From contig NZ_CP119559.1 in assembly GCF_029278565.1 (NCBI RefSeq), positions 682,001-746,000 on the forward strand: a DNA stretch of 64,000 bases, in the 5' to 3' direction. Below are positions 1 through 64,000 of the stretch, piece after piece. Below the pieces are notes generated by a model. It worked only from the letters and a program-made list of their open reading frames with translations, had not been told where the DNA came from and did no database searches. A program made the translations under genes and the position numbers. The first letter of the stretch is position 1. Each line of letters opens with the position of its first letter. The DNA comes from Haloarcula halophila. Lineage in GTDB: Archaea > Halobacteriota > Halobacteria > Halobacteriales > Haloarculaceae.

Positions 1-1
1 C

Positions 2-670
2 GCCGGCGAGGTGGCACTGAGTGGCGAGCCGGGTGCGACGCTCCGCAAGTGGCGGACCGACTTCGACGTCGCACAGACGGAGCTCGCCGACCACCTCGAC
101 GTCTCGCCGTCGGTGATCTCGGATTACGAGAGCGGGCGCCGCGACAACCCGGGGATCGGCGTCCTCCGACGGCTCGTGAGCGGGCTGCTCGACATCGACG
201 AGGCCCGCGGCGGCGAGCACATCCGCCAGCACGCCCGGGTGATCTCGGCGGGGTTCGACAGCGACGTGGTCCACGATCTCCGGGAGTACACCGCAAACGT
301 CGGCGTCGAGAGCGTCTACGAGGCGACCGACGCCGTCGAGCTAGCCCGAGGGAGCACCGACACGGTCTCGGGCCACACCGTCATCAACTCGATCGAGGCG
401 ATCAGACGGCTCTCCTCGGACGAGTTCTACCAGCTGTACGGCCAGTCGACGAACCGGGCGCTGGTGTTCACCGGCGTGACCCGCGGCGAATCACCGCTGG
501 TCGCGCTCCGCGTCGTCTCCCCGACCCCGAACGCCGTCGTCCTCCACGGAATCGCCGAGGACGACGTCTGGGAACACGCGGCCGATCTGGCCCGCATCGA
601 CGATTTCTCGCTCGCGGTCACTGACACCGATCTGGACGATCTGCTCGCCGGACTCCGGACGATCCCCTAA
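2..670 (+). CDS. XRE-family DNA-binding regulator, 5' end outside the window
   Basis: Predicted transcription regulator. A helix-turn-helix of the Cro/CI (XRE) type lies near the start of the visible part (residues RKWRTDFDVAQTELADHLDV, then SPSVISDYESGRR), followed by about 140 residues that resemble the conserved C-terminal part of archaeal XRE regulators (COG1709 type). The frame is open to the left edge, and the residues before the GTG at 11 (A-G-E-V-A-L) read as protein, so the gene is most likely truncated by the window rather than starting at 11. It converges on the next gene with a 4-bp overlap. Ligand and targets cannot be read from the sequence. The HMG-CoA synthase two genes away is a possible but untested target. 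Confidence 0.85.
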   Translation, partial: AGEVALSGEPGATLRKWRTDFDVAQTELADHLDVSPSVISDYESGRRDNPGIGVLRRLVSGLLDIDEARGGEHIRQHARVISAGFDSDVVHDLREYTANVGVESVYEATDAVELARGSTDTVSGHTVINSIEAIRRLSSDEFYQLYGQSTNRALVFTGVTRGESPLVALRVVSPTPNAVVLHGIAEDDVWEHAADLARIDDFSLAVTDTDLDDLLAGLRTIP

Positions 671-1809
671 CAGCCGGCGTAGGCCGACGAGCTCCGGAAA
701 CCGGTCGCGTTCAGATGGTCCGCGGTGGTCCCTGAGAGCTGTTCGGTCGGGGAACCGGTCGTCAGCCAGCCGTCGGAAGTGTGGTAGCCCCCCGACAGCT
801 CCCCGGCGACCATATGTAACAGCGCATGGGTCGTCGCAGCCACCCGGAACGACACCGAGCCGGTGTACTCCGACCGTGGCTGTCCGTCGACGACGCCAGC
901 GTAGCCAGGGGCGTCGACCCGGACCGCGGTCCGATCACTGGATACGCTCCCCAGCGCCACGTAGCGGTACGTACACCGGCGTGGACCCAACCGGTCAGCG
1001 CTGTACAGCCTCCGATATTCGGTGCCGTTGACGCCGACAGTCGCCCCCGAAACCGGTCTCTGTTCTGTCGTGAGATGGAGCCTGATCCCGGTCGATCCGT
1101 CGGGGTTCGCGACTGGCATCCGGTCCCAGATAGACCGGAGTTGCTGTCGTTCCGAGTCGCTGAGCGGCGAGGACTCCTCGTCGTGGCCGACGACAACGTA
1201 GAGGTCCTTCCGCTGTGGATCGGCTCCCGGTAACGCTGCGCCGGAGGGCGTCTCACCGGCTCGTTCCCAGGCGTCCGGGATTCCGTCGCCGTCGGTGTCG
1301 TTCGTGCCCGGTGCCGCCGGTCGCGTCGCGACCACGTCCCCGGCGAACACGCCAGCGTTCGGGTCGCCGGCGATATCGTCGGCCCCGCTGACCGCGCCAC
1401 TCTCACCGAGATCACCGATCGCGCCAGGCAACATCGCGACCCCGAGCAACATCACGCCCATCAACAGCATGATTCCCGTGGCCATCTTGACCAACGGCGA
1501 GTTCGGGACGACGAACCGATACGCCCTGACGAGCGGGCCACCACGGGTAAAAAACAGCGTGATCCCCTTGGTGACGAGGACGACGAGGAGAAACCCCGTC
1601 AACACGGTCCCGAGGATCGCCCCGACGTAGACGGCGACGAGGGGGATCTCACCCAGGCCGACAGACCCGCTCGGGACCCCCGGGACTGTCGGGCCGCCGT
1701 CCGGGGTCGCCACAACCTTCGGTTCGAGGAGAAATAACGCCCCGCAGACGCCGACGACGGCACCCGCGAGAGCCGCGGTCGGCTGTGGTCCGTACGACCA
1801 ACGTGTCAT
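667..1809 (-). CDS. Membrane-anchored protein with degenerate metalloprotease-like domain
   Basis: Hypothetical membrane protein of about 380 residues. Three hydrophobic segments fill the first 150 residues. A linker with a calcium-loop signature (DTDGDGIPDAWE) follows, as in thrombospondin-type-3 repeats, then an extracytoplasmic domain of about 190 residues. Near the C-terminus the sequence T-H-A-L-L-H (codons at 814-831) has the spacing of a zinc-protease HExxH motif but with Ala in place of the catalytic Glu. The ATG at 1809 is preferred over an upstream in-frame start at 1917: it directly precedes the first membrane segment, and the DNA beyond it holds repeated promoter-like motifs. It lies downstream of HMG-CoA synthase on the same strand, 147 bp away. 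Function unknown. Confidence 0.6.
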   Translation of the reverse strand: MTRWSYGPQPTAALAGAVVGVCGALFLLEPKVVATPDGGPTVPGVPSGSVGLGEIPLVAVYVGAILGTVLTGFLLVVLVTKGITLFFTRGGPLVRAYRFVVPNSPLVKMATGIMLLMGVMLLGVAMLPGAIGDLGESGAVSGADDIAGDPNAGVFAGDVVATRPAAPGTNDTDGDGIPDAWERAGETPSGAALPGADPQRKDLYVVVGHDEESSPLSDSERQQLRSIWDRMPVANPDGSTGIRLHLTTEQRPVSGATVGVNGTEYRRLYSADRLGPRRCTYRYVALGSVSSDRTAVRVDAPGYAGVVDGQPRSEYTGSVSFRVAATTHALLHMVAGELSGGYHTSDGWLTTGSPTEQLSGTTADHLNATGFRSSSAYAGC

Positions 1810-1811
1810 GC

Positions 1812-1875
1812 ACAGTTGTGCCACAGTTGCGGACAAAACGGCTTCGGTTACTACTAGAGAACTGTCACAAACTGT
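1812..1875. promoter_or_regulatory. Helically phased ACAGTT/AACTGT repeats upstream of the 1809 start
   Basis: ACAGTT occurs at 1812-1817 and 1823-1828 (11 bp apart). Its complement AACTGT occurs at 1860-1865 and 1870-1875 (10 bp apart). The pairs face each other across about 32 bp in the region just upstream of the minus-strand ATG at 1809. Spacing of one helical turn suggests a multi-site operator. The binding protein is unknown. Confidence 0.45.
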
Positions 1876-1956
1876 ATCGGACGGCTCCGGACCGGAGTCG
1901 GCGAAACTGTCGGCCAATGCGTCGCTTCGAGTCCGCTCCGAGCAGAGGCGTGCCGA

Positions 1957-3306
1957 CTACTCGACGTATCGGTACTTTCGTTCGCCCATACGACCCCAGC
2001 CGTCGAAGACGAACTCCGCTTCGGGTGGGGTCAACTCCTCCGCGTCTTCCTCGATGTGTGCGTCCATGGCGTGGTTGTGGACATCGTGGACCTCTTCGTA
2101 CTCCTCGAAGGAGAGGTCGTAACGGCGCTGGATCTGGTCGTCGATGTCCAGGGCCGCGATCTCGTCTTCCCACCCCGGAACGATCGTCTCGGCGTGAACC
2201 TCGGCCTGTGCACCGGAGCCGTACGACGCCACCAGCAGTTTCTCGCCGGCGAGGTCGATATCCTGTTCCATGGCTACTTTCAGTCCGGACGCACGGGCGA
2301 GATGAACGGAGCCGGTGTACCAGTTCCCGACGTGCCGGGAGATTTCGAGTGTCGGCTCGATGGCCTGGTTGTACCAGTCCCGGTACCGTTCTGTCTCGGT
2401 GAGCGCGTCGGTATACTCCCGGATGGCGTCGTTGAACGCGTCCTCGGAGTCAAACGCCTCCCGGACGGGTTGGTGACCGATCTCCTCGGCGAGTACGTCC
2501 TCGACATCTGTCCCGCGGACGATGTGTCGGTAGCCGAGGGCTGCGGCTTTTCGGACCATCCCCGGGAACGGCGTGTGAAACGGGATCATGTGATAGTCGT
2601 CGGGGTGGATCGATCCCGAAACCGTCGCGAAGTCGTCCAGTGCCTCGCGCATCCGTGCCAGATAGACCTTCACCGAGCGCTTGCCGTCGACCGACGGGAA
2701 CTGCTGGTTGGGCTTGAGGAAGTCGGTCTCGTCGGCGCTCCCGTAGCCCTGTTCCGTCGAGAGTTCGACGATGGCCGGCTCCTCGTCGATGAGCATCGCG
2801 ACCGCGCCAGCACCCTGCGTCGCCTCGCCTGGGTCGTCGCGGGCATAGAGAGCAGTGTCGGTCGCGATGACGATGGCTGCCCGACCCCGATTCCGGCCGG
2901 CACGAATCCAGTTGTACGCGTCGTCGACGCTCTGTGTCCCGGAGATACAGGCGAACTTCCGTTCACCTTTGTTTGCGTGGTGGAAGTCGTCGTCGAACAC
3001 CTGTTCGAGACAACCCGCGATGTACGTCGAGACTGGCTTCGAGTTGTCGAAGGAACTCTCCGTTGCGACGTCGATCCGACCGATGTCGTCGGGTTCCAGC
3101 CCCTTCCGGTCCATCAGCCGGTAGGCCGCGTTGGCCCCCATGGTGACGATGTCCTCGTAGACGTCGGGGAACGACGACGCGTGGAGTCCCAAGCCCTTCG
3201 TGTACTTCCCGGGGTCGTCGCCCTGCGCGGGCGCGAACGTCTCCGCGAGGTCGAGTTTGAGCTTCCCCGTCCAGATCTCGATGGCGTCGATACCGACGGC
3301 TGTCAT
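1957..3306 (-). CDS. mvaS: Hydroxymethylglutaryl-CoA synthase, archaeal type
   Basis: Condenses acetyl-CoA with acetoacetyl-CoA to HMG-CoA, the first committed step of the mevalonate route to archaeal ether lipids. The 449 residues carry the expected thiolase-fold catalytic triad: Glu83 (VATESSFDNSKP), Cys120 (KFACISGTQS) and His244 (IPFHTPFPG). Length is normal to slightly long for an archaeal or haloarchaeal enzyme, with an acidic C-terminal extension. The ATG at 3306 starts directly with the conserved VGIDAIEIW strand. The gene stands alone, with the 3375-4565 gene ending just upstream. Palindromic DNA at 3354-3382 lies in its promoter and may be an operator. Confidence 0.95.
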   Translation of the reverse strand: MTAVGIDAIEIWTGKLKLDLAETFAPAQGDDPGKYTKGLGLHASSFPDVYEDIVTMGANAAYRLMDRKGLEPDDIGRIDVATESSFDNSKPVSTYIAGCLEQVFDDDFHHANKGERKFACISGTQSVDDAYNWIRAGRNRGRAAIVIATDTALYARDDPGEATQGAGAVAMLIDEEPAIVELSTEQGYGSADETDFLKPNQQFPSVDGKRSVKVYLARMREALDDFATVSGSIHPDDYHMIPFHTPFPGMVRKAAALGYRHIVRGTDVEDVLAEEIGHQPVREAFDSEDAFNDAIREYTDALTETERYRDWYNQAIEPTLEISRHVGNWYTGSVHLARASGLKVAMEQDIDLAGEKLLVASYGSGAQAEVHAETIVPGWEDEIAALDIDDQIQRRYDLSFEEYEEVHDVHNHAMDAHIEEDAEELTPPEAEFVFDGWGRMGERKYRYVE

Positions 3307-3353
3307 ACTCGGGGAGTCGGTACCGGAACGTAAGTTACTGTCGACTGCCTTAT

Positions 3354-3382
3354 CGACAATTGTCGTAACTATCGTCAGTTAC
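3354..3382. promoter_or_regulatory. Two adjacent dyads upstream of HMG-CoA synthase
   Basis: CGACAATTGTCG (3354-3365) is a perfect 12-bp palindrome. It abuts a second dyad, GTAACT-6 nt-AGTTAC (3365-3382). A further AGTTAC lies at 3333-3338, nearer the start codon at 3306. The two dyads overlap the stop codon of the upstream same-strand gene, so they could act as operator, terminator or both. The 12-bp palindrome has no loop and is a better protein site than a hairpin. Confidence 0.5.
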
Positions 3383-4565
3383 ACGACGTACTCGACGTGA
3401 TCGGGCTGTCCGGCGAGCCGTCAGCGGTATCGGTGATCCGTCGGCACCGCCGATTCCCGGCATCGTCGACGGCGACGATGGTGAACGTGTACTCCTGTGA
3501 ATAGCCGTAGAATTCAGTAAACGTCTGAGGCGAGTCAGTCGTATAGCTCCCTTGTGGATTGGTACTACTACCGCTCTGGTTGACGTAGACCGTCGTCGAT
3601 TGGAGGTTCGGATCGGTGACATTCCATTCGATGTCGTATCTTGCCTGAGAGAATATAAAGAAAGACCAACTCTGATCGGTCACCGCAAACGTCTCGATGG
3701 TCGGGGGATCGTCCACGACCACAGAGCGGGTCGTCGTGTTCGCCGCACCATCGTCGTCGGTGACACGGAGCGTGACAGACCGGGTTCCTTCGGTCGCGTA
3801 ACTCTCGGTAGTCGTGGGATCGTTCGTTGTCCGCTCGTAACTACCGTCTCCGTCAAAGTCCCATTCGTACGAGTCGATCGTCCCGTCATCGTCGGCCGAG
3901 CTACCCGCATCGAAGGTAATCGGTTCGCCAGTCGTTGGCCCGGACGGGTCGTAGCTGAACGTCGCCGTCGGAGGCGAGTTCGGTTCCGGCGTCGGGCCTG
4001 GTGTTGGTGTCGGGGTTGGCGTAGCCGTCGGGGTTGGTGTCGCAGTTGGCGTTGGTGTTGGTGTCGCGGTCGGAGTTGCTGTCGCAGTGGGCGTCGCGGT
4101 CGGCGTGGCTGTTGCCGTCGGCGTCGCGGTCGGAGTTGCTGTCGGCGTCGGACCGGGAGTCCCCGCCGGGAGCTGGACGACCTCGTCCAGTAATACGGTG
4201 TTCGAGGCGGTGTGGACGACGAGCAGTTCAACGCGGTCGCCGGGTGAGCTGTACGGATGTACCCACTGCTCGCTCGGATCGAACGTCGCGTCTGTGCTCC
4301 CAACCGGCCTAAACGCCGTCAGTGAGTACCTGGTGCGTGTCCCGTTGTCGAGGACGACATCAACGTCGGCGGCCGCGACCGAGTCGCCGCCCCGGTGGCT
4401 CAGAATGAGAGCCCCGCCGTCGAACTCGGCCCCGACGTCCACGAGGACGCTGTCGGACCGGTCCTGGCCGTCCAGGATTACGAGCCCCACACTGCCCACC
4501 ACTAGGATGATGACCGCTGTCAACAGGGCGACACCGACGACTTCCGACTGTGCGCGCCCCCTCAT
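3375..4565 (-). CDS. Pilin-like surface protein with Thr-Pro stalk and PKD domain
   Basis: Secreted or surface protein of 396 residues. The N-terminus (GRAQSEVVGVALLTAVII...) is the archaeal type IV pilin/archaellin-type signal, a short charged leader followed by a hydrophobic helix, so processing by a PibD-like prepilin peptidase is expected. Residues of roughly 135-195 form a Thr-Pro/Ala low-complexity stalk. A PKD domain follows (PPTATFSYDPSGP ... YEWDFDGDG), then a C-terminal beta-rich domain of about 100 residues. The ATG at 4565 is chosen over the longer reading from 4751 because it sits at the pilin signal and has a TTATT-type box A at about 4588-4595. It diverges from the surface protein at 4830. 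Exact role, pilus subunit or adhesin, is unknown. Confidence 0.75.
   Translation of the reverse strand: MRGRAQSEVVGVALLTAVIILVVGSVGLVILDGQDRSDSVLVDVGAEFDGGALILSHRGGDSVAAADVDVVLDNGTRTRYSLTAFRPVGSTDATFDPSEQWVHPYSSPGDRVELLVVHTASNTVLLDEVVQLPAGTPGPTPTATPTATPTATATPTATPTATATPTATPTPTPTATPTPTATPTPTPTPGPTPEPNSPPTATFSYDPSGPTTGEPITFDAGSSADDDGTIDSYEWDFDGDGSYERTTNDPTTTESYATEGTRSVTLRVTDDDGAANTTTRSVVVDDPPTIETFAVTDQSWSFFIFSQARYDIEWNVTDPNLQSTTVYVNQSGSSTNPQGSYTTDSPQTFTEFYGYSQEYTFTIVAVDDAGNRRCRRITDTADGSPDSPITSSTSCN
3988..4160. repeat. Thr-Pro coding low-complexity tract
   Basis: Degenerate 6- and 12-bp units (GTCGGNGTTGGN on the plus strand) encode Thr-Pro/Thr-Ala-Thr-Pro repeats in the minus-strand pilin-like protein. 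Unit variation shows a coding repeat, not a CRISPR or satellite. Such stalks are usually O-glycosylated spacers and are prone to length change. Confidence 0.85.
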
Positions 4566-4829
4566 TATCTGTACTCGACGAACACGGAATAAGATAGTTG
4601 TGGATGGCCGCAGCTTTCGAGCGGTCGGAACGACGGCCGGTGGACCGACACGCGACCGACGAGGCCGGGAGACTGTCAACTGAGACGGGAATCGGCGCTT
4701 TCGGACGGAAGATCCCTCCTGCAGAGAGCCAAAGTAATATATGAAGACCACCCAACTGGCATCAAACGTGCGAGAACCAGTCGCGTTCTGTCCCGAACCG
4801 AGCCGATATCGACCCGTGCGGGAGCCCCG

Positions 4830-7673
4830 ATGACAGGGACGACACCCCGGGTCCGTGCGGTGGGGCTGACACTGGTGGTCGTTGCCACGCTGGTCGTCGC
4901 GTCGACAGTGTCCGGTCCCGTGTCAGCGACGCTGGTTTCGGGCACCACGGCGACGCTGACCGACGGCCCCAACTATCTGGGGCAGGACTATCGCATCGAC
5001 GTCACGCAGAACCGTCCCGACGAGTTCCAGGCCGGGAACGGTGAGACCGTCTATCTCATGGAGGTCGACCCGGAGGACGACACGGTCAACCGGACGGTGC
5101 AGGCGCTACAGGTCCGAAACGGTGAGATTCGGCTCGAAACCGACTCGATCGACATCGACGGGAGACGGACGTTCGCGCTCAACACCGTCAACCGGGTCAC
5201 AGACACGGCGGTCAACTTCACGCTGGAACCACAGGAGTTCGCCGTCGACTGGGAGCGCGACAGTGTCTCGACCACCAGCGACGCGGTCTCCCTGGAGGTC
5301 ACCGACAGCAACCGGGTCGCCGGTAGTTACAACGTCACGATCCGTGCCGACGACTTCAGCTACGAACAACTCCGGGCGCTGTTCGTTCATCCAGGCAGCA
5401 GCGTCACCGAGGTTACCGACCAGGAGCACCTGCCACTAGATAGGCTCGGCTACGACCGCGACAGCGGTGACGACGTGACCGACCTCCGTGAGGACGGCTA
5501 TATCACGCTGAACCTGCGGAACTCCATCGACTTCCAGAACCGAGAGGAGATCGTCGCGAACTTCTCGAACCTCGACGCCCGGTCGGAACTCCCCGATAAC
5601 GGGGAGTACGAGTTCGACGTGCTCGTCAGCGACACCACCGCGGAAGACACGGCCACGATCGATATCGGCGGCTCGGACGCCGAGTTCGATCGTGATCTCT
5701 ACACCCGTGCCGCCGGTGAAATCGTCGCCATGACCGTCGAACTCGACGCAGCCGACACGGCCTGGGTCCAGCTCCGCGACCGGAACGACGCGTTCGTCGA
5801 CGTGCTCTACCTCGAAGACGACGACGACGACGGTGAAGTCACGTTCTACGCGAACACCCGATTGATGGGGAGCGACCACTCCTCGCTGGAGGGCATCAGC
5901 CCCGGGGACACGGAGGTAGTGTACTTCTCCGAGGAGGACACCGTCGAGAGCTACATCCACCACGAGGCGGTCCAGTCCGACGCGGTCACGGATGTCTCGG
6001 ACGCGCAGTTCTACGCCGGCGAGACGATCAACGACTCCGCCGAGGTCAATTTCACGGAGTACGTCCAGGAGGTCAACGGGAACACCCCGACGACACAACT
6101 CCCGCGTCCCCTCCAGCCGACGAGCTACGAGCTGATACTCGACCAGCGCGGGCGCTTCCTGATCGAGGACGGCGAGCCGGTTGCCGAGAACGCCGTCGGC
6201 GTCTCCGAACTGGATCTCGTCCAGCCGACGCTGAGCGACTCGCAAGTACACGTCGCTCCCAGTGACGCTGCAAACGAACCGCTCGGGAACGGGACGACGC
6301 TGACCGAGCGAGACACCGTCGCCATCGACGACAGAGTCGTCGTCCGGTTCGAGACCACGGGACTGTCCGGCGCGCTGGCGACGGTCGACTACGCCCAGAA
6401 CAACAACGACATCAACGAAGGACTCGAAGAGGGATACCGGACAAACGTCCTCTACGGGCTCGCCGTCGACAACGAGGGGACAGACTGGGAGGGCGAGGGG
6501 ATAACCTTCCGGTTCGAGGGACCCGAACGGGTCAACGCACCGTCAGAGACGTTCCCGTTACAGCAGCCGGGTACCGCTGATGCTTATCTCCGTCTCGACC
6601 AGCAGGTCGCAGAGGACGACAGTGGGAGCCTCTCGCTGATCGTCGATAGCGGTTCGGACCGGTTCGAGGACGTGATCGACGACGGGGACAGCTTCGATGC
6701 CGAGTTTACATACGAGGCGCGTGACGACCGGTTCCTGTTTGCGACACCGAGTGGCCCCCAGGGCGGGGCAAACGGGGACATCGACGAGCCTGCTTACCCC
6801 TACTACGCCAGCGAGTTCACCACCAACGTCACGCGAAACGAGCGGATCACCTTCGCGGAACCGAACGTCACCTTCGATGCGTCCGACAATGGGACGGTCG
6901 AACTCACCCCGTCAACGGCCGCCAACATCACCGGGCGAACGAACCTCGCGCCGGGATCGAACGCGACCGTCGTCGTCCGGCTGACGCCACCGTCGGATAC
7001 ACTCCCGGACGAGGACCCGAGCTTCTACGCGGAAGACGAGATCGTCGTTCGCGAGGACGGGACCTTCAGGGCACAGTTCGATCTGAGCGGGCGGACAGTC
7101 GGTGAGAACGCCACCGTCCGGTTTTCGCACGATAACGACCGCCTGGAAACCGCCGATGCGGTGTTCAAAGACGTCGACACGGTCCGTCAGCCGTTCTTCG
7201 AGACGGAACTCGACGCGCCCCGGAGGGTCGGCCCGAACGGGAGCGCGAACGTCACCGCAACGGTCACGAACACCGGACGGGTTGCCGGCACGGCCGACCT
7301 CTCGATAACCGTCGACGGCGATACGGTGATCCGTGGCGTGTTCGACCTCCAGCCCGGCGAAGCAGAGCGTTTGAACCGTACCATCGAGGGTGAGGGAGAC
7401 GTCGACATCGTGGCCAGCAGCCAGGACACGAGCCGGCAGGCGACGATCACGTTCGAGGCGGCGTCGACGCCGACGCCCACACCCTCTCCGACGGCGACAC
7501 CCACACCCACCCCGAGCCCGACGCCGACACCGGAGCCGTCCCCCGAACCGAACACGCTCACGCCGATCCCGACCGACAGCGGTGGCGGAGGGGCGCTCCC
7601 GTGGCTCGTCGGTGGCGTGGTCGTACTCCTGGTAGTCGGTGCCGGCGTCGTCATCTACCTCCGGGAGCGATAG
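4830..7673 (+). CDS. Large membrane-anchored surface protein, possibly BGTF-type
   Basis: Secreted protein of 947 residues. A Sec-type signal peptide covers residues 1-33 (hydrophobic core LTLVVVATLVVASTV, then SGPVSA). A long acidic, Thr- and Asn-rich ectodomain with many N-x-S/T sequons follows. Then come a Thr-Pro/Ser-Pro stalk (about 880-915), a Gly-rich hinge and one C-terminal membrane helix ending in YLRER. The start of the mature part (TATLTDGPNYLGQDYRIDV) resembles haloarchaeal BGTF surface domains, but I am unsure of that family. Residues 795-870 look like a CARDB/DUF11-type beta domain. The C-terminal helix lacks the PGF motif of archaeosortase substrates. A TATA-like TAATATATG at 4733-4741 implies a leader of about 65 nt. 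The next gene follows 73 bp downstream. Confidence 0.7.
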   Translation: MTGTTPRVRAVGLTLVVVATLVVASTVSGPVSATLVSGTTATLTDGPNYLGQDYRIDVTQNRPDEFQAGNGETVYLMEVDPEDDTVNRTVQALQVRNGEIRLETDSIDIDGRRTFALNTVNRVTDTAVNFTLEPQEFAVDWERDSVSTTSDAVSLEVTDSNRVAGSYNVTIRADDFSYEQLRALFVHPGSSVTEVTDQEHLPLDRLGYDRDSGDDVTDLREDGYITLNLRNSIDFQNREEIVANFSNLDARSELPDNGEYEFDVLVSDTTAEDTATIDIGGSDAEFDRDLYTRAAGEIVAMTVELDAADTAWVQLRDRNDAFVDVLYLEDDDDDGEVTFYANTRLMGSDHSSLEGISPGDTEVVYFSEEDTVESYIHHEAVQSDAVTDVSDAQFYAGETINDSAEVNFTEYVQEVNGNTPTTQLPRPLQPTSYELILDQRGRFLIEDGEPVAENAVGVSELDLVQPTLSDSQVHVAPSDAANEPLGNGTTLTERDTVAIDDRVVVRFETTGLSGALATVDYAQNNNDINEGLEEGYRTNVLYGLAVDNEGTDWEGEGITFRFEGPERVNAPSETFPLQQPGTADAYLRLDQQVAEDDSGSLSLIVDSGSDRFEDVIDDGDSFDAEFTYEARDDRFLFATPSGPQGGANGDIDEPAYPYYASEFTTNVTRNERITFAEPNVTFDASDNGTVELTPSTAANITGRTNLAPGSNATVVVRLTPPSDTLPDEDPSFYAEDEIVVREDGTFRAQFDLSGRTVGENATVRFSHDNDRLETADAVFKDVDTVRQPFFETELDAPRRVGPNGSANVTATVTNTGRVAGTADLSITVDGDTVIRGVFDLQPGEAERLNRTIEGEGDVDIVASSQDTSRQATITFEAASTPTPTPSPTATPTPTPSPTPTPEPSPEPNTLTPIPTDSGGGGALPWLVGGVVVLLVVGAGVVIYLRER

Positions 7674-7746
7674 CGATGGCGGAAAGCTATTCGGTGCCCC
7701 AGGACAGATGGACGAACAGCACTACATGAGCGAGGAGTGTCCATAG

Positions 7747-9060
7747 ATGACCCCGACGAGGCGGTCCGTGTTGCGTTCGCTGGCCGGTCTGACGGGCGCA
7801 GCAGCCGTCGGAACGGGGCGGGCAGCGGCCCAGGAGACGGAGAGCGACGAGGAAGACCCGTCCGCACGGCTGGCGGCCCGCACAGGCCGGATCATGGACG
7901 GACTGTCGTGGTTCGCCGAGGAGTACCCGGCGGCGATAGCGACCTACCGTGCGGCCGCGGCCGACGTGCTGAATGCCGTCCGGGAGCAGGGGGAGTCGGT
8001 GCCGCTGACCGAGCGTGACGTCGCGCGCCTCGACAGGGAGCTCCGGAGCCCACGTATCGATATCGGCTGGCCCTACGACGTCTGGTGGAGCGAGGACGAG
8101 CGGCTCTGGCGGTACGTCCCGATCGACTGGCGCCGACCGCAGCCAGCAACCGCCGGTGCGACACCGCTGGACAGCGAGGGAATCCAGGCACTCCGGTCGG
8201 TGACGACGGCGTTTGCCGACACCTACGAGCGCGAACTGGGCGAGTATTTCCGCGGGGCCGAACGGGAACGACGGTTCGGCCGCACCACGCTCGACAGTAT
8301 CGAGCGGTTCAACGAGCGCGGCGACGCAGTGATGGTCGTCGCCGGACTGGTGCGCCTGTACCGACACTACGAGGCCGTCGCGAGCGAGCGGTTCGTCGAC
8401 TCGACGCTCTCGCGTGATCCGATCCGGTCGACGCTGGCAGAGACGTTCGTCGCCGACTCCCCCGAGCAGATCCCGCTGTTCGAGATCGACTATCGGCGGG
8501 CCGGATTCCGTGATACCACCCACCGAGCGTTCGTCTACAGCGACGATATCGCCGAGGCCCGGGTACAGGAGCTGTATCGCGCCCAGCCGGTGTCGACGAT
8601 CGACGGCGCCGCAGTCGCAACCGACTCTGTCCGGCTCCAGGAAGTCACGAAACCACTGTCAGTCGATTCGGACCGGATCGATCGGTGTTACGTCGTCGTC
8701 AACGAGTGGACCCGACCCGCTGAGGGCTACTACAGCGGCGAGCTCCCCTCCCAGCCGCTGTTCGTCCAGCGCTACACCAGTGCCGAGGCCGCCCAGGTCG
8801 CCCGCGAGACGATCCTGAGCCGGTCCGGAATCTCCCGTGCCGGCGGCGTGACGGTCCGTCTGGGCGGGGCCGACAGCGAGCCCTGGACACCGTTCTATTA
8901 CCCTTATCGAAGCGAACTCTGGAGCGGCGCGTTCCGCCGGGTCGGACGCCATCTCCTCGTGGCCGGCGTTGCACGCCGCCCGTTCGTCCACCGTGCCGAC
9001 GGCTGGGACGAGCCGCTCGCGCTATCGTGGGTGTGGGACGAAACCGAGCCGACCGAGTAA
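7747..9060 (+). CDS. Tat-exported protein of unknown function
   Basis: Protein of 437 residues with a clear twin-arginine signal: T-R-R-S-V-L-R-S-L, then a short hydrophobic stretch with GLTGAAAVG and an A-x-A-type site near residue 28. Export in folded form, usual for haloarchaea, is expected. The mature part is acidic and rich in Arg and aromatic residues, with no membrane segment and no domain I recognise. It follows the 947-residue surface protein on the same strand and ends 1 bp before the converging pilin-like gene, so it belongs physically to the surface block. It could be a cell-wall-associated or cofactor-binding protein. Confidence 0.65.
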   Translation: MTPTRRSVLRSLAGLTGAAAVGTGRAAAQETESDEEDPSARLAARTGRIMDGLSWFAEEYPAAIATYRAAAADVLNAVREQGESVPLTERDVARLDRELRSPRIDIGWPYDVWWSEDERLWRYVPIDWRRPQPATAGATPLDSEGIQALRSVTTAFADTYERELGEYFRGAERERRFGRTTLDSIERFNERGDAVMVVAGLVRLYRHYEAVASERFVDSTLSRDPIRSTLAETFVADSPEQIPLFEIDYRRAGFRDTTHRAFVYSDDIAEARVQELYRAQPVSTIDGAAVATDSVRLQEVTKPLSVDSDRIDRCYVVVNEWTRPAEGYYSGELPSQPLFVQRYTSAEAAQVARETILSRSGISRAGGVTVRLGGADSEPWTPFYYPYRSELWSGAFRRVGRHLLVAGVARRPFVHRADGWDEPLALSWVWDETEPTE

Positions 9061-9061
9061 G

Positions 9062-11053
9062 TTAGTTCGAGGTCGTCAGTTGCTCGTCGCTAACGGTCGT
9101 TCCGCCCTTGTCCAGTTCGACGACGACGTAGTACGGTGGCGAGGGAGGTTGCCCGTCGCTGTCCTGTGACACCGTCACGGTCGTCGATGTTCCGTCGCTG
9201 TTCGCGAATGTGCCTGTCCTCGACGGCAATTTATTCGTCGACTGCTTGCTGCTAGACTCGTAGACAGTAACTGTGTAGCTGGTCCCGTCCAGTCCACTAC
9301 TGTCAGATGCGTCGAACTCCACAGTGACTGTTTGTTTATTGCTACTACCTTTCCCTGCGGGACTCGTCTCCGCACGGACGATGTTGACCGACATCGTTGT
9401 CGACTGCGTGAGCGAGAACGGGTCACTGGTCGAGCCGCCGGTGTCGCTCCGCGTAGCGAATACCTCTAGCGGACCCGCCGTGGTGGATTGCGTGTCGACG
9501 TTCGCGATATCGAAAGTGATCGTCTCGCCCGGAGAGAGGTCGCGGTTCGCAGTCAGTTCGAAAGTGAACGAGCCGGTGTTGGTGTTGTAGTTGTTCTCGC
9601 TGACCGACGGGGGAAGGTTCTGAAGCCCTCCGTTGGCGTAGTTCACCGGGTCCGGCGTGCTCGTCGACCCTTGTGCCGACGAGAAGTCAAATTGGATGGT
9701 CTCCCCGGCGAGGATTGCCTGTCCCTCAGGGGAGAAAGAGACGGTCTGTCGGCCGGTCGTGGTGTCGGTCGGGAGGTCGCTCACCGAGAGGCTGGAGAAG
9801 CCGTCCGTCGTTCCGCCACCACTGCTGCTCCCGGACACCACCTCGACGTTCATCGAGACGTTTTCAGGAGTCTCCTCGTCGAAGGTGTCGTCCAGCCCGA
9901 CGTAGCTGATGTTGATCTGGTGGGTACCCGTGTCGTTGGCGGGGAACGAATCGTAGCGAAACCGGACGCGCCCGTCGGTGTCCGAGACCGGCTGGACCGG
10001 TTCGATGACGCCGTTGTTCGTCCCCCGAACCGACGCCGACACCGTGGTCCCCTGGACGGGATTGTTGTAGCTGTCCCGCACCTCCAGAACGAGCTCCGTG
10101 CTCTCTCCGCGGGTGAGTTGGGCACCGTCGCCGCTCACGTTGGTCAGGTACGCAGCCGAGGTGTCCGTGGCTCCGGCACCGACGCCGGCTTTGGCCAGTT
10201 GGAGCCGATAGTCGACGCCGCGTTCGAAGGTGATCGTCAGCTGCCTGTACGGACCCGGCCCGTCCGTCGAACTGACGTCGGCAACGTACCGGTCGTCGTC
10301 ACCGTTGTCCGGCGTGGAGTCGATCTCCGCAGCCAGCAGCTCCGTCTCCCACGTGGATTCGGGGATTCGGGTCAGAAACGAGACCGAGACGTTCGTCGTC
10401 GCCGAATCGTTGGTGACGGTGATGGTGCGCTCGGAGTGGCTCACCGGACGCACGTCGACCGTCGTCGAGCCGCTGGAACTCCGGCTGAGAGTGCCGTTGA
10501 GCGCGACCAGCGAGATCGAGCGGCCGTTGACGACGGTCTGCTCCGAGAGGGTGATGTTGCCGGTCCGGAACTGATTGAACGCGACCGAGTTCTCGTAGAA
10601 CGTGTCGGGTGCGTCGTAGAGATTGTAGTTGGGCGAATAGACGACCGTGCCGGTGTTGTACCGCCGTGGCTGAGTCCCGGTCCAGTAGTCGCCGGTTTCG
10701 CCGGTCGCGGAAGCGTTGTCGATCGTGACGTTGATGTCGTCCGTCTCGGTCCCGTCGGTCCGCAACGTTCCCGACGACGGTCCCGGATTCAGCGCCAGCA
10801 GCCGGCTGGGATAGCGCGTCCCGAGCTGAACGCTCACCGCCTCGGTACTGGACGTTCCGGGGACGGAGACGATCGAGTTCCGGAGATCCTGGAGCTGTTG
10901 CTGGACCTCCTGGTTGTGGTTGAACTCCACTTCGCGGTTCTGGTCCGGGACGACGAACGCCTGGTAGGTCGAAAACGCGATGATGAGGATGCCGAACAAC
11001 AGGACAGCACCGACCTGCACCGACTGTGCGCGCTCCTCGCCCAGGAACTCCAT
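9062..11053 (-). CDS. Large pilin-like protein with Ig-like (Big-1 type) domain
   Basis: Protein of 663 residues with an N-terminal pilin-type signal and helix (ERAQSVQVGAVLLFGILII). An N-rich, sequon-rich beta domain resembling other haloarchaeal pilin-like secreted proteins follows. Residues of about 300-390 match a bacterial Ig-like group 1 (invasin-type) domain: L-T-R-G-E-S-T-E-L-V-L-E-V-R-D-S-Y-N-N-P, and then D-T-D-G-R-V-R-F-R-Y. The last 250 residues are Ser/Thr-rich beta domains. There is no C-terminal anchor, so attachment would rest on the N-terminal helix. A TTTTTATCTG box A at 11073-11082 supports the ATG at 11053 with little or no leader. It is much larger than a normal pilin, so an adhesin or pseudopilin-like tip protein is plausible. 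Confidence 0.7.
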   Translation of the reverse strand: MEFLGEERAQSVQVGAVLLFGILIIAFSTYQAFVVPDQNREVEFNHNQEVQQQLQDLRNSIVSVPGTSSTEAVSVQLGTRYPSRLLALNPGPSSGTLRTDGTETDDINVTIDNASATGETGDYWTGTQPRRYNTGTVVYSPNYNLYDAPDTFYENSVAFNQFRTGNITLSEQTVVNGRSISLVALNGTLSRSSSGSTTVDVRPVSHSERTITVTNDSATTNVSVSFLTRIPESTWETELLAAEIDSTPDNGDDDRYVADVSSTDGPGPYRQLTITFERGVDYRLQLAKAGVGAGATDTSAAYLTNVSGDGAQLTRGESTELVLEVRDSYNNPVQGTTVSASVRGTNNGVIEPVQPVSDTDGRVRFRYDSFPANDTGTHQINISYVGLDDTFDEETPENVSMNVEVVSGSSSGGGTTDGFSSLSVSDLPTDTTTGRQTVSFSPEGQAILAGETIQFDFSSAQGSTSTPDPVNYANGGLQNLPPSVSENNYNTNTGSFTFELTANRDLSPGETITFDIANVDTQSTTAGPLEVFATRSDTGGSTSDPFSLTQSTTMSVNIVRAETSPAGKGSSNKQTVTVEFDASDSSGLDGTSYTVTVYESSSKQSTNKLPSRTGTFANSDGTSTTVTVSQDSDGQPPSPPYYVVVELDKGGTTVSDEQLTTSN

Positions 11054-11072
11054 GCAGATCTTTTTCCGTAGG

Positions 11073-11082
11073 CAGATAAAAA
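11073..11082 (-). promoter_or_regulatory. Box A (TATA) for the large pilin-like gene
   Basis: On the minus strand TTTTTATCTG lies 20-29 bp before the ATG at 11053, in the 45-bp gap after the DUF2150 gene. The pilin-like gene therefore probably has its own promoter rather than being read only from upstream. Confidence 0.5.
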
Positions 11083-11098
11083 CCTGTCCGCCCCAGTA

Positions 11099-11686
11099 TC
11101 AGCTCGCTTCGTCCTCTTCCTCGACGACCTCGGGGTCTTCCATCGCGGTCTGGAGGCTGTCGAGGCCGTTGACCCATTCCGAAACCAGGCCGTAGTCGAG
11201 GTCTTCCGCCACTTCCATGGCCAGTTCGTCGCCGTCGATGATGCGGGTCCCGGCCTGGACACAGTAGCCCAGCGCGGCGTCGAGGTCCTCCTCGGCTTCC
11301 GCGTCGGCGGCGGCCGCGATGTAGTCGGCGACCGTCCCCTCGTCGGCGACGCCCTCCGCCACGTACTCCTCGGCGGCGTAGAACACACAGACCAGCGAGG
11401 TCTGGACGCCATCGATCAGCATGACCGTCTCCTCGTCGTCGAGTGCGACCTCTTCGAGGACGATCTCGCGGACACCGCGCAGTTCCTCCAGCGCGGCCTC
11501 CTCGTCGAGTGTCCCGTCGTCGTAGTCGGCGAGGATCTTGACGACCGCGATCGCTGTATCGTCCTGCAAATTCAACAGCAGGCGTGCCGAGTCTTCGTTC
11601 TCGGGATCTACGTCTTCGTCGTCGATACGGTCGATCCAGTTCTGCCAGCGTTCGTCAGTGTAATACTCCCCCGGCGGAGTGCTCAT
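11099..11686 (-). CDS. DUF2150 family protein
   Basis: Very acidic cytosolic protein of 195 residues, predicted all-alpha, starting M-S-T-P-P-G-E-Y-Y-T-D-E-R-W-Q-N-W. This matches my memory of the DUF2150 family, which is widespread in haloarchaea and has no known function. The ATG at 11686 is preferred over the longer frame from 11791, whose extra 35 residues lack haloarchaeal composition. It lies 45 bp upstream of the pilin-like gene on the same strand, but a separate promoter there argues against a tight operon. Confidence 0.8.
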   Translation of the reverse strand: MSTPPGEYYTDERWQNWIDRIDDEDVDPENEDSARLLLNLQDDTAIAVVKILADYDDGTLDEEAALEELRGVREIVLEEVALDDEETVMLIDGVQTSLVCVFYAAEEYVAEGVADEGTVADYIAAAADAEAEEDLDAALGYCVQAGTRIIDGDELAMEVAEDLDYGLVSEWVNGLDSLQTAMEDPEVVEEEDEAS

Positions 11687-11848
11687 ATCACTCCCTACGC
11701 GTGGCCCGGGATAGTAGTTTCGACCGGAGATTTCCCCGACCTTGGCGGGAAATCGCCGGACTGCAACCGGATCGAATGCGAGCCACGACACAGATCCCCG
11801 GACGGAGTCGACGCCGGTTTTAAGAACGATAGCGTGTTACGATACCAC

Positions 11849-12139
11849 ATGTCACAGTGGCGTCCGGAACCGAACCGGCACAGACGCCCGGTCGGTGAGG
11901 TCGCCACACGCATCGGGACGGGACTCTTGCTCGTCGCCATCCCGCTCGCGGCCGGCGCGTTTCTCGGACTCGTATCCGGGGCGACGATGACGGCGGCGCT
12001 GTCGACGGCAACGACGGCGGTGACGGACCCGCCAGCCGCAAGCGGGGCCGCCCGGCTGTTCAGGATCGGAGTGCTGGGCGTGCTTGCGGGAAGCTGGATT
12101 CTCGGGTTCGGCCTCGTCGTCGAGGAACTGTGGGCCTAA
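11849..12139 (+). CDS. Small membrane protein, unknown function
   Basis: 96 residues with a basic N-terminus (RPEPNRHRRPVGEVATR) and two hydrophobic segments (GLLLVAIPLAAGAFLGLVSG and IGVLGVLAGSWILGFGLVV). The ATG at 11849 is chosen over one 15 bp upstream because the region before it reads as promoter (GTGTTACG at about 11833). It converges with the MscS gene, overlapping by 4 bp. No family recognised. Confidence 0.6.
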   Translation: MSQWRPEPNRHRRPVGEVATRIGTGLLLVAIPLAAGAFLGLVSGATMTAALSTATTAVTDPPAASGAARLFRIGVLGVLAGSWILGFGLVVEELWA

Positions 12140-13320
12140 TCGTCGGTGTCCGTCCCCTCGGCGAGTGAGGAAAGCTCCTCGGGCGGTGCGTCCTCGCCGT
12201 CGTCCCGGACCGAGAAACGCCGCTGGGGGAACGGGACGACGATCCCGGCCTCGTCGAAGGCCGCCTTCACCGCTGTGACCACCTGCGAGACCGCGCGCCA
12301 CTTCCGTGGCGGCGTCGGGTGGTCGATCCAGAACCGCAGTTCCAGGACGATGGCCGAATCGCCGAAGGACTTCGGGACGATCTGTGGCGAGGGGGAGTCG
12401 ACGACACCCTCGACGCTCGCGATGGCATCGTGTGCGACTTCGCGGGCGCGCTCGATGTCGGTGTCGTAGTCGACGCCGACGTCGAGGGTCAGCCGGAGCC
12501 GTCCCTTCTGGCTGCGGTTGGTGATCGCACGGTCGGCGACCTGATCGTTCGGGATGACGACGAACTCCCCGTCGAAGTTCTCTAGCCGGGTGTTGAAGAT
12601 CGTGATGTCGGTGACGATCCCCTCCTCTTCGCCCAGTTCCACCCAGTCCCCGATGGTGAACGGCCGGGAGAACATGAGGACGAACCCGGCGATCAGCGAC
12701 CCCAGCGTCTGGCGGGCCGCCAGGCCGACGACGATGCCGAGGAACCCGGCTCCGACGAGGAGGCCGCTGAGATTCTCACCCCAGAGGGTCAACGCACCGG
12801 AGAGGACGGTCAACAGGATCACGACCTGTCCGACCCGGAGGACGATCTCTTCCTGGTGGTCGGTGATCCGGTCGGAGCCGTCACCGAGGCGGTCGACGAG
12901 CCGCTTCAGTTGGTCCGAGGCCGCGAAGCCGATCGCCGCCAGAACGACCGTGATCCCGACCTTGGTCAGGTCGCTCGTGGCAATCTGGCTCAGACGCCCG
13001 CTGGGATCGATGACCCCCCAGAGGACGAGAGTCGCGACGACCGCCACTGCGACGACGGTCAACTGGACCGTCCGCAGAAGGATACCCGAGGAAGAGGTCG
13101 GTGCCAACCGCTCGACGATCCCGTACGCGCCGTCGAAGTGATCAGTGAGGTATCGCGAGAAGACGACCTGTCTGGCGGCCCGAACGGCTACGGGGAACAC
13201 GATGACCACGAGGGCGAACGCCGAGAGGAGGACACCGAAGGTGATGGCTGTCCGCCCGTACACCGCCGAGAGCTGTTCGAGGAAGTCCAGCACTGCCTGG
13301 ACTACCCCGGAGCCTTGCAT
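12136..13320 (-). CDS. MscS-family mechanosensitive channel
   Basis: Small-conductance mechanosensitive channel homologue that would release solutes on hypo-osmotic shock. The 394 residues have about five membrane helices. The pore-lining TM3 and beta domain are typical: GAGFLGIVVGLAARQTLGS, then F-S-R-P-F-T-I-G-D-W-V and G-I-V-T-D-I-T-I-F-N-T-R-L. The C-terminal alpha/beta domain (residues 270-370) is followed by an acidic tail (GEDAPPEELSS). The length fits short MscS channels with an extra N-terminal helix. The start at 13320 is the first Met and precedes the first helix. It sits alone between a small membrane protein and the decayed pdxS copy. Confidence 0.9.
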   Translation of the reverse strand: MQGSGVVQAVLDFLEQLSAVYGRTAITFGVLLSAFALVVIVFPVAVRAARQVVFSRYLTDHFDGAYGIVERLAPTSSSGILLRTVQLTVVAVAVVATLVLWGVIDPSGRLSQIATSDLTKVGITVVLAAIGFAASDQLKRLVDRLGDGSDRITDHQEEIVLRVGQVVILLTVLSGALTLWGENLSGLLVGAGFLGIVVGLAARQTLGSLIAGFVLMFSRPFTIGDWVELGEEEGIVTDITIFNTRLENFDGEFVVIPNDQVADRAITNRSQKGRLRLTLDVGVDYDTDIERAREVAHDAIASVEGVVDSPSPQIVPKSFGDSAIVLELRFWIDHPTPPRKWRAVSQVVTAVKAAFDEAGIVVPFPQRRFSVRDDGEDAPPEELSSLAEGTDTDD

Positions 13321-13372
13321 ACCTCCGTAGAACAGGCGCTCGTTTTTGTGTGTTGTCGTTACGATCAGACAC

Positions 13373-13499
13373 CGCAGCCCTGCGTCTTCTCCGCTTCGGG
13401 CAGGTCGGCGTTGGCGTCGCCGGACATCCCCTTGCCGGCGTTGGTCGCGATCCCGTCAGTATCCTGGGATCGTCCCGCTGTTGACGCCCCCGACGACCG
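13373..13499 (-). pseudogene. Decayed duplicate of the pdxS 3' end
   Basis: These 127 bases align with the last 129 bases of pdxS (14235-14363) in the same orientation. Read on the minus strand they encode [19 protein letters not shown] and then E-A-E-K-T-Q-G-C-G-V-stop, against [25 protein letters not shown]-stop in pdxS. A 2-bp deletion breaks the frame upstream and there is no start. Similarity stops at the stop codon on one side and at about 13499 on the other. The 13553-14089 gene lies between the two copies. Confidence 0.85.
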
Positions 13500-13552
13500 T
13501 TCAACGGTCTGAGACGGGGAACGTACATACCTCCGCCGGTCGATGGTATCGC

Positions 13553-14089
13553 ATGAATACTGTAACTCGATTGGAAGTATTCGCGAGTCGTCCGATCGGG
13601 GCAGGACTCGCGTTCGGAACGTCGGTGTTCCTCTATACGGCCGCGTACGTCCAGTTCGTGAATCCGCGGGGACTGTTCTTCGTCCCGGCGGTGGTGCTGA
13701 TCAGTTCGGCGACGGTCGCGGCAGTCTGTGCCGGATGGCTGGTCTGGCGATATCTGCTCCCGATATCGGTCGCGCGGAGCTATCGCAGTCACGCGCTCTT
13801 GGGGATGGTCGTCGGTGCGTTGACGCTCCTCCTCGCACCGCCGCTGGCGCTATTCGGGATGACGATCCCGTCGCTCTTTCAAGAGCGCGTTTCGCTCATC
13901 ACACCGATTCTGATCGCCGGCTACCTGATCAACGCGATCGCCTGGGGACTCGTCGGAACGGTCGTCGCGTTCGCTCTCACGGTCGGGACACCCATCCTCG
14001 TCACGGCAGCGACTGGTCTCGGACTGGGCTATCTCCGTCGTCGGGACGACGGGCCGCCCCGAGAACCCGGTGTGGGATCACAGACGTAG
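13553..14089 (+). CDS. Polytopic membrane protein, unknown function
   Basis: 178 residues with about four hydrophobic segments: GAGLAFGTSVFLYTAAYVQF, FVPAVVLISSATVAAVCAGW, MVVGALTLLLAPPLALFGM, and a C-terminal pair ending in GLGLGYLRRR. The ATG at 13553 (MNTVTRLEVF) is preferred. The open frame reaches back to 13346, but that part is the out-of-frame shadow of the decayed pdxS copy. The gene is enclosed by two same-orientation copies of the pdxS 3' end, which suggests it arrived with a recombination event there. No family recognised. Confidence 0.6.
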   Translation: MNTVTRLEVFASRPIGAGLAFGTSVFLYTAAYVQFVNPRGLFFVPAVVLISSATVAAVCAGWLVWRYLLPISVARSYRSHALLGMVVGALTLLLAPPLALFGMTIPSLFQERVSLITPILIAGYLINAIAWGLVGTVVAFALTVGTPILVTAATGLGLGYLRRRDDGPPREPGVGSQT

Positions 14090-14234
14090 GCGGACTTATC
14101 GACTCGCCGTCGAGGACCCAGCGTCGTCGCGGTGACTCCTTTCTGGGGGCTACTCCGAACTCGACCCGCCGGGGCTGGCGCTGGAGGGACACGAGACGTG
14201 GACCGAGCGCGATCGACGGGGGTGAAAAAGCGGC

Positions 14235-15143
14235 TTAGACGCCGCGGCCCTGCATCTTCTCCTCTTCGGGCAGGTCGGCGTTCGCGTCGCCGGACATTCC
14301 CTTGCCGACGTTGGTCGCGATCGTTTTCAGTGTCTCGGGGTCGTCCCAGTTGTTGACGGCCTCGACGATCGCGGTCCCCATGGCCTCGGGGTCCTCCGCG
14401 CCGAAGATGCCCGAGCCGACGAAGATGCCGTCACAGCCGTGGTGCATCATCAGGGCGGCGTCGGCGGGCGTCGCGATACCGCCGGCCGCGAAGTTGACGA
14501 CCGGGAGCCGTCCCATCTCGGCGGTCTCGTGGACCAGATCGGCCGGTGCCTCGTGTTCGCGGGCCCACTTCTCGCGTTCCTCGTGGCTCATCCCTTCGAG
14601 TTTGCGGATCGAACCCTTGATGTTGCGCTGGTGGTGGACGGCCTGGTTCACGTCGCCGGTGCCGGCCTCGCCTTTCGTCCGGATCATCGCCGCGCCCTCG
14701 TCGATGCGACGCAGCGCCTCCTGGAGGTTCCGCGCCCCACAGACGAACGGTGCAGTGAAGTCCCGTTTGTCGATGTGATAGCGGTCGTCGGCGGGCGTGA
14801 GCACCTCGCTCTCGTCGACCATGTCGGCGCCGGCCGCTTCGAGGATCTGGGCCTCCTTCGTGTGACCGATACGGGCCTTGCCCATCACGGGGATCGACAC
14901 TTCGTCGATGATCGACTCCAGCGAAGCCGGGTCGGCCATCCGGGCGACGCCGCCGCGCTTGCGGATGTCGGCCGGGACCGCTTCGAGGTTCATCACCGCG
15001 ACCGCACCGACGTCCTCGGCGATGCGGGCCTGCTGGCGGTCGACGACGTCCATGATGACGCCCCCTTTCTGCATCTTCGCGAAGCCGCGTTTCACGAGGT
15101 CGGTACCGCGGCGAAGGTCCTCCAGATCGGTCGCTTCAGACAT
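14235..15143 (-). CDS. pdxS: Pyridoxal 5'-phosphate synthase, PdxS subunit
   Basis: Synthase subunit of the deoxyxylulose-independent vitamin B6 pathway. It builds PLP from ribose 5-phosphate, glyceraldehyde 3-phosphate and ammonia delivered by PdxT. The 302 residues are full length. Asp32 (G-V-I-M-D-V-V) and Lys89 (V-M-G-K-A-R-I-G-H), which forms the sugar-phosphate imine, are present. The phosphate-binding Gly-rich segments ([26 protein letters not shown]) and the flexible tail ending MQGRGV are also there. No pdxT is in the window. The gene is monocistronic and its 3' end is partly duplicated at 13373-13499. Confidence 0.97.
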
Positions 15144-15290
15144 TGATAGCGGGTTAGGTCTGGATTTACTTAACGCGTGCCCTTGGCGGACTCACGTGGG
15201 GTGGCTACTGGCCTCACGTGGACCCGCGACAGCAGATTCGACCGCCCGACTGCCAATGGTGTTTTGTCCGGCGGCGTCGAATCACTCGTA

Positions 15291-16778
15291 ATGCGACCGG
15301 AATGGCCGCCCTCGGAACGTCGGGGCGAAGTGTCCGTCCTCCACGTCGACGACAACCGGACGTTCCTCGACGAGACAGCGGCGATGATCGAACGCGAGTC
15401 CGGGCAGCTCCGCGTGACCTCCCTCGACGACCCCACGGCGGTTCTCTCACACGTGGAAAACGAGACCGTCGACTGCGTGGTCTCGGACTACGATATGCCC
15501 GAGATGGACGGACTGGAACTCCTCCGTGCCGTCCGCGAGCGGTTCCCCGACCTCCCGTTTATCCTCTTTACCGGCAAGGGGAACGAAGCGGTCGCCAGCG
15601 AGGCGATCTCGGCCGGCGTCACCGACTACGTCCGGAAGACTGGCGACAGCGAGACGGTCGAGATGCTGTGCAACCGAATCGAGAACGCCGTCGAACACGC
15701 CCGCACCGAAGAGCGGCTGGCCTACGAGAGCAGCCTGCTCGATACGCTCTTCGAACGCGTCCCGCATCACCTCTACGTCAAGGACGAGGAGGGCCGGCAC
15801 CTCCGTGTGAGCCACGCCCACATCGACGAGCCCGAACAGTTGCTCGGCAAGACCGACAGGGAACTCTATCCCGAGGGCCACGCTGCCGATACCTACGAGG
15901 ACGACATGCGGGTCATCAGGGACGGGGAGCCGATCATCCACAAGGAAGAACACACGAACGAGAGCAAGGCCGAGACCCATAGCTTCGATAGGGTCTACGA
16001 GCAGTACGAACTGGAACCGGTCACCGACAAACAGCGGTACGACGAGTGGGCGTTGACCTCGAAAGTGCCCTGGCGCGACGACGACGGCGAGATCATCGGC
16101 CTCATCGGGATCACGCTCGACATCAGCGATCGGAAACACTACGAGGAGTCCCTCGAACGGCACTCCGAGCGTCTCGAAGAGTTCCTCGCACAGGTCGTCC
16201 ACGACATCCGGTCACCGCTGCAGGTGGCCGATTCGAACCTGGCGTTGCTCCGTGAGGAGGGGCTGGACACCGACCGGCTGGATTCGATCGAGCGAGCACA
16301 CGGAGAGATCGGAGCGCTGGTCGACGACCTGAGCCGGTTCGCGCGACACGGCGAGATGGAACCCGACCCGGAACTAGTGGACCTCGAAGGACTCGTCGAG
16401 CAGATCTGGGAACGCCACGAATCCGCCGACGCGACGCTCAGCGTCGGTTCGCTCCCGGCGGTCGTGGTCGATCGGACAGACGTCCGACGACTCCTGACGA
16501 ACCTCGTCGACAACGCCGTCGACCACACCGCTCCCGGGGTCCGGATCACCGTCGGCCCCCTCGACGACGCGGAGGACGGCGGGATCTTCGTCGAAGACGA
16601 CGGCCCGGGACTACCGAGCGACGATCCCGGGCAGGTGTTCGAAGCGGGCTACACGACGGCGAGTGACGGCACCGGACTCGGCCTATCGATCGTCGAGACC
16701 ATCGCCGACCGGCACGGCTGGGAGGTCGTCACCACAGAGAGCGACACGGGCGGTGCGCGCTTCGAACTCCGGTTCTGA
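15291..16778 (+). CDS. Receiver-PAS-histidine kinase hybrid
   Basis: Sensory histidine kinase of 495 residues with its receiver at the N-terminus, an arrangement common in haloarchaea. Residues 15-130 are a receiver domain with the acidic pair (HVDDN), the phospho-Asp in VSDYDMPEMDG and Lys in FTGKGNE. A PAS-like domain spans about 145-285. HisKA has its H-box in VVHDIRSPLQ. The HATPase has N, G1 and G2 boxes (TNLVDNAVDH, EDDGPGLPSDD, GTGLGLSIVE). There are no membrane helices, so it senses in the cytoplasm. The ATG at 15291 is used because upstream residues lack protein character. No partner regulator is adjacent. Stimulus unknown. Confidence 0.88.
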   Translation: MRPEWPPSERRGEVSVLHVDDNRTFLDETAAMIERESGQLRVTSLDDPTAVLSHVENETVDCVVSDYDMPEMDGLELLRAVRERFPDLPFILFTGKGNEAVASEAISAGVTDYVRKTGDSETVEMLCNRIENAVEHARTEERLAYESSLLDTLFERVPHHLYVKDEEGRHLRVSHAHIDEPEQLLGKTDRELYPEGHAADTYEDDMRVIRDGEPIIHKEEHTNESKAETHSFDRVYEQYELEPVTDKQRYDEWALTSKVPWRDDDGEIIGLIGITLDISDRKHYEESLERHSERLEEFLAQVVHDIRSPLQVADSNLALLREEGLDTDRLDSIERAHGEIGALVDDLSRFARHGEMEPDPELVDLEGLVEQIWERHESADATLSVGSLPAVVVDRTDVRRLLTNLVDNAVDHTAPGVRITVGPLDDAEDGGIFVEDDGPGLPSDDPGQVFEAGYTTASDGTGLGLSIVETIADRHGWEVVTTESDTGGARFELRF

Positions 16779-16816
16779 CCGCTACCGTTTTGCCGCCCGC
16801 TCCCGACCGACCCCAC

Positions 16817-17572
16817 ATGGTCTCACTCGGCGGGCGCATCGAGGCAGTCGTCGCACGCGGGTTCGACGGACCGCTCCCGGAGACCGAGGGGCTTCCGCGG
16901 TACGTCGCACCGCTCCCGGAGTGGCTGGAGAACGTCGGCCTCAGGCTGGCCTGGCCGATCGCGCTGGTCAACCTCGTCGGGACGCTGTTCGGCTTCTGGT
17001 ACTACGCCGGCCGGCCGACGGATCTGGCACCGCCACTCGTCGAGGGCCAACTCGGGGCCGCACCGCCGCTCGCGTATCCGTTGATCCCCGACTCGCCGGT
17101 CGCGACATTGTTCATCGGGCTCTCGTTTGCCGCCTGGCGGCTGGACTGGGACACTGAGTGGCTCCACGCCCTGGCCTTTTTCGGCTGTATCAAGCTCGGG
17201 CTGTGGACCCCCTACGTCCAGTTGGTCGTCAACGGGCCGGCCGGCATCGCCACCTGGCTCTACTGGTTCCTGATCCTCTCGCACCTGGCGATGGCCGTCG
17301 AAGCGTTTCTCATCCACCGGTACGCGTCGTTCTCGGTCCCGGCTGTCGCGGTCGCGGCCGGCTGGTACGGCTTCAACGACGTCGTCGACTACTTCGTCCC
17401 CGTCCTGGAGGGGCCACACCACACCGTCCTGCGCGCGGAGATCGTCGCTGGCGGGCTCGATCACACGCTGCCAGCCCACGATCTGGCGGCCGGTTGGGCC
17501 GTCGTGTTGACGCTGGTTGCGACGTTTCTCGCACTGGCGACCCGCGCCGAGAAGCTCAAGCGCCGCGGGTGA
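16817..17572 (+). CDS. DUF1405 family membrane protein
   Basis: 251 residues with about six membrane helices and an N-terminal cytosolic stretch. The conserved N-x-x-G-T-x-F-G-F-W-Y-Y-A motif at the first helix and the N-D-V-x-D-Y-F motif near the end fit the DUF1405 family, which is widespread in archaea and Bacillus and has no known function. The ATG at 16817 follows the kinase by 38 bp, so co-transcription is possible. It ends 1 bp before the converging citrate synthase gene. Confidence 0.8.
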   Translation: MVSLGGRIEAVVARGFDGPLPETEGLPRYVAPLPEWLENVGLRLAWPIALVNLVGTLFGFWYYAGRPTDLAPPLVEGQLGAAPPLAYPLIPDSPVATLFIGLSFAAWRLDWDTEWLHALAFFGCIKLGLWTPYVQLVVNGPAGIATWLYWFLILSHLAMAVEAFLIHRYASFSVPAVAVAAGWYGFNDVVDYFVPVLEGPHHTVLRAEIVAGGLDHTLPAHDLAAGWAVVLTLVATFLALATRAEKLKRRG

Positions 17573-17573
17573 A

Positions 17574-18707
17574 TCACCGCTTGTCGACCGGCGTCCACGT
17601 CCGGTCGGTCTCGCCGACGTACGTCGAGACCGGCCGGATCAACCGGTTGTCGGCGAGTTGTTCCAGACAGTGGGCCATCCAGCCGCCGGCACGGCCGATG
17701 GCGAACGTCGCCGTGAACAGGTCGCGGGGAATCCCGACGCCGTGGAGCAGTGCCGCAGTGTAGAACTCGACGTTGGTCGCCAACCGGTGGTCGGGCTTGT
17801 GGTCGGCCAACGCGTCGAGAGCGACCGACTCGAACGCTTCGACGGTGTCGTAGAACCCGTCGTCGTCGGTCCCGGCGTAGAACTGTCGGGCTGCCGCCGA
17901 GAGGACCGCGGCACGCGGATCGCGGACGCGGTAGACACGGTGGCCAAAGCCCATCAGTCGCTCGCCGGCGTCGAGACGGTCACGGACGTACCCCTCGGGA
18001 TCGCCGGAGTCGTGGACGGACTGGAGCATGTCCAGCACGGGACCGGGAGCGCCACCGTGAAGCGGTCCCTTGAGCGCTCCGACCGCGGCTGTCGCCGCCG
18101 AGACGAGGTCCGACTCCGTCGAGACGACCGTCCGTGCGGTGAACGTCGACGCGTTGAGGCCGTGGTCGATCACGGTCGTGAGATACGTCTCTATACCCCG
18201 GACCGCGTCGTCGCTCGGCCGCTCGCCCGTCAGCATGTACAGGTAGTTCGCGGCGTGGGACAGTTCCGGGTCGGGAGCGACGGGCGACTCGTCCTGCCGG
18301 TAGCGCCAGTAGGCGGCGACGATCGTGGGGACGACGGCAACGACGCGTTTGGCGGCTTCGCGGGAGTCGTCCGCGTCGGTGCCGAGACTGGCGGCCGCGA
18401 CGCCCATCCGGAGCGCGTCCATCGGTGCCACGCCGACCCCCGCTGCTGCGTCGAGGAGTGCTCGAACGGCGTCGTCGATAGCCCGGTAGTCGACAAGGGT
18501 CGGCTGGATCGTCGCCAGTCGGTCGGCCGTCGGGAGGTCCCCGTCCAGCAGCAGTGCGACGCTCTCTTCGTAGGTCGCGTTGGCGGCGAGTTCTTCGATC
18601 GGGTAGCCACGGACGACGATTTCACCGGCCTCACCGTCGACATCGCTCAGTTCCGTCTCCGCGACGGTGATCGACTCCAGACCGGGATCGAAGACCGAGG
18701 GTGACAC
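17574..18707 (-). CDS. Citrate synthase / 2-methylcitrate synthase paralogue
   Basis: Type II (377-residue) citrate synthase family enzyme that would join acetyl-CoA, or propionyl-CoA, with oxaloacetate. Both catalytic His contexts are present (L-K-G-P-L-H-G-G-A-P and G-F-G-H-R-V-Y-R). The third catalytic residue, Asp in the usual N-V-D-F-Y-S, is here Glu (T-N-V-E-F-Y-T, codon 17766-17768). Haloarchaea normally have another citrate synthase, so this copy may be the methylcitrate or a regulatory form. It converges with the DUF1405 gene, and valS ends 104 bp upstream on the same strand. The family call is firm; the substrate is not. Confidence 0.88.
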   Translation of the reverse strand: MSPSVFDPGLESITVAETELSDVDGEAGEIVVRGYPIEELAANATYEESVALLLDGDLPTADRLATIQPTLVDYRAIDDAVRALLDAAAGVGVAPMDALRMGVAAASLGTDADDSREAAKRVVAVVPTIVAAYWRYRQDESPVAPDPELSHAANYLYMLTGERPSDDAVRGIETYLTTVIDHGLNASTFTARTVVSTESDLVSAATAAVGALKGPLHGGAPGPVLDMLQSVHDSGDPEGYVRDRLDAGERLMGFGHRVYRVRDPRAAVLSAAARQFYAGTDDDGFYDTVEAFESVALDALADHKPDHRLATNVEFYTAALLHGVGIPRDLFTATFAIGRAGGWMAHCLEQLADNRLIRPVSTYVGETDRTWTPVDKR

Positions 18708-18811
18708 AGTGGGTACACCTCCAGCGCCCTCGGATTAGCCTTTTCGGCGGTAGAACCACGGTCCCGGTGCCGACGACCCGCCCATCCCGGGGACAGCCGG
18801 CCGCCGACTCC

Positions 18812-21526
18812 CTACTGGACGACGACGACCGCCGACTCGGTCTCGGTCATCTCGCCCTCGCCGGAGTAGGTCCGGGACTCCTCGATATCGAACATCTCTG
18901 CGCCGAGTTCGAACTCCCCGGCGACGACGAGTCGGTCGCCGTCGATCTCGTAATCGCCGGACTCGATGCCCGCGTCGATGTCGCCGACGCTGCTGCCGAA
19001 CTCCGGCCCGACCAGCGAGTAGTCCAGGTCGATCCCGCTGATCTCGGTCGTGATCTCCGGGGCCTCGTCGTAGGTCTCTAACCGATCGACGTGCATGGCC
19101 TCGGCGATGGCGTCCTCGAAGCCGGCGACGTGGCCGTACACCTCGACGGTGCCGAGGTCCGCGTTCAGCGCCAGCCCGTGTTCGGTCTTGTAGCGCCGCA
19201 GCGCCGAGACGACCTCCATCGCCGTCTCGCCGGCCGCCAGATCGGCCTCGTAGCCGGCGGCGACCGGCCAGTCGGTCGTGTGGACCGACCCGTCGTCCTC
19301 GGCGTAGAGGCGGTTCCACAGTTCCTCGGTGATGTGGGGCAGGAACGGCGCGAACAGTTTCAGGAAGGTCCGGTGTGCGCGGGCCAGCGTGTACTCCGTC
19401 GAGGGGTCACCGCCGCCCGAGAGGCGCTGTTTGGCGATCTCCAGGTAGTCGTCACAGAACGTGTTCCAGAAGAACGACCGCAGTTCGTTGCGGGCCTTCG
19501 AGAAGGCGTAGTCCTCGAACTTCTCGGTGACCGACTCGACGGTCGCGTCCAGTTCGGCCAGGAGCCAGCGGTCGACCGCCGAGAGTTCGGTCTGGTCGAC
19601 GTCGTCGACCGACTCGGCGGCCGGGGTCAGTTGATCGACCAGTCGGGAGGCGTTCCAGAGTTTCTGGAGGAGACGTTCGCCGGCCTCCAGATCGCCCTCC
19701 TTGTACGGGAAGTCGTCCCCGATGGAGGTTCCGGCGGCCCAGTAGCGGGCGGCGTCGACCGGGAAGTTCTCCAAGACCTCGCTTGGCGGGATGACGTTGC
19801 CCTTCGATTTGGACATTGCCTCGCGGTTCTCGTCTAAGACCATCCCGTTGATCATGACGTTCTCGAAGGGGACCTCGCCGGTGTGTTCGTAACACTTGAC
19901 GACGGTGTGGAACAGCCAGAATGAGATGATGTCGTGGCCCTGCGGGCGCAGATCGAAGGGGTACAGCTCCGACATCTCCATCTCGAAGGTCCCGTCAGTG
20001 ACCGCGAGTGCGCCGTCGCCCGTCGACCCGTCGGCGTGCCAGTCCCAGCCGGCGTTCACGAGCGGCGTCAGCGAGGAGGTCGCCCACGTGTCGAAGACGT
20101 CCTCTTCGGGGGTGAGCGTGTCGTGACCACAGTCCGGACAGCGATCGACCGGTGGGTCGTCCGAGAGCGGGTCGACTGGCAGTTGTTCGGGATCGGCGAG
20201 CACCGGGTCGCCACAGTCGTCGCAGTACCAGACCGGGATCGGGATACCGGAGTCACGCTGGCGGGAGATACACCAGTCCCACTCCAGCCCCTCGATCCAG
20301 TGCTGGTAGCGGCTGAACATCTTCTCGGGGAACCACTCCATGTCCCGACCCGCCTGCAGATACTCGTCTTTCTTGTCCAGCAGTTCGATGTACCACTGCT
20401 CGGTGACGAGGTACTCGACCTCGACGCCACAGCGCTCGTGGACCTGGACGGTGTGGTCGTGGTCGCGTGATTCCAGCAGGTAGCCGGCCTCGTCGAGGTC
20501 CTCGATGATCGCCTCGCGGGCCTCGGTGGTATGCATCCCCTCGTAGTCGCCGGCCACCTCGGTCATCGTCGCGGACTCGTCGATGGCCAAGCGGAGGTCC
20601 AGGTCGTGGGCCTGGTACCACTCGATGTCGTTCTGGTCGCCGAAGGTACAGCACATGACCAGCCCGCTACCGGTCTCCATGTCGACGCGTTCGTCGGCGA
20701 TGATCGGGACCTCCTGGTCGAACAGGGGGACCCGCGCGGTGCCGCCGACGAGATGTTGGTTCTCGTCGTCGTCGGGGTGGACGAACACCGACACGCAGGC
20801 CGGCAGCAGTTCGGGGCGAGTCGTCGAGATAGTGAACGTCTCGTCCTCGACCGGGCCGTCGGCGTCTTCGAGGAGGTCGAAGGCGATGTCGTTGAACTTG
20901 GTGTGTTTGTCCTCGTCTTCCTGTTCGACCTGAGAGATCGCCGTCTCGCAGTCCGGACACCAGATGGTCGGCGCGCGCTGGCGGTACTCGCGCCCCTTCT
21001 CGTAGAGGTCGAGGAAGGAAAGCTGCGAGACGCGCTGGACGTTCGGTGCGATGGTCTTGTAGGTGTTGTCCCAGTCGACAGAGATCGCGAGCGACTGGAC
21101 GTCCTCGGTGAACTCGTTCTCGTACCGGGTGCAGATCTCGCGGCACTTCTCCTGGAACTCCCGGCGCTCGAAGTCCTGGTGACGGATGTCGAGTTCCCGC
21201 TCGGTCAGCCGCTCAGAGGCGATACCGTTGTCGTCGTAGCCGAAGGGGAAGTAGACCGTATCGTCGGCCATCCGGTGGTACCGGGCGACGAAGTCCTGGA
21301 GCGTGAACTGATACAGATGCCCCATGTGGAGGTTGCCCGAGACCGTCGGCGGCGGCGTATCGATACTGAAGCGGGTGTCGGCGTCGCCGTCGTAGGCGTA
21401 CGTCTCGTCTGTGACCCACTGGTCCTGCCAGGCGGGTTCGACGGCTCCCGGGTCGTACTCCCCGTCGAGGCCGTCTGACTGTTCGGTCGTCGATTCGTCG
21501 GTCGGTGGGTCCTGTGTGTCACTCAT
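18812..21526 (-). CDS. valS: Valyl-tRNA synthetase
   Basis: Class I aminoacyl-tRNA synthetase charging tRNA-Val, with an editing domain that clears Thr-tRNA. The 904 residues have the HIGH signature as H-M-G-H at 67-70 (PTVSGNLHMGH), the KMSKS signature as M-S-K-S-K near residue 571, the CP1 editing domain between them and a C-terminal anticodon-binding domain. Paired Cys clusters (CPDCETAI; CDDCGDPV with CPDCGHD) look like zinc knuckles. The ATG at 21526 is preferred; the longer frame from 21664 adds a basic stretch not seen in the family. It stands alone and diverges from the kinase at 21810. Confidence 0.96.
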   Translation of the reverse strand: MSDTQDPPTDESTTEQSDGLDGEYDPGAVEPAWQDQWVTDETYAYDGDADTRFSIDTPPPTVSGNLHMGHLYQFTLQDFVARYHRMADDTVYFPFGYDDNGIASERLTERELDIRHQDFERREFQEKCREICTRYENEFTEDVQSLAISVDWDNTYKTIAPNVQRVSQLSFLDLYEKGREYRQRAPTIWCPDCETAISQVEQEDEDKHTKFNDIAFDLLEDADGPVEDETFTISTTRPELLPACVSVFVHPDDDENQHLVGGTARVPLFDQEVPIIADERVDMETGSGLVMCCTFGDQNDIEWYQAHDLDLRLAIDESATMTEVAGDYEGMHTTEAREAIIEDLDEAGYLLESRDHDHTVQVHERCGVEVEYLVTEQWYIELLDKKDEYLQAGRDMEWFPEKMFSRYQHWIEGLEWDWCISRQRDSGIPIPVWYCDDCGDPVLADPEQLPVDPLSDDPPVDRCPDCGHDTLTPEEDVFDTWATSSLTPLVNAGWDWHADGSTGDGALAVTDGTFEMEMSELYPFDLRPQGHDIISFWLFHTVVKCYEHTGEVPFENVMINGMVLDENREAMSKSKGNVIPPSEVLENFPVDAARYWAAGTSIGDDFPYKEGDLEAGERLLQKLWNASRLVDQLTPAAESVDDVDQTELSAVDRWLLAELDATVESVTEKFEDYAFSKARNELRSFFWNTFCDDYLEIAKQRLSGGGDPSTEYTLARAHRTFLKLFAPFLPHITEELWNRLYAEDDGSVHTTDWPVAAGYEADLAAGETAMEVVSALRRYKTEHGLALNADLGTVEVYGHVAGFEDAIAEAMHVDRLETYDEAPEITTEISGIDLDYSLVGPEFGSSVGDIDAGIESGDYEIDGDRLVVAGEFELGAEMFDIEESRTYSGEGEMTETESAVVVVQ

Positions 21527-21809
21527 TCTTAGCTGTGGCGGCGGTCGGTCGAAAACGGTGCGGGCGTCGAGCGGTGGAGTTAGTTGGGGCTGGACGCCCC
21601 TACTACGGGTACGAGAACGGACGGGATGGTGCCTCGACGCGCCATTAGGTGTACGGTAGCCCACCCACGGATTAACGACTTCGGTTTCTATCGGGAGCGA
21701 GTGTGGTCACTGTGGCCCGGCGGCCCTCCGTTACACGGAAACGTGCAGTTTCACGAACGGGTATCGCCCATTCCGAAATCGATTTGAGCCGTCGTTGCGA
21801 GATGTTCGT

Positions 21810-23741
21810 ATGGCTGATGGGCCGTTCTGGTCGCCGCCGGAGTGTGGGCAGCCGCGGGTTTGCTACGTCACCACAGCGGAGGACCGAGCGGTACCGAACG
21901 CGCTCGGGAGCGCGCAGGAGGATATCACCGTGGTTCAGGCGAGGTCCACAGCGGAAGTGTGTGACCGCATCCGGACCGAGTCCATCGACTGTGTCGTCAG
22001 CGAACACCACCCGCCCGAGGTCGACGCCGTGTCGCTGACCGAACGCGTCGGGGCTGTCGAACGGCCGCCACCAGTCGTCGTCTACCCCGCCGACGGCGAC
22101 GAGTCCCTGGCCACGCGAGTCCTGGCCGCCGGCGCGGACGACTACGTCCCCCAGGGCGGTCCCGACGGTGGTCAGGAAGTACTGCGTGACCGCGTCGTCG
22201 ATGTCTTGGAGAGCACACAGGCCTGCCGCCGGCACCGCTGGCGGGAACAGACACTGGAGGAACTCGTCGCCCAAAGCGACGACATCCTCTGGATGGTCTC
22301 GGCCGACTGGGACGACGTATACCTCATGAACGAGGCGTTCGAAGAACTGTGGGGCGTATCGACGGCGGCACTCGACGCCGGTGAAAGCAGTGTGCTCGAC
22401 GCCGTTCATCCGGCGGACAGAGAACGTGCCAGCGAGGCGATGGAGCAGCTATCGGCCGGCTCGCCGATCGATATCGAACTGCGGGTCAACCCCCAGGAGT
22501 CCTACGAACGGTGGGTCTGGGTGAAAGGACATCCAGTCACCGACGGCACCTGTGTCGAGCGCATCGTCGGGTTCTCGCGGGACATCTCCGACCGGAAGGC
22601 CCGGGAGCGTGAACTCCACGGGCAGAAGGAGAAGATCACGGCCCTCCACCGGGTCGGGACGACAATCGAGAACTGTGAGACCGCGAGTCGCGTCCACGAG
22701 AAGATCGTCACTGCTGCCGAGGAGATACTGGAGTTCGATGTCGCGATCGTCAACGAGGTTCAAGAGGACTGTCTCGTTCCGCAGGCCGTTTCGTCTCATC
22801 TGGACTCTGATAAGTACTACGGCCGTATCCCGGTCGACACGGAACAGAGCGACGCGGCGATGGCCTATCGGACTGGAGAGGCGATCGTCGTCGACGATAT
22901 CAGGACCCGGGACGTCAGGCCGGCTGACACGGCGTTCGTATCCTCGCTGACAGTTCCGTTCGGGGACGAGTTCGTCTTTCAGAGCGTCTCACAGGAGTCG
23001 GGTGCGTTCGACGAGGCCAGCCTCGAACTCGTCGAGTTGTTGTGTACGCAGGCACAGGCCAGGCTGAACCGGATCGAGACCGAACAGCGACTGCGCCAAC
23101 AGGCTGCCGAACTCGAACAGCAGAACGAGCGACTGGAGGAGTTCGCCAGCGTCGTCAGCCACGACCTCCGGAACCCCCTGAACGTCGCGACCGGTCGCCT
23201 CGAACTGGCACGACGGGACAACGACAGCGACCACCTGGCCGAGGTGGCGAACGCCCACGACCGGATGGAGGAACTCATCGACAACTTGCTGACGCTGGCA
23301 CAGGAAGCCCGGCAACTCTCGGAGATCGAGACGGTCTCGCTGGCTGAGACTGTCGAACGCTGCTGGCGGACCGTCGAGACGGCGGCGGCCACGCTCGACG
23401 TGGAGACGGCACTATCCGTTCGTGCAGACCGGACCAGACTGCGACAACTCCTGGAGAACCTCATCCGAAACAGCGTCGAGCACGGGGACGAACAGGTGAC
23501 AGTCACCGTCGGGACGCTGCCGGATCAGTCCGGCTTTTATCTAGCCGACGATGGGCCGGGAATCCCGGCAAGCGAGCGTGAAGACGTGTTCGAACCGGGC
23601 TACTCGACCGCGACGGACGGCACCGGGTTCGGGCTCGCAATCGCCAACCGGGTGGCCCAAGCCCACGGCTGGGACCTGTCCGTGACAGACGGGGCCGACG
23701 GCGGAGCACGGTTCGAGATCACGGGCGTCGAGACCGACTAG
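21810..23741 (+). CDS. PAS-GAF sensor histidine kinase with degenerate receiver
   Basis: Cytosolic kinase of 643 residues. The N-terminal 115 residues have a receiver-like fold pattern, but the phospho-acceptor Asp position reads V-V-S-E-H-H-P-P, so it is probably not phosphorylated. A PAS domain follows (about 150-275, ending RDISDRKARERE), then GAF (about 290-420), a short coiled coil, HisKA with V-V-S-H-D-L-R-N-P-L-N and a HATPase with E-N-L-I-R-N-S-V-E-H, D-D-G-P-G-I-P and G-T-G-F-G-L-A. The ATG at 21810 is chosen over a TTG at 21795. The gene converges with the CARF-like regulator, overlapping by 4 bp. Stimulus and target unknown. Confidence 0.87.
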   Translation: MADGPFWSPPECGQPRVCYVTTAEDRAVPNALGSAQEDITVVQARSTAEVCDRIRTESIDCVVSEHHPPEVDAVSLTERVGAVERPPPVVVYPADGDESLATRVLAAGADDYVPQGGPDGGQEVLRDRVVDVLESTQACRRHRWREQTLEELVAQSDDILWMVSADWDDVYLMNEAFEELWGVSTAALDAGESSVLDAVHPADRERASEAMEQLSAGSPIDIELRVNPQESYERWVWVKGHPVTDGTCVERIVGFSRDISDRKARERELHGQKEKITALHRVGTTIENCETASRVHEKIVTAAEEILEFDVAIVNEVQEDCLVPQAVSSHLDSDKYYGRIPVDTEQSDAAMAYRTGEAIVVDDIRTRDVRPADTAFVSSLTVPFGDEFVFQSVSQESGAFDEASLELVELLCTQAQARLNRIETEQRLRQQAAELEQQNERLEEFASVVSHDLRNPLNVATGRLELARRDNDSDHLAEVANAHDRMEELIDNLLTLAQEARQLSEIETVSLAETVERCWRTVETAAATLDVETALSVRADRTRLRQLLENLIRNSVEHGDEQVTVTVGTLPDQSGFYLADDGPGIPASEREDVFEPGYSTATDGTGFGLAIANRVAQAHGWDLSVTDGADGGARFEITGVETD

Positions 23742-24649
23742 CTCAGATCCGTCTCGGCGCGGTCCTCGGCGGAGTGTGCCCGCACCCACAGTTCGCCGAT
23801 CCGTGAGAGTCGCGTCCGGTAGGACTTGCCGTGATCCTCCTGTTCGATGTAGCCTTTCCCGCCGGGACCGAGGCGGTCGACGTTGTAGATGACCTTCGAG
23901 CGAAAGGAGTCGGTGTACTCCTCACCGAGATCCCGGGCCAGTTCTTGGGCGAGTTCGGAGACCGATTCGAACTCGCCGTGTTCGCCCAGCGTAAAGAGGA
24001 TGACCTCCTCGAACGGTTTGACGTTCGAGAACGAGGCGACGGGGAGTTCGACGATGTGGGAGCCGTCGATCTCCTTGGCACCGATGGTCGTCCCGCGCTC
24101 GTCGAACTCGTCGAGCAGATCCAGCGCGGTTTCGAGTCGCTCGTCGACACGGTCGTCGACCGTTTCGCCGGCCTGGATATCCTGGAGGAGATCGGCCTGC
24201 CGGCGGAGTTCCTCGGCCAGTTCCGTCTCTAAGTACTTCTCGGGAACCGTGTAGTAGGTGTGGATGCGGTCCCGGTCACCCTCGCGCTCGACCATGATGG
24301 AGTGGGCCGCCGTCGCGAAGGCAAAGGAGACCGTCCGGGGCATCGCGGAGACGTTGACCCACACTTCGCTGCCCGAGTCGAGTTCCGCGTTGATGAGTTC
24401 GAAGGCCTGTTCGAAGGCGTCGTCGTAGTCGTAGACGTCGGCGATGACGAACCGCTCGGTCTCGGCCCCCAGGAGGTTCTGGTAGTCTTTCTCCAGTTTC
24501 CGCGCGAGGTTGCGCGAGTACTCGACGTTGGCCTCGCTCCCGACGGCGCCTTCGAGCAGGATGACCCGATCGACGTCGAGTTGCTCGCGCACCAGCGGCG
24601 CGATGAGCCGGTCGTAGTCGAAGCCGACCGGGACGATGTGTGTGTGCAT
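23738..24649 (-). CDS. CARF-like domain regulator with winged helix (HFX_2341/DUF6293 type)
   Basis: 303 residues. The N-terminal part (1-140) is a Rossmann-like domain starting M-H-T-H-I-V-P-V-G-F-D-Y-D-R-L, with a W-V-N-V-S-A-M-P-R-T motif. That is the CARF pattern seen in Csa3 and in the haloarchaeal HFX_2341 family. After a helical linker, the C-terminal 110 residues form a winged helix (EEVILFTLGEHGEFESVSEL). CARF domains bind nucleotides such as cyclic oligoadenylates in CRISPR systems, but no CRISPR gene is in the window. The ATG at 24649 starts exactly at the conserved strand; the longer frame from 24814 is rejected. Ligand and target genes are unknown. Confidence 0.8.
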   Translation of the reverse strand: MHTHIVPVGFDYDRLIAPLVREQLDVDRVILLEGAVGSEANVEYSRNLARKLEKDYQNLLGAETERFVIADVYDYDDAFEQAFELINAELDSGSEVWVNVSAMPRTVSFAFATAAHSIMVEREGDRDRIHTYYTVPEKYLETELAEELRRQADLLQDIQAGETVDDRVDERLETALDLLDEFDERGTTIGAKEIDGSHIVELPVASFSNVKPFEEVILFTLGEHGEFESVSELAQELARDLGEEYTDSFRSKVIYNVDRLGPGGKGYIEQEDHGKSYRTRLSRIGELWVRAHSAEDRAETDLS

Positions 24650-24728
24650 ACGTGTCGGTCGACGCGCCGAACAAAAAAGGGCGTAGTTTGTCCGTGGCAG
24701 ATGCCGTCGTCGGCTCAGCCCCGGCGAC

Positions 24729-25139
24729 TCACAGACAGGAATCGTGAGCGGTCTCGCCGTCACCGTTCGGTCGCCGGCGCTGGCCCGCGACGATCGGTTC
24801 GCCACACTCGACACAGGTCAGGGAGCCCGCCGTGTCGTCGGCCACGACGGCGATGGTCTCGTCGGTGTCGTCGGACGCCGTAGCCGTGTCCGAACTATCG
24901 GTGCCGACGTCGACGCTCGCGTCCGTCTCGAAGTCGGTGTCGTCGGTCTCGTGGAGCGGTTCGACCGCGGGGCCGCTGTTCCCGGCCGCGGAGACGCCCA
25001 GAGCGACGGCACCGACCCCGGTCAGAACGCCGCGGAGTCGCTTCCCGCCACGGAGCGATCGGAGCGCGAGGATTCCCAGCCCCACGGCGAGCAGTACGCG
25101 GACGAGGCGACTTCGGTCGCCAGCGGTCTCAGTGTCCAT
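24729..25139 (-). CDS. Small membrane protein with C-terminal zinc-finger-like motif
   Basis: 136 residues. Two hydrophobic segments (LVRVLLAVGLGILAL and GVLTGVGAVALGVSAAG) are followed by a very acidic linker and a C-terminal C-V-E-C-G-E-P-I-V-A-G ... H-D-S-C knuckle that could bind zinc. The ATG at 25139 is chosen because upstream residues have no membrane or acidic character. It lies 73 bp downstream of the SSF transporter on the same strand. Function unknown. Confidence 0.65.
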   Translation of the reverse strand: MDTETAGDRSRLVRVLLAVGLGILALRSLRGGKRLRGVLTGVGAVALGVSAAGNSGPAVEPLHETDDTDFETDASVDVGTDSSDTATASDDTDETIAVVADDTAGSLTCVECGEPIVAGQRRRPNGDGETAHDSCL

Positions 25140-25212
25140 ACCTGAGTTCGGGAGCCCCACGCTCTTTAGTTTCACCCATCCGGACGGAGAAGTGACCGAC
25201 GACGTGAGGCCG

Positions 25213-26751
25213 TCAGTCGGCTTCGACACCGTCGACGCGATAGGCGGCCCGGTTCTCGGTGGACGCCGGCGTCGTCACGAGCGAGATACCGATAGTCAGG
25301 ACCGTCCCCAGGAGGATTCCGACGATTCCCGGCGTCCACCCGAGATACGTTCCGGGCAGCGAGAGCGAGAGGTCGACCAATCCGGCGCTCGCCTCGACCA
25401 CCGGGAAGACGTGCAGGATGTAGAAGACCTGACTCCCGAGGATACCCGCGTACATCCCGCGTCGGGTCGTCCCGCGCCAGTACAGTGCCAACGCGACCGG
25501 CATCGTCAGCTGTGCGAACCCGCTGAAGGCCGTGTCGCCGATCTGGACGAGCGTTCCGGGGGTGTAGAGGCTCGCGACGAACGACAGCGTCGCGAAGACG
25601 ACCACGCCCACGCGGGCGACGAGGGTCTCGTGTCCAGCACCGGTCGCGGCTCGCTCGCCGTCGGTTCCACCGGAGGAGCGGGTCAGCGGCCGGTAGATAT
25701 CGCGGGCGAGATACGACGAGCCGGACAGCAACATCGAGTCACTGGAGGACATCATCGCGGCCATCGCGCCGGCGATGACCAGCGCCGCGAACCACGTCGG
25801 CGTGTACTCCGCGAGCAGGGCCGGGACGACGTTGCTCCCCTCGGCCACCTCGACGCCCAGTCCCGCGGCCCAGGCACCGAGCATGAACGCCGGGACGAAC
25901 AACAACAGGACGAGCACGGGCCAGAGCGCGAACGTCCGCTTGAGGACCGTCTTGGAGCCGGCGGCGAAAAAGCGCTGGTTGATCTGGGGGAACATCGTCA
26001 CGCCGAAGGCGATGCTGACCGCCGTCGAGACGATGTACTGCCGGGTGTAGAGGCCGCCGCCCAGCGCCAGGAACTCGGGATTGGTCTCGGCGAGTAGTGC
26101 CGTCGCCCGGCCGGCACCACCGACCGACGAGAGGACCCACGCGACGGCGATCCAGACCAGCGAGAGCATGAACAACCCCTGGAGCGTGTCGGTCCAGGCG
26201 ACGCCGCGCATCCCCGAGACGGCGACGTAGAGGATCATGAAGAGGGTGATCCCGCCCGCACCGACCCAGAACGGGACCGCCCCGTCGGTCAGTCCGACCA
26301 GGGCCTGGCCGGCACCTTTCTGCTGGAGCATCACGTACGGGAACAGCCAGAGGAGACTCACACCGGCGACGAGGACCCGCAGCGGGGTCGAGCCGAACCG
26401 ATCGCCCAGCATCTCCCCCAGCGTGACGTAGCCGTGTCGCTTGCCGACGAGCCACTGTTTGTAGCCCAGGACGTACCAGAGGATCGCGAAGATGATCCCG
26501 TCCATCAGTCCCATCACCAGGATCCACTCGGGGCCGGCCGAGAACGCGAGGTTCGGCCCGCCGAAGAAGGTAAACGCCGACAGCAGCGTCGCGAAGGTGG
26601 TAAAGAGGAGGACGACGGTCCCGAGGGTCCGGCTGGCGAGATAGTAGTCCTCTGCGTTGCGGTCGGTCAGCCGGTAGGCGACGACCCCGACCGCCAGCGC
26701 CACCACCATGTACGCGCCGACGATGCCCAACTGGAGCGTGGTCTCAGCCAT
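25213..26751 (-). CDS. Sodium:solute symporter (SSF family)
   Basis: 512-residue permease with about thirteen hydrophobic segments, the LeuT-fold count for SSF transporters. The N-terminal signature (YRLTDRNAEDYYLASRTLG, then ATLLSAFTFFGGPN) and the GMRGVAWTDTLQG segment are typical. The Na2-site region A-A-M-M-S-S-S-D-S-M-L is present. Such carriers import organic acids, amino acids or pantothenate with Na+. The substrate cannot be told here, but pairing with a DUF3311 protein is typical of PanF/acetate-type carriers. The ATG at 26751 overlaps the stop of the DUF3311 gene by 8 bp, showing translational coupling. Confidence 0.92.
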   Translation of the reverse strand: MAETTLQLGIVGAYMVVALAVGVVAYRLTDRNAEDYYLASRTLGTVVLLFTTFATLLSAFTFFGGPNLAFSAGPEWILVMGLMDGIIFAILWYVLGYKQWLVGKRHGYVTLGEMLGDRFGSTPLRVLVAGVSLLWLFPYVMLQQKGAGQALVGLTDGAVPFWVGAGGITLFMILYVAVSGMRGVAWTDTLQGLFMLSLVWIAVAWVLSSVGGAGRATALLAETNPEFLALGGGLYTRQYIVSTAVSIAFGVTMFPQINQRFFAAGSKTVLKRTFALWPVLVLLLFVPAFMLGAWAAGLGVEVAEGSNVVPALLAEYTPTWFAALVIAGAMAAMMSSSDSMLLSGSSYLARDIYRPLTRSSGGTDGERAATGAGHETLVARVGVVVFATLSFVASLYTPGTLVQIGDTAFSGFAQLTMPVALALYWRGTTRRGMYAGILGSQVFYILHVFPVVEASAGLVDLSLSLPGTYLGWTPGIVGILLGTVLTIGISLVTTPASTENRAAYRVDGVEAD

Positions 26752-26962
26752 CGGCGGGCACCTCCTCGATACCCAAGCCCCAGGCGGTGCGTGCGAAGAC
26801 GGCGAAGACGACACTGGCGAGCCCCATCCACCCGATGTGCCACCACAGCCAGACCGGGAGGCCGGCGGCGACCAGCGAACTGTCCCAGAGGAACCACGGG
26901 ACAGCAAGCGCCATCAGTGCGAACGCGACGACTGCCCACCCGGCGGTGCGCACGTGTCTCAT
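26744..26962 (-). CDS. DUF3311 protein, small partner of the SSF symporter
   Basis: 72-residue protein with two membrane helices (VVAFALMALAVPWFLWD and WHIGWMGLASVVFAVFA). The W-P-W-F-L/L-P-V-W pattern fits DUF3311, whose genes commonly lie directly before SSF symporters. It overlaps the symporter gene by 8 bp, so it is the first gene of a two-gene operon and probably stabilises or modulates the carrier. Confidence 0.8.
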   Translation of the reverse strand: MRHVRTAGWAVVAFALMALAVPWFLWDSSLVAAGLPVWLWWHIGWMGLASVVFAVFARTAWGLGIEEVPADG

Positions 26963-27041
26963 GATTGTTGAACGAAGCTAGTTATCTCCCGTACAAATCA
27001 ATTTCGTTCCTTCGGTCGTCCTATCCGAAGAGAATTTGTCT

Positions 27042-27386
27042 TCAATACACGCGGGTCCCCGGTTCCACGTCCCGCTCCGTGGTCAGGTGGACCACGCCGT
27101 CCGCACCGTCGACACCGGTCACGAGACACTCGCTCTCGAAGCCGGCGATAGTCACGGTCCCGAGGTTCACGACGGCGATGACCTGCGCACCCAACAGGTC
27201 CTCGTGGTCGTACACGTCGGTCAGCCCTGCGGCGGACTGGAGCTGTTCGTCGCCGAAGTCGACCGTGAGCTTGTAGACGTCCTTCCGTGCGGCCGGGAAG
27301 TCCGTGACATCGACGACTTCACCGACGCGCATCTCTACGTCTTCGAGGAACCGTGCGGGGTCGATCCGCTCCTCCGTGAGTCCCAT
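27042..27386 (-). CDS. tRNA-binding-domain protein (CsaA/EMAP type)
   Basis: 114 residues forming a single OB-fold tRNA-binding domain. The landmarks are V-E-M-R-V-G-E-V-V-D-V, then Y-K-L-T-V-D-F-G and the loop L-G-A-Q-V-I-A-V-V-N-L with G-F-E-S-E-C-L-V-T-G-V. It is the size of CsaA, a dimeric protein given chaperone or tRNA-binding roles. In other proteins this domain is fused to MetRS or PheRS beta, but here it stands alone. It diverges from the isomerase at 27439 across a 52-bp gap with a GTTATATC box. Confidence 0.85.
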   Translation of the reverse strand: MGLTEERIDPARFLEDVEMRVGEVVDVTDFPAARKDVYKLTVDFGDEQLQSAAGLTDVYDHEDLLGAQVIAVVNLGTVTIAGFESECLVTGVDGADGVVHLTTERDVEPGTRVY

Positions 27387-27438
27387 GGCCGGGGTTTGTG
27401 GGGCCGGTTATATCACGCTCGCGGTCTCAGCAGCGGGT

Positions 27439-28152
27439 ATGCGCACCGCGATCCAACTGTGGACCCTGCGTGAGCATCCGGGTCCGCAGGACGAACTGTT
27501 CGAGCGTATCGCCGCGGCGGGATACGACGGGGTCGAGTTCGCGGGCCTGTCGGACCCAGTCGAGACGGCGGAGCGCCTGCAATCGACGGGGTTGCTCGCT
27601 GCCGGTGCCCACGTCGACGCCGAGACGATCCAGTCCGACCCTGCCGGTGTCACCGACGAACTCGCCACGCTGGGTGCCCCCTACGTCGTCGTCCCGTATC
27701 TCGACGACGACCACTTCGTTGACGCGGCGGCGGTCACCGAGACCGCGAGGAAACTGGACGAGTTGGCCGGGAGCGTCGAGAAACCGCTGCTGTATCACAA
27801 CCACACTCACGAGTTCGTTCCGGTCGGAACCGAGACCGCCTTCGACCGGTTGCTCGCTGAGACGACCGTCGGGATCGAACTCGATGCCGGTTGGGCACGA
27901 GCGGCGGGCCGTGACCCCGCTGCCCTGCTGGAGACGCTGTCGGGTCGCGTCCCGGTCGTCCACCTGAAAGACGTCACCGCCGACGGGGAGCCGACGGACC
28001 TGGGCGACGGCGTCGTCGACCTCCAGGCCGTCGTCGACGCCGCACGGGCGGCCGGCACCGAGTGGCTCGTCTTCGAACACGACGACCCGAGCGATCCGAT
28101 GGCGTCGATGGAGACAGCCGGCGACGTGCTCTCGTCGCTCTCGACGGAGTGA
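27439..28152 (+). CDS. Sugar phosphate isomerase/epimerase-like TIM barrel
   Basis: 237 residues of the xylose-isomerase-like TIM-barrel (AP endonuclease 2) superfamily. The metal-binding positions can be followed: V-E-F-A-G-L, Y-H-N-H-T-H-E-F, G-I-E-L-D-A-G-W, V-H-L-K-D-V and F-E-H-D-D-P. Members isomerise or epimerise sugars and inositols, or act as dehydratases. No neighbouring pathway gene points to the substrate. The ATG at 27439 directly begins the first strand (RTAIQLWTL) and is preferred over the open frame from 27304, which overlaps the divergent gene. Confidence 0.87.
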   Translation: MRTAIQLWTLREHPGPQDELFERIAAAGYDGVEFAGLSDPVETAERLQSTGLLAAGAHVDAETIQSDPAGVTDELATLGAPYVVVPYLDDDHFVDAAAVTETARKLDELAGSVEKPLLYHNHTHEFVPVGTETAFDRLLAETTVGIELDAGWARAAGRDPAALLETLSGRVPVVHLKDVTADGEPTDLGDGVVDLQAVVDAARAAGTEWLVFEHDDPSDPMASMETAGDVLSSLSTE

Positions 28153-28159
28153 GCGGCCA

Positions 28160-28184
28160 GGTGGACAGCTTATTTGAGTCCACC
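28160..28184. promoter_or_regulatory. Inverted repeat spanning the probable dnaG box A
   Basis: GGTGGAC (28160-28166) and GTCCACC (28178-28184) are perfect complements around 11 nt containing the TATA-like CTTATTT. The site is just after the isomerase stop and 70 bp before dnaG. It may be a hairpin terminator for the isomerase gene, or an operator that masks the dnaG promoter. Confidence 0.45.
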
Positions 28185-28253
28185 CTGCCTACGCCCTAGT
28201 AACAAACGGTCGGCCCTGCTGTCCGCGGTGGGCCAGCCACGCGGAGTACAACG

Positions 28254-29522
28254 ATGCAAGACACGGCAAAATATCTGATACACGCTGACATCACCGCCGC
28301 CGGCGTCGTCGAGCGAAGCGACGTGGTCGGTGCGGTGTTCGGACAGACCGAGGGGTTGCTCGGCGACGACATGGACCTGCGGGACCTCCAGGACTCGAAG
28401 AAGGTCGGGCGGATCGACGTCGAGATCACCGCGGAGGGTGGCCGATCCCGTGGCGAAGTGACCGTCGCGAGCGGCCTCGACAAGGTCGAGACCGCGATCC
28501 TCGCAGCGGCCTTGGAGACCATCGAGCAGGTCGGTCCCTGCGGCGCGGAGATCACCGTCACCGACATCGAGGACATCCGAAGCGCCAAACGCCGGGAGGT
28601 CGTCGATCGGGCGACGGAGCTCCTGACCGAGTTCGAGGCCGACTCCGTGACCACCGAAGACATCGTCGAGACGGTTCGCCAGCGGGTCCGCGTCGCAGAC
28701 GTCACGGAGTACGAGGGACTCCCTGCAGGCCCGCGGGTCGTCGATTCCGACGCGATCGTCGTCGTGGAGGGTCGTTCCGACGTGGTCCAGCTGTTGAAAT
28801 ACGGCGTCAAGAACGCGATCGCCGTCGAGGGAACCGACGTTCCCGACGCCGTCGCGGCCCTGACAGCCGACCGGACCGTCACCGCTTTCCTCGACGGCGA
28901 CCGCGGCGGCGACCTCATCTTGAAGGAACTGGCACAGGTCGGCGAGATCGACTACGTCGCGTTCGCACCACGGGGCCAGTCGGTCGAGGATCTGTCCCGA
29001 GCCGACGCGATGGCGGCACTGCGGGACAAGATCCCCTACGACGAGTTCGTCGAGAGCGAGGACGAATCGGACCCGAACGAGCCGGCCAGAGCCGACGGGT
29101 CCGTCGCCACCGAGCGAGCCACACAGACCATCGAAGACGCCGACGAAAGTGGGACGGTCACCGTCACGGAAGCAGTCGAACCGTCCGAAACCGAGACAGA
29201 TCCGGAGGAATCGACCCAGCGGCCGCCGGAGACGCTCTCGGACCATATCGAGGCCGTCATCGGCGCGACCACTGGACAGGTCCGGCTTCTCGGTGCTGAT
29301 CTGACGGTTCTCGCGGAGGGGGACGCAGAAGAGGCGGTCTCGCTCGTCGCCGAGAACGAGCGTGTGCCCGAGACGGTCGTCCTCGACGGGCCGTGCTCAC
29401 AGAGAGTGCTCGACGTCGCTGCACAGCGTGGTGTCGACGTTGTCGTCGCCACCGACCACGGCGAGTACGTCAAACAGCCCACGAGCGTCCACGTCCGGAT
29501 CGAGAGCGGCGATCAGAGCTGA
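28254..29522 (+). CDS. dnaG: Archaeal DnaG-type primase
   Basis: 422-residue DnaG homologue with a TOPRIM domain. Archaeal DnaG has been linked both to RNA priming and to the exosome, where it acts as a poly(A)-binding subunit. The conserved N-terminus (MQDTAKYLIHADITAAGVVE) is intact. The TOPRIM acidic residues are Glu172 (VVEGRSDVVQL) and Asp214/Asp216 (AFLDGDRGGD). After about residue 265 an acidic haloarchaeal linker of roughly 60 residues (SEDESDPNEPAR onward) precedes the C-terminal domain. The ATG at 28254 is certain. The 3' end overlaps the converging acetyltransferase by 10 bp. Confidence 0.96.
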   Translation: MQDTAKYLIHADITAAGVVERSDVVGAVFGQTEGLLGDDMDLRDLQDSKKVGRIDVEITAEGGRSRGEVTVASGLDKVETAILAAALETIEQVGPCGAEITVTDIEDIRSAKRREVVDRATELLTEFEADSVTTEDIVETVRQRVRVADVTEYEGLPAGPRVVDSDAIVVVEGRSDVVQLLKYGVKNAIAVEGTDVPDAVAALTADRTVTAFLDGDRGGDLILKELAQVGEIDYVAFAPRGQSVEDLSRADAMAALRDKIPYDEFVESEDESDPNEPARADGSVATERATQTIEDADESGTVTVTEAVEPSETETDPEESTQRPPETLSDHIEAVIGATTGQVRLLGADLTVLAEGDAEEAVSLVAENERVPETVVLDGPCSQRVLDVAAQRGVDVVVATDHGEYVKQPTSVHVRIESGDQS

Positions 29523-29935
29523 CGGCACAACAGGACACCGTCGCCGTCGTCGTAGTGGTCCGGGAGGTGACTTTCGAGGGTGAAGCCGAACCGCTCGTAG
29601 AAGCTCCGGACGCGCTCGTCGTCGGCCCGAGCGGTGAGCCGGACGGTCTCGAACCCCCGATCTCGAAGCCGTTCCAACAACGTCGAGAGCAACAGCGTCC
29701 CGATCCCCTGTCCCTGTACCGGCGGGTCGACGGCCAGTTCCGCGAGGTACGCGACCGGGTGATCCGGAACCACCAGAGCGTACCCGTCCGGCCGGTCGTC
29801 GTCGTAGACGAGCAGTTCCGGCGGCCCGTCGACGGCGACCGTCAGGAGATCCGGCCACGGGTGGTCGAGCGCGGCCGTCTGGATCGCCCGTAACCGGGTG
29901 CGATCTTCAGGACGGGCCTCGCGGATCGGACTCAT
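29513..29935 (-). CDS. GNAT-family N-acetyltransferase
   Basis: 140 residues of the Gcn5-related acetyltransferase fold. The acetyl-CoA loop is V-Q-G-Q-G-I-G-T-L-L-L. The beta-4 strand is A-Y-L-A-E-L-A-V-D-P, and F-Y-E-R-F-G-F-T lies near the end, as in RimI-like enzymes. The acceptor, protein N-terminus or small molecule, is unknown. Its start overlaps the stop of the DUF92 gene by 4 bp, so the two are translated as an operon. Confidence 0.88.
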   Translation of the reverse strand: MSPIREARPEDRTRLRAIQTAALDHPWPDLLTVAVDGPPELLVYDDDRPDGYALVVPDHPVAYLAELAVDPPVQGQGIGTLLLSTLLERLRDRGFETVRLTARADDERVRSFYERFGFTLESHLPDHYDDGDGVLLCRQL

Positions 29936-31275
29936 ACGAGGCCGCCACCGAGCGCCAGGACGACACCGGTGATCGCCGCTGCCAGCGTGGCCAACATGTT
30001 GACGCCCTGGTTGCCGACGATAGTGCCCTCGACAGTCGCACCGAGCAGGCTATCGACGGTCATCCCGATCAGCCCACAGACGACGACGACGAGAGCACCA
30101 GTCGTGCCGACGGCAGCGAGCAGCGCCGACGCGATGCCGGCGATGATTCCCGCACCGACCAGGCCGGCGACAACTCCCTGCCAGGTGACCGCGCCGTCCG
30201 TCCCTGGTTCGACCCGGCGGAGAGTCGTGATGAGCCGGGGGTTGTCGTAGAGCCCGCCGAACTCGCTGGAGAAGGTGTCGGTCATCGCCGCGGCGACCGC
30301 CCCGGCGAAGGCATAGAGGAAGAGCACGGGGTCGACGGCGATATGGGACGGGCTCGCGGCGGTCGCCAGGACGGCCACGAGCGCGACGATCGAGTTCGCG
30401 AGGACGTTCCCGCTACCCCTGGCACCCTCGTTTTCCTCGGCGATCCCCCGCTGGAGTTTCTCCTCGTAGCGGTACTTCGAGGAGAGCCCACCGAGCCCGA
30501 AAAACGTCACGAGCATCGCGAACCAGCCGTAGCCACCGAGGACGATCGTCAGCAGTGCGAGCAGGATACCGGTCAACATCCCGGGGAGGGAGGCCGTATC
30601 GAGCGCGTAGGAGACGTATCCCAACACTGCCGTCACGGCCAGTGCGACGCCGATCCGCTGTGTCGCAACCGATGGGTCGAGCACGACGAGCAACCACAGT
30701 AAGAGTCCGACGGTGAGCAACACCAGCGGATCGTCCCGTTCGAACAGGACCGACCGCAGTAGCGCGGCCACCAACGCCCCGGTCGCCGCCAGGAACACGA
30801 CGACCGGAGGCGCTACCGCTGCCGACTGAAGCCGCGCACCGGCGACGTGCCCGGCCAAGCCCGCGAGGAACCCGGCGACGATGAACGCCCCCGTGGCGAC
30901 GAACTGGTCGCTCCTGACCGAGGCGACGAGTCGCTGTCCGAGGTTGCCGAAGGCGACGACGAAGACGGTCCCGACGAACACCCAGGCGGCCATCCCGAAC
31001 TGGACGGCAAGCAGCGCCAACCCGGCGACAGCGAGCGAGAACGCGGCCAACCCGTGGAGCTTCCCGTCCTCGTAGTCCCCCGGGCGAGCGAACAGTTCGA
31101 AGAGACGGGACCCCGGATCGACGACAGTCAGGACGAGGGCTGCGACGAGGACGAACGGACCGGTAGCGACGACAGTCGCCACCGCGGGCGACTGGATACC
31201 CGTCGCGAGCGGGACGATCAGTGCGAACGCCCCGACGAGCGCGAACCCGGCCGCTCGCCGTACGGTCGAAGTCAC
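29932..31275 (-). CDS. DUF92 membrane protein, candidate polyprenyl-phosphate kinase
   Basis: 447-residue polytopic membrane protein. The second half carries the DUF92/TMEM19 signature: F-G-L-G-G-L-S-S-K-Y-R-Y-E-E-K, A-M-T-D-T-F-S-S-E-F-G and the Gly-rich E-G-T-I-V-G-N-Q-G-V-N end. The Arabidopsis family member VTE6 is a phytyl-phosphate kinase, and a related role on isoprenoid phosphates is an inference here. The haloarchaeal form has an extra N-terminal half with about six helices. The start is set at the GTG at 31275 (V-T-S-T-V-R-R-A-A-G); the longer frame from 31392 runs through the divergent promoter. It is coupled to the downstream acetyltransferase and diverges from the uppS-like paralogue. 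Confidence 0.8.
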   Translation of the reverse strand: MTSTVRRAAGFALVGAFALIVPLATGIQSPAVATVVATGPFVLVAALVLTVVDPGSRLFELFARPGDYEDGKLHGLAAFSLAVAGLALLAVQFGMAAWVFVGTVFVVAFGNLGQRLVASVRSDQFVATGAFIVAGFLAGLAGHVAGARLQSAAVAPPVVVFLAATGALVAALLRSVLFERDDPLVLLTVGLLLWLLVVLDPSVATQRIGVALAVTAVLGYVSYALDTASLPGMLTGILLALLTIVLGGYGWFAMLVTFFGLGGLSSKYRYEEKLQRGIAEENEGARGSGNVLANSIVALVAVLATAASPSHIAVDPVLFLYAFAGAVAAAMTDTFSSEFGGLYDNPRLITTLRRVEPGTDGAVTWQGVVAGLVGAGIIAGIASALLAAVGTTGALVVVVCGLIGMTVDSLLGATVEGTIVGNQGVNMLATLAAAITGVVLALGGGLV

Positions 31276-31393
31276 GTCTCTCCGGTACCCCGGAGAGCCA
31301 CTTACCGTTTCCGAACTCCGAGAGGGTCCCGTCCGTGTCCCGGTGAGACGCCGAGTCGTGAATTTTAGGCATCCCCTCGGTGTACCCGCCACT

Positions 31394-32002
31394 GTGGGCC
31401 TGTACGACCGCTACCTCGCGACCCGCGTCCGCATGAGTGACGCCGCCCTCCCCGACCGCGTCGCCCTCGTCATCACCGAGCGGGACCTGCTGACCGACGG
31501 TGCCTACACGACCGTCGAGCGGTTCCTCGACTGGGCAGTCCGGTACGGTGCGGAGACGATCGTCGTCTACGTGAGCGTCCTCGACGAAGAGGTCGTCCCG
31601 ACGCTCCGACAGGAACTCTCGGCCATTCGCGCGCCGAAGACAGTCGCGGTGCGAGGACCGGACGACGAACGCCAAGCCGACGCACCGATCCAGATCTCGA
31701 TCGGACTGGGCGGCCAATCGGAGTTCGCGACGGCGGTGGCAAAGCTCGCCGAAGACGTGGCCGACGGCGAACTGACACCGGCAGAGATCGACGAGGACGC
31801 CGTCGAGGAGCAGCTGGTCTTCCCGACCGACCCCGATCTCGTCATCAAGACCGGCGCCGAGCGCCTCTCGGATTTCATGATCTGGCAGTCGGTCTACTCC
31901 GAACTGTACTTCACCGACGTGAACTGGCGGAACTTCCGCCAGCGGGACTATCTGCGGGCACTCAGGGACTACCAGGAGCGACAGCGGCGGTTCGGCCAGT
32001 AA
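31394..32002 (+). CDS. Degenerate cis-prenyltransferase paralogue (NgBR-like subunit?)
   Basis: 202 residues homologous to undecaprenyl diphosphate synthase but without its active site. The catalytic M-D-G-N-R-R of UppS is replaced by V-I-T-E-R-D, and the region that follows is shortened. The C-terminal half stays close to family: D-L-V-I-K-T-G-A-E-R-L-S-D-F, then Y-S-E-L-Y-F-T-D-V-N-W. The last residues are R-R-F-G-Q, an R-x-G motif at the C-terminus, as in the non-catalytic NgBR/Nus1 subunit of eukaryotic enzymes. The GTG at 31394 is the start; the upstream frame overlaps the divergent promoter. A lipoprotein gene follows, and the active UppS converges from the other side. A structural or regulatory subunit is inferred. 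Confidence 0.8.
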   Translation: MGLYDRYLATRVRMSDAALPDRVALVITERDLLTDGAYTTVERFLDWAVRYGAETIVVYVSVLDEEVVPTLRQELSAIRAPKTVAVRGPDDERQADAPIQISIGLGGQSEFATAVAKLAEDVADGELTPAEIDEDAVEEQLVFPTDPDLVIKTGAERLSDFMIWQSVYSELYFTDVNWRNFRQRDYLRALRDYQERQRRFGQ

Positions 32003-32090
32003 GCCGATGTCGCGATCGGCGTCGCTCGGACGCTCAAGCCAGCGTTTGACCGCACAGAAGACCCTTGCCACGGCCATCGGAACGGCGAGT

Positions 32091-32963
32091 ATGGACACGC
32101 TGCTGACCCGCCGCAGGTACCTCCAGGCTGGGGCGGTCGGAGCCGCCCTCTCCCTGGCTGGCTGTCGCTCGGCCACGGACGGTGGCGGCCGTACCAGTCG
32201 CTCGACGACCGACCGCTCGCCGACACCGGTTCCGACTCCCGACGGGACGGGGACCTACGCCCCGACGCCGACAGGACCGAAGTCGTACCCGGATCGGCCG
32301 GCCGAACCGACACGCGAGGCTGCCGTCGAGTTCGCCAGGACCTTCGAGCGCACGCGGGCGTACAACCGGCTGCACGCGGACAACGTCGAGGAGATCAGCG
32401 CACAGGGCACCGCGCGACACGACCGACCCGCACACGGCGGGCACTACGTCCTCGCGACGTCGACTGGGTACGCAAACTACGCCGACGACGTCCACGCCGA
32501 CTGGGGACAGCTCCCGGCGCTGTACTTTGTCAGTCCCGGGCTGGTCGTCAGAGCCGGTGACTACAGGGATCGATACTTCGACTGTTCGGATGTCTTCGCC
32601 AGCGAGGACAGCGCGGAGAACTTCGCGACACCGTGTGACGGACGGTGGGCCTCCTATCGCGTCCACAACCTCCACACAGAGGCCCACGAGATCAGTGTCA
32701 CAGTGGAGTATGGGACCGACAGCGACTCGACGACGGTGCTAGAGCGTGAGTACGCCGTCGAGCCGACCGGCGGCATCCAACAGGAGAGTGTCACCTACCG
32801 TCGGGGAACCTACCGAGTCCGGGTAGAGACGGCAGACGGCTCGGTCACGGACACCGACTGGCGTCTCGGCGGGCCACCGGACCCGGATCGCCCGCTGACG
32901 GTGTTGGTGACGCCCGTCGGGGACCTGCGGATCCGTCGGGTCCCGTTCGGTTCGGTCCGCTAG
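32091..32963 (+). CDS. Tat lipoprotein, unknown function
   Basis: 290 residues. The N-terminus has a twin-arginine signal with lipobox (T-R-R-R-Y-L-Q-A-G ... S-L-A-G-C-R-S), typical of haloarchaeal lipoproteins, cleaved before Cys24. A short Thr-Pro stretch follows, and then a beta-rich domain of about 220 residues with two Cys (DCSDVFA, PCDGRW) that may pair. The ATG at 32091 is clear. It converges with uppS, overlapping by 4 bp, and lies 88 bp after the uppS-like paralogue. No family recognised. Confidence 0.65.
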   Translation: MDTLLTRRRYLQAGAVGAALSLAGCRSATDGGGRTSRSTTDRSPTPVPTPDGTGTYAPTPTGPKSYPDRPAEPTREAAVEFARTFERTRAYNRLHADNVEEISAQGTARHDRPAHGGHYVLATSTGYANYADDVHADWGQLPALYFVSPGLVVRAGDYRDRYFDCSDVFASEDSAENFATPCDGRWASYRVHNLHTEAHEISVTVEYGTDSDSTTVLEREYAVEPTGGIQQESVTYRRGTYRVRVETADGSVTDTDWRLGGPPDPDRPLTVLVTPVGDLRIRRVPFGSVR

Positions 32964-33874
32964 TCGGCGAGTTCGTACTCCTCGTCCGCCTGCTCGCGCT
33001 CGGCGCTCGGGAGCGCGTCACGGAACCGGCGGAGCGTCGCCATTGCCTGCGACACGTCCCGGTCACCGACTGCGCGAACGAGTGCGAGCGCGCGCCGGGC
33101 CCGGGTCGTCCGCCAGGACTCCTGGCGGTTCTGGTAGGTCCGGATCGCCCGGAGGAAGTCGATCTTGCGGAACTCCGGCCAGTAGGGCGTACAGAAGAAC
33201 GTCGCCGCCTCGTTGCCGTTGGCGTGCCAGGGCAGGAAGTTCGACGTCCGCTCGTCGCCGCCGGTCCGGACGATCAGATCGACGTCTCGGGTCGGCCCCT
33301 GATAGAGGGACTCCGCGACGGTATCGACGTCCACGTCGTCCGGTTCGAGTTCGCCGGCCTGGACGCTACGGGCCACGTCCCGAGCAGCCCCCAGAAGCTC
33401 CGCTCGGCCGCCGTAGGCCAGGGCGATGTTGAGGTTGAGGGCGTCGTACCCCGCCGTTTTCGCTTCGGCGTAGTCGATGGCGTCGAGGACCCGGTCCGGG
33501 AGCATCTCACGCTCGCCGATCGCACGAATGCACACTCCGGCGTCGTGGACCCGATCCGCGTCCGCGAACGTCCGGAGTTTCTCCTCGACGAGGTCGAAGA
33601 TGAACTCCCGTTGTTCGGCCGGCCGGTCGAAGTTCTCCGTCGAAAAGGTGTACAGCGTCACCTCCCGGACACCCAGTTCGTCACACCAGTCCAACAGCTG
33701 TTCGGTGGTCTGAGCGCCTTCCCGGTGGCCTTCGGTCGTTTCCTCGCCCTCCTTGCGGGCGTAGCGGCGGTTGCCGTCCATGATGACAGCGACGTGATCA
33801 GGTGCGCCACCGATCTCCGACCGCAACAGCCGTTCGTACGCCGCATAGCCGACGGTACGCACCCTGTCCAGCAT
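32960..33874 (-). CDS. uppS: cis-Prenyltransferase (polyprenyl diphosphate synthase)
   Basis: Adds cis-isoprene units from IPP to an allylic starter, giving the polyprenyl diphosphate precursor of the dolichol-type carrier for N-glycosylation. The 304 residues have catalytic Asp33 in H-V-A-V-I-M-D-G-N-R-R-Y, the L-Y-T-F-S-T-E-N-F segment and the IPP-binding I-V-R-T-G-G-D-E-R-T-S-N-F. The C-terminus is about 50 residues longer than bacterial UppS, acidic, and lacks an R-x-G motif at the position where the paralogue at 31394 has one. A CCTTATCGG box A about 28 bp before the ATG at 33874 indicates a leaderless mRNA. The longer frame from 34030 is rejected because it overlaps cspA. Confidence 0.93.
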   Translation of the reverse strand: MLDRVRTVGYAAYERLLRSEIGGAPDHVAVIMDGNRRYARKEGEETTEGHREGAQTTEQLLDWCDELGVREVTLYTFSTENFDRPAEQREFIFDLVEEKLRTFADADRVHDAGVCIRAIGEREMLPDRVLDAIDYAEAKTAGYDALNLNIALAYGGRAELLGAARDVARSVQAGELEPDDVDVDTVAESLYQGPTRDVDLIVRTGGDERTSNFLPWHANGNEAATFFCTPYWPEFRKIDFLRAIRTYQNRQESWRTTRARRALALVRAVGDRDVSQAMATLRRFRDALPSAEREQADEEYELAD

Positions 33875-33960
33875 TACTGAATTGATATCAACGCGCCGAT
33901 AAGGACTTTGTGGAACGGATCGGTCGCCCACTCGGATCGCGACCGTGAACCGTGCGCATA

Positions 33961-33978
33961 TTTTATATATCCCCGGGG
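33961..33978 (+). promoter_or_regulatory. cspA promoter with CCCCGGGG palindrome
   Basis: TTTTATATAT (33961-33970) is a strong box A 26-35 bp before the cspA ATG, so the mRNA is probably almost leaderless. It is followed at once by the perfect 8-bp palindrome CCCCGGGG (33971-33978), between box A and the start. Confidence 0.7.
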
Positions 33979-33995
33979 TTGTATGTAGGTGTGTA

Positions 33996-34190
33996 ATGGC
34001 GACCGGTACGGTTGACTTCTTCAACGACACTGGCGGTTACGGATTCATCGAAACTGACGACGCTGACGAAGACGTGTTCTTCCACATGGAAGACGTCGGC
34101 GGTCCTGACCTCGAAGAGGGACAGGAAGTCGAGTTCGACATCGAGCAGGCAGATAAGGGCCCTCGGGCAACCAATCTGACGCGCCTGTAA
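33996..34190 (+). CDS. cspA: Cold-shock domain protein
   Basis: 64-residue single cold-shock domain that binds single-stranded nucleic acid and melts RNA structure. RNP1 appears as G-G-Y-G-F-I-E and RNP2 as D-V-F-F-H. The usual basic Lys in K-W-F-N is replaced, reading V-D-F-F-N-D-T, and the protein is strongly acidic as in other haloarchaeal CspA. The ATG at 33996 is supported by the box A at 33961; the longer frame from 33945 covers the promoter. A hairpin at 34227-34247 may terminate it. Confidence 0.95.
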   Translation: MATGTVDFFNDTGGYGFIETDDADEDVFFHMEDVGGPDLEEGQEVEFDIEQADKGPRATNLTRL

Positions 34191-34226
34191 GACGGGTACT
34201 GTACCCGCGTCCACTGGCACCGATAC

Positions 34227-34247
34227 CCGACGGTAGCGGACCGTCGG
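34227..34247 (+). terminator. Hairpin after cspA
   Basis: CCGACGGT and ACCGTCGG form a perfect 8-bp stem with a 5-nt loop, 37 bp after the cspA stop. An ATTTTTC T-run lies 20 bp further on. A tighter dyad (CGGGTAC-T-GTACCCG, 34193-34207) directly follows the stop. Either could protect the cspA 3' end or promote termination. Confidence 0.45.
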
Positions 34248-34325
34248 CGGACCGATTCTGTGCGGCATTTTTCGAGCGACTGCGAATGCGAAGTGCATTA
34301 GGGGAGCCAGGACCCACGTCCAGCC

Positions 34326-34733
34326 ATGGCTGACGCAGATACGCTCGACGAGGACCTCTACCGACGGACCAAGCAGTTACTCGAACCCGGCGAGATCGAA
34401 CTCAACGGGACCATCGTCCACACGGAGTACGACGGCAGCGACGAGATCGAGATGATGCAGGCGACGATCGAGGTCGGCGAACGGATCGCCGCCGCAGCGG
34501 GACACGACCCCGCAGACACGTTCGTCTACTCGGGCAGCGACGACCCGGAGTTCGCGTCCAACCAGCACCAGGGGCTGACACTCGACGACGAGTCGTTCGT
34601 CTGGGAGTGCCAGCAACTCCTCCGTGAGGGATCGTTCGATCTGGTGTTTTATTACGAGGCCAGCGCCGACCACGAGGGCCTGCTGGCCGATCTCGAAGAC
34701 CGTGGCTACGAAGTGAGCGGCGTCGAAGGCTGA
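34326..34733 (+). CDS. DUF5778 family protein
   Basis: Acidic protein of 135 residues, predicted alpha/beta, with no signal or membrane helix. It resembles the haloarchaeal family annotated as DUF5778, from the start D-L-Y-R-R-T-K-Q-L-L-E-P-G-E-I-E-L-N-G. The family assignment is from memory. Function unknown. It is alone between cspA and the converging zinc-ribbon gene. Confidence 0.65.
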   Translation: MADADTLDEDLYRRTKQLLEPGEIELNGTIVHTEYDGSDEIEMMQATIEVGERIAAAAGHDPADTFVYSGSDDPEFASNQHQGLTLDDESFVWECQQLLREGSFDLVFYYEASADHEGLLADLEDRGYEVSGVEG

Positions 34734-34743
34734 CCGCGGGCGC

Positions 34744-35025
34744 TCAGTGCTGCAAGCGCTCCTGACAGTTGTGACAGTAGGTGTAGTCAGTGCCGTTGGC
34801 GGAACCACAGATCCGGCACGTGACCGCCTCGACGGCCGCCTGCTCGAAGTAGGCGTTCAGTTGGCCGGTATCGGGCTGTTGCCCGCCCGAGAACTGCTCG
34901 ATCAGCGTCTCCTTGGCCGCGTAATCCAACACTCGGAACATGAGGAGGAACGAGCCGGGGACAGCGACCAGTACGCAGAGGAAGACGAACAGTCTGAACC
35001 CCAGTTCGAGCGTGGAGATCGACAC
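34744..35025 (-). CDS. Small membrane protein with zinc ribbon
   Basis: 93 residues. One N-terminal hydrophobic helix (LFVFLCVLVAVPGSFLLMF) is followed by a soluble segment and a C-terminal zinc ribbon of two Cys pairs (C-R-I-C-G ... Y-C-H-N-C). Such one-helix zinc-ribbon proteins are common and uncharacterised in haloarchaea. It diverges from the heme operon at 35123. Confidence 0.7.
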   Translation of the reverse strand: MSISTLELGFRLFVFLCVLVAVPGSFLLMFRVLDYAAKETLIEQFSGGQQPDTGQLNAYFEQAAVEAVTCRICGSANGTDYTYCHNCQERLQH

Positions 35026-35122
35026 GGTTCCTGTTAGGTCCCGAACCAGTAAAGCGCTCTGCCGCCACCCAGCGGCTGTCTCGTCCGGGCTGTTTATGTC
35101 CGCCCAGACCCGAGCCTATCGT

Positions 35123-36187
35123 ATGACAGCGGACCTCGAATCAGTCGACCGCGCGGTCCTCAACGCCTTCCAGGGGGGGTTTCCTGTCGTCGAACGCCCC
35201 TTCGAGCCGGCCGCCGACGCGCTGGCCGACCACGGCATCGACGTTACCGCCGAGGAACTCCTCGATAGGGTACAGCGACTCGACGACGACGGGGTCCTCA
35301 CCCGCTTTGGCGCACTCATCGACGCCGAGGCGATCGGCGGGACGGCGACGCTGGTGGCGACACACGCGCCGCCCGAGCGCTACGACGACCACGCGGAACT
35401 GATCAACGACCACCCGGAAGTCGCGCACAACTACGAGCGGGAACACCCGCATCTCAACATGTGGTTCGTCCTCTCGGTCGCCGACGAGGCCCGCGTCGAG
35501 GCGGTGCTGGCCGATATCGAGGCCGAGACCGGCGAGGAGACGTACAACCTCCCCAAACAACAGGAGTTCCACGTCGGCGCGAAGTTCCCCGTCGAGGGAC
35601 CACAGACCCAGGCCGTCGACTGTTCGGACGCCGGCCCGGAGGTGACGCCGACCGATCGGCGGTCGCTGACGGCCGCGGAACTGGACCTCGTGTTGGCGAT
35701 CCAGGACGGCCTGCCGATCACTGCGACGCCCTACGCCGACGTGGCCGCGGAGATCGGTGCCGAGACCGAGTGGGTCGTCGAGACGATCAAGCGGTTCGAC
35801 GAGGAGGGGAAGGTCCGGCGGGTCGGCGCGATCCCGAACCACTACGCGCTGGGCTACAGCGAGAACGGGATGACCGTCTGGGACGTTCCCGACGACGTGG
35901 TCGACGAGGTCGGGCCGGCGATCGCCGAGTTCGACTTCGTCACGCACTGCTACGAGCGACCACGCCACGAGGGGGTCTGGCCGTACAACTTCTTCGCGAT
36001 GACCCACGGACGCAGCGAGGAAGAGAGCCAGCAGCGCATCCAGCAGGTCCACGACCGGATGAGCCAGTACTGGGACGTCGGCGAGGACGACTGGGACACG
36101 CTGTTCTCGACGCGCATCCTCAAGAAGACGGGGATCAGACTGGACGAGCGGGCACGAGCCAACACCGAGGCCGCCACCGAACCGTGA
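35123..36187 (+). CDS. Siroheme decarboxylase, fused AhbA/AhbB-like (Lrp/AsnC fold)
   Basis: Converts siroheme to 12,18-didecarboxysiroheme in the alternative heme pathway of archaea. The 354 residues contain two copies of the Lrp/AsnC-like unit that make separate AhbA and AhbB in Desulfovibrio. Unit 1 (about 1-165) has a winged helix and N-Y-E-R-E-H-P-H-L-N-M-W-F-V-L. Unit 2 (about 178-350) has its own winged helix, R-R-V-G-A-I-P-N-H-Y-A-L-G-Y and C-Y-E-R-P-R. The ATG at 35123 is chosen over the far upstream frame, which overlaps the zinc-ribbon gene. It overlaps the precorrin-2 dehydrogenase start by 4 bp, and hemA follows, which strongly supports the heme assignment over a regulator role. 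Confidence 0.88.
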   Translation: MTADLESVDRAVLNAFQGGFPVVERPFEPAADALADHGIDVTAEELLDRVQRLDDDGVLTRFGALIDAEAIGGTATLVATHAPPERYDDHAELINDHPEVAHNYEREHPHLNMWFVLSVADEARVEAVLADIEAETGEETYNLPKQQEFHVGAKFPVEGPQTQAVDCSDAGPEVTPTDRRSLTAAELDLVLAIQDGLPITATPYADVAAEIGAETEWVVETIKRFDEEGKVRRVGAIPNHYALGYSENGMTVWDVPDDVVDEVGPAIAEFDFVTHCYERPRHEGVWPYNFFAMTHGRSEEESQQRIQQVHDRMSQYWDVGEDDWDTLFSTRILKKTGIRLDERARANTEAATEP

Positions 36188-36831
36188 TTCCGCTCCTGCA
36201 CGACTTCACCGACGAGACAGTCCTGGTCGTCGGCGGCGGGCCGGTCGGTGCACGGAAGGCCCGCCGGTTCGCGGCCGAGGCGACCGTCGTGGTCGTCAGT
36301 CCGGAGTTCGCCGAAAGGGAGTTCGGCGACGCCCAGCAGGTCCGTGCGGCGCCGGACGCGGACGGGATCGTGGCGTGGGTCGAACGGACCGACCCCGCAC
36401 TCGTCGTCGCCGCGACGGACGATAGCGACCTCAACGACGCGGCCGCGGCCGCGGCACGCGAGGCCGGCGCGCTCGTCAACCGGGCGGACGACCACGGCGA
36501 GCGCGCGGTCGACGACGTGGCGGTGCCGGCGACTGTCAGGGACGACCCCGTCACGCTGGCGTTCGCCACCGGTGGTCGTGCCCCCGCGCTGTCGAAGTAC
36601 CTCCGGGAGGAGTTCGAAGCCCAGTTCGGGTCGGCCGGGGCGATGGCCACGCTCGTCGGCGATCTGCGCGACGACCTCCAGTCCCAGGGGGTCGATCCCG
36701 AGCGCCGGCGTGAGATCGTCCGGACCGTTGTCAGAAACCGGGAGCTTTGGAAGGCTTTAGATAGGGGCGAACCCAATCCCGACCAAGTACTAGCAGACGT
36801 GATCGAGGATCTACCGGGTGAGACGGCGTGA
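36184..36831 (+). CDS. Precorrin-2 dehydrogenase (CysG/Met8 N-terminal type)
   Basis: NAD-dependent oxidation of precorrin-2 to sirohydrochlorin, feeding siroheme and heme. The 215 residues have a Rossmann loop (V-L-V-V-G-G-G-P-V-G-A-R-K-A), the N-R-A-D-D motif and the substrate domain start T-G-G-R-A-P-A-L-S-K-Y-L-R. It resembles the N-terminal module of CysG without the methyltransferase. Whether it also inserts iron, as Met8p does, is unknown. The GTG at 36184 overlaps the preceding stop and its own stop overlaps hemA, both by 4 bp. Confidence 0.92.
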   Translation: MIPLLHDFTDETVLVVGGGPVGARKARRFAAEATVVVVSPEFAEREFGDAQQVRAAPDADGIVAWVERTDPALVVAATDDSDLNDAAAAAAREAGALVNRADDHGERAVDDVAVPATVRDDPVTLAFATGGRAPALSKYLREEFEAQFGSAGAMATLVGDLRDDLQSQGVDPERRREIVRTVVRNRELWKALDRGEPNPDQVLADVIEDLPGETA

Positions 36832-38174
36832 GAGACCAGCACGGAGTCATCGTCGGCGTGAGCGTCTCGCACGAGCACGCGACCGTCGACCAACTAGAGA
36901 CTGCGGCCGCGGACAGCCAGCGCCACGCGGTCGAGACGCTGCTGTCCCGGCCCGGTGTCGAGGAAGCGCTCTCGCTCCAGACGTGTAACCGGACGGAGGG
37001 CTACGTCGTCGCCCCGTCACACGAGGCCGGGGTGTCGGCCCTGGAGCTGTTCACACGCGATATCGACGACGACGCGGCCGTGGTGATGGACCACGAGGAG
37101 AGCCTTCGCCACCTCCTCCGCGTCGCTGCAGGGTTGGAGTCGATCGTCCTCGGCGAGGACCAGATCCTCGGCCAACTCAGGACCGCCTACGAGGAGGCCC
37201 GCGGTGTCGGCGGTATCGGACCGGTCCTGGAAGACGGGATCACGAAGGCGATCCACGTCGGCGAACAGGCCCGCTCGGAGACGCGGATCAACGAGGGGGT
37301 CGTCTCGCTGGCCTCAGCGGCGGTCCGACTCGTCGGCTCCGATCGGGATCTCGACGGTGAGAGCGCGCTCGTGGTCGGCGCCGGCGAGATGGGGCGGCTC
37401 GCAGCGGTCGCACTCGCCGAACAGGTCGACCACGTCATCGTCGCGAACAGGACCGTTCCACACGCGGAGCATCTGGCCGACTCGATCAACACCGACGCGA
37501 GCGCGGTCGCACTGGACGCCCTCGAAGCCGCCGTCGAAGAAGCGGCCGTCGTCGTCTCCGCGACGGGGAGCAACGACAAGGTCTTCGAGACGGCGGCGTT
37601 CGAGGACGCCGGCGAGACCGCCGTCGTCGACATCGCTCAACCCCGTGACGTTCCAGCCGAGGCCGGCGATCTGGAGTCGGTGACCGTCTACGATCTGGAC
37701 GCGCTCGAATCGGTCACCGAGGAGACCCGGACACAGCGTCGCGAGGCCGCGGAGGCAGTCGAACGGCTCGTCGACGAGGAGTTCGACCACCTGCTGACCC
37801 AGTACAAGCGCAAGCGGGCCGACCGGGTCATCTCGACGATGTACGAGAGCGCCGAGCAGATCAAGGCCGCCGAACTCAACACCGCGCTCTCCGCGGCAGC
37901 GTTCGACGAGGACCAGCGCGAAGTCGTCGAGTCGATGGCCGACGCGATCGTCTCACAGTTGCTCGCCGCGCCGACCCGGAGTCTCAGAGACGCCGCCGAG
38001 GAAGACGACTGGTCGACGATCCACACCGCACTGGAACTGTTCGACCCGGATTTCGGCGGGGACGACCAGTCCGAACCGCCTGAATTCGTCGAGGAGATGA
38101 ACCCCGACGACATCCCCGAGGGGATGCGCGAGGAGATCCCCAGCGCCGTCTTAGACGAACTCGCCGACGACTGA
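36828..38174 (+). CDS. hemA: Glutamyl-tRNA reductase
   Basis: Reduces glutamyl-tRNA to glutamate-1-semialdehyde, the first step of C5 tetrapyrrole synthesis. The 448 residues carry the nucleophile Cys53 in L-Q-T-C-N-R-T-E-G-Y, the G-E-D-Q-I-L-G-Q-L motif, a Rossmann NADPH domain (G-A-G-E-M-G-R-L-A) and the C-terminal dimerisation helices. An acidic tail of about 60 residues is extra. The GTG start at 36828 overlaps the previous gene by 4 bp. It closes the three-gene heme operon; a small membrane protein follows after 4 bp. Confidence 0.96.
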   Translation: MRDQHGVIVGVSVSHEHATVDQLETAAADSQRHAVETLLSRPGVEEALSLQTCNRTEGYVVAPSHEAGVSALELFTRDIDDDAAVVMDHEESLRHLLRVAAGLESIVLGEDQILGQLRTAYEEARGVGGIGPVLEDGITKAIHVGEQARSETRINEGVVSLASAAVRLVGSDRDLDGESALVVGAGEMGRLAAVALAEQVDHVIVANRTVPHAEHLADSINTDASAVALDALEAAVEEAAVVVSATGSNDKVFETAAFEDAGETAVVDIAQPRDVPAEAGDLESVTVYDLDALESVTEETRTQRREAAEAVERLVDEEFDHLLTQYKRKRADRVISTMYESAEQIKAAELNTALSAAAFDEDQREVVESMADAIVSQLLAAPTRSLRDAAEEDDWSTIHTALELFDPDFGGDDQSEPPEFVEEMNPDDIPEGMREEIPSAVLDELADD

Positions 38175-38178
38175 GCCG

Positions 38179-38469
38179 ATGGTGAGCATCACCCCACTGG
38201 TCGTCGGTGCCGGCTTCGTCGCCGTCGCGATCGGTGGGTTACTGGAGGTGACCGGCTACGACGAGGACCGGCGCCGCGACCACCGACGGCTAGCACAGGT
38301 GTTCACCTACGGCTGTCTCCTGATGCTCGGACTCGGCGGCTTCGCGGTCTGGACCGGTGCGACGAGTGGTATCCTGCCGACGTGGGCGGTCGTCGCACTG
38401 GCCGTCGTCACGGTCGGCGTTCTGGGGACGCAGTGGAAGCTTCGACGGGCGATCGACACCAGCGGGTGA
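38179..38469 (+). CDS. Small membrane protein in the heme operon
   Basis: 96 residues with three hydrophobic segments and a charged loop (DEDRRRDHRR) between the first two. It begins 4 bp after the hemA stop, so it is probably co-transcribed. No family recognised and no conserved catalytic pattern. Confidence 0.65.
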   Translation: MVSITPLVVGAGFVAVAIGGLLEVTGYDEDRRRDHRRLAQVFTYGCLLMLGLGGFAVWTGATSGILPTWAVVALAVVTVGVLGTQWKLRRAIDTSG

Positions 38470-38510
38470 CCGGCACAACGGTTTTCGGCGTGGCACTCCA
38501 GCGTTCGCCC

Positions 38511-38789
38511 ATGGCAGACCTGCTTTCCGACGACGAGATCGAACAGCGACTCCCCGAGGGCTGGAACCGGGAGGGAGACGAGATCGTCCGTGCCTTCGAG
38601 TTCGACGGCTACCTGGACGCGTCGGGGTTTCTCGGCGCCGCTGCGGGACTGGCCGAAGACGCCTGGCACCACCCCGAGATGACGATCACGTGGGGCGAAG
38701 TGGAGGTCCGACTGACCACCCACGACGCCGGTGGGATCACCCAGAAGGATATCGACCTCGCCGAACGGTTCGACGGCATCTACGACTGA
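38511..38789 (+). CDS. Pterin-4a-carbinolamine dehydratase
   Basis: 92 residues of the PCD/DCoH family, which dehydrates 4a-hydroxytetrahydrobiopterin and related molybdopterin-like substrates. The active-site motif W-H-H-P-E-M and the conserved T-T-H-D-A-G-G-I-T-Q-K-D segment are complete. The ATG at 38511 has a GTTTTCGG box about 30 bp upstream. No aromatic hydroxylase is in the window, so its partner is unclear. It is followed after 3 bp by the next gene. Confidence 0.92.
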   Translation: MADLLSDDEIEQRLPEGWNREGDEIVRAFEFDGYLDASGFLGAAAGLAEDAWHHPEMTITWGEVEVRLTTHDAGGITQKDIDLAERFDGIYD

Positions 38790-38792
38790 GCC

Positions 38793-39182
38793 GTGCCCCC
38801 CTCGGACCCTCGTGAGGCCCCGGCATGCTACGTCTTCCGGGTGCGGTTCCGCCTCGATACGTCCGGCGGCGTGGCGACCGATCCGGAGCGGTTCGAGACG
38901 ACCGTCTTCCGGCGAGCCGACCCGCCGGGCGAGCCGGGCTGGCTGTTCTTCCGGGACAACTGCTGGCGCGGGGAACTGGCCGACAAGTCCCACTTCCGGG
39001 GCGTCGTCGAATCGGAACTGGGCGTCCCTGTCGAGTCCGTCTCGTTCAGCGAACTCCGGATCGACGAGGACGCCTTCGCAGAACTGAAGGCGGCCATCGC
39101 CGCCGATCTGGACCCGTTCAACGCGGACTCGGTCTCCGAAGTGCTCTCGAAGTATCTCGGAAGCTCGATCCGCGTAGCGTGA
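38793..39182 (+). CDS. LWR-salt family protein
   Basis: 129 residues. The pattern Y-V-F-R-V-R-F-R-L-D, then F-E-T-T-V-F-R and G-W-L-F-F-R-D-N-C-W-R-G-E matches the haloarchaeal family called LWR-salt, after L-W-R in this segment. Here the Leu is Cys. Function unknown; the restriction to halophiles suggests a salt-adapted housekeeping role. It starts with GTG 3 bp after the dehydratase stop, so the two form an operon. Confidence 0.7.
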   Translation: MPPSDPREAPACYVFRVRFRLDTSGGVATDPERFETTVFRRADPPGEPGWLFFRDNCWRGELADKSHFRGVVESELGVPVESVSFSELRIDEDAFAELKAAIAADLDPFNADSVSEVLSKYLGSSIRVA

Positions 39183-39302
39183 CACCGCCCCACAATCGAC
39201 CGGTCCCGTACCGGTTAGCGGCCAGCTAGGGCCGACGTCACCCGATCATCCGCCATAAGGCCCGAAGAGCTTTACCGGATACTCACCTACTAATTGTCCC
39301 CC

Positions 39303-39968
39303 ATGACAACCGACCACTACGACTTCTGGCTGTTCGACCTCGACGGGACGCTCGTCGACATCGAGCCGTCGTACCCGACGGCGGTGATGAGCGAAGTCGG
39401 GGATCGCCTCGGCGTCGGGTTCTCCGAGGAGGAGGCCAGAGTCCTGTGGTACGGGATCGGCGGCGCACGCGACGAGTTCCTCGCCCGAAGGGAAGTCGAT
39501 CCCGAGCGGTTCTGGGAGACGTTTCACGAGGTCGAGAACCCGACCGACCGGGCGAACGCGACGTATCTCTACGACGACGCCGAGCGGTTCCTGGCGTCGT
39601 GTGAGGTTCCGGTCGGACTGGTCACACACTGCCAGGACTACCTCACCGGCCCGGTCCTGGCGGAGTTGAACATCGCGGACTGGTTCGACACGGTGGTCTG
39701 CTGTGACGACGACATCGGCTGGAAGCCCGATCCGACGCCCGTCGAGCGGGCGATGCGGGACCTGGGGTTGGTCGACGGGACGGGGCGACCGATGACCGAC
39801 GGCGGGACCGAACCCGCCGGTGCGCTCGTCGGCGACGACCCCGACGACATCGGTGCGGCGCGCAACGCCGGCCTGGACGGCATCCACGTCCAGCGCCGGC
39901 CACCGGCGGTCGATGGCCGCTGTGTCTGGGGCGATCGGCGGGTCGACTCGTTGCTCGACCTGCGCTGA
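39303..39968 (+). CDS. HAD-superfamily hydrolase
   Basis: 221-residue phosphatase-like protein. HAD motif I is L-F-D-L-D-G-T-L-V-D, motif II G-L-V-T-H-C, motif III the Lys in I-G-W-K-P-D-P, and motif IV L-V-G-D-D-P-D-D. The helical cap lies between motifs I and II, as in phosphoglycolate-phosphatase-like members. The ATG at 39303 is preferred over a TTG at 39294. A CTTTACCGG box is about 32 bp upstream. Substrate unknown. Confidence 0.9.
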   Translation: MTTDHYDFWLFDLDGTLVDIEPSYPTAVMSEVGDRLGVGFSEEEARVLWYGIGGARDEFLARREVDPERFWETFHEVENPTDRANATYLYDDAERFLASCEVPVGLVTHCQDYLTGPVLAELNIADWFDTVVCCDDDIGWKPDPTPVERAMRDLGLVDGTGRPMTDGGTEPAGALVGDDPDDIGAARNAGLDGIHVQRRPPAVDGRCVWGDRRVDSLLDLR

Positions 39969-40898
39969 TCAGGGGAGATAGTCCCAGTTCTCGACCCGAC
40001 AGGTCTCGCCAGCGGCCGGGGGCTCGGCCCCAGCAGGAACCGTGAGCCACCCGTCGGCACGGGTGACCGTTCCCAGATCAGTTCCGGCCAGCGGCGTCGC
40101 CGTTCCGTCCTCGACGGTGACCGGAACGAAAGACTGTGCGTCACCTCGGACTGGGACGTCCTCGGCGAGGGTCGCTCTGCGTTCCGGATGTGCTGTCAAG
40201 GGGGCAGCGGCGAAGCTCTTGAGCAGCGGCCGCAACAGTTGGACCGCGGCGACGTGAGCCGGGACGGGTTCCTCGGGGAGCAACAGCACCGGGCGGTCCT
40301 CGACGATCGCCAGCCCCGTCTGGTGTCCGGGATCGAGACGGAGTTCGTCGGTCAGGACTGTCCCGAGATCGGCGACGACCTCCCGGAGAGTGTCACCGGG
40401 CGTCGTCCCCGTGACCACGAGAACGTCCCGCGTGAGGTCGCGCTGGACGGCCATCCGGAGCGCCGGCCTGTCGTCGGCGACGGGGTCGCGGTAGGTCACC
40501 TTCCCACCCCAGCGGTCGGCGTACTGTGAGAGGGTGAATCCGGCCGTCTCGACACGTTCGTCCCGCCCAGCGTCCCGCTGGACGAGTTCGTCGCCGGTCG
40601 GGACGATCCCGACCTGGGGCCGCTGATAGACGAGCAACTCGTTGACGCCGGCCGCCTTCAACAGGCCGACGTCGACGGGCCGAACCTGGTGACCGCGTTC
40701 GAACACCGTCGATTCGTGGTCGATCCCGGCCTCCGGGACTGCTTCGGCGGCCGTCGCGTCCGTCGCCAGGACCCGTCCGACGGCGACCGACAGCGGGATG
40801 CGATCGGTCCGGTCGACCGGGACGGCGTAACTACCGATCTCTCGTCGTGCCGTCTCCAGCGTGAGCGCGTCGTCGTCCGGTTCCGGGGAATGGGCCAT
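39969..40898 (-). CDS. MoeA-like protein lacking domain II and catalytic motifs
   Basis: 309 residues related to molybdopterin molybdenumtransferase (MoeA, normally about 400 residues). The N-terminal I-P-L-S-V-A-V-G-R-V-L-A-T-D, the D-V-G-L-L-K-A-A-G-V and the V-G-I-V-P-T-G-D-E-L segments are recognisable. The A-M-D-G-Y-A region and the about 100-residue domain II are missing. The family G-G-V-S-x-G-D motif reads G-T-T-P-G-D, and P-G-N-P reads P-E-E-P. A molybdenum-inserting function is therefore doubtful; a sensing or partner role is possible. It converges with the HAD gene with no gap and diverges from the GIDE gene. Confidence 0.8.
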   Translation of the reverse strand: MAHSPEPDDDALTLETARREIGSYAVPVDRTDRIPLSVAVGRVLATDATAAEAVPEAGIDHESTVFERGHQVRPVDVGLLKAAGVNELLVYQRPQVGIVPTGDELVQRDAGRDERVETAGFTLSQYADRWGGKVTYRDPVADDRPALRMAVQRDLTRDVLVVTGTTPGDTLREVVADLGTVLTDELRLDPGHQTGLAIVEDRPVLLLPEEPVPAHVAAVQLLRPLLKSFAAAPLTAHPERRATLAEDVPVRGDAQSFVPVTVEDGTATPLAGTDLGTVTRADGWLTVPAGAEPPAAGETCRVENWDYLP

Positions 40899-40987
40899 AC
40901 GGCGTCTTGGGGTCCGACCTGCAAAAGCATCCGCCGTCGACCGCGAGAGCGTGTACGCTTATCTGCCTCCACGCCGCCACTGCGTGT

Positions 40988-41764
40988 ATGGTCGTCCCGC
41001 AGTTGGTCCTCCTGGGAATCACCGCCGTCGCGGGATACTTGCTCCTTACCGGCGGTCGAGAACTGTCCACCGTCTATCATATCCTCCGGAACGATCCCGT
41101 CCCGATCAGAACGTTGGACGGGCATACGGGTCCCGTCGAGATCGAGGGGACGGCAGTCGTCGACGAAGAGTCCGGGACCGTCACGTCGCCACTAACCGGG
41201 AGTGACTGTCTCGCCTACACCTACGAGGTCCAGGAACTCCGGTCGTCGGGGAAACACTCCAACTGGGAGACGCTCGACGAGGGGATGGGTGGCGTCAACT
41301 TCCTCGTCGACGACGGTACAGACCGGGTCCGCGTCGATCCGGAGGGAGCCGACATCCGGTTCGAATCCCACTCCGTGACGGTTCCGCCCGGGACGGAACT
41401 ACCCGAAAGCCTCGCACAGTACGTCGCCGCCTCCGATGCGGTCGACGAGCAGGACGGGACGCTGAATCTAGTGGTGACGGAGCTCTCGGTCGGGAACAAA
41501 CAACGGTTCATCGAGCGCCGACTCGATCCCGGCGAACACGTCTACGTCTACGGACTCGCACGGCGTGGACCGGCCGCCGAGTGGGGGAGCAGTCTCGTGG
41601 ACGCAGTTGTCGGCGCAGGCGACGGGACGCCCGTCTTCGTCATCTCGGATACGGACGAACGTGGGACGGCCTGGCGCATCGCTCGCGATGGGTTGCTCAA
41701 AGCCGGCCTCGGTGTCGTGGGACTGGCGATCGTGGTGGGTTTCGGGATCGGAGTCCTGTTCTGA
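40988..41764 (+). CDS. GIDE-domain membrane protein (MULAN/GIDE related)
   Basis: 258 residues. An N-terminal hydrophobic segment (QLVLLGITAVAGYLLLTGG) and a C-terminal one (LGVVGLAIVVGFGIGVLF) flank a domain like the GIDE region between the helices of mitochondrial E3 ligase MULAN. Landmarks are D-G-H-T-G-P-V-E-I-E-G-T-A-V and the C-L-A-Y-T-Y-E-V-Q strand. The RING finger of the eukaryotic proteins is absent. The ATG at 40988 is supported by a GCTTATCTG box A 28 bp upstream. Hsp20 follows 43 bp downstream on the same strand. Function unknown in archaea. Confidence 0.75.
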   Translation: MVVPQLVLLGITAVAGYLLLTGGRELSTVYHILRNDPVPIRTLDGHTGPVEIEGTAVVDEESGTVTSPLTGSDCLAYTYEVQELRSSGKHSNWETLDEGMGGVNFLVDDGTDRVRVDPEGADIRFESHSVTVPPGTELPESLAQYVAASDAVDEQDGTLNLVVTELSVGNKQRFIERRLDPGEHVYVYGLARRGPAAEWGSSLVDAVVGAGDGTPVFVISDTDERGTAWRIARDGLLKAGLGVVGLAIVVGFGIGVLF

Positions 41765-41777
41765 CGGGACCGTCGGG

Positions 41778-41783
41778 TTTAAC
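41778..41783 (+). promoter_or_regulatory. Box A of the hsp20 gene
   Basis: TTTAAC (41778-41783) lies 25-30 bp before the ATG at 41808, the spacing for leaderless initiation, and just after the GIDE gene stop. Confidence 0.45.
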
Positions 41784-41807
41784 GAGGGTCGCCCCTTACC
41801 GCCGTGT

Positions 41808-42164
41808 ATGTCAGCGCTGCGTGAGGCGTTACGTGACCTCCCCGACGCCGTGTTCGCGGACGTACTCGAATCCGACGACGCGTATCTACTCGTTCTGGAC
41901 CTTCCGGGCGTCACCAGCGACACCATCGACGTCCGTGTCGAGAACGGCCGACTCGTCATCGAGGGCCAACGCAGCAAGGACGTCCCCCGGGAGTTCCGGT
42001 TCGTCGAAGAGGACCGGTCGGTGTTTCTCGACGCCGAACTCCCCATGCCACCGGACGCGACCGGGCAGGGCGCGGAGGGGACGGTTCGGAAGGGCGTCCT
42101 GGAACTCCGGCTCCCGAAGGCCACAGCCGCACCGAGTACGACGATTCCCATCGACGAGGACTGA
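41808..42164 (+). CDS. Hsp20/alpha-crystallin small heat-shock protein
   Basis: 118-residue ATP-independent chaperone of the alpha-crystallin family. The core domain includes L-V-L-D-L-P-G-V, V-E-N-G-R-L-V-I-E-G and the signature G-V-L-E-L-R-L-P-K. The N-terminal arm is short (about 22 residues). The C-terminal tail has T-I-P-I, an I-x-I-type oligomer anchor. It lies between the GIDE protein and the ABC1 kinase, which follows after 18 bp. Heat induction is likely but no specific heat-shock element is visible. Confidence 0.93.
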   Translation: MSALREALRDLPDAVFADVLESDDAYLLVLDLPGVTSDTIDVRVENGRLVIEGQRSKDVPREFRFVEEDRSVFLDAELPMPPDATGQGAEGTVRKGVLELRLPKATAAPSTTIPIDED

Positions 42165-42182
42165 TCCTGGGGTGCCCTGCTG

Positions 42183-43895
42183 GTGAACTTTCGCGCGTAC
42201 TGGCGGTTCTTCGTCGTCGCACGCCACTTCCTGCCCCTGTTGGTCGCGTACGCCCGGGACCGAAAGCGCTTCCTCGTCGTCGGTCGTTCCCGTCGCGTCA
42301 CCGGTAAGCAGCGCCGGCAACGGGCACAGGCGCTGTTGGATTCGTTACTGACCCTCGGCCCGACGTTCATCAAACTCGGGCAGTTGCTCTCGACGCGCCC
42401 GGATATCCTCCCGCCGGAGTACATCGAGGAGTTCTCGAAGCTCCAGGACCGGGTCCCGCCGGCCGAGTGGGAGGCCGCGAAGGGCGTGCTGGAGTCGGAA
42501 CTGGGGCCGGTCGACGACGCCTTCGACGAGTTCGAGAACGAGGCCATCAGCGGGGCCTCGCTCGGCCAGGTCTACCGTGCCGAGATCGACGGCGAACGGG
42601 TCGCCGTGAAGATCAGACGGCCGGGGATCGAGGACCTCGTCGAGGCAGACCTCCGGGTCATCAAGTGGTCACTCCCGATACTGATGTACTTCGTCGGCGA
42701 GGCGCGGTCGTTCTCGCTTGAGACGCTCGCCGACGAGTTCTCCAAGACGATCCGCGAGGAGATGAACTACGAGCGGGAGGCCCGGATGCTCACCGAGATC
42801 CGGGGGAACTTCGCGGACAACGACCGCATCCGCATCCCGAGAGTCACGGAGAGCCACTCCACCGAGCGGGTGCTCACGATGGAGTACGTCCCGGGGACGA
42901 AGATCAACGACCTCGACGACTTGGACGAACGGGGATTCGACCGGACGCAACTGGCCGAGACCCTCCAGCGGGCGTACCTCCAGATGATCATCGACGACGG
43001 CGTCTTCCACGCGGACCCGCATCCGGGGAATCTAGCCGTCCAGGACGACGGGAAGCTCGTCTTCTACGACTTCGGGATGTCGGGCCGAGTGGACCCGTTC
43101 GTCCAGGACAAGATCATCGACTTCTACGCTGCGGTCGCCGACCAGAACATCGACGCGATCCTCGACGCCCTGATCGAGATGGGCACCCTTTCGCCGGAGG
43201 CCGACCGGCAGGTGATGGGTGACGTGATGGAACTGGCAATCGCGGACGCGCGCGGAGAAGATATCGAACAGTACCGCGTCCAGCAGATCATCCAGCAGGT
43301 CGAGGATACGATCTACGAGTTCCCGCTGCGGCTCCCGGCGAACCTGGCGCTGGTGCTCCGGGTCGCGACCGTCGTCGAGGGCGTCTGTGTCACGCTCGAT
43401 CCGGAGTTCGACTTCATCTCCGTCGCGACGGACTACCTCCGTCAGGAGGGGCATCTCGCGGAAGGTGTCCGGAACTACATCGAGGACCGACAGCAGGAGA
43501 TCCAGGACGCGACCCGATCTGCGGTTCGGATTCCGCCGAAACTCGAATCGGTGTTGGACCGGGTCGAGCGCGAAGACCTCCACGTCAGGGCCGATCTAGA
43601 GGACTCGGACCGCCTGCTCGCCGCGATGACGAAGCGGCTCATCCTCGGGATGTTGCTCGCCAGTACGCTGTTCTCGACGGCACTGTTGTACGCCGAGGCC
43701 TCACTGATCGGAACGGGTGTCGCCGGCGTCGGTGCGGTCCTGCTGACCGGGGCGCTGTGGTGGTCGTTCCGCTCGAAGAGAGGCGTTCGGGCGAAACCAC
43801 AGTTCACCCGCCAGAGCATGCGCGAGCAGGAGCAAGGCGGTGGCTCGGCCACCACGTTCGAGTATCCGACGGAGACCGACGACTCCGACGGATAA
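42183..43895 (+). CDS. ABC1/UbiB-family atypical kinase
   Basis: 570-residue member of the UbiB/COQ8/AarF family, ATPases tied to isoprenoid quinone or lipid metabolism. The family-specific K-x-G-Q motif (F-I-K-L-G-Q-L-L-S-T-R), the Ala-rich nucleotide loop (I-S-G-A-S-L-G-Q-V-Y-R-A), the catalytic H-A-D-P-H-P-G-N and the metal-site Y-D-F-G-M-S are all present. Two C-terminal membrane helices (about 485-530) anchor it, followed by a hydrophilic tail. The GTG at 42183 starts 18 bp after hsp20. Probably a menaquinone- or lipid-related ATPase; the substrate is not known for archaea. Confidence 0.93.
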   Translation: MNFRAYWRFFVVARHFLPLLVAYARDRKRFLVVGRSRRVTGKQRRQRAQALLDSLLTLGPTFIKLGQLLSTRPDILPPEYIEEFSKLQDRVPPAEWEAAKGVLESELGPVDDAFDEFENEAISGASLGQVYRAEIDGERVAVKIRRPGIEDLVEADLRVIKWSLPILMYFVGEARSFSLETLADEFSKTIREEMNYEREARMLTEIRGNFADNDRIRIPRVTESHSTERVLTMEYVPGTKINDLDDLDERGFDRTQLAETLQRAYLQMIIDDGVFHADPHPGNLAVQDDGKLVFYDFGMSGRVDPFVQDKIIDFYAAVADQNIDAILDALIEMGTLSPEADRQVMGDVMELAIADARGEDIEQYRVQQIIQQVEDTIYEFPLRLPANLALVLRVATVVEGVCVTLDPEFDFISVATDYLRQEGHLAEGVRNYIEDRQQEIQDATRSAVRIPPKLESVLDRVEREDLHVRADLEDSDRLLAAMTKRLILGMLLASTLFSTALLYAEASLIGTGVAGVGAVLLTGALWWSFRSKRGVRAKPQFTRQSMREQEQGGGSATTFEYPTETDDSDG

Positions 43896-43896
43896 C

Positions 43897-44634
43897 CTAC
43901 TCGTCGTCCGCGACGCTGGGATGCATCGTCGGCTCACCGGGCATCGGCTGTTCGAAGTACCGCCGCATGATCTCCAGTGACTCCTGTTCGCGTTGTTGCC
44001 GTTCGTCCTCGTCGATCTCCTCACACCCCGGTGGGATCTCGCGTCCGCGGTCCGTGAAGTACCCCTCCGGCGCGGTCCAGTCGTGGTAGAACTCGACATC
44101 CGAGTCCTCGACCAGCGTGAGCCCGACCTGTGCGCCGTGCCCCGCGGCGACGATCGCCTGATGGTGTTGCTCGGCCAGCCGACCGGCGGCATAGAGGCCG
44201 TCCACGTCCGTCCGGCCACAGTCGTCGACACCGACGAACTCCTTCGAGCCCCGATCGACGGTCTCGATATCGAGGGCGGCCAGGTAGGAGGGGTCGGACC
44301 ACGAGGCCGCGACGAGATACTGGGCGTCGTAGGTCTCCTCGTCGGCCAGCGTGACGACGAACCGACCGTCGTCCCGCTCCACGTCGGTCGCCTCCCCGTC
44401 GATGAACCAGACGCCGGCCCGCCGAGCCTGTGCCTGCATCAGTTCCAGCAGGAGACGTGGGTTGATACCCGCGGGGAACCCCGGGTAGTTCTCCAGATGT
44501 GCGTTCCGTTCGAGGATCGATTCGCCGATCGAGACGATCCGAGTCGAGAGACCGGCACGGGCGGTGAAAATCGCCGCCGAAAGCCCGGCGACGCCGCCGC
44601 CGATGACGATAACGTCTTCACGTTCCGAGGACAT
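43897..44634 (-). CDS. FAD-dependent oxidoreductase, thioredoxin-reductase-like without redox cysteines
   Basis: 245 residues. The FAD-binding loop is V-I-V-I-G-G-G-V-A-G-L-S-A-A and the second FAD motif is T-D-V-D-G-L-Y-A-A-G-R. The protein resembles the FAD half of thioredoxin reductase, but the NADPH domain is missing and there is no C-x-x-C pair. It is therefore not a disulfide reductase in the usual sense. The C-terminal 60 residues are acidic and helical. It converges with the ABC1 kinase gene (1-bp gap) and diverges from pan. Confidence 0.8.
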   Translation of the reverse strand: MSSEREDVIVIGGGVAGLSAAIFTARAGLSTRIVSIGESILERNAHLENYPGFPAGINPRLLLELMQAQARRAGVWFIDGEATDVERDDGRFVVTLADEETYDAQYLVAASWSDPSYLAALDIETVDRGSKEFVGVDDCGRTDVDGLYAAGRLAEQHHQAIVAAGHGAQVGLTLVEDSDVEFYHDWTAPEGYFTDRGREIPPGCEEIDEDERQQREQESLEIMRRYFEQPMPGEPTMHPSVADDE

Positions 44635-44749
44635 ACGCCGGCGTAGCCACCCGGACAGAAGAAACCTACCGATTTCCCGTCGAGGCGACGCGACTGTCCG
44701 CTCAACTGACCCGAAGCCTCATAACCGTTCATCTACTATACCGGGCGTA

Positions 44750-45964
44750 ATGACCGACACCGTCGACGATGTCGACTTACCGTACGACGAGAATGCCTCA
44801 CAACAGAAGAAGATCGAGGCACTGCAGGAACGGCTCGAAGTCCTCGAATCCCAGAACGAGGAGATGCGGGACAAGCTGCTCGACGCGAACGCGGAGAACA
44901 ACAAGTACCAACAGAAGCTCGAACGGCTCACCCACGAGAACAAGAAGCTCAAACAGTCGCCGCTGTTCGTCGCGACCGTCCAGGAGCTGGCCGACGAGGG
45001 TGTCATCATCAAACAGCACGGCAACAACCAGGAGGCCCTGACCGAGGTCACCGACGAGATGCGCGAGGATCTCTCGCCGGACGACCGCGTCGCCGTCAAC
45101 AACTCCCTCTCGATCGTCAAGCAACTCAACGACGAGACTGACGTCCGCGCTCGCGTGATGCAGGTCGACCAGTCGCCGTCGGTCACCTATCAGGACATCG
45201 GTGGCATCGAGGAGCAGATGGACGAGGTCCGCGAGACCGTCGAGATGCCCCTGAAGTCCCCGGAGATGTTCGAGGACGTGGGTATCGACCCACCGAGCGG
45301 TGTCCTCTTGCACGGGCCGCCCGGGACGGGGAAGACGATGCTCGCGAAAGCCGTCGCCAACGAGACCGACGCGACGTTCATCAAGATGGCCGGCTCCGAA
45401 CTCGTCCACAAGTTCATCGGCGAGGGATCGAAGCTCGTCCGCGACCTCTTCGATCTGGCTCGCCAGGAAGAGCCCGCTGTCGTCTTCATCGACGAGATCG
45501 ACGCCATCGCCGCCAAACGGACGGAGTCGAAGACCTCCGGCGACGCCGAGGTCCAGCGGACGATGATGCAACTGCTCTCGGAGATGGACGGCTTCGACGA
45601 CCGCGGCGAGATCCGCATCATCGCCGCCACCAACCGCTTCGACATGCTCGACCGGGCGATCCTCCGGCCCGGCCGCTTCGACCGCCTCATCGAAGTGCCC
45701 AAGCCCGACGCCGACGGACGGCGCCAGATCTTCCAGATCCACACCCGCGACATGAACCTCGCCGACGGCGTCGAGTTCGACGAACTCGCCGAGGAGATCG
45801 ACGAGGCCTCCGGTGCCGACGTCAAGGCGATCTGTACCGAGGCCGGAATGTTCGCCATCCGTGACGGACGTACCGAGGTCCAGATGACGGACTTCTACGA
45901 CGCCTGGGAGAAAATCCAGCAGGACGAGAGCGAAGAAGAGGACGTCTCGCGAACCTTCGCCTGA
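44750..45964 (+). CDS. pan: Proteasome-activating nucleotidase
   Basis: AAA+ ATPase that unfolds substrates and feeds them into the 20S proteasome. The 404 residues comprise an N-terminal coiled coil (about 17-70), an OB domain (about 72-140) and an AAA domain with Walker A G-P-P-G-T-G-K-T (189-196), Walker B V-V-F-I-D-E-I-D (244-251) and the sensor region A-A-T-N-R-F-D. The C-terminus ends R-T-F-A, with Phe where the HbYX gate-opening motif has Tyr. The ATG at 44750 is preceded by a CTCATAA box about 30 bp upstream. No proteasome subunit gene is in the window. Confidence 0.96.
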   Translation: MTDTVDDVDLPYDENASQQKKIEALQERLEVLESQNEEMRDKLLDANAENNKYQQKLERLTHENKKLKQSPLFVATVQELADEGVIIKQHGNNQEALTEVTDEMREDLSPDDRVAVNNSLSIVKQLNDETDVRARVMQVDQSPSVTYQDIGGIEEQMDEVRETVEMPLKSPEMFEDVGIDPPSGVLLHGPPGTGKTMLAKAVANETDATFIKMAGSELVHKFIGEGSKLVRDLFDLARQEEPAVVFIDEIDAIAAKRTESKTSGDAEVQRTMMQLLSEMDGFDDRGEIRIIAATNRFDMLDRAILRPGRFDRLIEVPKPDADGRRQIFQIHTRDMNLADGVEFDELAEEIDEASGADVKAICTEAGMFAIRDGRTEVQMTDFYDAWEKIQQDESEEEDVSRTFA

Positions 45965-46039
45965 TCGGGCCGTCTAATCGCCGGGGAACTTCTCCCTTCG
46001 TTCCAGAACACGGAAATCCGTTCGCTCTAAGGGACAGGT

Positions 46040-46672
46040 ATGGCAGTCACGGATCACCTCCGGACGAGCGCCCGCTCGCGCCCCGCCGCGCTCACGGCCG
46101 TCGTCTCGATAGTCGGGTACGCACTCGTGTTCGGTGCCTTCGGCGATCTCTTGCCGCTCCCGGACATCTCCAACCAAGCGGTCATCCTCCTGAGTGACGC
46201 GATCGCGGTCGTCAACGCCGGCGCGCTGGCCGCGATCCTCGTCGGCGTCTACTTCATCAAGAGCGGACAGGTCAAGCGCCACCGGGCTGCGATGCTGACG
46301 GCGTTTACCCTCATCCTCGCGTTTCTCGTGCTGTATCTGGTGAAGGTCGGCGGCGGCTTCGAGAAGGAGATCCTCGCCAGCGGCGCGGTCTGGACGGCCT
46401 ACATCGTGATGCTGGCGATCCACATCCTGTTGTCCGCCATCTCCGTCCCGGTCGTGGTCCACGCCGTCGTGTTGGGGCTGACGCATACACCCGCGGAACT
46501 GCGCGAGACCGCGCACGCCCGGGTCGGCCGTATCGCCGCAGCGGCCTGGAGTCTCAGTCTCTTTCTTGGCCTGGTCACCTACGTGATGTTGAACCACGTC
46601 TACGGCTGGGTGCCCCGTGGCGGCGAAGCCGCGCTCTTGCTCGTGCTCGCCGGGCCGCTCCGACGGCAGTGA
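46040..46672 (+). CDS. DUF420 membrane protein, cytochrome oxidase assembly context
   Basis: 210 residues with five to six membrane helices and conserved residues typical of DUF420: N-A-G-A-L-A, R-H-R-A-A-M-L-T-A and M-L-A-I-H-I-L-L-S. In Bacillus the DUF420 protein CtaM is needed for caa3 oxidase activity. Here it lies beside the cta/cox cluster, which supports the same role by inference. It converges with the ABC permease gene across 228 bp containing a strong hairpin. Confidence 0.82.
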   Translation: MAVTDHLRTSARSRPAALTAVVSIVGYALVFGAFGDLLPLPDISNQAVILLSDAIAVVNAGALAAILVGVYFIKSGQVKRHRAAMLTAFTLILAFLVLYLVKVGGGFEKEILASGAVWTAYIVMLAIHILLSAISVPVVVHAVVLGLTHTPAELRETAHARVGRIAAAAWSLSLFLGLVTYVMLNHVYGWVPRGGEAALLLVLAGPLRRQ

Positions 46673-46801
46673 GCGGGCACTCACGGCGACAGAACTGACG
46701 ATCGCGGGAGAGCTTCGCGCGTTCCGGATCGCTGTATCCCCGGGGGGAGACGCTGGCCTCCGGGCTCACCGAACGGACCGGATCAGCGCCGCCTCGATTA
46801 G

Positions 46802-46830
46802 CGAGTCGGGCTTCGAGTCGCCCCGACTCG
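46802..46830. terminator. Hairpin between convergent DUF420 and ABC permease genes
   Basis: CGAGTCGGG (46802-46810) and CCCGACTCG (46822-46830) form a perfect 9-bp stem around an 11-nt loop. It sits between two converging genes, so it can serve as a bidirectional 3' end. There is no long T-run on either side. Confidence 0.5.
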
Positions 46831-46900
46831 TTCCACAGAGTGTGACAACGTCGGTGGTGACGGGTACCGCTCGGGAGAGAGACCGTCTTCGGCCGAGAGG

Positions 46901-47641
46901 TCAGTCAGTCCGCGGAAGGAGTCCGGCGGCGACGACGAGCGCGACAATCGAACAGCCGGTTAGGATCACGAGCGGCGCAATCGCGTCACCGCTGCCCGTC
47001 GTGGCTGCCCGAACCCCTCGCGAGAAATACGTCAACGGCGAGAGCCACGTCGGGAGCCACGCCGGCAACATCGTCGGGGGAACAAACGTCTCCGAGAGGA
47101 ACAACAGCGGGAGTGCGATCCCGTTGCTCGCCGAGATGACGCCGTCCTGTGAACTCGCCAGGCTACCGATGGCAGCGCCGATTCCACAGAACAGCCCGAC
47201 GCCGAGAACGACGAAGGGGAGCAACAGCGGGGACGGACGGATCGACGCGCCGGTCACACCGACCATCAGGAACAGCAAGAGCAGGCCGGCCAGGCCGATG
47301 ACGACGACGTTGACGGCCGTCTGTGCCAGCAGCCACTCGGTCCGTGTCAGCGGCGTCGTCGCCAGCTTCTCGAAGCGGTTGCCGTCCCGGTGGCGCGCGA
47401 CCTCGCTGCCGACCCGGGACAGCGGCGTGAACAACACCACGACCGCGAGATAGCCAGGGACGTAGTAACTCGGCGGTTCGGTGAACAGTCCGCCACCGCC
47501 GGGCCGAGTCTGGACGAGGACGCCGAAGATGACGACGATGATGACCGGGAAGAAAAACGTGAAGAAGACGGCCGTTCGCCGCCGCAAGAACGCAAGGGTC
47601 GCAGCACGGATCTCCGACCGAAGTCGACCGAGCCGGCTCAT
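46901..47641 (-). CDS. ABC-2 type transporter permease
   Basis: 246 residues with six membrane helices and the ABC-2 layout: a cytosolic N-terminus, T-A-V-F-F-T-F-F-F-P in helix 1, R-E/K-L-A-T-T-P-L-T-R-T-E in the coupling region and F-L-S-E-T-F-V-P near the end. Start overlaps the ATPase gene stop by 4 bp, so they form one exporter. Its place at the end of the heme A/O synthase operon suggests transport for oxidase assembly, but the cargo is unknown. Confidence 0.9.
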   Translation of the reverse strand: MSRLGRLRSEIRAATLAFLRRRTAVFFTFFFPVIIVVIFGVLVQTRPGGGGLFTEPPSYYVPGYLAVVVLFTPLSRVGSEVARHRDGNRFEKLATTPLTRTEWLLAQTAVNVVVIGLAGLLLLFLMVGVTGASIRPSPLLLPFVVLGVGLFCGIGAAIGSLASSQDGVISASNGIALPLLFLSETFVPPTMLPAWLPTWLSPLTYFSRGVRAATTGSGDAIAPLVILTGCSIVALVVAAGLLPRTD

Positions 47642-48582
47642 GCCGACTCACCCGCGACAGACTCCGTCGTCCCACGCGCGTCGCCGCTGTCCGTGACCGT
47701 CGTCCCGGTCAGTTCCAGATAGACGTCTTCGAGGTCGGGCTGTTCCCACGTGAGGCTGTCGTAGGCGACACCGACCGTGTCGAGTTCGTCGACGACGCGA
47801 CCGATCGACTCCGGCCGGACGCCGTAGAAGACGAGACTCCCATTGAGGCGGCGCATCCGTGCCGGGTAGTCGATCGACGCGACGGCTGCCTCGTCGAAAG
47901 TGCCGTCGACGACCAACTGGCTGTCACCGCCGTGGTCCGCGATCAGTTGGTCCGGTGGCCCGACGGTGACGAGACGGCCGTCCTCCAACAGCCCGACTCG
48001 ATCGGCGAGTCGCTGTGCCTCCTCCATGTAGTGGGTCGTCACGACGATCGTCACACCACGGTCGGCCAGCCCTTCGAGAAGTCCCCACAGCTCCCGTCGA
48101 CCGGCGGGATCGATCCCGGTCGTGGGTTCGTCGAGGATCAACAGATCGGGGTCGTTGACGAGCGTGACCGCGACACAGGTACGGCGCTGTTGGCCACCCG
48201 AGAGGTTCTCGAAGGCGGTGTCGGCGTCGTCTGCGAGCCCCACGTCGTCGAGGACCGCCTCGGTAGATCTGGTCTCGTCGTACAGCCCGGCGTAGTAGCC
48301 GACCAGTTCGCGGGCGCTCAGCCGTTCGTGAGGGGTAAACGCCTGTGGTAACAGCCCGATCCGGTCCCGATCGACCGTCCGTGGGGACTGTCCGAACAGT
48401 TCCACCCGTCCCGTCGCGTCGGTCGTCCCGGTGAGTGCCCGAACCAGCGTCGTCTTGCCGGCCCCGTTCGGTCCGACCAGGGCGAGGACCTCGCCGGCAC
48501 GGACCGACAGCGAGACGCCGTCGACAGCGACGGTCTCGCCGTACCGCCGTCCAACGTCCTCTGCGACCAGTACCTCGTCCAT
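47638..48582 (-). CDS. ABC transporter ATP-binding protein
   Basis: 314-residue ATPase of the CcmA/NodI-like ABC-2 class. Walker A is G-P-N-G-A-G-K-T-T-L, the signature motif is N-L-S-G-G-Q-Q-R-R, Walker B is L-L-I-L-D-E-P-T-T-G-I-D, and the switch His is in T-T-H-Y-M-E-E. The C-terminal extension (about 225-300) resembles the regulatory tail common to this class. It is coupled to the permease and lies 40 bp downstream of the Rdx gene. Confidence 0.93.
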   Translation of the reverse strand: MDEVLVAEDVGRRYGETVAVDGVSLSVRAGEVLALVGPNGAGKTTLVRALTGTTDATGRVELFGQSPRTVDRDRIGLLPQAFTPHERLSARELVGYYAGLYDETRSTEAVLDDVGLADDADTAFENLSGGQQRRTCVAVTLVNDPDLLILDEPTTGIDPAGRRELWGLLEGLADRGVTIVVTTHYMEEAQRLADRVGLLEDGRLVTVGPPDQLIADHGGDSQLVVDGTFDEAAVASIDYPARMRRLNGSLVFYGVRPESIGRVVDELDTVGVAYDSLTWEQPDLEDVYLELTGTTVTDSGDARGTTESVAGESA

Positions 48583-48622
48583 GCCGTCTGGTGCGGTCGC
48601 CGCGCCGAAAGCCGTTCCGTTC

Positions 48623-48856
48623 TCAGAGCGCGTCCCGGACCGAGCGGACGAGGTCGTCGACGTCGTAGTCCCCGTCCTCGTCCTTGTCGTAGACGGGGTC
48701 GCCGTCGACGCTTACCCGAAACACGCCGTGGTCGCCCATGACCAGCCGGAGTTCGTCGATTTCCCCCTCCAGACCGTTGAGAATCGCCTTCTGAACGGCC
48801 AGTGCGCGGTCACGGAAGCCACACGGAACGCAGTACTCGATAGCGACAGTACTCAT
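48623..48856 (-). CDS. Rdx-family (SelW/SelT-like) thioredoxin-fold protein
   Basis: 77-residue small redox protein. The N-terminal strand leads into C-V-P-C (residues 9-12), the Rdx counterpart of the C-x-x-U of selenoprotein W, and the end D-V-D-D-L-V-R-S-V-R matches the family. The ATG at 48856 is chosen so the first strand starts at residue 3; the longer frame from 48913 overlaps the neighbour. Its place in the cta operon hints at thiol or copper-centre maturation of the oxidase (inference). Confidence 0.85.
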   Translation of the reverse strand: MSTVAIEYCVPCGFRDRALAVQKAILNGLEGEIDELRLVMGDHGVFRVSVDGDPVYDKDEDGDYDVDDLVRSVRDAL

Positions 48857-48894
48857 GGTCGTTCCTGGGCCGGCGTGGATAAATGGCTGTCCCG

Positions 48895-49584
48895 TCAGCC
48901 GCTCCGGAGCCATCCGAGGATCGTGACGTCGAACCGGTGGACCGCATAGAGGAGCCCGACGGATGTCAGAAACACGGCCGTCGAGGCGCTGTACGACTGG
49001 AGGAGTGCGGCCTGATAGAGGGTGGCCCCGACCCCGGCGACCCCACCGAGGGCAGACGCGACGATCGGAAGCACACAGCTCACACAGGAGAACAACCCGA
49101 GAATGCTCCCCGCGGCGCCGCCGCTGGCGTCGACGACCGTGACGTACACCAGATACGACAGGGCGAGGTAGCCGGCGACCTTCCAGGGGATCAGGACGAT
49201 CCCGAGGGTCGCGCCGCTGTAGATCAGCGTCGGTGAGAACCCCGGCGGTGCCACCAGCACTGTCCGGAGCCCCGTTCCCTGCCCACCGAGCCCGAAGACG
49301 CCGCCGACGTAGCCCAGGAGGAGCGCGTACCCGACGGCGACGGCAGCGGCGATCGCTCGACGTCGGGACGGGGCTGACGCCGGGCGGACCTTCAGGAGGA
49401 CAAGCGCGGCGACGTTGAGCCAGACGAACGGGAACCCGAGCAACACGGGGTCGGTGGCCGGCCCGTCGACCAGTGCGACGTACAGGAAGACGAGCAACAA
49501 CTCCGCGTTCAACACCACCGCGCCCAACAGGAGCGACCGCGGCTCGGGGACGAACCGGCCGAAACCGGAGGTCTGTGTACTCAT
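48895..49584 (-). CDS. Membrane protein with conserved Cys pair, cta operon
   Basis: 229 residues with about seven membrane helices. A C-V-S-C pair in L-F-S-C-V-S-C-V-L-P-I within the fifth or sixth helix may bind metal or form a disulfide. The start overlaps the ctaAB stop by 4 bp, so they are translationally coupled. I do not recognise a characterised family; a haloarchaeal oxidase-assembly factor is a reasonable guess from context. Confidence 0.7.
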   Translation of the reverse strand: MSTQTSGFGRFVPEPRSLLLGAVVLNAELLLVFLYVALVDGPATDPVLLGFPFVWLNVAALVLLKVRPASAPSRRRAIAAAVAVGYALLLGYVGGVFGLGGQGTGLRTVLVAPPGFSPTLIYSGATLGIVLIPWKVAGYLALSYLVYVTVVDASGGAAGSILGLFSCVSCVLPIVASALGGVAGVGATLYQAALLQSYSASTAVFLTSVGLLYAVHRFDVTILGWLRSG

Positions 49585-50975
49585 ATGGCGAGCGTGTCGA
49601 CGACGATAGCCACCAGTACCGCCCCGAGATAGGCGTTCGAGGCGTGGAACGCTCTGAACGCGGCCGCCTCGGTCTGTTCCCGGTGTAGCTGTACCACCGT
49701 CCAGAGGAAGACGGCGCCGAGCACGACCGACGTGACCGCGTACAGCGGCCCGAGAACCGTCATGGAACCGAGTATGCCGGCGGCGACGAGCGTCGCACCG
49801 AGGTAGTAGACGATGTGTTTTCGCGTCTCGGTCCCGCCCCGGACGACCGGCATCATCGGGAACCCCCCCTGCTCGTAGTCGTCCCGGTACGCCAGCGCGA
49901 GGTTGTAGAAGTGTGCCGGCGTCCAGAGGAAGATCAGGCCAGCGAGGGCGAGCCCCGGCAGTCCGATCGACCCCTCGACGGCCGCCCAGCCGATCAGGGC
50001 CGGCAACGCACCGGCTGCACCGCCGAGAACGGTGTTCTGGACGGTGTTCGGCTTCAACACGAGCGTGTAGATGACGCTGTAGAACAGGATCGCCGTCAGT
50101 CCCAGCGCCGCGACGAGAACGTTGACCTGCCAGAACAGCGCCATCGCCGCCGCCGCGAGTGCGACGCCGAACGCCAGAGCGTTCCGGACGGGAATCTGGT
50201 GGGTCGCGACCGGGCGATCGGCGGTCCGGTCCATGCGTTTGTCAATGTCCCGTTCGAGCACGTGATTGAACGTCCCCGAGGCACCGATCGAGAGGACGCC
50301 GCCGCCGAGCGTCAGGAGGACGGTCCGGACGGTCAGGGAGTCGCCCGCGCCAAGCGCCATCCCAGCCGCGGCCACCAGACACAGGAGCCACATGAGCCTG
50401 GGTTTCATCAGCCGGAAGTACGCGAACGCCGTCCCGACGAGACGTTCCTTCGTCGTCAACTCCTGTGTCGCCGGCTCTTCGTCCGTGTCGGTCGGTTCCG
50501 GTGCCAGTTCCGGGTCCGAGACGGTCGTCTCGTCCTCGTTCCCGGTCGTTGCTTCGAGGTGCCAGGCCAGTCCCAGGACGAGCGCCACGAACAGTGCCAT
50601 CCCGGTTCCGAGGTGTGCACCGGGGAGCTGTCCGGCCGCCCCCGAAGTCGCGACGAACGCGCCGAGCGCGACCTGGACGGGGTACAGCGCCAGTCCCAGG
50701 AGAACCATCGCCTTCACCCGGCGTCGGGCCTCGGTACGGAGGCCGACAACTGCCGTCGCCAGCACGAGGATGCCGACCACCGCCGCCGTGAGACGGTGCC
50801 CCCAGGCGACCAACAGCCCCGGGTCGGTCAGCGATAACGACCCTCGACACAGCGGCCAGGTCGAACAGGCCGCGGCTGCGTCGGTGATCGAGGCCGTTCC
50901 CCCGGCGACGACCAGTAGGTACACGCCGACCGCACTGGCCGCCAACATTCCGGAGAACGTACGGCTCTCTGCCAT
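49581..50975 (-). CDS. ctaB: Heme A synthase-heme O synthase fusion (CtaA-CtaB)
   Basis: 464-residue membrane protein joining two steps of heme A formation. Residues 1-140 resemble a half-length CtaA/COX15: four helices with C-S-T-W-P-L-C, G-H-R-L-T-A and G-A-H-L-G-T-G. After an acidic linker, residues 175-464 are a complete protoheme IX farnesyltransferase with N-H-V-L-E-R-D-I-D-K-R-M-D-R-T and the Y-S-V-I-Y-T loop. Such fusions are known in haloarchaea. It is the first gene of a minus-strand operon (ctaAB, membrane protein, Rdx, ABC pair) and diverges from coxB. Confidence 0.93.
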   Translation of the reverse strand: MAESRTFSGMLAASAVGVYLLVVAGGTASITDAAAACSTWPLCRGSLSLTDPGLLVAWGHRLTAAVVGILVLATAVVGLRTEARRRVKAMVLLGLALYPVQVALGAFVATSGAAGQLPGAHLGTGMALFVALVLGLAWHLEATTGNEDETTVSDPELAPEPTDTDEEPATQELTTKERLVGTAFAYFRLMKPRLMWLLCLVAAAGMALGAGDSLTVRTVLLTLGGGVLSIGASGTFNHVLERDIDKRMDRTADRPVATHQIPVRNALAFGVALAAAAMALFWQVNVLVAALGLTAILFYSVIYTLVLKPNTVQNTVLGGAAGALPALIGWAAVEGSIGLPGLALAGLIFLWTPAHFYNLALAYRDDYEQGGFPMMPVVRGGTETRKHIVYYLGATLVAAGILGSMTVLGPLYAVTSVVLGAVFLWTVVQLHREQTEAAAFRAFHASNAYLGAVLVAIVVDTLAI

Positions 50976-51050
50976 TGGTCGAGATTACGACGGGGCGCAC
51001 TTAGACCATGCGCTTTCGCCGGCGGCCCCCTCGTTGGCGTGAGTCAGCAG

Positions 51051-51058
51051 TTATTTAC
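51051..51058 (+). promoter_or_regulatory. Box A of coxB
   Basis: TTATTTAC (51051-51058) lies 24-31 bp before the coxB ATG, indicating a leaderless transcript. Confidence 0.5.
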
Positions 51059-51081
51059 ATGGACAATCCTAAGCCGGCGAT

Positions 51082-51825
51082 ATGACTCGGAAACGCGCAG
51101 GTCTGGCCGCCCTGTTCGGGGTCGCGTTGCTCGCGCTGATCGCCGAGCCGGCCGCTGCCCAGACTGCGGACTCGACGACGGAAAACCTCATCTGGGGACT
51201 GAACCAGAACCTCCTGTACGTCGCTCTCCCGATCACGGTTCTGGTCGAGGGTATCCTGATCTACACCGTCTGGCGGTTCCGCAACAAGGAAGAACCGCTC
51301 CCGACGATGGAGAACCGCCGGCTGGAGATCACTTGGACCGTCGCGACGGCCGTCATCCTGCTGTTCGTCGGCGTTGCCTCGTATCAAGTGATGGCGAGTC
51401 CGTACGTCACTGCTGAGGCGGGCAGTGGGGCCGACCTCCCTGAACAGACCGAACACATCGAGGTCCAGGCCTACCGGTACGGCTGGTCGTTCTACTACAA
51501 CGGGTCGAGTTACCAGAGCGAGGCCGACGTGAACTCGGCGACGACCCTCCGGATGCCTGCCAATCAGGACGTGGTATTACATGTCACCTCCAGGGACTGG
51601 CTCCACGCGTTCCACGCGCCCGGGCTCGGACTGAAAGCCGACGCCTTCCCCGGACAGCACAACCGGATCAGGACACACGTGAACAACCCCGGAACCTACC
51701 AGCTCTACTGTGCCGAATACTGTGGCTCGGGCCACTCACAGATGCTCGGCGAGATCGTCGTGATGCCACAGGACGAATACGACCAGTGGGTTGCGGACCA
51801 ACAGAACGGCTCCAGCGGTAGCTAA
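51082..51825 (+). CDS. coxB: Cytochrome c oxidase subunit II
   Basis: 247-residue subunit that receives electrons at the CuA centre. A signal-like N-terminal segment (to A-A-A-Q, about residue 27) precedes two membrane helices and a periplasm-facing cupredoxin domain. The CuA ligands are complete: His in L-H-A-F-H-A-P, and C-A-E-Y-C-G-S-G-H-S-Q-M. The aromatic electron-entry patch reads Y-R-Y-G-W-S-F-Y-Y. In haloarchaea the donor is probably a blue copper protein (halocyanin) rather than cytochrome c (established for some species). Subunit I is not in the window. Confidence 0.96.
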   Translation: MTRKRAGLAALFGVALLALIAEPAAAQTADSTTENLIWGLNQNLLYVALPITVLVEGILIYTVWRFRNKEEPLPTMENRRLEITWTVATAVILLFVGVASYQVMASPYVTAEAGSGADLPEQTEHIEVQAYRYGWSFYYNGSSYQSEADVNSATTLRMPANQDVVLHVTSRDWLHAFHAPGLGLKADAFPGQHNRIRTHVNNPGTYQLYCAEYCGSGHSQMLGEIVVMPQDEYDQWVADQQNGSSGS

Positions 51826-52346
51826 TCCGGCCCGACTCCTCCCGTTTTCACCGCCGAGGTATACGACTCTTCTGAAGGAATCGAACCGGCTAGACCTCGG
51901 TTTCGGTACACAGAAGCGAGTTGGGAGTTCGCTGACCATACGCTCTCGCCGGTTTATATCACCGAGGCGGCGACCGACTCACGTCAGCGGCCACGCACCA
52001 ATACAGCAGCCAGTGAAAACCACTGCACACCCGCCCGCACGACGGCAGTTCGATCGGTGTGGAAATCGGTTCAATTGTTACGATAGGACGCCTACGGCGA
52101 TGGGCCACTTGTCGACCCCTCGCTCCGAGACGCCACCCCCGAAGTCGACGGCCGCGATCAGCCCGGACCGGTCGTCGGAGAACCTGATGACGGTCGACGG
52201 TCCGGAACCGGACGACGCCAGGGACAGTCCAGCGCCGCCTCGTGTGACAGCTGACGATGGCCACGCGCTTCCGGGAAGCCGACCGGACGACCGTCGGAGG
52301 GTAGCACTACGAGAGGCGTAGCGATGGCCCGGAGAAGACAGGCCGA
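51826..52346. other. 521-bp gap without a convincing gene
   Basis: Open frames here (for example 51791-52321 plus) have unsuitable composition, being rich in Arg, Pro and Ser. A strong TATA-like GTTTATATC at 51952-51960 is followed by no good CDS, so a non-coding transcript is possible. On the minus strand a start-less frame at about 52080-52300 reads partly like protein (S-D-D-R-S-G-L-I-A-A-V-D-F-G-G-G) and could be gene debris. Confidence 0.5.
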
Positions 52347-53114
52347 TCAGCTACAGACGTTGACCGTCGCGTAAACGTTGCCCGTGTTCGTGACCTGGAT
52401 CCCGATCCCCACGCGGTTCGCGTTCTCCAGGGTCAACCGATCGCGGTAGATGTCCGAGTTGTTCCAATCCTCGACCAATGCGTGGGCGACCTGCGTGTCG
52501 TTGCCGTGGAACCGACGCTGGCCCTTGTCCGTGTAGGGCTGTCCGGCGACCGTCTTGCCGATTGCCTCGAATCGGTTGTTGTCCGCAGACTCGATGTAGC
52601 CGCCGCCATCCGATCGCATCTCACAGCGCCCGTAGAGGTTGTTGTTCCGGTACCGATCGGCGCTTGACTGGCCGTCGATCGTATGGACGACCCGCCCCTC
52701 GCGGGCCATGGCCTCACTGTGGCTGTCGGCCATTCGGCGGAGTTGGTCCGACGTGGCACCGCTGGCGGAGAGGTTGTCGAGCCCCGCCGCCTGTCGTTCG
52801 GCGTTGATGTACTGGAGGACGTGATCGGTAATGTTCTGTTCGTTGAACGACCGCGCAGGAACGGTCGTATACTGTGCCGTCATGGTCGGCGTCGGCGTTC
52901 CGGTCGCTGTCGATGGCATCGCCGTGGGGCTCTCCGTGGGCTCGCTCGTCGGTGTCGGCGTCTCCTCACCGGGCGAGACGACACCCGATCCGGACGCACC
53001 GCCGATTTGCATCCCGATGAGGACACCGATACCGACTGCAGCCAGGAGGACGATGATACCCACCCCGAACGCAGCTTTGTTCACCATTCTCCTGCTCTGT
53101 TTGATACCATGCAT
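52347..53114 (-). CDS. CAP-domain (SCP/PR-1) membrane-anchored protein
   Basis: 255 residues. A single N-terminal membrane helix ([20 protein letters not shown]) is followed by a Thr-Pro stalk and a CAP domain of about 150 residues on the cell surface. The CAP domain has [20 protein letters not shown], the second His region [12 protein letters not shown], and G-I-G-I-Q-V with a C-terminal Cys. Three Cys may give a disulfide. Starts at 53114 (leaderless from an AAATAAAG box about 22 bp upstream) or 53087 are both possible. The role of archaeal CAP proteins is unknown. Confidence 0.82.
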
Positions 53115-53211
53115 TGTAAGTCTACATACTTTATTTCCGATTCGGACGAGGCGATCCAACCGGTCAGTGGCCGTCGGAAAAGCACATAAGGCCCCGGAGA
53201 TCACACCAAAT

Positions 53212-53490
53212 ATGGTCGAAAACGTCATCTGGCCGGCGGCGTTCGACGCCCGGTGCTCCCGGAGCGACGGTCGTCGCGTCTCGCTGGATCTCGCCATCGA
53301 GGACCCGACTGTCGACGAGATAGCGAAGGCAGTCCAGCAAGTCGGGTACGACGCGGTGATCGAACGGGAGAAGTCGTATCCCCGCGAGCACGAGCAGCGC
53401 GGCTACGTCCTGGTCAAGAACGCCGACGACGCCACCAAGAGCGATCTGCTCGGCGCGGTCGCGGCTTACCTCCAGGTCCTCCGAGAATGA
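53212..53490 (+). CDS. srp19: Signal recognition particle subunit SRP19
   Basis: 92-residue RNA-binding protein that folds the SRP 7S RNA so that SRP54 can bind. The start V-I-W-P-A-A-F-D and the V-A-x-A-V-Q-Q-V-G-Y region with E-K-S-Y-P-R-E are typical. The Lys/Arg-rich stretches of other archaea are reduced, as expected in halophiles. An ACATAAGG box lies 22-29 bp before the ATG at 53212. The stop overlaps the gar1 start (ATGA). No 7S RNA gene was seen nearby. Confidence 0.94.
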
Positions 53491-53714
53491 GACGCCTCGG
53501 CGAGGTCGTCCGGGTCGCACAGGGGCTCGCCATCGTGCGTTCGCCCGACGACAGCCACGCCGCCCTCGGGACGGAGGTTCTCGACGAACAGCTGACGGTG
53601 GTCGGAACCGTCGTGGACGTCTTCGGCCCGGTCGAGCGGCCGTTCGTCGCGGTCTCGCCCACCGAGGGGACCCACGTTCCCGGCCTGGTCGGAACGGCAG
53701 TGTACGCCCGCTGA
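53487..53714 (+). CDS. gar1: H/ACA RNA-protein component Gar1
   Basis: 75-residue beta-barrel protein of the H/ACA pseudouridylation complex, which helps substrate turnover on Cbf5. [13 protein letters not shown] and the strand [18 protein letters not shown] are the diagnostic core. The eukaryotic Gly-Arg-rich tails are absent, as in all archaea. It is translationally coupled to srp19, an arrangement found in other archaea. Confidence 0.93.
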
Positions 53715-53761
53715 CGAGCGGGTTCGTAACCCTCAAACCGAACGCCGCCGGAGTACGGCCC

Positions 53762-54781
53762 ATGGATACGCGCTGGCGTGTCGCCGCTGGCTGTGGACTC
53801 ATCGCCCTCATCTTCCTGTTCGTCCAACTCGGATCGCTGGCACTGGTCGAGCCGTTCAAGTCGGCCGGCTATCAGGCGGTCGAAGACCCGTCCGACCCGG
53901 CCAATAGTGTCCTCTACATCGGCGGCATCCTGATCGCGACGGCGGTGATGCTGCTGGCGTTTCGGTACGACGCTGACCAGTTCATCCGCAGCCTCATCAT
54001 CCTCTCGGGCGCGTGGCTGTCGCTGTACGTCTTCCGTGAACTCGTCCCCCCGTTCGTGACCGCAGGCGGCGTCAACGTCCTGGCAGTCGGCTGTTCGGCG
54101 CTGTTGGGGTTGGGCCTGCTGTTCTATCCGGAGTGGTACGTCGTCGACGCCGCGGGGGCCGTGATGGGGGCGGCAGCGGCTGGCCTGTTCGGAATCAGTT
54201 TCGGAGTCTTCCCGGCGCTGGTGTTGCTGACGGTCCTCGCGGTCTACGACGCGATCAGCGTCTACGGGACCGAACACATGCTGACCCTGGCCTCGGGCGT
54301 GATGGATCTCAAAGTCCCGGTGGTGCTGGTCATCCCGCTGACGCTGTCGTACTCGTTCCTGGAGGCGTCGACACCCGATCCGACGGCAGACGGGGACAGC
54401 GAGGCAGCGACCGACGAGTCCGTCGCCGATGTGACCGAGAGCGACGAGGCTGCCGACGCGGACGACGGGACAGCGCCCCTGGACCGGGACGCGCTGTTCA
54501 TCGGGCTGGGCGACGCGGTGATTCCGACAGTGTTGGTCGCCAGTGCAGCCTTCTTCGCACCGACGGGTGTCCGGACCGTGCTGGGAATCCCGTTGCCGGC
54601 CATGACAGCGATGCTCGGGACCTTCGTCGGGCTGGCGATTCTGCTCTGGATGGTACTGAAAGGACGGGCACACGCCGGCCTCCCGTTGTTGAACGGCGGG
54701 ACGATCGCCGGCTACGTCCTCGGTGCCACGGCAGTCGGGATCGGCCTGGTCGAGGCACTCGGACTCGGTCCGTACCTCTAG
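53762..54781 (+). CDS. Presenilin/signal-peptide-peptidase family protease
   Basis: 339-residue intramembrane aspartyl protease (family A22/PSH). The catalytic Asp163 lies in V-Y-D-A-I-S-V-Y and Asp251 in I-G-L-G-D-A-V-I-P. The third motif, usually P-A-L, reads L-P-L-L-N-G-G near residue 312. Nine hydrophobic segments are visible. An acidic 35-residue loop separates helices 6 and 7, where presenilin has its cytosolic loop. It lies 47 bp after gar1 on the same strand, close to srp19, suggesting a link to signal-peptide turnover (inference). Confidence 0.92.
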   Translation: MDTRWRVAAGCGLIALIFLFVQLGSLALVEPFKSAGYQAVEDPSDPANSVLYIGGILIATAVMLLAFRYDADQFIRSLIILSGAWLSLYVFRELVPPFVTAGGVNVLAVGCSALLGLGLLFYPEWYVVDAAGAVMGAAAAGLFGISFGVFPALVLLTVLAVYDAISVYGTEHMLTLASGVMDLKVPVVLVIPLTLSYSFLEASTPDPTADGDSEAATDESVADVTESDEAADADDGTAPLDRDALFIGLGDAVIPTVLVASAAFFAPTGVRTVLGIPLPAMTAMLGTFVGLAILLWMVLKGRAHAGLPLLNGGTIAGYVLGATAVGIGLVEALGLGPYL

Positions 54782-55785
54782 AGGGCCTGGAACGCGGCGC
54801 TGGCGGGCGTGAACTCGATCTCCGTCCCCAGTCCCGCCTCACGGGCGCGGTCGTAGAGTAACTTGCCGGCAGCAACCGTCTCGATAGCTGTTCCTCCGGA
54901 ATCGAAGACGGTGATGTCGTCTGGTGACGATCTGCCGACGGCGGACCCGGCGACGACGTCGCCCAGTTCGGCGTGGACGTGGTCGTCGTCGACGACCCCC
55001 GCTTCACGAGCAGCGATGAACGCACCGGCGTCCTGGTCGATGCGAGCCTCGAGATCCGGGACGTAGACTGCGCGTTCGATCGTCGTCGTATCCAGTTCGC
55101 GCTTCTCCGGGTGGTACGATCCCATCGCTGTAACGTGGGTACCGGGTTCGAGCAGGTCGCCGTCGAACACCGGTTCTGACGCGTCAGTGGCAGTGACGAC
55201 GGCGTCGGCGCCTTCGATCGCCGCGGCGGAACTAGCGACGGCAGCGACGGTCGCGTCGAGTCGCTCGTTCATCTCGGCTGCGAACGCCTCACGGTGTTTG
55301 GAGGTCGGCGAGTAGACTTCGACGCGGTCGAAATCCCTGACTGTCGCCGTCGCCAACAGTTGTCCGCGGGCCTGTGAACCACTTCCGATGACCGCCAGGT
55401 CCGAGATGTCCCGTCGTGCCAGCGCGTCCACGCCGACGGCACCGGCCGCCCCAGTCTTGAGCGGGTTCATCGCGGCGCCGTCGATCACTGCGAGGGGTTC
55501 GCCACTGTCGGCGTCGAAGATCGGGAGCGCGAAGTGGGCGTCACGCTGGCCGAACCCGGCGGCGTACGTGTATCCACCCATCGCTCCGGTGTCGGGAAGA
55601 ATCGCCAGATACCCCGTCAACATCCCGGTCGGGTCGTCGTTGAACAGCGTGGTTCGGGGTTCCGCCGGAGCCCCCTCTCCACGTTGGCGGTAGCCCTCCC
55701 GGACGGCGTCGACGTATGCCGCCGGTGTGGCCAGGTCACGGGTCTCCTCGCTCGTCAGAGAGAGTGCGCTGGAGTGAGAAGTCAT
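54778..55785 (-). CDS. Ornithine cyclodeaminase/mu-crystallin-like NAD-dependent protein
   Basis: 335 residues of the ornithine cyclodeaminase/alanine dehydrogenase family. The Rossmann loop L-A-V-I-G-S-G-S-Q-A-R-G-Q and the terminal D-S-G-G-T-A-I-E segment are normal. The substrate end is not. The conserved G-x-K-x-V reads G-G-Y-T-Y, so the catalytic Lys is Thr, and L-T-A-L-R-T reads M-N-P-L-K-T. It may be a different dehydrogenase or imine reductase. The ATG at 55785 is chosen because the longer frame to 55929 is out of character. It converges with the presenilin gene, overlapping by 4 bp. Confidence 0.85.
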   Translation of the reverse strand: MTSHSSALSLTSEETRDLATPAAYVDAVREGYRQRGEGAPAEPRTTLFNDDPTGMLTGYLAILPDTGAMGGYTYAAGFGQRDAHFALPIFDADSGEPLAVIDGAAMNPLKTGAAGAVGVDALARRDISDLAVIGSGSQARGQLLATATVRDFDRVEVYSPTSKHREAFAAEMNERLDATVAAVASSAAAIEGADAVVTATDASEPVFDGDLLEPGTHVTAMGSYHPEKRELDTTTIERAVYVPDLEARIDQDAGAFIAAREAGVVDDDHVHAELGDVVAGSAVGRSSPDDITVFDSGGTAIETVAAGKLLYDRAREAGLGTEIEFTPASAAFQAL

Positions 55786-55858
55786 ACAGCGACGTTTACC
55801 CGAGAGCGTCTTAATGCCACGGGACGGAGCAGCGTGGAGGAAATCGGGAAAGAACGGA

Positions 55859-56083
55859 TCAGTCTGCCGACTGAACCGGGTCGGCCGGTGACGGTTCGGG
55901 GTCGGTGGGCGTCGGGTCGACCGGCGCACGGACGAACATCGCGTGCCCGATGAGCGCGACGGCCACGACAGACGCCATCGGGATCGCAGTAGTCAGCGCG
56001 ACGCCGGAAATCATGAGCCCACCGGTGATTCCAGCCATCGCAAGCGGGATGAGACCGAGGATAAGATCGTAGTAACCCGTCAT
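55859..56083 (-). CDS. Small two-helix membrane protein
   Basis: 74 residues. Two hydrophobic helices (DLILGLIPLAMAGITGGLMIS and IPMASVVAVALIGHAMFV) are followed by an acidic, Pro-rich tail. A GTTATATAC box about 30 bp before the ATG at 56083 shows a near-leaderless promoter; a CTATG-GAT-CATAG dyad (56099-56111) lies between them. Similar short proteins are widespread in haloarchaea; function unknown. Confidence 0.65.
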   Translation of the reverse strand: MTGYYDLILGLIPLAMAGITGGLMISGVALTTAIPMASVVAVALIGHAMFVRAPVDPTPTDPEPSPADPVQSAD

Positions 56084-56488
56084 GATTGTGAATTATTCTA
56101 TGGATCATAGGTATATAACTGTTTCCCATAGGCACTGAATAACATTTCAGATACCTACATTGTACGATTTGAGATTGGTCCTGAAGGGTTTTCTATAACT
56201 TATGGAGTGCTTATTCCACGGAAACCGAATAGAGAGGTGCTCTCGCGGCTACGTTCCGCTCACGTTCGGTGATCCATCAGCACGGAAACCGGATTATCCG
56301 AGAGGGGGTACCAGAACAGGCGTCTCGGAGCTACTCTGTGTCGTTTTCAGGTTGTGAAAACGCCACACCCGTTTTAACCGTTCTGGCATCGTACTGTTTT
56401 TCGAGATGATAACTGGGGGAAGAGGCTTATTATGCAGGAAGACCAACCAAAGAATGGAGGGGCCGGAGTCAAGCCCCCCCGCAGACCT
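56084..56488. other. 405-bp AT-richer intergenic region with dyads
   Basis: No gene seen. This is the lowest-GC stretch of the window. It holds the promoter of the 56083 gene (TATATA at about 56112), a perfect CGTTTTCA-5 nt-TGAAAACG dyad at 56342-56362, and a GCTTATTATG box at 56423-56432 that probably starts the mRNA of the 56489 gene. The leader then contains GGGGC ... GCCCC, a small hairpin. Confidence 0.55.
56342..56362. promoter_or_regulatory. 8-bp perfect inverted repeat
   Basis: CGTTTTCA (56342-56349) and TGAAAACG (56355-56362) are exact complements with a 5-nt spacer, about 60 bp upstream of a TATA-like box. The position suits an upstream regulator site. A hairpin terminator is possible but no gene ends here. 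Confidence 0.45.
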
Positions 56489-56656
56489 ATGAGTACGAAC
56501 GCCACGGACGACACGAGTGAGGCTACTTCCGAGGAGGAGAGCCGCCGGTACGCGGAGCTACACATCGGCGACGAGGAGTTCGTCGTCTACGACCGGGAGA
56601 ACCACCAGGCCTGGGTCCAGTCGACAGTGTCGCTGGACGTAGCCGAACTCCGATAA
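56489..56656 (+). CDS. Small acidic protein, DUF7331-like
   Basis: 55 residues: an acidic, disordered N-terminal half and a compact C-terminal half (Y-A-E-L-H-I-G-D-E-E-F-V-V-Y-D-R-E-N-H). It resembles the short haloarchaeal proteins annotated DUF7331; that assignment is from memory. The ATG at 56489 is preferred to one at 56432, which falls in the probable box A. Function unknown. Confidence 0.6.
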   Translation: MSTNATDDTSEATSEEESRRYAELHIGDEEFVVYDRENHQAWVQSTVSLDVAELR

Positions 56657-56734
56657 TCCTGAACAGTCTGCGGGAGCCAGCGAACTCCGGACTCCCGTAG
56701 CCGTTCGGACCGTGACATCCACTCTAGAAGACGC

Positions 56735-57154
56735 TTATCGACCGAGGAGTAGCGACGCGATCCCACGCCACAGACAGAGCAAGCACCCGCCGACACCGAT
56801 CGAGACGAGTGCAAACGTCACGGCCGCATTCCCGTGGAACACCGTCGTCGCTCGAAGCGCCTGTGCGATCACGACCGCCAGGACCCAGCCGAGAAACGTC
56901 CATCCGAGCGCCCCGCGGATGGAGTCGATCGACGACTCCGCGTAGAGTCCACTGACGCCGGCGATCAGGACCCATCCTATCAAAAACGGGGCGAGAGTCC
57001 CGGCGACCCGACCGACGTCGACGAGGGGATTGAACCCGTGCGTATACTCGCCAGCGGCGACAAACAGCGTGATTGCCACGATATCGCCGAGGGCCAACAT
57101 GGCCGTCGTCATCGAGAACTCGATACGACGCTCACCGGCCGTCGAGACGCTCAT
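56735..57154 (-). CDS. DUF3054 family membrane protein
   Basis: 139 residues with four membrane helices and the DUF3054 pattern: L-A-L-G-D-I-V-A-I-T-L-F-V near the start, A-P-F-L-I-G-W in helix 2 and W-x-L-A-V-V-I-A-Q-A-L-R in helix 3. It is a family of bacteria and haloarchaea without a known role. The ATG at 57154 (MSVSTAGERR) precedes the first helix by about 15 residues. It diverges from the GNAT gene. Confidence 0.8.
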   Translation of the reverse strand: MSVSTAGERRIEFSMTTAMLALGDIVAITLFVAAGEYTHGFNPLVDVGRVAGTLAPFLIGWVLIAGVSGLYAESSIDSIRGALGWTFLGWVLAVVIAQALRATTVFHGNAAVTFALVSIGVGGCLLCLWRGIASLLLGR

Positions 57155-57229
57155 ACGCGACGTTCGTGAGCCACGCACTTCTCTCTCCCGTTTCCCAGGA
57201 TACAAACCACACGCCGGCGAGATGCGCGT

Positions 57230-57748
57230 ATGGAGTACGAACTGCTCGGATGGCCCGAGGACGGGCCGACGCTTCGGTTAGACCACGAGCAGTTCGCCTA
57301 CGCCGGGAAGTTCGTGATGAGTTCGACGGGGAAGGCCGTCTGCCGGGACGAGTCGGTGATCGGTGCCGCCGCGTTCGACCCGGACCGGACCGATCCGGGG
57401 ACGCTCTGTATCCGCTATGTCACTGTCCGCACGGATCGACAGGGCGCGGGAATCGGGGCACAACTCCTCGCGTTCGTCCGTGAGCGGGCGATCGACCGGG
57501 GATTCGACCGCGTCACGATCGGCGTCAACAACCCCTTCTCCTACCAGGCAGCCTATCGTGCTGGCTTCTGTTTCACCGGGACCGAGCAGGGCTTGGGCGA
57601 ACTGGAACTCGAATGGCCCGGCGATCGCTGTGTCGACGGCTACCAGGCGGGGCTCGACCTGTTCCGTGAACGCGACCTCTCGGAGGCCGAGGTGGCGTTT
57701 CTCAGCGAGAAGGCCGGATCGGACCCGCCGGAACTGGTCGACCGGTGA
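57230..57748 (+). CDS. GNAT-family N-acetyltransferase
   Basis: 172 residues. The acetyl-CoA-binding loop is R-T-D-R-Q-G-A-G-I-G-A-Q-L-L, preceded by strand beta-4 (L-C-I-R-Y-V-T-V). A-A-Y-R-A-G-F-C-F marks the C-terminal part of the fold. An N-terminal extension of about 55 residues and a C-terminal helical tail are extra to the minimal domain. Acceptor unknown. FEN-1 follows after 60 bp on the same strand. Confidence 0.86.
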   Translation: MEYELLGWPEDGPTLRLDHEQFAYAGKFVMSSTGKAVCRDESVIGAAAFDPDRTDPGTLCIRYVTVRTDRQGAGIGAQLLAFVRERAIDRGFDRVTIGVNNPFSYQAAYRAGFCFTGTEQGLGELELEWPGDRCVDGYQAGLDLFRERDLSEAEVAFLSEKAGSDPPELVDR

Positions 57749-57808
57749 CCGATCGAGAGCCACGGCCAGGACGGGGGATTCAAACCGCTGTCACCCGTAC
57801 CGCCGCCA

Positions 57809-58789
57809 ATGGGAAACGCTGATCTCCGGTCGCTTGCAGCCATCGAGGAGGTGTCGTTCGACGAACTGGGTGGGAGTACCGTCGCCGTCGACGCCCACAA
57901 CTGGCTCTACCGGTATCTCACGACGACGGTCAAGTTCACGAGCGATCACAAGTACACGACCGAGGACGGGACGGAGGTCGCAAACCTCATCGGCGTCGTC
58001 CAGGGGCTACCGAAGTTCTTCGAACACGACATCACGCCGGTGTTTGTCTTCGACGGCGCGGTGACCGATCTCAAAGACGACGAGGTCGAGAAACGACGCG
58101 AGCAGCGCGAACGCTACGAAGACCAGCTCGAAGACGCCCGAGAAAGCGGTGACACGGCCCGGGTTGCGACGCTCGAATCCCGGACCCAGAGACTCACCGA
58201 CACCATCGTCGAGACGACGCGAGAGCTGCTGGCGCTGCTTGACGTGCCGGTCGTCGACGCACCCGCAGAGGGGGAGGGACAGGCTGCCTACATGGCACGC
58301 ACCGGTGTGGTCGACTACGCTGGGACAGAGGACTACGACGCCTTGCTGTTCGGTGCCCCCCTGACACTCAGGCAACTCACCTCGAAGGGCGACCCCGAGT
58401 TGATGGATCTGGACGCGACGCTGGAGCGCCACGACCTGACCTGGGAACAACTGGTCGACGCTGCGATCCTGATGGGAACGGACTTCAACGAGGGGATCTC
58501 CGGGATCGGCCCGAAAACGGCGGTCTCGGAGCTGCAGGAACACGGCGACCTCTATGCCGTGCTCGACGCCCGTGCGGAACACATCGAACACGCCGACCGG
58601 ATCAGGAACCTGTTTCTGGACCCGGCTGTCACCGACGAGTACGACCTCGATCTGGAGATCACGCCCGACCTCGACGCCGCCCGGCAGTTCGTCACCGAGG
58701 AATGGGCAGTCGACCCCGACGAGGTCCGGCGCGGATTCGAGCGTATCGAGGAGTCGGTCGTCCAAACCGGGCTGGATCGCTGGAGCTGA
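57809..58789 (+). CDS. fen: Flap endonuclease FEN-1
   Basis: 326-residue structure-specific nuclease that removes 5' flaps in Okazaki-fragment maturation and repair. The N-domain (G-N-A-D-L-R, then [10 protein letters not shown]), the V-F-V-F-D-G strand, the [11 protein letters not shown] catalytic Glu region and D-Y-D-A-L-L-F-G followed by G-T-D-F-N-E-G are all present. The C-terminus Q-T-G-L-D-R-W-S is a PCNA-binding (PIP) box in which the last aromatic is Ser. The ATG at 57809 encodes the conserved MGNADLR start. Confidence 0.96.
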
Positions 58790-58816
58790 GCCGGCTGTAG
58801 CTGCGGAGCCGACGGC

Positions 58817-60448
58817 TCAGATGTCGTCGACCTCTGCGTCCTCGTCGGCCGCCAGACGGAACTGATCAACCAACTCGAACAGTTCCTCGCTGGTCACGTT
58901 GAGATGCTGTGAGCGATCGGCGATGTGGTCTGTAGCGTTTGCCTGTTCGTCCAGACCAGCAGAGATCTGCTGGACGGAGGCGGTGATCTCCTCTGCCAGC
59001 GCGGAGCTGTCCTCGACGACGCTCGCGACCTCCTCGGCGTTGTCCGCCTGCTTCTCGACCGCGTCCGTGATCTCGCCGACGCCGGCGCTGGTCTGCTCGA
59101 CGCGACCCTGGATCTCATGGAGGTGTGACCCGACCGTCTCCACCGCGTCGGCGCCGTCCTCGACTTCGGCGTTGGCCTCCCGGATACTACCGACGACCTC
59201 GTCGGTCTGGTCCTGGACCTCGGCGATGATGCTTGCGATGTCGTCGGCCATCGCCTGGGACTCCTCGGCGAGGCTCTTGACCTCGTCGGCGACGACCGCG
59301 AACCCGCTGCCCGCCTCGCCGGCGCGTGCGGCCTCGATGTTGGCGTTCAGCGCCAGCATGTTCGTCTGCTCGGCGATATCGGCGATCATCTCGACGATCT
59401 CCCCGACCTCGTCCATCTTGGTCTCCAGGGAGTCGATCTCGGTAGTGACCTCCGAGGTCGCGTCCGTGGCGTTGCGGATCTGCCCGACGGCGGTCTCGAC
59501 CTCTTCGACACCGTCCCCGGCCAGTTCCTCGGCCTCGGAAGCCCGGGCGTCGATCTGCTGGGTGGAGGCGGTGATCTCCTCGATTGAGGCCGAGAGGTCG
59601 TCCACGTGCTCGTTTGCCCGCTGAGTCTGGTCGGCCAGGTCCTCAGCCCCCTCGCTGAGTTCGCTCGACGACGCGTCGATCTGCTGGATGGAGGCGGTCA
59701 CCTCCTCTGCAGAGGCCGAGAGCTCCTCGCCGGTCGATGCCAGGGACTCTGACTGGTCGGTCAGCGTCTCGACGACCTCGCGGATGTTGTAGACCGCCAT
59801 CCCGAGGTTGCTGTTCATCGACTCGAACTCCTCGTGGATGGTCCGGATCTCCTCGAACTCGGCATCGGGGTCCGGGACTGTCGGATCGATCGTCAGGTCC
59901 CCCTCGGCGAGGCGTTCGAGTTTCCCTTGGAGGTCCGTCAGGACCTGCTGTTGATACGTCTCGAGTTGCTCTTTCCGGCGCTGTTCGCGGCGTTTTTTGG
60001 TGATATCGGTCACGACCAACATAGCCCCCGAACAGTCCCCGTCATCGTCGTACAGCACTGTCACCGTCTGGCTGACCGGGACCTCCGAGCCGTCGACGAC
60101 GAGCGTTCCAGTCCGGTCCTGGATGTCCCGTTCCTCGTCGAGCGCCGTCGAGACGATCGCCTCGACCGTGCTTCCCTCGTCGTACAACTCCTCGGGATGG
60201 CGACCGACAACGTCGGCCTCGGCAACGTCGAACAGCGACTGTGCCTGCCTGTTGCTGTGGGTTATCGTCCCGCTCGCGTCGGTGACGAGTGTCGGATCCG
60301 TGAGTCCGTCGAGGACACTCCGGACCAATGCCTCCGCATCGCCGTCACGGTCGTCGGTCCCAGTCTGTTCAGGCGACTGGACATCTTCCTGTTCAGAACG
60401 CGGTTGATCGACGGCCGACGCCAGTAGCGACCACATACGTGGGTACAT
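58817..60448 (-). CDS. Soluble methyl-accepting taxis transducer with PAS domain
   Basis: 543-residue cytosolic transducer with no membrane helix. A PAS domain (about 45-160) senses an internal signal. A HAMP-like segment follows ([10 protein letters not shown]), then a long MCP coiled-coil domain whose hairpin tip is conserved ([17 protein letters not shown]). Several E-E/Q-E pairs are likely methylation sites. CheA/CheW are not in the window. The start could be 60448 or 60436. Signal, perhaps redox or energy state, is unknown. Confidence 0.9.
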
Positions 60449-60571
60449 TGGTAGATGGTACCATATCAGCTGTCCCAAGCTATCGAGGGGGACGACACGT
60501 CGGAGCCTACCATACGAGGGGTGAGGTTCTCAACGGTGAAAACGACCGCACGGCGTACCGACTGCCACGGC

Positions 60572-63500
60572 TTATCGCTCCTCCGACGGGACCGGACGGT
60601 CCAGCAGCGAGTCGACGATCTTCGCTTCTGCCCGGCGGAGGTGTTCCAGGAAGGTCGGTCCCGAGATATCCATCGACGCCGCTACCTCCTCGGCGGTGCT
60701 CTCCCTGGGCCAGCTGTAGAAGCCCGCTCGTCTGGCGACTTCGAGCACCTCCCGCTGTCGGTCGGTCAATTCCGAGAGGACTGGTTCCGTAGCGACCGTT
60801 TGCTCTTGGCGCTCACGGCGAGCGAGGAGTTCGGCGCTGGGGTACCGGTCGGTGAACATCCGGACGAACTCGCTGACTCCCGCCGAGGTCGGGAACGTCG
60901 CCGAGAGGATGGCGTGGTCGTCCTGAATTCGCAGCGTATCGAAGACACCGCCGTGATCGGCGACAAGTGTCCCGATACAGGGGCCATCGAGCGTGAGTTC
61001 GACCCGGAGGGTATCGCCGTCGGCTCCCACCACCCGTACCCGGTCGATCCCGCGTCGCCCCGCACAGGCCGCCTCGAACCGGTCAGGAGTCACGCCAGTC
61101 ACTGTCCCGTAAAGGACGGTTCCGTCCGCCGTCGGACGGAGACGCTTCAATTCCATTCTCCCCCCGAGTGCCGCCGCGAGCGTAAAGAGGACCGTCGGCT
61201 GGCTGTCGAGCCCGAGTGTCAGTTCGACCGCCTGGTCGTCCAGTAGCGCGCGCCGTTGCTCGACCGTCGAGAGCGTGTGCGCGACGGTCCGAGCCAACTC
61301 CGTGAGCACCGTCTGTGTCTCCGCCCCGAAGGTGTCGACCTCGTTCGAGTACACCGAGAGCGTTCCGTAGGGGACGTCCTCGTATGTCAGGGGCAGGCTG
61401 GCGACCGACCGGTAGTCACGGGAGAGCGCCTCGCGTTGCCACTCCCCCTCCCGGAGGTGGTCCGCGACCTGGTTGAGAAAGACCGGCTCGCGCTCGGTTG
61501 CCGCACGGACCGCGGGTTCCGGAGCGGTTCCTCCGTCGAGCCCGACCACGTCCAGGTAGCCGCGTTTCGGTCCGGCCTGGTACTGTGGGGTCACCGCCGT
61601 ATCGATCGTCGAGAACTCGCCCACCCAGACGAAGTCGAACCGGTCGCTCTCGGCCAGCCCGTCACAGACGGTTCGGTAGACCTCCTCGAAGCTGGTCGCC
61701 CCGACGAGGGCGGTCCCGATCCGTCGGATGCGGTCGTTGATATCGACGACCTGCCGGAGCCGTCGGTTCTGCTCCCTGAGTTCCTGGTCACGCTCCCTGA
61801 GCCGGTGTTCACGTTGCATCCGTTCGTAGGCCGCTTCGGCGTTGGCCACGAGGAGGTCGGCCAGTTCGACCGTCCGGTCGTCGTAGACGGCGACCGCAGT
61901 CGATCCACAGAGCAAGACACCGTACTCCCCGATCGGCAACAGCAACTCGGACCGGATCGGGGTCGCCTCGTTGTGGACGCCCGACTCCCGGGAGATGTCG
62001 TCGTAGACTCTGGGTTCGCCCTGGACGAACACCTCCCAGGCGAGGCCGTCACCCGGCCCGAACACCGGCGGCTCACCGACGATATCGCGGGCCGTCTCGG
62101 GAACCACCTCGGGGCGAAGGGCGTTATCAGCCTCGTCGAACCGATAGATACCGACCGCCTCGATGTCGAGAATCTCGTCGGCGGCGTCCGCGACTGTCCG
62201 ACTGATCTCCTGATTGCTCTGTGCCGACAACAGCGTACGACTCACGTCGTGGAGTTCGGTGAGCGTCCGCTCGTATGCTCGCTGCGCGCTGATGTCCCGG
62301 GTCACGCCAACCGTCCCGCGTAACTCGCCGTCCTCGACGAGCAACGCGATACGGCTCTGTGCCGGCAGCGTCGAACCGTCCGCCCGGCGGACACGCACGT
62401 CCAGCGTGACCACGTCGGGCGAATCACGGGCCAGTTGCTCGTCGATCAGTTCCTCGGCGCGTTCGATGTCGGATTCGGGGAGGATCTTCGAGACGTGTTC
62501 ACCGAGCAGCTCTGCCCGGTCGTAGCCCGTGATCTCGACGACCGCTTCGTTGACCATCTCGATGTACCCCTCACTGTCGAGTTCGTAGATGGCGTCGGCC
62601 GCGGTCGCGATCGCTCGTGCGGCGGTTTCGAGTTCGTGTTCGCGCGTTTTCTGCTCGGTGATGTCCTGGATCGTCCCACGGAGGTACCGATCAGAGGCTG
62701 TGGCTCCCCGCAAGCGGACCCACTTCCGTTCGCCCTCGACCGTCCGTATCCGCGTCTCGATATCGTACGGCTCGCCGGTCCGGAGTGCGCGTTCGAACCG
62801 TCCGACGACGCGATCCCTGTCCGCCGGGTCGTAGGCGTCCTCGACGAACGCACGCGTCGGTTCGAAGGACTCGTCGACGCCGTATATCCGGCGTGTCCCG
62901 TCGGTCCAGGAGATGGTCTCCTCGCGACTGTCGTACTCCCAGGCACCGACCACCGCCAGTTCCTCGACACGGTCGAGGAGGGACTGGCTGCGTCGCAGTT
63001 CGACAGCCTGTCGGTGGCGGCTGATCTCGGCGCATACCCAACGTCCCGCCAGACGAACGAACTGTCGGTCTCGCTGTCCGAACGCCGCTTCACGTGGCGT
63101 CGAGTCGCCGAACCACAGCGCCCCGTGCCAGTCGTCGACATCGAGCGCCGTCCCGATATAACAGGCGAGTTCCGATTCCACGATAGTGACCCCGCCTTCC
63201 CGATCGCTCGCGTCGAGGTCGCTGTTCGCGACGACACCGTCTGTCGGCCCGGGCAGCTCCGATGCCGCCACCGGATCGGTCCCGAAGTCGTGTTCCCCGA
63301 CAGCGGCGACTACCTCCACCGTCCCGTCCACGCATCTAGTGACGTACCCGGACGGGAGTCCGAGCCGATCACAGCCCGTCGAAAGGACGGTCTGGAGTCG
63401 CTCTGTCAACGAGTCGTCCGCCCCCTCGACAGAAGACGGGCCGTCGGAATGCCCGTTCGGTGTCGCCCGGTCACCGGTCCGTTCCGGACTGTGCTCGGCC

Positions 63501-63790
63501 GGCGTGGACACTGCCTCGACCCCCGGGACCGCCGTGACGTGGTCCGGAACGTCGCTCCCGACGACGATGCTCCCGACGCCGGCCCGCCGGGCGGCGACGG
63601 CCGCGAGTTCGGCTCCCGAGACCGAGCCCGTTTCGTAGGGAACGAGCAGCCGGTCGACGGTGCCGTTCTCGACGGCGTCGAGTGCCGCCTCCGGACCGTC
63701 GACGCTGCGGAGACGACACGTCGACGGGTCGAATCCGTAGGCTGTCGGGTCGACCCCACCGACCACGAGTACCGTCTCTTGCTGTGTCAT
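60572..63790 (-). CDS. Multi-sensor bacterio-opsin-activator-type regulator
   Basis: 1072-residue regulator related to Bat. In order I see a receiver-like but degenerate N-terminus (1-95), GAF (about 130-270), PAS (285-400, ending G-T-I-Q-D-I-T-E-Q-K), PAS (405-520, ending V-T-R-D-I-S), GAF (530-665), a short coiled coil, GAF (700-850), the bacterio-opsin activator N-domain (855-1000) and an HTH_10 DNA-binding domain (L-T-D-R-Q-R-E-V-L-E-V-A, then F-L-E-H-L-R-R-A-E). No kinase domain is present, so it links several ligand inputs directly to DNA binding. It lies downstream of an ABC sugar-transporter ATPase gene on the same strand; no bop gene is in the window. Confidence 0.9.
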   Translation of the reverse strand: MTQQETVLVVGGVDPTAYGFDPSTCRLRSVDGPEAALDAVENGTVDRLLVPYETGSVSGAELAAVAARRAGVGSIVVGSDVPDHVTAVPGVEAVSTPAEHSPERTGDRATPNGHSDGPSSVEGADDSLTERLQTVLSTGCDRLGLPSGYVTRCVDGTVEVVAAVGEHDFGTDPVAASELPGPTDGVVANSDLDASDREGGVTIVESELACYIGTALDVDDWHGALWFGDSTPREAAFGQRDRQFVRLAGRWVCAEISRHRQAVELRRSQSLLDRVEELAVVGAWEYDSREETISWTDGTRRIYGVDESFEPTRAFVEDAYDPADRDRVVGRFERALRTGEPYDIETRIRTVEGERKWVRLRGATASDRYLRGTIQDITEQKTREHELETAARAIATAADAIYELDSEGYIEMVNEAVVEITGYDRAELLGEHVSKILPESDIERAEELIDEQLARDSPDVVTLDVRVRRADGSTLPAQSRIALLVEDGELRGTVGVTRDISAQRAYERTLTELHDVSRTLLSAQSNQEISRTVADAADEILDIEAVGIYRFDEADNALRPEVVPETARDIVGEPPVFGPGDGLAWEVFVQGEPRVYDDISRESGVHNEATPIRSELLLPIGEYGVLLCGSTAVAVYDDRTVELADLLVANAEAAYERMQREHRLRERDQELREQNRRLRQVVDINDRIRRIGTALVGATSFEEVYRTVCDGLAESDRFDFVWVGEFSTIDTAVTPQYQAGPKRGYLDVVGLDGGTAPEPAVRAATEREPVFLNQVADHLREGEWQREALSRDYRSVASLPLTYEDVPYGTLSVYSNEVDTFGAETQTVLTELARTVAHTLSTVEQRRALLDDQAVELTLGLDSQPTVLFTLAAALGGRMELKRLRPTADGTVLYGTVTGVTPDRFEAACAGRRGIDRVRVVGADGDTLRVELTLDGPCIGTLVADHGGVFDTLRIQDDHAILSATFPTSAGVSEFVRMFTDRYPSAELLARRERQEQTVATEPVLSELTDRQREVLEVARRAGFYSWPRESTAEEVAASMDISGPTFLEHLRRAEAKIVDSLLDRPVPSEER

Positions 63791-63863
63791 TCGTTTCGCT
63801 CACGCGTGCTATCGTATCGGCGGTGAAAAGAATGCGGACGGAAATATCAGCCGTGATAGCGCC

Positions 63864-64000
63864 TCAGACCGCCGACTCGATCTTCTCGACGGAGCTGAGG
63901 TCCCGGTTTTTGACTGCCTCACCGGTGACGGTATCGAAGAGGTGAATCGCCTCCTCGGGGAACCGAACAGTGACGTCTTCGCCCCACTCGACCTGGTGCA
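63864..64000 (-). CDS. ABC transporter ATP-binding subunit, C-terminal end
   Basis: Partial gene continuing beyond the right edge. The last 45 residues (start H-Q-V-E-W-G-E-D-V-T-V-R-F-P, then A-I-H-L-F-D-T-V-T-G-E-A-V) match the TOBE/MOP end of MalK/UgpC-type ATPases that energise sugar or glycerol-phosphate importers. The stop is TGA at 63864-63866. The multi-sensor regulator begins 74 bp downstream on the same strand. Confidence 0.75.
   Translation of the reverse strand, partial: HQVEWGEDVTVRFPEEAIHLFDTVTGEAVKNRDLSSVEKIESAV

Follow-up and report, generated by a model that had tools for sequence, protein, structure and literature searches.

Haloarchaea are the main models of archaeal N-glycosylation, and their genome annotations usually name a single UppS as the enzyme that makes dolichol phosphate. 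In the window (here, the entire analyzed stretch of 64,000 nucleotides from Haloarcula halophila), two homologous cis-prenyltransferase (cis-PT) genes are separated by a single gene, which raises the question of whether the enzyme of this archaeon is made of one kind of subunit or of two. According to the original prediction, the two products form a heteromeric enzyme, in which the paralogue lends UppS a C-terminal R-x-G motif, in the manner of the eukaryotic NgBR and DHDDS subunits.

Two cis-prenyltransferase genes in the window

Both of the predicted genes were recovered, and the products of both belong to the cis-PT family PF01255, membership being defined by a profile match above the curated cut-off of 27 bits. 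UppS matches the profile over its full length (5.5e-69, 232.5 bits), and the match of the paralogue (9.6e-27, 94.4 bits) lies in its C-terminal half. No third member was detected in a search of the whole genome. The genes are convergent, i.e., arranged tail to tail, with one plus-strand ORF between them (Table 1), and the motifs quoted for the two proteins all read as given in the translated sequences. Chance is ruled out, because the genome contains exactly two PF01255 genes and the division of residues between them, described below, is conserved across the phylum.

The intervening ORF begins with a Tat-lipobox N-terminus, as recognized by eye, and has no match in Pfam. A homologue was found in one of 80 related loci (L071). 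The 3' end of the ORF shares a 4-base overlap with the stop of uppS, and in this species the ORF is inserted between the two convergent genes.

Table 1. Features of the cis-prenyltransferase locus (positions in the window)
Feature	Position	Strand	Description
DUF92 (PF01940) membrane protein	29932..31275	-	Divergent neighbor of the paralogue; candidate isoprenoid kinase, by context
Paralogue	31394..32002	+	Predicted non-catalytic, NgBR-like accessory subunit of a cis-prenyltransferase; 202 aa, starts with GTG
V-I-T-E-R-D	31469..31486	+	Degenerate catalytic motif of the paralogue, residues 26-31; T28 replaces Asp26 of E. coli UppS
R-F-G	31988..31996	+	C-terminal R-x-G of the paralogue, residues 199-201; the R and the G do not vary among 57 haloarchaeal paralogues
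ORF between the subunits	32007..32963	+	Probable Tat lipoprotein, outside the enzyme; likely start about 32091
UppS	32960..33874	-	Predicted catalytic cis-prenyltransferase subunit; 304 aa
C-terminal extension of UppS	32963..33112	-	Lies beyond the missing R-x-G; the last core helix is predicted to continue into it, followed by two short helices
Y-Q-N-R-Q-E-S-W	33113..33136	-	Place of the R-x-G of homodimeric enzymes, no R-x-G in UppS; motif reading and alignment
M-D-G-N-R-R	33764..33781	-	Catalytic motif of UppS; its Asp is D33, equivalent to Asp26 of E. coli UppS and Asp34 of DHDDS; alignment

Division of residues between UppS and its paralogue

UppS was claimed to carry the catalytic motif and no R-x-G, and the paralogue to have lost the catalytic Asp and to end in R-x-G; the sequences bear out both claims, in the window and beyond it. 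The catalytic motif of UppS reads V-I-M-D-G-N-R-R in its fuller form. In the alignment, the paralogue is missing the stretch that follows its degenerate motif, together with H43 and R77; it retains the segments K-T-G-A-E-R-L-S-D-F and Y-S-E-L-Y-F-T-D-V and terminates in R-R-F-G-Q. In a mainly haloarchaeal set, R-x-G was found in none of 126 UppS frames, all 104 paralogue frames end in RR[FY]G, and the catalytic site reads TE[RH]D in 103 of the latter; these are counts of frames rather than species, some frames being the same gene from overlapping loci.

The analysis was extended to a phylum-wide alignment of 51 UppS and 46 paralogue sequences from about 25 families, together with bacterial enzymes, human DHDDS and human NgBR. 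In the UppS clade, Asp26, Asn28, Ser71, Arg77, Arg194, Arg200 and Ser202 (E. coli numbering) occupy all 51 rows, and His43 occupies 45, with Tyr in the others. An in-register R-x-G, with both Arg and Gly, was absent from all 51. The paralogues carry the Arg of this motif in 45 of 46 cases (Lys in the remaining one) and the Gly in all 46, and 45 of them have a gap at the His43 column; the segment with Arg77 is likewise missing from the paralogues. Their Asp26 column contains T, S, A or other letters, including an isolated D in four rows, where G-N does not follow. Two paralogues of family f15 (L214 and L186) read L-D-E-S/T-D, with Asp at the catalytic column and no G-N, and possibly represent an intermediate state. 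Near the C-terminus of five non-haloarchaeal UppS sequences (L141, L147, L173, L184 and L205), an R-x-G occurs out of register, and judging from these sequences some of the five may still work alone.

The aligned bacterial homodimeric enzymes combine the Asp and the R-x-G in one chain. Neither protein of the window does so: the Asp and the diphosphate-binding residues are located in UppS and the R-x-G in the paralogue only, as in heteromeric enzymes of the DHDDS/NgBR type. E213 of E. coli UppS was considered as a second residue divided between the subunits, and was dropped owing to the ambiguity of the alignment in this region, where UppS has a two-residue insert.

Structural models

AlphaFold models, in which each protein was treated as a monomer, display the cis-PT fold in both cases. 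The UppS model (pLDDT 80) gave Z scores of about 25-27 to bacterial UppS and human DHDDS. For the paralogue (pLDDT 84), the score to B. subtilis UppS (13.9) was tied with that to human NgBR (13.6), and neither Foldseek nor VIA-align singled out NgBR as its nearest structure. The last core helix of UppS is predicted to run through the place of the R-x-G to residue 269, followed by short helices at residues 275-283 and 290-301. Because the modeled helix passes through this position, the C-terminus of UppS itself looks unable to act as an R-x-G tail. The C-terminal extension is missing from several methanogen UppS proteins and is therefore not needed for the division of residues.

Occurrence of the two genes in other genomes

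The survey covered one archaeal phylum. Of the 57 genomes of the family, all encode UppS and 56 encode the paralogue, so that both are present in 56; the exception is 60% complete. Among 145 near-complete genomes of the class, exactly two family members were found in 139, three in five and the paralogue alone in one (G116). At the level of the phylum, the cis-PT family is present in 195 of 197 genomes, mostly as exactly two members. A full read-out was made of 28 genomes, of which two are haloarchaeal and the others come from about 20 non-haloarchaeal families. The two-gene arrangement is thus found almost throughout this archaeal phylum, and the co-occurrence proposed as a check of the prediction was observed, nearly all complete genomes carrying both genes.

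Widespread occurrence of the paralogue without an R-x-G-less UppS, the pattern named beforehand as contradictory, was sought across the family, class and phylum and was not found. The paralogue lacked a detected UppS in the haloarchaeal assembly G116 (L210) and in one other assembly, G303, both of high estimated completeness, and the missing genes are plausibly assembly gaps. Two genomes of family f17 (G186 and G194), each more than 90% complete, gave no cis-PT match at all. Four haloarchaea (G106, G113, G138 and G144) possess a second full-length UppS, which in G106 is also devoid of R-x-G.

Gene order and neighboring genes

Tail-to-tail order was observed in all 66 haloarchaeal loci in which both genes fall within the fetched flank, often with 0-40 bases from stop to stop; of the 11 pairs that share a contig in other families, 10 have this order. 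Such neighbors are spread over many families (L061-L140; G180, G182, G185, G190, G193, G198, G201, G223, G231 and G243). The simplest reading is that the convergent order is an ancestral arrangement that has been retained. Since the genes are convergent, they are not co-transcribed.

On the other side of the paralogue, a divergent DUF92 gene is found in 70 of 80 haloarchaeal loci. DUF92 belongs to the cytidylyltransferase/dolichol-kinase superfamily and is a candidate for the polyprenol kinase step still missing in archaea. Its link with uppS, and the suggestion of an isoprenoid-pathway kinase, were published previously (Makarova et al. 2015, PMC5898192).

Phylogeny and the Methanosarcina pair

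In a quick maximum-likelihood tree, all of the UppS sequences lie on one side of a branch and the paralogues on the other (SH-aLRT 91). The two clades hold the same set of lineages, and the split is therefore older than the radiation of the phylum. A euryarchaeal group of distant paralogues was already present, without a functional reading, in the cis-PT tree of Lombard 2016 (PMC5088576).

Genome G269 contains a close orthologue of MM_0014 with the TLGG C-terminus and is therefore a Methanosarcina. Each clade includes one of its proteins (L200 and L225), the genes of which lie on different contigs. The cis-PTs of M. mazei other than MM_0014 are MM_0618 and MM_1083 (PMC8131916), reported to form a heteromeric enzyme with C45-50 products (Emi et al. 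2019, as cited in PMC8131916). By elimination, rather than from their own sequences, we infer that these two proteins fall one in each clade. The M. mazei enzyme resembles that predicted for the window, being a two-subunit cis-PT for the glycosyl carrier lipid in the same phylum. As differences, Methanosarcina has a third cis-PT (of the MM_0014 type), and the haloarchaeal sequences are far diverged. The third enzyme, typified by MM_0014 and MA1831, also lacks R-x-G, but belongs to a separate clade, ends in TLGG and performs irregular prenylation (PMC8131916). In the literature searched, no study of haloarchaeal cis-PTs was found, including any assay of a haloarchaeal pair. The kind of enzyme is already known, and its breadth across the phylum is absent from the literature found.

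A probable two-subunit enzyme

As judged from the sequences, UppS and its paralogue very probably form a heteromeric cis-PT that works like DHDDS/NgBR. The central claim of the original prediction is supported by the conserved and complementary division of residues, by the near-constant co-occurrence of the genes and by the reported heteromeric M. mazei pair. In such an enzyme, UppS would bind the allylic diphosphate and IPP and carry out chain elongation. The paralogue, without a working active site, would dock via the usual cis-PT dimer face, and its R-x-G tail would cross into the active site of UppS, where the tail of the partner sits in homodimers, and order the two diphosphate sites. The step from the residue pattern to a complex draws on the methanogen precedent and on the human structure, in which the R-x-G tail of NgBR crosses into the DHDDS site and the R290H substitution lowers activity (PMC7573591). 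Human DHDDS alone keeps a low activity (PMC7573591), and UppS alone therefore need not be dead. The product would be a polyprenyl diphosphate, the precursor of dolichol phosphate, which serves archaea as phosphorylated glycosyl carrier lipid. A dolichol-type carrier is suggested because the genome contains no other cis-PT and haloarchaea use dolichol phosphate in N-glycosylation.

Alternatively, UppS could be a self-sufficient homodimer that has dispensed with R-x-G, the paralogue having a separate (e.g., regulatory) function. All of the checked catalytic residues are present in UppS, and some cis-PTs that lack R-x-G do act alone, as shown by the active MM_0014 with its TLGG terminus (PMC8131916). 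This is nevertheless an improbable explanation: the paralogue has kept exactly the R-x-G tail and the W..SELYF dimer segment, the rest of its active site having been lost, and both genes are kept together nearly everywhere. Moreover, the presumed orthologues in M. mazei are reported, as cited in PMC8131916, to form a heteromeric enzyme, and the modeled helix through the R-x-G position makes the C-terminus of UppS look unfit as a tail.

The paralogue might instead be a cis-PT in its own right, with an altered motif and another substrate or a short-chain product. The IPP-site residues of the R200/S202 type, which it retains in the haloarchaea, would suit such a role; however, the same residues are decayed in other lineages, and the Asp, the Asn and the H43 and R77 segment are lacking, which makes this proposal very hard to sustain. 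Finally, loss of the catalytic motif would also be expected of a functionless, decaying gene copy. That explanation is scarcely credible for a gene that nearly every complete genome in the class and the phylum has kept, and that shows a mean column identity of 77% and many invariant columns over 57 haloarchaeal sequences. A heteromeric enzyme of UppS and its paralogue is accordingly the preferred interpretation.

Relationship to bacterial and eukaryotic enzymes

The UppS subunit shares the fold and all of the catalytic residues with bacterial UppS, which differs in carrying the Asp and the R-x-G in one chain. With human DHDDS it shares M-D-G-N-R-R, the lack of R-x-G and a helical C-terminal extension. 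Human NgBR (NUS1) resembles the paralogue in reading L-V-I-T-E at the lost catalytic motif, in a deletion over the H43/R77 region and in its terminal R-x-G. Unlike the paralogue, NgBR has a membrane anchor, and it is very diverged, with an end branch of 5.7-6.0; the paralogue scores higher with bacterial UppS than with NgBR.

DHDDS was placed beside the archaeal catalytic subunits in the quick maximum-likelihood tree (SH-aLRT 88), and the archaeal catalytic profile gave it 244 bits, a modest lead over three bacterial enzymes (231, 223 and 208). Placement of NgBR by the tree was set aside: this very long branch underwent long-branch joining with L198, and the AU test did not reject a clade of NgBR and DHDDS (p-AU of 0.457). 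It is possible, albeit doubtful, that cis-PT was divided into a catalytic and an R-x-G-lending subunit on a single occasion, earlier than the radiation of the phylum, and that eukaryotic DHDDS/NgBR descends from this archaeal heteromer instead of having originated by a duplication of its own. Points in favor of a single origin are that DHDDS stands beside the archaeal catalytic clade and scores best with its profile, and that NgBR shares the L-V-I-T-E reading and a similar deletion with the paralogue.

If the two-subunit interpretation is true, nearly every genome of the phylum would need two subunits for this enzyme. The pair is easily testable in tractable hosts and would offer relatives of DHDDS/NgBR, the human disease enzyme, that are soluble and diverse. 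It also bears on the question of whether the eukaryotic enzyme came from archaea.
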